NCBI GenBank assembly: GCA_024281135.1
Contig: JAMXLG010000262.1
Location: 1 to 9,913 of the forward strand
Direction: 5' to 3'
DNA from: Vulcanimicrobiia bacterium
GTDB lineage: Bacteria > Eremiobacterota > Eremiobacteria > Baltobacterales > Baltobacteraceae
DNA: 9,913 nt
In this document: one piece after another, positions 1-9,913 of the stretch
Layout of the letters: each line of letters starts with the position of its first letter
Numbering within the stretch: the stretch's first letter is position 1
Program-made: the position numbers and the translations under genes
Notes under the pieces: model-generated
What the model saw: only the letters and a program-made list of their open reading frames with translations
Told to the model about the DNA's origin: nothing
Database searches by the model: none

Positions 1-919
1 CGCACCAATAGACGTCCGTGTCTTCTTTGAGATCGAAGACGAGTTTGTGCGTCATCACTGCCTGTGTGAGATAACCACCCGTCGTGTGTTTGATTCCCTT
101 CGGTTTCGCCGTCGTTCCGCTCGTGTACAAAAGGAAGAGTAGGTCTTCGGCATTCATCATTTCCGGTTCACACGTCGTCGGTTGGTCCGCGATAATCTCG
201 CTCCACCAGAGGTCGCGTGTTTCGTGCATGAACACGTCGTCGCCAATACGCTTGGCGACGATGCAATGTTTGATTGACGGCGTCTGCTCCATCGCGATAT
301 CGCAATTGCGCTTGAGCGGCACTTTGCTTCCGCGCCGCCAGCCGTGGTCGGCGGTGATCAGCGCAACGCACTGCGCGTCGTTGACGCGGTCGATAATCGA
401 GTCGGGCGAGAACCCGCCGAAAATCACGGAATGCGCGGCGCCGATGCGCGCGCACGCAAGCATCGCAATCGGCAGCTCGGGAATCATCGGCATGTAGATC
501 GCGACGCGATCGCCCTTCTTGATGCCGAGTTTGCGCAGGCCGTTCGCGAATTGGCAAACGCGCTCGAGCAACTGCGAATACGTAATCGTCCATCGATCGC
601 CCGGTTCGCCTTCGTAGTAGTAGGCGATTTTGTCACCTTTGCCGGCACGGACGTGACGGTCCAAGCAGTTGACCGAAACGTTCAATTCTCCGTCCCCAAA
701 CCACCGTGCAAACGGCTCGTTCCACTCAAGCACTTGCGTAAACGGTTTGCTCCATTCCAGTTGACGCGCCCAGCCCGCCCAAAACGCGAGATAGTCGCGT
801 TCGGCTTCCTCGTAGATGCCGGGCTTTGCGTTCGCTTGCGCTGTGAACTCGGGCGAGGGCGGAAAGCGCCGGCTCTCTTCGGAGAGGGCTTCAATCGTAT
901 GCGAAGTTTGAGTGCTCAT
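1..919 (-). CDS. acs: Acetyl-CoA synthetase, N-terminal part (runs off the left edge)
   Basis: This AMP-forming enzyme activates acetate with ATP to acetyl-AMP and transfers it to CoA in the cytoplasm. Reading leftwards from the ATG at 919-917 gives about 306 residues beginning MSTQTSHTIEALSEESRRFP and open to the window edge. The Acs N-terminal pattern is visible: W-G-R-like 'FWAGWARQLEW', 'WFGDGELNVSVNCLDRHV', 'MPMIPELPIAMLACARIGAAHSV' (in pieces), 'FGGFSPDSI' and 'DLWW'. The ATP-binding P-loop-like motif YTSGTTAKPKG is at about residues 265-275, where full-length Acs proteins carry it. The family is about 640-660 residues long, so roughly the C-terminal half is missing because of the window boundary, not damage. 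No clear Shine-Dalgarno precedes the start. The gene is divergent from the thioredoxin gene, 51 bases away. Propionyl-CoA synthetase is a less likely alternative. Confidence 0.93.
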   Translation of the reverse strand, partial: MSTQTSHTIEALSEESRRFPPSPEFTAQANAKPGIYEEAERDYLAFWAGWARQLEWSKPFTQVLEWNEPFARWFGDGELNVSVNCLDRHVRAGKGDKIAYYYEGEPGDRWTITYSQLLERVCQFANGLRKLGIKKGDRVAIYMPMIPELPIAMLACARIGAAHSVIFGGFSPDSIIDRVNDAQCVALITADHGWRRGSKVPLKRNCDIAMEQTPSIKHCIVAKRIGDDVFMHETRDLWWSEIIADQPTTCEPEMMNAEDLLFLLYTSGTTAKPKGIKHTTGGYLTQAVMTHKLVFDLKEDTDVYWC

Positions 920-970
920 GCGTCACGTTTCAGCGGGGACGCAGCAGAACGCCTGCCGAAAAGGTCGCAG

Positions 971-1474
971 ATGCTGGCCGCTCTCGTCCTCGCAGTGATT
1001 ACCGGTAGTACCGGTCTTCAGACAATTCACTTTAACGCCGCGCCGCCCGATTTTTCGATTCCGACCGCAAAGGGCAGCGAGAAACTTTCCGATTTGCGTG
1101 GCAAGCCTGTCGTGCTCAATTTTTGGGCGTCGTGGTGCCATCCGTGTACCGACGAGCTGAAAGATTTTGTGCGCGCCCGGACGCTCTATGGGAACAAGAT
1201 CAACGTTATTACCATCTCGTCCGAGCCGCACGATGTAGCTGCAAGCTACCTGCGCTTATGGAACATCGATTTGCCCCTCGTCGAAGACCTCGACTCCAAG
1301 ATATCGAACGCCTACTCGGTTCCCCCCATTCCCGTGACGATCGTCCTCGACAGCTCCGGCGCGGTGACCCATGTCTCGGTCGGCGAACTGGATTGGACCG
1401 AGTTGCACACGGCCATTGACGAAGTCTTAGCACCCGGTAGTGCTGGCAGTCCCAGCGGCGGAGTGCTAAGATAG
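971..1474 (+). CDS. TlpA/ResA-like thioredoxin-fold protein, exported or membrane-anchored
   Basis: A 167-residue thioredoxin-fold protein of the TlpA/ResA/AhpC-TSA group, which act as thiol-disulfide oxidoreductases outside the cytoplasmic membrane, for example in cytochrome c maturation. A hydrophobic segment at residues 2-16 suggests a signal peptide or anchor. The entry 'APPDFSIPTAKG' (24-35) is typical of the family. The redox site is W-C-H-P-C at 55-59 (C56, C59), and P121 in 'IPVTIVLD' is the probable cis-proline. The ATG at 971 was chosen because an AAAAGG-like ribosome site lies just upstream. An in-frame ATG at 899 would add 24 residues including a positive KR pair, but it would overlap the divergent acs start. 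The stop codon overlaps the hrcA ribosome site, and the last codons carry HrcA-operator-like half-sites. The exact substrate cannot be told from sequence. Confidence 0.8.
   Translation: MLAALVLAVITGSTGLQTIHFNAAPPDFSIPTAKGSEKLSDLRGKPVVLNFWASWCHPCTDELKDFVRARTLYGNKINVITISSEPHDVAASYLRLWNIDLPLVEDLDSKISNAYSVPPIPVTIVLDSSGAVTHVSVGELDWTELHTAIDEVLAPGSAGSPSGGVLR
1427..1469. promoter_or_regulatory. CIRCE-like HrcA operator, degenerate or split
   Basis: The CIRCE consensus bound by HrcA is TTAGCACTC-N9-GAGTGCTAA. A perfect right half, GAGTGCTAA, lies at 1461-1469, twelve bases before the hrcA ATG. At the canonical 9-base spacing the left half is CTGGCAGTC (1443-1451), matching 6 of 9. A better left half, TTAGCACCC (8 of 9), lies at 1427-1435 but with a 25-base spacer. 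A GTGCT core at 1440-1444 can also pair with AGCAC at 1429-1433. All of this sits inside the last codons of the thioredoxin gene. A weak -35-like TTGACG is at 1416-1421, but no good -10 follows. The position directly before hrcA fits autoregulation. Which half-sites HrcA uses is inference. Confidence 0.55.
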
Positions 1475-1478
1475 GAGG
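1473..1478 (+). promoter_or_regulatory. Ribosome binding site of hrcA with very short spacing
   Basis: A perfect AGGAGG overlaps the thioredoxin stop codon (TAG, 1472-1474) and is followed by only two bases before the ATG at 1481. Usual spacing is about 5-9. No other ATG, GTG or TTG lies close enough downstream before the conserved HrcA N-terminus, and the upstream TAG in the same frame prevents an earlier start. The ATG at 1481 therefore stands despite the odd spacing. Confidence 0.6.
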
Positions 1479-1480
1479 CT

Positions 1481-2521
1481 ATGAGGGGCGAAGGCGGGCT
1501 CGACAAGCGGAAAGCGTACATTCTGGCAACGGTCGTCTACGAATATATCGCGACGGCTGAACCGGTTGGTTCGAACACCCTCACGCAGAAGTACAACCTC
1601 GGGGTCAGCTCGGCGACCGTTCGGAACGAAATGGCCGAATTGGAGGCCGGCGGCTACTTGATTCAGCCGCACACATCCGCCGGTCGCGTCCCTTCGGATA
1701 CAGGGTATCGCACGTACGTCGATCAGTTGATGCAGCCCGAACAATTGGGCGCCGACGACCGCCGCCGAATTCGTGACGGCCTGCGCGAGGCGAGCCGCGA
1801 ACTGGACGAGATCATCGAACAGGCAAGTCGTTTGCTCGGACGCCTATCGAACAATTTGGCGTTCATTACGAAGCCACAGCTCGATACGCAGAGTTTCAAA
1901 CACGTTCAAATGATTTGGCTCTCGCCGCATACCGGTGTCGCGATCGTCGTGACCTCGCTTGGCGTTGCGGCGCAGACGCTCTTCGAACTCTCGACCGGAG
2001 TCGATGCCGATTCGCTCACACGTCTTTCGAATGCTCTCAATTCGCGACTGAGCAATCGACTGTTGCGTGAGATCGGCGATGCAGATATTGCGGCGACGGT
2101 GTCGGAACTTGGACTCACCGACGATCTGCGCGGGGCCGTTGTTGCCGCGTTGCATAGCGCACGCTCGAACGAAAGTCCGGGCGTCGCAGCGGCGGGCGCA
2201 CAGAATTTGCTCGATCAGCCGGAGTTCCACGATCTGCGCAAAGTGCGTTCGATTCTGCGCATGGTTGAAGAGCAGAAAACGCTTTACGATCTCGTCGCCG
2301 ATGCAATCGGCAGCGATGCGCCGAGCGTGAAGATCGGCGGAGAACTCGGCGTCGACGAAATGTCCGACCTCTCCGTCGTCACGGTTCCGTATCGTTTCGG
2401 TGAGCATGCGATCGGTATGCTCTCGATTCTCGGTCCGCGGCGCATGCCGTATGCCAGGTTACTCGCGCTCGCGTCCGGAACAGCCGACACGCTCTCCGAA
2501 CGCCTCTCCGACGTAAAGTAG
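1481..2521 (+). CDS. hrcA: Heat-inducible transcription repressor HrcA
   Basis: HrcA is the dimeric repressor that binds CIRCE operators and shuts off chaperone genes; its activity depends on GroEL. The 346-residue length matches the family (about 340-350). The N-terminal winged-helix region (residues 8-80) has the signature 'EPVGS' (27-31), '[20 protein letters not shown]' (41-60) and '[16 protein letters not shown]' (62-77). The remainder is the HrcA GAF-like and dimerisation region, including '[20 protein letters not shown]' near the C-terminus. It starts 6 bases after the thioredoxin stop and is followed 16 bases later by dnaJ. A CIRCE-like element directly upstream supports autoregulation. 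grpE and dnaK, which commonly follow hrcA, are not here. Confidence 0.96.
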
Positions 2522-2537
2522 GTCGATTCCCGATCTC

Positions 2538-3665
2538 ATGCCCACCAAGGATTACTACGAAGTCCTGGGCGTTGCGCGCAGCGCATCGCCTGATGAAATC
2601 AAACGTGCGTATCGCACGCTCGCGCGCACGCACCATCCCGACGTTGCGCACGATAAGGCGCAAGCCGAGCACCGCTTCAAAGAAATCAACGAAGCCTACG
2701 AAGTGCTTTCGGATCCGCAGAAGCGTGCGCAATACGATCGATTCGGAACGGTTAGTACGCCGCAAGGCGGTGGCGATTTCGGTTTCGGCGGCTTCGGACC
2801 GCAAGGCTTCGGCGACATCTTCGACATGTTCTTCGGCGACATGCGCTCGGGTGGCGGAGCGCAGCGCCGCAGCGGCCCGCAGCGCGGCTCCGATCTGCGC
2901 TACGATTTGGAGATTACGCTCGACGATGCGTTCACCGGAACGACGAGAGAGATCCAATTCTCGCATCTCGCGCAGTGCGAAACGTGCAAAGGTTCCGGCG
3001 CGCAGCCGGGCTCGTTGATCGTTGCATGCAATCGATGCGCGGGATCGGGCGTGATGCGAACGGTGCGCCAAACGCCGCTCGGTCAATTCGTGACGCAAAC
3101 GACGTGCACGCAGTGCGGCGGCGAAGGCAGCGTGATCGCGCATCCGTGCACGACGTGTCACGGACGCGGACGTCTCGAAGTCGAGCGCAAACTCACCGTC
3201 AGAGTGCCGGCAGGCGTCGATGACGGCTCGCGCATTCGCATCGCCGGAAACGGCGAAGCGGGTATTCGCGGTGGTCCCGCGGGCGATCTCTACGTCTATC
3301 TCAGCATCGCGCAGCATCCGTTGTTCAAACGCGACGGCCTCGATACGTACGTCGATATTCCCCTCAGTTTTCCGCAAGCAACGCTCGGCGCGACGATCGA
3401 AGTTCCGTCGCTCGAAGGGCAGTTGCCGCTGACGATTCCCACCGGTACGCAAACCGGAACGACGCTGCGCTTGCGTGGTCGCGGCATGCCCAGCGTTCGC
3501 GGTTCGCAGCGCGGGGATCATCACGTTACGATTCACGTCGTCATCCCGACGAAACTCAACAAGCGTCAGCGCGAATTGCTTGAAGAATACGCGCGCGCGG
3601 GCGGTGATGCGGTGGAAGAGAAGAGCTTCTTCGACCGCGTAAAAGACGCGTTCAAACCCGACTAA
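2538..3665 (+). CDS. dnaJ: Chaperone protein DnaJ (type I Hsp40)
   Basis: A co-chaperone that delivers unfolded proteins to DnaK and stimulates its ATPase, in the cytoplasm. All parts of a type I DnaJ are present in 375 residues: the J domain (about 4-69) with the HPD motif at 33-35; a Gly/Phe-rich linker (about 75-115); a zinc region (147-211) with four CxxCxGxG-type repeats ([32 protein letters not shown]); then the two beta-sandwich client-binding domains and a C-terminal dimerisation segment. The ATG at 2538 gives the standard 'KDYYEVLGV' beginning. The ribosome site is weak, so translation may be coupled to hrcA, 16 bases upstream. The stop is 4 bases before rsmE. DnaK and GrpE must be encoded elsewhere. 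Confidence 0.98.
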
Positions 3666-3669
3666 CGGA

Positions 3670-4404
3670 ATGAGCGCGCGCCGGTTCTTCATCGAGGACA
3701 CGCACGCTGCGGGCGAACGTGTCGTCGTTGCTGACGCCGATGCGCACAAGATTCGCGACGTGTTGCGGTTGCGCGCGGGCGACACGATCGAAATCGTCGA
3801 CTCGAGCGGACGGATTTTCGATGCAACACTCGAGAGCGTCGATGGTGGCGTGCGCGCCCAATTGGTGCGTGTTATCAATGAACGGGGCGACGAGCCTGCG
3901 GTCATCATCGATGTCGCGCAAGGCATTCCTAAAGGCCAAAAGATGGACTTCGTCGTGGAGAAGCTCTCCGAACTCGGCGTTGCGACGATCATTCCGCTCG
4001 AATCGGAACGCGCCGTCGTTCGCGATCCGGGCGACGCGAAAGTCGATCGCTGGCGGCGTTTGGCGAAAACGGCCGCCGCGCAAAGCGGACGGCGCTCGAT
4101 TCTCGCCGTCGAGGAACCGATGCGCTTCGATGATGTGATCGGTCGCTTCGCGTCCTACGACCTGGTGCTCTTTCCGTGGGAAGTCGCAACGGGCGATCGC
4201 AGGTTGCGCGATACGTTGCCTGCGCTGACCGCCGGTGCCGGGCGCATCCTCGTCGTCATCGGGCCCGAGGGCGGATTCTCGCACGCTGAGGCGGAGCGGG
4301 CTCGCGAGGCCGGCGCGCACGTGATTTCACTTGGACGACGGATACTGCGGACCGAAACGGCTGCGCTCGTATTGCTTGCGATACTGCAGTATATGAACGA
4401 GTAG
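3670..4404 (+). CDS. rsmE: 16S rRNA (uracil(1498)-N(3))-methyltransferase RsmE
   Basis: RsmE methylates N3 of U1498 in 16S rRNA, using S-adenosylmethionine, on the assembled 30S subunit. The 244-residue protein starts 'MSARRFFIED', with the PUA-like N-terminal domain (about 1-75). The SPOUT knot domain follows with 'QGIPKGQKMDFVVEKLSELG', 'GPEGGFS' at 198-204 and 'LRTETAAL' at 226-233; the last two are family hallmarks of the knotted cofactor site. It begins 4 bases after dnaJ with only a weak ribosome site. The dnaJ-rsmE pairing, often with prmA between them, is common in other bacteria; prmA is missing here. Confidence 0.96.
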   Translation: MSARRFFIEDTHAAGERVVVADADAHKIRDVLRLRAGDTIEIVDSSGRIFDATLESVDGGVRAQLVRVINERGDEPAVIIDVAQGIPKGQKMDFVVEKLSELGVATIIPLESERAVVRDPGDAKVDRWRRLAKTAAAQSGRRSILAVEEPMRFDDVIGRFASYDLVLFPWEVATGDRRLRDTLPALTAGAGRILVVIGPEGGFSHAEAERAREAGAHVISLGRRILRTETAALVLLAILQYMNE

Positions 4405-4428
4405 GCGTCGTATATCGAGCGGTTGATC

Positions 4429-5145
4429 ATGGGGAATTTTCCGTTTTCTTTCGTTATTCCGACGTACAACGAGGCCGGGGGCATCGAAAAGCTTCTACGT
4501 GCGTTGGACGAGATTTTCAAAGCGAACAGTCTGGACGGCGAAATCATCGTCGTCGACGATAATTCGCCCGACGGTACTGGCGCGATCGTCGACCGTCTCG
4601 CTTCGGAATTGCCCGTGCGCTGTTTGCACCGCCCCGGTAAGCTCGGGCTTTCGAGCGGTGTCATCGATGGATGGAAGTTTGCGCGGCCCGAGTCGGTAGC
4701 ACTCGGCGCAATGGATGCGGACTTCAGTCACGACATCAAGATCGTCCCGAAAATGGTCGAGGCGCTTGCATCAGGACAGTACGGACTCGCCATCGGCAGC
4801 CGTTACGTCAAAGGCGGCGGCATTACGAACTGGCCCGCGAGGCGCATTATCACGTCGAAGGTTGCGTGCTGGCTCGCGCGTCCACTCACGAACGTGAAAG
4901 ACATTACGAGCGGCTATTTCCTCGTGAAACGCGAGGCGCTCGACGGCGTCCATCTCGATCCGATCGGTTTCAAGATCGGTTTGGAAGTGGTCGCGAAAGC
5001 GCATTACGGACGCGCGATCGAGATTCCGTACGTCTTCACCGACCGCATCGTCGGCGAATCGAAACTCAATCAAAAAGAGATCTTTAATTATCTCAAGCAG
5101 CTGCGTAAGCTCTACACGGCTCGGCTGTTTCCGGGGAAGGCGTAA
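4429..5145 (+). CDS. Family 2 glycosyltransferase, polyprenol-phosphate sugar synthase type
   Basis: A 238-residue GT-A fold glycosyltransferase resembling dolichol- or polyprenol-phosphate mannose synthase. Such enzymes move a sugar from a nucleotide sugar to a lipid phosphate at the inner face of the membrane. Visible motifs: 'VIPTYNEAGGIEKLL' (9-23), 'VVDDNSPDGTG' (41-51), the metal-binding DxD as 'MDADFSHD' (95-102), 'GSRYVKGGGI', 'TSGYFLVKR' and the late 'DRIVGESKLNQKE'. There is no C-terminal membrane domain, so this is the short single-domain bacterial form. The ATG at 4429 has GAG-CGG bases about 9 upstream; a TTG two codons earlier is possible. The gene lies between rsmE (24 bases) and accD (5 bases). 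Mannose versus glucose as substrate cannot be decided. Confidence 0.88.
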   Translation: MGNFPFSFVIPTYNEAGGIEKLLRALDEIFKANSLDGEIIVVDDNSPDGTGAIVDRLASELPVRCLHRPGKLGLSSGVIDGWKFARPESVALGAMDADFSHDIKIVPKMVEALASGQYGLAIGSRYVKGGGITNWPARRIITSKVACWLARPLTNVKDITSGYFLVKREALDGVHLDPIGFKIGLEVVAKAHYGRAIEIPYVFTDRIVGESKLNQKEIFNYLKQLRKLYTARLFPGKA

Positions 5146-5150
5146 CACCG

Positions 5151-5999
5151 ATGCCGATGCCGGATTGGTTGCGGAGCCGCCGCGGTAAAGGAGCGGATGC
5201 GCGTGACGCGGCGCTGTGGAGCAAATGTCCGGTTTGCGGCGAGGTGCTCTATCGTCGCGATCTTGCGGCCAATCTTTTTGTTTGCACGAAGTGCTCTCAT
5301 CACTTCCGCATGAGCGCGTACGATCGAATCAATATGTTGATCGACGGCGACTTCACCGAAATCGGTACAGAAGTGCAGCCGGGCGATCCGCTCGAGTGGG
5401 CCGATAAAAAGACGTATCCCGTCAAAATCGCCGGCGACAAAGAGAAGAGCGGCTTGAGCGAAGGCGTGGTGTGCGGTATCGGCGCGATGAACGGGTTTGA
5501 AATCGCGCTCGGTGTGATGGATTTTCATTTTCGCGGCGGCACGATGGGAACGGTCGTAGGCGAGCGCATCACGATGTTGTTGGAAGAAGCACGCGACCGC
5601 CACATTCCGTGCATCATCTTTACCGCATCGGGTGGAGCACGCATGGAAGAAGGCATGTTCGCGCTTATGCAGATGGCAAAGACGACGGCAGCCGTCTCGC
5701 GATTCATGAATGACGGCAACTTCTTCGTGACGGTCTTGACGGATCCGACGACCGGCGGCGTTTCCGCGTCGTTTGCGTTCGAATCGGATGTCGTCGTTGC
5801 AGAACCGAAGGCGATGATCGGTTTTGCCGGCCGCCGCGTCATCGAGCAGACCATCCGCCAGAAATTACCGGATCAATTCCAAACGGCCGAGTTCTTGCTC
5901 GAGAAGGGCGCCGTCGACATGGTTGTCGATCGCCACGACCTCAAGAACACACTCGTCCGATTGCTCCAGTACGCAGCGGGTAAGAAGGTAATCGCGTGA
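5151..5999 (+). CDS. accD: Acetyl-CoA carboxylase carboxyltransferase subunit beta
   Basis: With AccA this forms the heterotetrameric carboxyltransferase that moves the carboxyl group from carboxybiotin to acetyl-CoA to make malonyl-CoA, the first step of fatty acid synthesis. In 282 residues the N-terminal zinc ribbon is complete (C26, C29, C45, C48). The carboxyltransferase core shows 'MDFHFRGGTMGTVVGERI', 'FTASGGARMEEGMFALMQMA', 'LTDPTTGGVSASFA', 'EPKAMIGFAGRRVIEQTIRQ' and 'FLLEKGAVDMVVDR'. ATG codons at 5151 and 5157 both fit; GGGGAAGG at 5132-5140 favours the first. The stop overlaps the accA start by four bases. Biotin carboxylase and the biotin carrier protein are not in the window. 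Confidence 0.97.
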   Translation: MPMPDWLRSRRGKGADARDAALWSKCPVCGEVLYRRDLAANLFVCTKCSHHFRMSAYDRINMLIDGDFTEIGTEVQPGDPLEWADKKTYPVKIAGDKEKSGLSEGVVCGIGAMNGFEIALGVMDFHFRGGTMGTVVGERITMLLEEARDRHIPCIIFTASGGARMEEGMFALMQMAKTTAAVSRFMNDGNFFVTVLTDPTTGGVSASFAFESDVVVAEPKAMIGFAGRRVIEQTIRQKLPDQFQTAEFLLEKGAVDMVVDRHDLKNTLVRLLQYAAGKKVIA

Positions 6000-6976
6000 A
6001 TCTGATCGTCGAACGCGAAAAAGGCCTGCTCGAACTCGAGCGCCGCATTGCGGATCTTCGCAGCGCGAACATAAGCCAGCCGGTCGACATGTCGGCCGAA
6101 ATCGCCGCGCTCGAACAAAAGTACGAAGAACTGCAGCGCGAGATCTTCGGCCGCTTGACGCCGTGGCAAAAAGTGCACATGGCGCGGCATCCTAGTCGTC
6201 CGACATCGCTCGATTATATTTCGCAGCTCGACCGCTTTGACGAATTGCACGGCGATCGGATGTTCCGTGATGATCCTGCCGTTGTCGCCGGGTTTGCGCT
6301 GCTTCACGGCCACCCCATCATGGTGATGGGGCAACAGCGCGGCCGCGATACTAAGGAAAATCTGCGGCGCAACTTCGGCATGGTCACGCCCGAAGGCTAT
6401 CGCAAAGCGCAGCGTCTGGCACACACGGCCTCGCGTTTGGGCGTGCCGGTCGTGACGTTCATCGATACGAAAGGCGCAGACCCCGGCATTACTTCGGAAG
6501 AGCACGCGCAATCCGAAGCGATTGCGATGTGCCTCTATGAATTCACGCAGGCGCGCGTGCCGATTGTCGCCTCGATCATCGGCGAAGGCGGGTCCGGCGG
6601 CGCGCTCGCGCTCGGCATCGCCGACCACGTCATCATGCTCGAGCATTCCGTGTACAGCGTTGCGTCGCCCGAGGGCTGTGCAGCCATACTCTGGGGCGAT
6701 GCAACAAAAGCGGAAGAAGCGGCGGCACGGTTGAAACTAACAGCGGCGGATTTACGAGCATTTGGGATCGTTGACGAAATCATCTCAGAGCCGCTCGGAG
6801 GTGCGCACCGCGAGCCGTCTCTGGTGGTTTCGACGGTTCTCGGATCGGTAACCATGGCTTTGCAGCGTCTGACGGCGATGTCGCCCGACGCGCTGCTCGA
6901 GGCTCGCTATCAGAAGTATCGACGCATAGGCGCATGGGAAACGGAGCGCCGCGAGGTAATCGGGACAAGCCGGTGA
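5996..6976 (+). CDS. accA: Acetyl-CoA carboxylase carboxyltransferase subunit alpha
   Basis: The partner of AccD. The 326-residue length agrees with the family. A coiled N-terminal region (about 5-55) is followed by 'LTPWQKVHMARHPSRPTSLDY', 'GRDTKENLRRNFGM', 'IGEGGSGGALALG' (195-207, oxyanion-type turn), 'YSVASPEGCAAILW' and 'EPLGGAHREP'. The start is GTG at 5996 in a GTGA overlap with the accD stop; AGAAGGT about 7 bases upstream is a good ribosome site. One oddity is the segment at 155-172, which reads FIDTKGADPGITSEEHAQ. The usual form is close to FIDT(P/K)GAYPG-AEERGQ, so several normally conserved residues differ. The rest of the protein looks intact, so it is probably active. Confidence 0.96.
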   Translation: MNLIVEREKGLLELERRIADLRSANISQPVDMSAEIAALEQKYEELQREIFGRLTPWQKVHMARHPSRPTSLDYISQLDRFDELHGDRMFRDDPAVVAGFALLHGHPIMVMGQQRGRDTKENLRRNFGMVTPEGYRKAQRLAHTASRLGVPVVTFIDTKGADPGITSEEHAQSEAIAMCLYEFTQARVPIVASIIGEGGSGGALALGIADHVIMLEHSVYSVASPEGCAAILWGDATKAEEAAARLKLTAADLRAFGIVDEIISEPLGGAHREPSLVVSTVLGSVTMALQRLTAMSPDALLEARYQKYRRIGAWETERREVIGTSR

Positions 6977-7293
6977 AGCGACCGACGCGTACACCGCTCG
7001 TTTTTCGTCTCCTCGGACGCGTTAGTGCCACCCTCGTCGCGCTCGTCATCTTCGCACTTGTCGGCGTGCAATTCGCCCGCGTGATCCATCAGAATATTGC
7101 GCTTGCGCAAGATCTCTCGTCGACGCAGAGCGACATCAGCGCATTGCAAGCTCGCAAGCAATGGCAGCTGCGCGAACTACAGCGCTTGCAAGACCCCGAA
7201 GGGGCCGTCCCCGACATTCACGACCGCTTGCGTCTCGTGCGCCATAACGAGGCGATCATCTTTGTGAGTCCAGCACCGTCCCCCGCTCCGTGA
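6973..7293 (+). CDS. FtsB/DivIC-like septum formation initiator
   Basis: A 106-residue bitopic membrane protein of the FtsB/DivIC (septum formation initiator) type, which in known bacteria joins FtsL and FtsQ/DivIB in the divisome. A basic N-terminus (KRPTRTPLVFR) is followed by one membrane segment (about 17-35), a polar coiled-coil stretch (about 40-72), then 'LQDPEGAVPDIHDRLRLVRHNEAIIFV', which matches the family pattern of L-x-D-P followed by a conserved block ending in E-x-x-x-x-V. The GTG at 6973 was chosen because it forms the same four-base GTGA overlap seen at the two neighbouring junctions, with GGGA 7 bases upstream. An in-frame ATG at 6934 would overlap accA by 43 bases. The tail is proline-rich (PAPSPAP). 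Confidence 0.72.
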   Translation: MKRPTRTPLVFRLLGRVSATLVALVIFALVGVQFARVIHQNIALAQDLSSTQSDISALQARKQWQLRELQRLQDPEGAVPDIHDRLRLVRHNEAIIFVSPAPSPAP

Positions 7294-7655
7294 ACGATCG
7301 CGTCTTCGGCCTCGTCATCAACCTCAACGCCTACGGCGCAACCGTGCGGCTAGAATCCGGCGAGTTGGCGAGCGCGCCTGCCGGGGATGTCGAGACGCAT
7401 CGCACGCAGTACGAACGCAGCATTTCGGGGCGGAAGTCAATCGCGTTCCTGAAGCATCCCGGCGGGAGGCGCCCGATGGTGACGGTGGCGCCGCAAATCG
7501 AAGAGCCGGAACTCGACGAGCAGATTGCCGAGTATTTCAAGAGCACCGAAGAGTGGGAGACCGACGAAGAAGGCCGTCCGGCGCACGAGCGGCATTTCTT
7601 GCGTAAAAAGAAACGCGCGGCGCTCTTTCAATCGAAGCATACCGACGAGCCGTAG
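7290..7655 (+). CDS. Small S1-like (OB-fold) protein, YabR-like position
   Basis: A 121-residue soluble protein. Residues 4-65 ('RVFGLVINLNAYGATVRLESGELASAPAGDV' in pieces, then a basic stretch and 'RPMVTVAP') resemble an S1/OB RNA-binding domain, with the G-x-V-x-x-x-x-x-Y-G-A-x-V-R-L strand pattern. The C-terminal half is acidic (EEPELDEQIAEYF, EEWETDEEG) and then basic (RKKKRA). The start is a GTG overlapping the FtsB-like stop as GTGA. An S1-domain gene (yabR) directly follows divIC in Bacillus, which supports the assignment by position. The match is by eye and weak outside the first strands; RNA binding is inferred. Confidence 0.55.
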   Translation: MNDRVFGLVINLNAYGATVRLESGELASAPAGDVETHRTQYERSISGRKSIAFLKHPGGRRPMVTVAPQIEEPELDEQIAEYFKSTEEWETDEEGRPAHERHFLRKKKRAALFQSKHTDEP

Positions 7656-7669
7656 CGAATAGTCCGCGC

Positions 7670-8611
7670 GTGAAGCATTGGGCGATCGTTTCGATCGGCA
7701 CGAATTCGACGCGTGCCTTGATCGCGGACATGCAGCCGGACATTCCGCGCACTGAACTCTCGCGCGCGATCGGCACGCGCATCGGCGAGGGTCTGCGCGA
7801 ACGCGGCCACCTCGGCGATGAACCGGTACAACGCACGCTGGACGCGATTCGCGATCACATGCGAGCAATACGCGGCCACTACATTCGCCTCTATGCAGTT
7901 GCGACGAGTGCGCTGCGACGCGCGGACAACGGCGACGTCTTTGCGGAAGCGGTTCACGACCTGATTGGCGTTCCGCTGCGCGTGCTGAGCGGAGATGAAG
8001 AAGCGTCCGGATCCTATCGCGGCGCGATCACAGCGTTCGGTCAACTCCACAGCGAAGAAGTGGGCGTGATCGATACCGGCGGCGGCAGCACTGAATATGC
8101 GATCGGTGCGGGCCATTCTCCGGAACGCACGGTTTCATGCGAAATCGGCGCGGTACGATTGACGGAAGCGGTCCCCGAGCTTGCGGGGCGTGATTCGACC
8201 GTAGATCTCGATACGATCGAGCGCGCGCGAAAGATCGCGCGCAACGCGCTTGCACCGATCGGTGATTTTCGTAACGTCGAGCGCCTCGCGTTTGTCGGTG
8301 GTTCGGCGACGACGGCTGCGCAAGTTGCGTTCGGGAAGAAGACGAAGATGGATCGCGTCGAGATGACGCGCGCCGACATGCAGCGTGCACTCGTGCGATT
8401 ATGCGGAATGACGTATAGGGAGCGCCGCGAGATCGTGGGCATGAAGCCACATCGCGCGGACATCCTGCCGGCAGGCATCATCGTGCTCGAAACAGCCCTC
8501 GACATTCTCGGCCACGACCGCGCCGTAACGACGACCGCCGATTTGCTCGTGGGCTACTTGCTTCAACAGCGCGACCGCCAACCGATCACGGCACGCGCCA
8601 TCCCTCACTAA
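7670..8611 (+). CDS. ppx: Ppx/GppA-family phosphatase (exopolyphosphatase type)
   Basis: A 313-residue ASKHA-fold phosphatase of the Ppx/GppA family, which removes terminal phosphate from inorganic polyphosphate or hydrolyses pppGpp. Signatures: 'SIGTNSTR' (8-15, phosphate 1 loop), 'YAVATSALRRADNG', 'LSGDEEASGSYRGA' (from 106) and 'VIDTGGGSTEYAIG' (133-146, phosphate 2 loop). A late 'FVGGSATTAAQVAFG' and 'DILPAGIIVLETALDILG' complete the core. This is the short two-domain form without the C-terminal HD-like region of E. coli Ppx. The start is a GTG at 7670, since any later start would cut the first phosphate loop. There is no clear ribosome site; it follows the S1-like gene by 14 bases. Polyphosphate versus pppGpp preference cannot be read from sequence. 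Confidence 0.9.
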   Translation: MKHWAIVSIGTNSTRALIADMQPDIPRTELSRAIGTRIGEGLRERGHLGDEPVQRTLDAIRDHMRAIRGHYIRLYAVATSALRRADNGDVFAEAVHDLIGVPLRVLSGDEEASGSYRGAITAFGQLHSEEVGVIDTGGGSTEYAIGAGHSPERTVSCEIGAVRLTEAVPELAGRDSTVDLDTIERARKIARNALAPIGDFRNVERLAFVGGSATTAAQVAFGKKTKMDRVEMTRADMQRALVRLCGMTYRERREIVGMKPHRADILPAGIIVLETALDILGHDRAVTTTADLLVGYLLQQRDRQPITARAIPH

Positions 8612-8637
8612 GGACGCGCCCTTGCAGGACGCTCATG

Positions 8638-8658
8638 CCGCCACCCCGGAGTGGGCGG
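8638..8658 (+). promoter_or_regulatory. GC-rich hairpin over the DUF2630 ribosome site
   Basis: In the 48-base gap after ppx, CCGCC (8638-8642) pairs with GGCGG (8654-8658). After a bulged G8653, A8643-C8644 pair with G8651-T8652, leaving a six-base loop. The GGAG at 8648-8651, the best ribosome site for the next gene, is mostly in the loop. No T-run follows, so this is not a standard terminator. A role in mRNA processing or translation control is inference. Confidence 0.3.
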
Positions 8659-8659
8659 G

Positions 8660-8902
8660 ATGGACGACAAATCGATTCAGGCCCACATCGAGGAGCTTGT
8701 GACCGAGGAGCATCGTTTGCTCGAACATGGCGACAGCCATAAGTTGACTCCCGACGACCGCAAGCGTCTCGAAGCCGTGCAGGTACAACTCGACCGCTAT
8801 TACGACCTCTTACGCCAACGCCGCGCGCGCCGCGATGCAGGACAAGATCCCGATATCGCGCACATGCGTTCGGCAGACACCGTCGAACACTATCAACAGT
8901 AA
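8660..8902 (+). CDS. DUF2630 family small protein
   Basis: An 80-residue, highly charged, mostly helical protein beginning MDDKSIQAHIEELVTEEHRL. The pattern 'IxELVxEEHRLLE', then 'LTPDDRKRLEAVQVQLDRYYDLLRQRRARRDAG' (in pieces) and 'DPDIAHMRSADTVEHYQQ' matches what I recall of the DUF2630 family, which has no established function. The ATG at 8660 has GGAG 8 bases upstream and starts at the conserved motif; a GTG at 8651 would add three residues. It is soluble, with no signal peptide or membrane segment. The stop is 13 bases before the tRNA-Leu gene, so the tRNA may be cut from the same transcript. Confidence 0.72.
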   Translation: MDDKSIQAHIEELVTEEHRLLEHGDSHKLTPDDRKRLEAVQVQLDRYYDLLRQRRARRDAGQDPDIAHMRSADTVEHYQQ

Positions 8903-8915
8903 ACGGTCACTACCT

Positions 8916-9251
8916 GGGACGGTGGTGGAACTGGCAGACACAGCAGACTTGAGGTAACTCCTTGAGCCGCGCGTTGGGAAACTGCGTGCGGGATGCGCTC
9001 AAAGTCGGCGAACTCTACGTGCGCAAGCATAAGACAACGCCGAGCCAAGCTCGTCGCCCAAGCGACGTGAAGGTGTAGAGACTGGATGGGCGCGACCTAC
9101 CGGCGACCGTTACGACGATCGCTCACGGTCATGGCACAGTCCGGACCAACAAACATATTCGCGCTTTCGCGCGAACGTGGTAGCGAAAGCTATAGTGGTG
9201 CGAAAATTTGCCGCTCGAAAGAGCATGCGGGTTCGATTCCCGCCCGTCCCA
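8916..9251 (+). tRNA. tRNA-Leu(UAA), interrupted by a group I intron
   Basis: Exon 1 is 8916-8950 and exon 2 is 9203-9251. The joined tRNA is 84 nt before CCA, which is not encoded. Acceptor stem GGGACGG (8916-8922) pairs with CCGTCCC (9244-9250), with A9251 as discriminator. D-stem GTG (8925-8927) pairs with CAC (8939-8941). Anticodon stem GCAGA (8943-8947) pairs with TTTGC (9207-9211) with one G-U, around the spliced loop C-U-U-A-A-A-A, giving anticodon UAA. The long variable arm (GCTC-GAAA-GAGC, 9213-9224) marks a class II tRNA. The T-arm is GCGGG-TTCGATT-CCCGC (9227-9243). Leucine identity rests on the UAA anticodon, A discriminator and class II arm. The intron sits between U34 and A35. 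Confidence 0.93.
8951..9202 (+). ncRNA. Group I (IC3-type) self-splicing intron in tRNA-Leu(UAA)
   Basis: A 252-nt catalytic intron with no internal gene. P1: exon C8948-U-U8950 plus G8951-G8954 pairs with 8960-8966 (CCUUGAG), putting the conserved U-G pair at the 5' splice site (U8950-G8964). P2: 8967-8973 with 8985-8991, capped by a GAAA loop (8978-8981). P3: 8995-9000 with 9088-9093. P4: TCGGCG 9005-9010 with CGCCGA 9038-9043. P5: within 9011-9037, with a GCAA loop. P6: CGTCGC 9052-9057 with GCGACG 9062-9067. P7: GACTG 9080-9084 with CAGTC 9137-9141. P8: GACCGT 9105-9110 with ACGGTC 9125-9130. P9 region: hairpins at 9158-9175 and 9181-9192 (GAAA loop). The last base is G9202, as required. 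Segments such as ACGCCGAGCCAAGC and GAAGGTGTAGAGACT closely match, from memory, the Azoarcus tRNA-Ile IC3 intron. Confidence 0.93.
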
Positions 9252-9307
9252 TTTTTTGTGGTCAGCGTGCCAGGTGTATGGCGCAACTCCCCGCTACGCT
9301 CGCGTTG

Positions 9308-9820
9308 ATGAGAAAGTCGAGGCACAGTGACGACGCTTATCGCGAAGCGATAATGCTAAGTAAATCCGCCGCACAAGCGCTGCGGCGACTTGGGCTTCGA
9401 CCGGCGGGCGGTAATTACGTACAAATGCGCGATCGAATCACCGCGTTGGGATTGTCGACCACGCATTGGACCGGAAAAGCTCATTTGCGTGGCAAGCGCA
9501 ATCCTCACGTCCCAAAAATCCCTCTGAGCGAGATATTGATCAAGCAGAGCGGATATCGCGGGAGCACGTCACTGCTTAAGCGGCGACTCATTGAGGCAGG
9601 CCTTCTCAATCAACGGTGTAGCAGATGCGAACTGGAGTCGTGGCTAGACGAACCTGTTTCACTGCATCTAGACCACATCAACGGCTCTCGCAATGATCAC
9701 CGTTTGGAAAATCTTCGCCTACTGTGTCCTAACTGCCATAGTCAAACGCCGACCTATTGCGGCAAGAACAAGGGGCGCGGCAAGCGCCTCAGTGAACTGG
9801 CGGGGTTGCTGCCTTCATAA
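9308..9820 (+). CDS. HNH endonuclease, free-standing, beside the intron-bearing tRNA
   Basis: A 170-residue HNH (His-Me finger) nuclease. The N-terminal part (about 5-60: 'SKSAAQALRRLGLRPAGGNY', 'RITALGLSTTHWTGK') looks like a small helical DNA-binding region found in a broad family of phage and bacterial HNH proteins. The middle 'LLKRRLIEAGLL' (89-100) leads to the nuclease core. Zinc cysteines are C104, C107, C140 and C143; the catalytic pattern is D122-H123, N135 and H144. The ATG at 9308 matches where relatives usually begin; ATG 9278 is also possible and neither has a good ribosome site. Codon use is less biased than in the housekeeping genes (for example CTA, TTG, AGC), which may indicate transfer. 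The DNA target and any link to the intron are unknown. Confidence 0.85.
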   Translation: MRKSRHSDDAYREAIMLSKSAAQALRRLGLRPAGGNYVQMRDRITALGLSTTHWTGKAHLRGKRNPHVPKIPLSEILIKQSGYRGSTSLLKRRLIEAGLLNQRCSRCELESWLDEPVSLHLDHINGSRNDHRLENLRLLCPNCHSQTPTYCGKNKGRGKRLSELAGLLPS

Positions 9821-9913
9821 AGGATGGATTTTTATCGTCGTGCGTGCGGCCGGCGCCGATCCCATGCGAGTTCTAGCGCTTCTCTTGCGGCAGTTTTTGT
9901 TACGTGCTTGAGA
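9821..9913. other. Right-edge stretch without a supported gene
   Basis: These 93 bases follow the HNH stop. A reading frame from ATG 9824 stays open to the edge, with a basic start and then a mildly hydrophobic run (SLAAVFVTCL), which could be the beginning of an exported protein. The only purine-rich site touches the ATG directly and the frame is too short to judge. No hairpin plus T-run terminator for the HNH gene is visible. Confidence 0.2.

Follow-up and report, generated by a model that had tools for sequence, protein, structure and literature searches.

Is the intron in the tRNA-Leu(UAA) gene of this contig an old possession shared across phyla, or did it arrive by transfer at the same site? 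The intron of tRNA-Leu(UAA) is a standard example of an intron that may be very old, and the title of a 1990 paper calls it ancient. The earlier note on this DNA left the choice open; our answer falls at two levels. Within one clade of Eremiobacterota the intron appears to be mostly inherited, while across phyla one ancient intron seems less well supported than a mobile family equipped with an HNH endonuclease and carried by phages. We consider it quite probable that the intron at this locus is functional and belongs to a mobile family, probably carried by phages and homed by the HNH enzyme. "The window" below is the whole 9,913-nt stretch; loci bear L numbers and genomes G numbers.

The split tRNA-Leu(UAA) gene and its intron

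The earlier note proposed that 8916-9251 is a tRNA-Leu(UAA) gene in which a 252-nt IC3-type group I intron follows U34. This was confirmed at the sequence level, with ARAGORN (introns allowed) and the drawn helices in agreement. The tRNA region and its neighbors are as follows.

7670-8611, forward strand: ppx/gppA, conserved upstream neighbor (Pfam)
8651-8902, forward strand: DUF2630 gene, conserved upstream neighbor (Pfam)
8916-8950, forward strand: 5' exon of tRNA-Leu(UAA), through U34 (ARAGORN with introns; identical in the intronless loci L003 and L004)
8951-9202, forward strand: predicted group I intron, IC3 type, 252 nt, with terminal G (ARAGORN with introns; RF00028; drawn structure)
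9203-9251, forward strand: 3' exon of tRNA-Leu(UAA), from A35 (ARAGORN with introns; T-arm scores 13.8 bits as tRNA)
9308-9820, forward strand: HNH endonuclease gene, 170 amino acids plus stop, starting 57 nt past the last tRNA base

The ARAGORN call with introns allowed is tRNA-Leu(taa) i(37,252). Tools that expect an uninterrupted tRNA do miss the gene, as had been anticipated: default ARAGORN reports zero tRNAs in the 9,913-nt window, and Rfam at gathering scores gives no match there. The RF00028 search that the earlier note had proposed gave a mixed outcome. Its match to 8941-9164 spans the whole model (21.1 bits, E 0.0034) and falls below the gathering cut-off of 50 bits; since the genome of L001, an intron carrier, also misses that cut-off, this reflects the limited sensitivity of the model. 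Three syntenic loci (L003-L005) have an intronless tRNA-Leu(UAA), and so the exon/intron boundaries are fixed.

P1 with a U-G at the splice site, P2 to P9 and the terminal G can all be drawn on the window, as the earlier note had traced them by hand, and pairing across nine loci supports the helices. All elements lie on the forward strand.

8948-8966, forward strand: region of the splice-site U-G pair (U-G in nine of nine rows)
8967-8991, forward strand: P2, 8967-8973 with 8985-8991 (both sides changed in three of seven pairs)
8995-9093, forward strand: P3, 8995-9000 with 9088-9093, enclosing P4, P5 and P6 (drawn structure, nine-locus pairing)
Within P3, forward strand: P4, 9005-9010 with 9038-9043 (drawn structure)
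Within P3, forward strand: P6, 9044-9046 with 9072-9074 (drawn structure)
9080-9141, forward strand: P7, 9080-9084 with 9137-9141, the expected guanosine-binding site (paired in nine of nine rows, invariant)
9094-9130, forward strand: P8, 9094-9097 with 9127-9130 (both sides changed in three of four pairs)
9145-9199, forward strand: P9, 9145-9148 with 9196-9199, and hairpins 9158-9175 and 9180-9193 (GAAA loop)

The P5 region (9011-9037 only) is short and lacks P5abc, as in IC3; the IC3 assignment is made from this short P5 and from likeness to cyanobacterial tRNA introns. We examined covariation in nine intron-bearing loci including the window, with 95 pairs drawn by hand on the window. Across the nine, 95.3% of cells are paired, and 30 of the 95 pairs have changes on both sides (shuffled mean 15.7, all 500 shuffles lower). 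When the partner is shifted by 1-3 columns, pairing falls to 36-39%; this control is biased toward the structure because the latter was drawn on the window itself. The P3-P8 core is present with its P7, and P3 and P8 pairs covary; P4, P6 and P7 have no both-sided changes, P7 being invariant in all nine rows and therefore without covariation. The fit is poor in P6a (55.6% of cells paired) and in part of P5 (70.9%). The fold is more stable than that of each of 100 shuffles (z -4.16), and RNAalifold on the core alignment did not recover the group I fold. A terminal G ends 41 of 41 introns extracted by a pattern that itself demanded the G. Two other introns, of 346 nt (L001, 12912-13341) and 358 nt (L006, 12852-13293), share a similar extra P6 sequence that is absent from the window.

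The acceptor stem, whose strands are split between the exons, also covaries across the nine loci, suggesting that selection acts on the spliced tRNA. An IC3-type intron at U34|A35 would be expected to self-splice, and the transcript would have to shed it to yield a tRNA reading UUA, a codon that accounts for 5 of the 221 leucine codons in ten window genes.

Frequency and inheritance in Eremiobacterota

The earlier note judged the genome to be seemingly non-cyanobacterial. That judgment stands: the window AccA shares 92% identity with its counterpart in a Candidatus Eremiobacterota MAG, and its relatives comprise 13 loci at 71-92% identity, from Eremiobacterota or relatives, the next best reaching at most 57%. 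Eleven of these 13 loci extend to the tRNA; eight have the intron and three are intronless at the same place. Other window genes are hrcA and a GT2 glycosyltransferase (by Pfam) and dnaJ, rsmE, accD and accA (identified by reading).

We searched genomes with R1, a covariance model of the intron core built from nine loci with the window among its rows. Searches over more than 40 genomes scored 5-21 candidates per genome, and R1 tallies are therefore lower bounds. R1 matched at least 54 of 149 Eremiobacterota genomes, and in at least 50 the intron lies in tRNA-Leu(UAA), judged by the exons; the sole match in G025, G031, G032 and G083 is a tRNA-fMet intron. Among 198 relatives of G001, none matched in the 49 (by subtraction) beyond the phylum's 149. 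A pattern for intronless tRNA-Leu(UAA) matched 55 of the 149 genomes, with no overlap with the intron carriers, and 44 have neither. This pattern requires a GGGTTC T-arm, which some carriers do not have, so a second copy may go unseen in carriers; the second-copy question was addressed on genomes of relatives, standing in for the window's own species. Default annotation thus overlooks the sole detected UUA tRNA in about one third of the searched Eremiobacterota genomes.

The host tree was built on AccD and AccA from the window and 89 other regions; these come from 88 of the 133 AccD-positive genomes and were selected because their tRNA state was known and their AccD was nearly complete in length. 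In these 90 rows the intron is confined to one fully supported clade of 77 rows and is absent in the 13 rows outside it. Presence and absence require at least 19 changes on the tree, 14 of them forced by well-supported branches, against a shuffled mean of about 30. We compared introns with hosts for 34 of the 43 intron rows (eight failed two exon patterns, and G120 was omitted). Of the 34 introns, 28 have their closest counterpart in one of the three hosts nearest to their own (permutation mean 3.2, maximum 11), host kinship is not matched by the other six, and the overall correlation of intron and host distances is low (rho 0.23, p 0.002). Within this clade the intron would thus pass mostly from parent to offspring and often be lost or regained precisely, local transfer being possible.

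Several other introns were seen in the phylum. L070, in G120, has a 188-nt tRNA-Leu(UAA) intron whose 3' part is off the usual pattern and which is possibly decayed. A second IC3-type intron, after U33, interrupts tRNA-fMet(CAU) at L064, L065, L066, L068 and L069; that of L064 encodes a PD-(D/E)XK endonuclease (PF11645, E 3.4e-50) close to PDB 2ost. In G003 a different group I intron (L029, 1025-1296; RF00028, 74.2 bits) lies in an apparent 23S rRNA gene.

The HNH gene, phages and other phyla

The HNH gene just past the tRNA does not figure in the earlier note. Its start codon was chosen from relatives of the gene; the open frame reaches back to 9086, through intron and tRNA. The protein scores above the cut-off for PF01844 and matches phrog_10822, and H123, N135, H144 and four cysteines are invariant in five HNH proteins. 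With 6434 proteins at E <= 1e-5 this is a large family, and in a tree of 125 of its members those of Eremiobacterota and Chloroflexota fall in separate parts. HNH matches of some kind occur in 63 of the 149 Eremiobacterota genomes, and in three cases the match begins at one of the first seven residues. In two of the three, G112 and G021 (54 and 57% identical), the gene directly follows an intron-bearing tRNA-Leu(UAA) on its 3' side. No HNH gene was found at 30 intronless loci (1.6-3.0 kb) or at L003-L005, making 3 of 51 intron-bearing against 0 of 33 intronless loci with HNH beside the tRNA, a difference that alone is not significant.

R1 matched at least 10 of 400 Chloroflexota genomes, in 12 places: four are tRNA-Leu(UAA) (L089, L090, L097, L098), seven have a CAU anticodon and one is tRNA-Tyr. 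At two of the four the HNH gene lies inside the tRNA-Leu(UAA) intron (L098 in sense, L097 in antisense), and the intron of L090 retains a remnant of the HNH gene's 3' part. The tRNA-Tyr(GUA) gene (L091, genome G162) has a 622-nt intron with an apparent open frame; G162 contains two further tRNA introns. At least 24 of 98 Cyanobacteriota genomes matched, in 30 places, of which 18 are tRNA-Leu(UAA), seven fMet and the remainder tRNA-Arg(CCU). In Omnitrophota at least 62 of 245 genomes matched; among the 31 loci read there (L254-L284), 29 are tRNA-fMet, and L272 and L281 look like tRNA-Asn(GUU). At least 13 of 396 Acidobacteriota genomes matched, and a 3'-exon pattern labels 11 of 15 loci there as tRNA-Leu(UAA), eight of them read through. 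In one Acidobacteriota genome, G1234, some 3 kb separate two tRNA-Leu(UAA) genes that both have the intron (L372, L378), and an intronless copy lies just upstream of one; both forms may thus coexist in a single genome.

Searches with the window's own gene gave five partial matches on plasmids of Klebsiella, Escherichia, Acinetobacter and Aeromonas, and no match in the phage collection. Klebsiella plasmid NZ_CP139688.1 (L032, 2426-2727) was read through and has an unannotated tRNA-Leu(UAA) with this intron type. At this locus, as at L033 on an Aeromonas plasmid, the intron-bearing tRNA is separated from an aac(3)-IId resistance gene by about 1 kb, which may hint at the source of the plasmid segment.

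Phage contigs were scanned in two ways. The HNH alignment, used as query against viral contigs, yielded at least 79 loci, near-duplicates included. All 79 listed contain tRNA genes, and 55 contain tRNA-Leu(UAA) by ARAGORN with introns allowed. The R1 core is found at E <= 0.1 in 14 of the 79: seven are split tRNA-Leu(UAA) genes by ARAGORN, six more are so by reading (L340, L344, L348, L349, L360 and L328, the last cut at the contig end), and the remaining one, L317, has no tRNA type assigned. At six of these split genes (L306, L327, L342, L359, L361, L362) the HNH gene is contained in the intron, which is 679-776 nt long; at the other seven it lies beside the tRNA. The second scan, by core motif alone, yielded at least 80 viral loci; the 80 listed comprise 63 with a Leu(UAA)-type 3' exon, 40 of these having a matching 5' exon as well, one CAU, and 16 other.

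Among isolates, Agrobacterium phage Atu_ph07 has a tRNA-Leu(UAA) with a 278-nt intron that is annotated as no tRNA; its paper gives 33 tRNAs by tRNAscan-SE, and the word intron is absent from the main text (PMC6102473). The uncultured phage LR756511.1 (595 kb) encodes the HNH protein within a 700-nt intron of tRNA-Leu(UAA). With 91.8% identity to an Eremiobacterota core and 87.8% to that of the window, the core of this phage intron is the closest outside Eremiobacterota among the matches listed; mean core identity to the window is 70.5% for cyanobacterial Leu introns and 74.4% for other phage Leu introns. Cores of the same type also occur seemingly in protein-coding genes of two viral contigs (L030, L031), and under an annotated capsid protein in Pelagibacter phage HTVC120P (MH598807.1, 19653-19807). 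The phage introns known by 2014 were, by a passage in a review of that year, all in protein-coding genes despite the many phage tRNA genes (PMC3984707).

Reading these loci together, we take the HNH enzyme as most likely the homing endonuclease of the tRNA-Leu(UAA) intron. It could instead be that the intron is functional and the HNH gene unrelated to it, the enzyme homing to tRNA regions generally with adjacency to Leu(UAA) as a by-product. The tRNA genes present at every listed viral HNH locus agree with this, as do the several loci where another tRNA is nearest (35 of 79 have a nearest tRNA other than Leu(UAA), although five of them read as split Leu(UAA) genes) and the many Eremiobacterota introns, the majority, that have no adjoining HNH gene. 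In three phage isolates inspected the HNH gene adjoins Leu(UAG), Gln or Phe, the last called with introns disallowed. But the nearest tRNA is Leu(UAA) in 44 of the 79 viral loci listed (37 intronless, seven split by ARAGORN), and the gene sits within tRNA-Leu(UAA) introns at six viral and two Chloroflexota loci, which makes an unrelated enzyme unlikely. One phage locus of the family is L500, Escherichia phage mistaenkt (grown on E. coli K-12 MG1655, a convenient laboratory system), where the HNH gene ends 1 nt before tRNA-Leu(UAG) in a tRNA array.

Origin of the intron and known systems

With structure, site, distribution and linkage established from genome sequences, the following course of events can be proposed. 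The intron would be a member of a mobile tRNA-Leu(UAA) family represented in phage tRNA genes as well as in several phyla. The HNH enzyme most likely cuts intronless tRNA-Leu(UAA) genes, repair of the cut gene would copy intron and HNH gene across, and phages would carry the intron between hosts. In other lineages the HNH gene may have moved into the intron, and its decay would leave the intron alone. The states that coexist today are HNH by an intronless gene (phages), HNH by the intron (the window, two more Eremiobacterota, phages), HNH inside the intron (Chloroflexota, phages), an HNH remnant (L090) and the intron alone.

A contrasting history has one ancient U34|A35 intron that predates the split of Cyanobacteria and Eremiobacterota and was lost in most other lineages, with the HNH genes as later passengers. 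Site and subclass are the same in both phyla, and inheritance inside Eremiobacterota is mostly vertical. In a first core tree the Eremiobacterota (95/88) and cyanobacterial (99/92) Leu introns form separate supported groups that are not sisters, the former falling to 87/84 with more Eremiobacterota rows; yet forcing the two together was not rejected (p 0.391, 0.303, 0.166), as an ancient intron would allow. These trees rest on 98 and 124 core columns, too short for deep forks. A single clade of all Leu introns was weakly rejected once phages were added (p 0.038, for a group chosen after the earlier trees), and three further observations speak against antiquity: the sparse occurrence in between, with Leu only 4 of the 12 places matched in 400 Chloroflexota genomes; the absence from the 13 Eremiobacterota rows outside one clade; and a closest outside core, among the matches listed, that is phage (87.8%), with cyanobacterial Leu cores averaging 70.5%. 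We therefore regard the ancient intron as decidedly unlikely. The last intron tree omitted L070, L359, L127, L128, L030, L031, L502 and a weak second L097 match, and kept every third Omnitrophota row; in it L097 fell among the Eremiobacterota introns at the end of a very long branch, a placement that was left unused.

It is very improbable that the insertion is decayed or assembly-made and does not splice, another tRNA reading UUA: the evidence is all genomic, most compared genomes are metagenome bins, and the GGGTTC requirement would hide a second copy of another kind, but the intron recurs in 50 independent genome bins with conserved synteny, has covarying helices and displays compensatory change across the exons.

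We thus return to a mobile, phage-carried intron with its HNH enzyme as the preferred reading. The same tRNA-Leu(UAA) site is occupied in Eremiobacterota, Chloroflexota, Acidobacteriota, a Klebsiella plasmid and many phage tRNA genes, and phage carriers with a linked endonuclease family would provide both vehicle and engine for transfer across phyla. The phage tRNA introns and the HNH linkage suggest how these long-puzzling introns spread. A wider conjecture, which we put forward tentatively and would not yet call probable, is that the tRNA-Leu(UAA) introns are one phage-carried family whose HNH (phrog_10822) was originally a free-standing neighbor; the cyanobacterial and plastid trnL intron would then be a settled branch that has shed the HNH gene, and no ancient relic. 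In the titles and abstract starts listed from the open-access literature we recognized no report of such introns in Eremiobacterota or WPS-2, of HNH with trnL introns, or of phage tRNA introns.

The closest known system is the cyanobacterial tRNA-Leu(UAA) intron, which has the gene, the U34|A35 site, the core motifs and an R1 match in common with the window; it differs in a core that is about 71% identical and in the strands of P9. The cyanobacterial intron is not known to contain an endonuclease gene. The tRNA-fMet intron with an enzyme of the PDB 2ost type, which we take to be the I-Ssp6803I type endonuclease of that intron, is alike in subclass, in its anticodon-loop site and in being mobile with an endonuclease gene, and it occurs in Eremiobacterota as well; it differs from the window's intron in its tRNA, in its site after U33 and in an enzyme that is PD-(D/E)XK and not HNH.

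The earlier note's list of bacterial tRNA introns proved incomplete, both because such introns are common in Eremiobacterota (at least 50 of 149 genomes) and because interrupted tRNA-Leu-TAA genes with a putative group I intron were already described in Beggiatoa BOGUAY and Thiomargarita (PMC4853749). These resemble the window in having the same tRNA split outside Cyanobacteria, a likeness drawn from the published description, which gives no subclass. As for the enzyme, the nearest parallel is SegB, a free-standing phage homing endonuclease whose gene adjoins tRNA genes and whose cleavage sites lie within them (PMC13096335). SegB and the window HNH share the arrangement of a free-standing enzyme gene beside tRNA genes; SegB is a GIY-YIG enzyme encoded apart from introns, whereas the window enzyme is an HNH protein (phrog_10822) linked to an intron-bearing tRNA-Leu(UAA).
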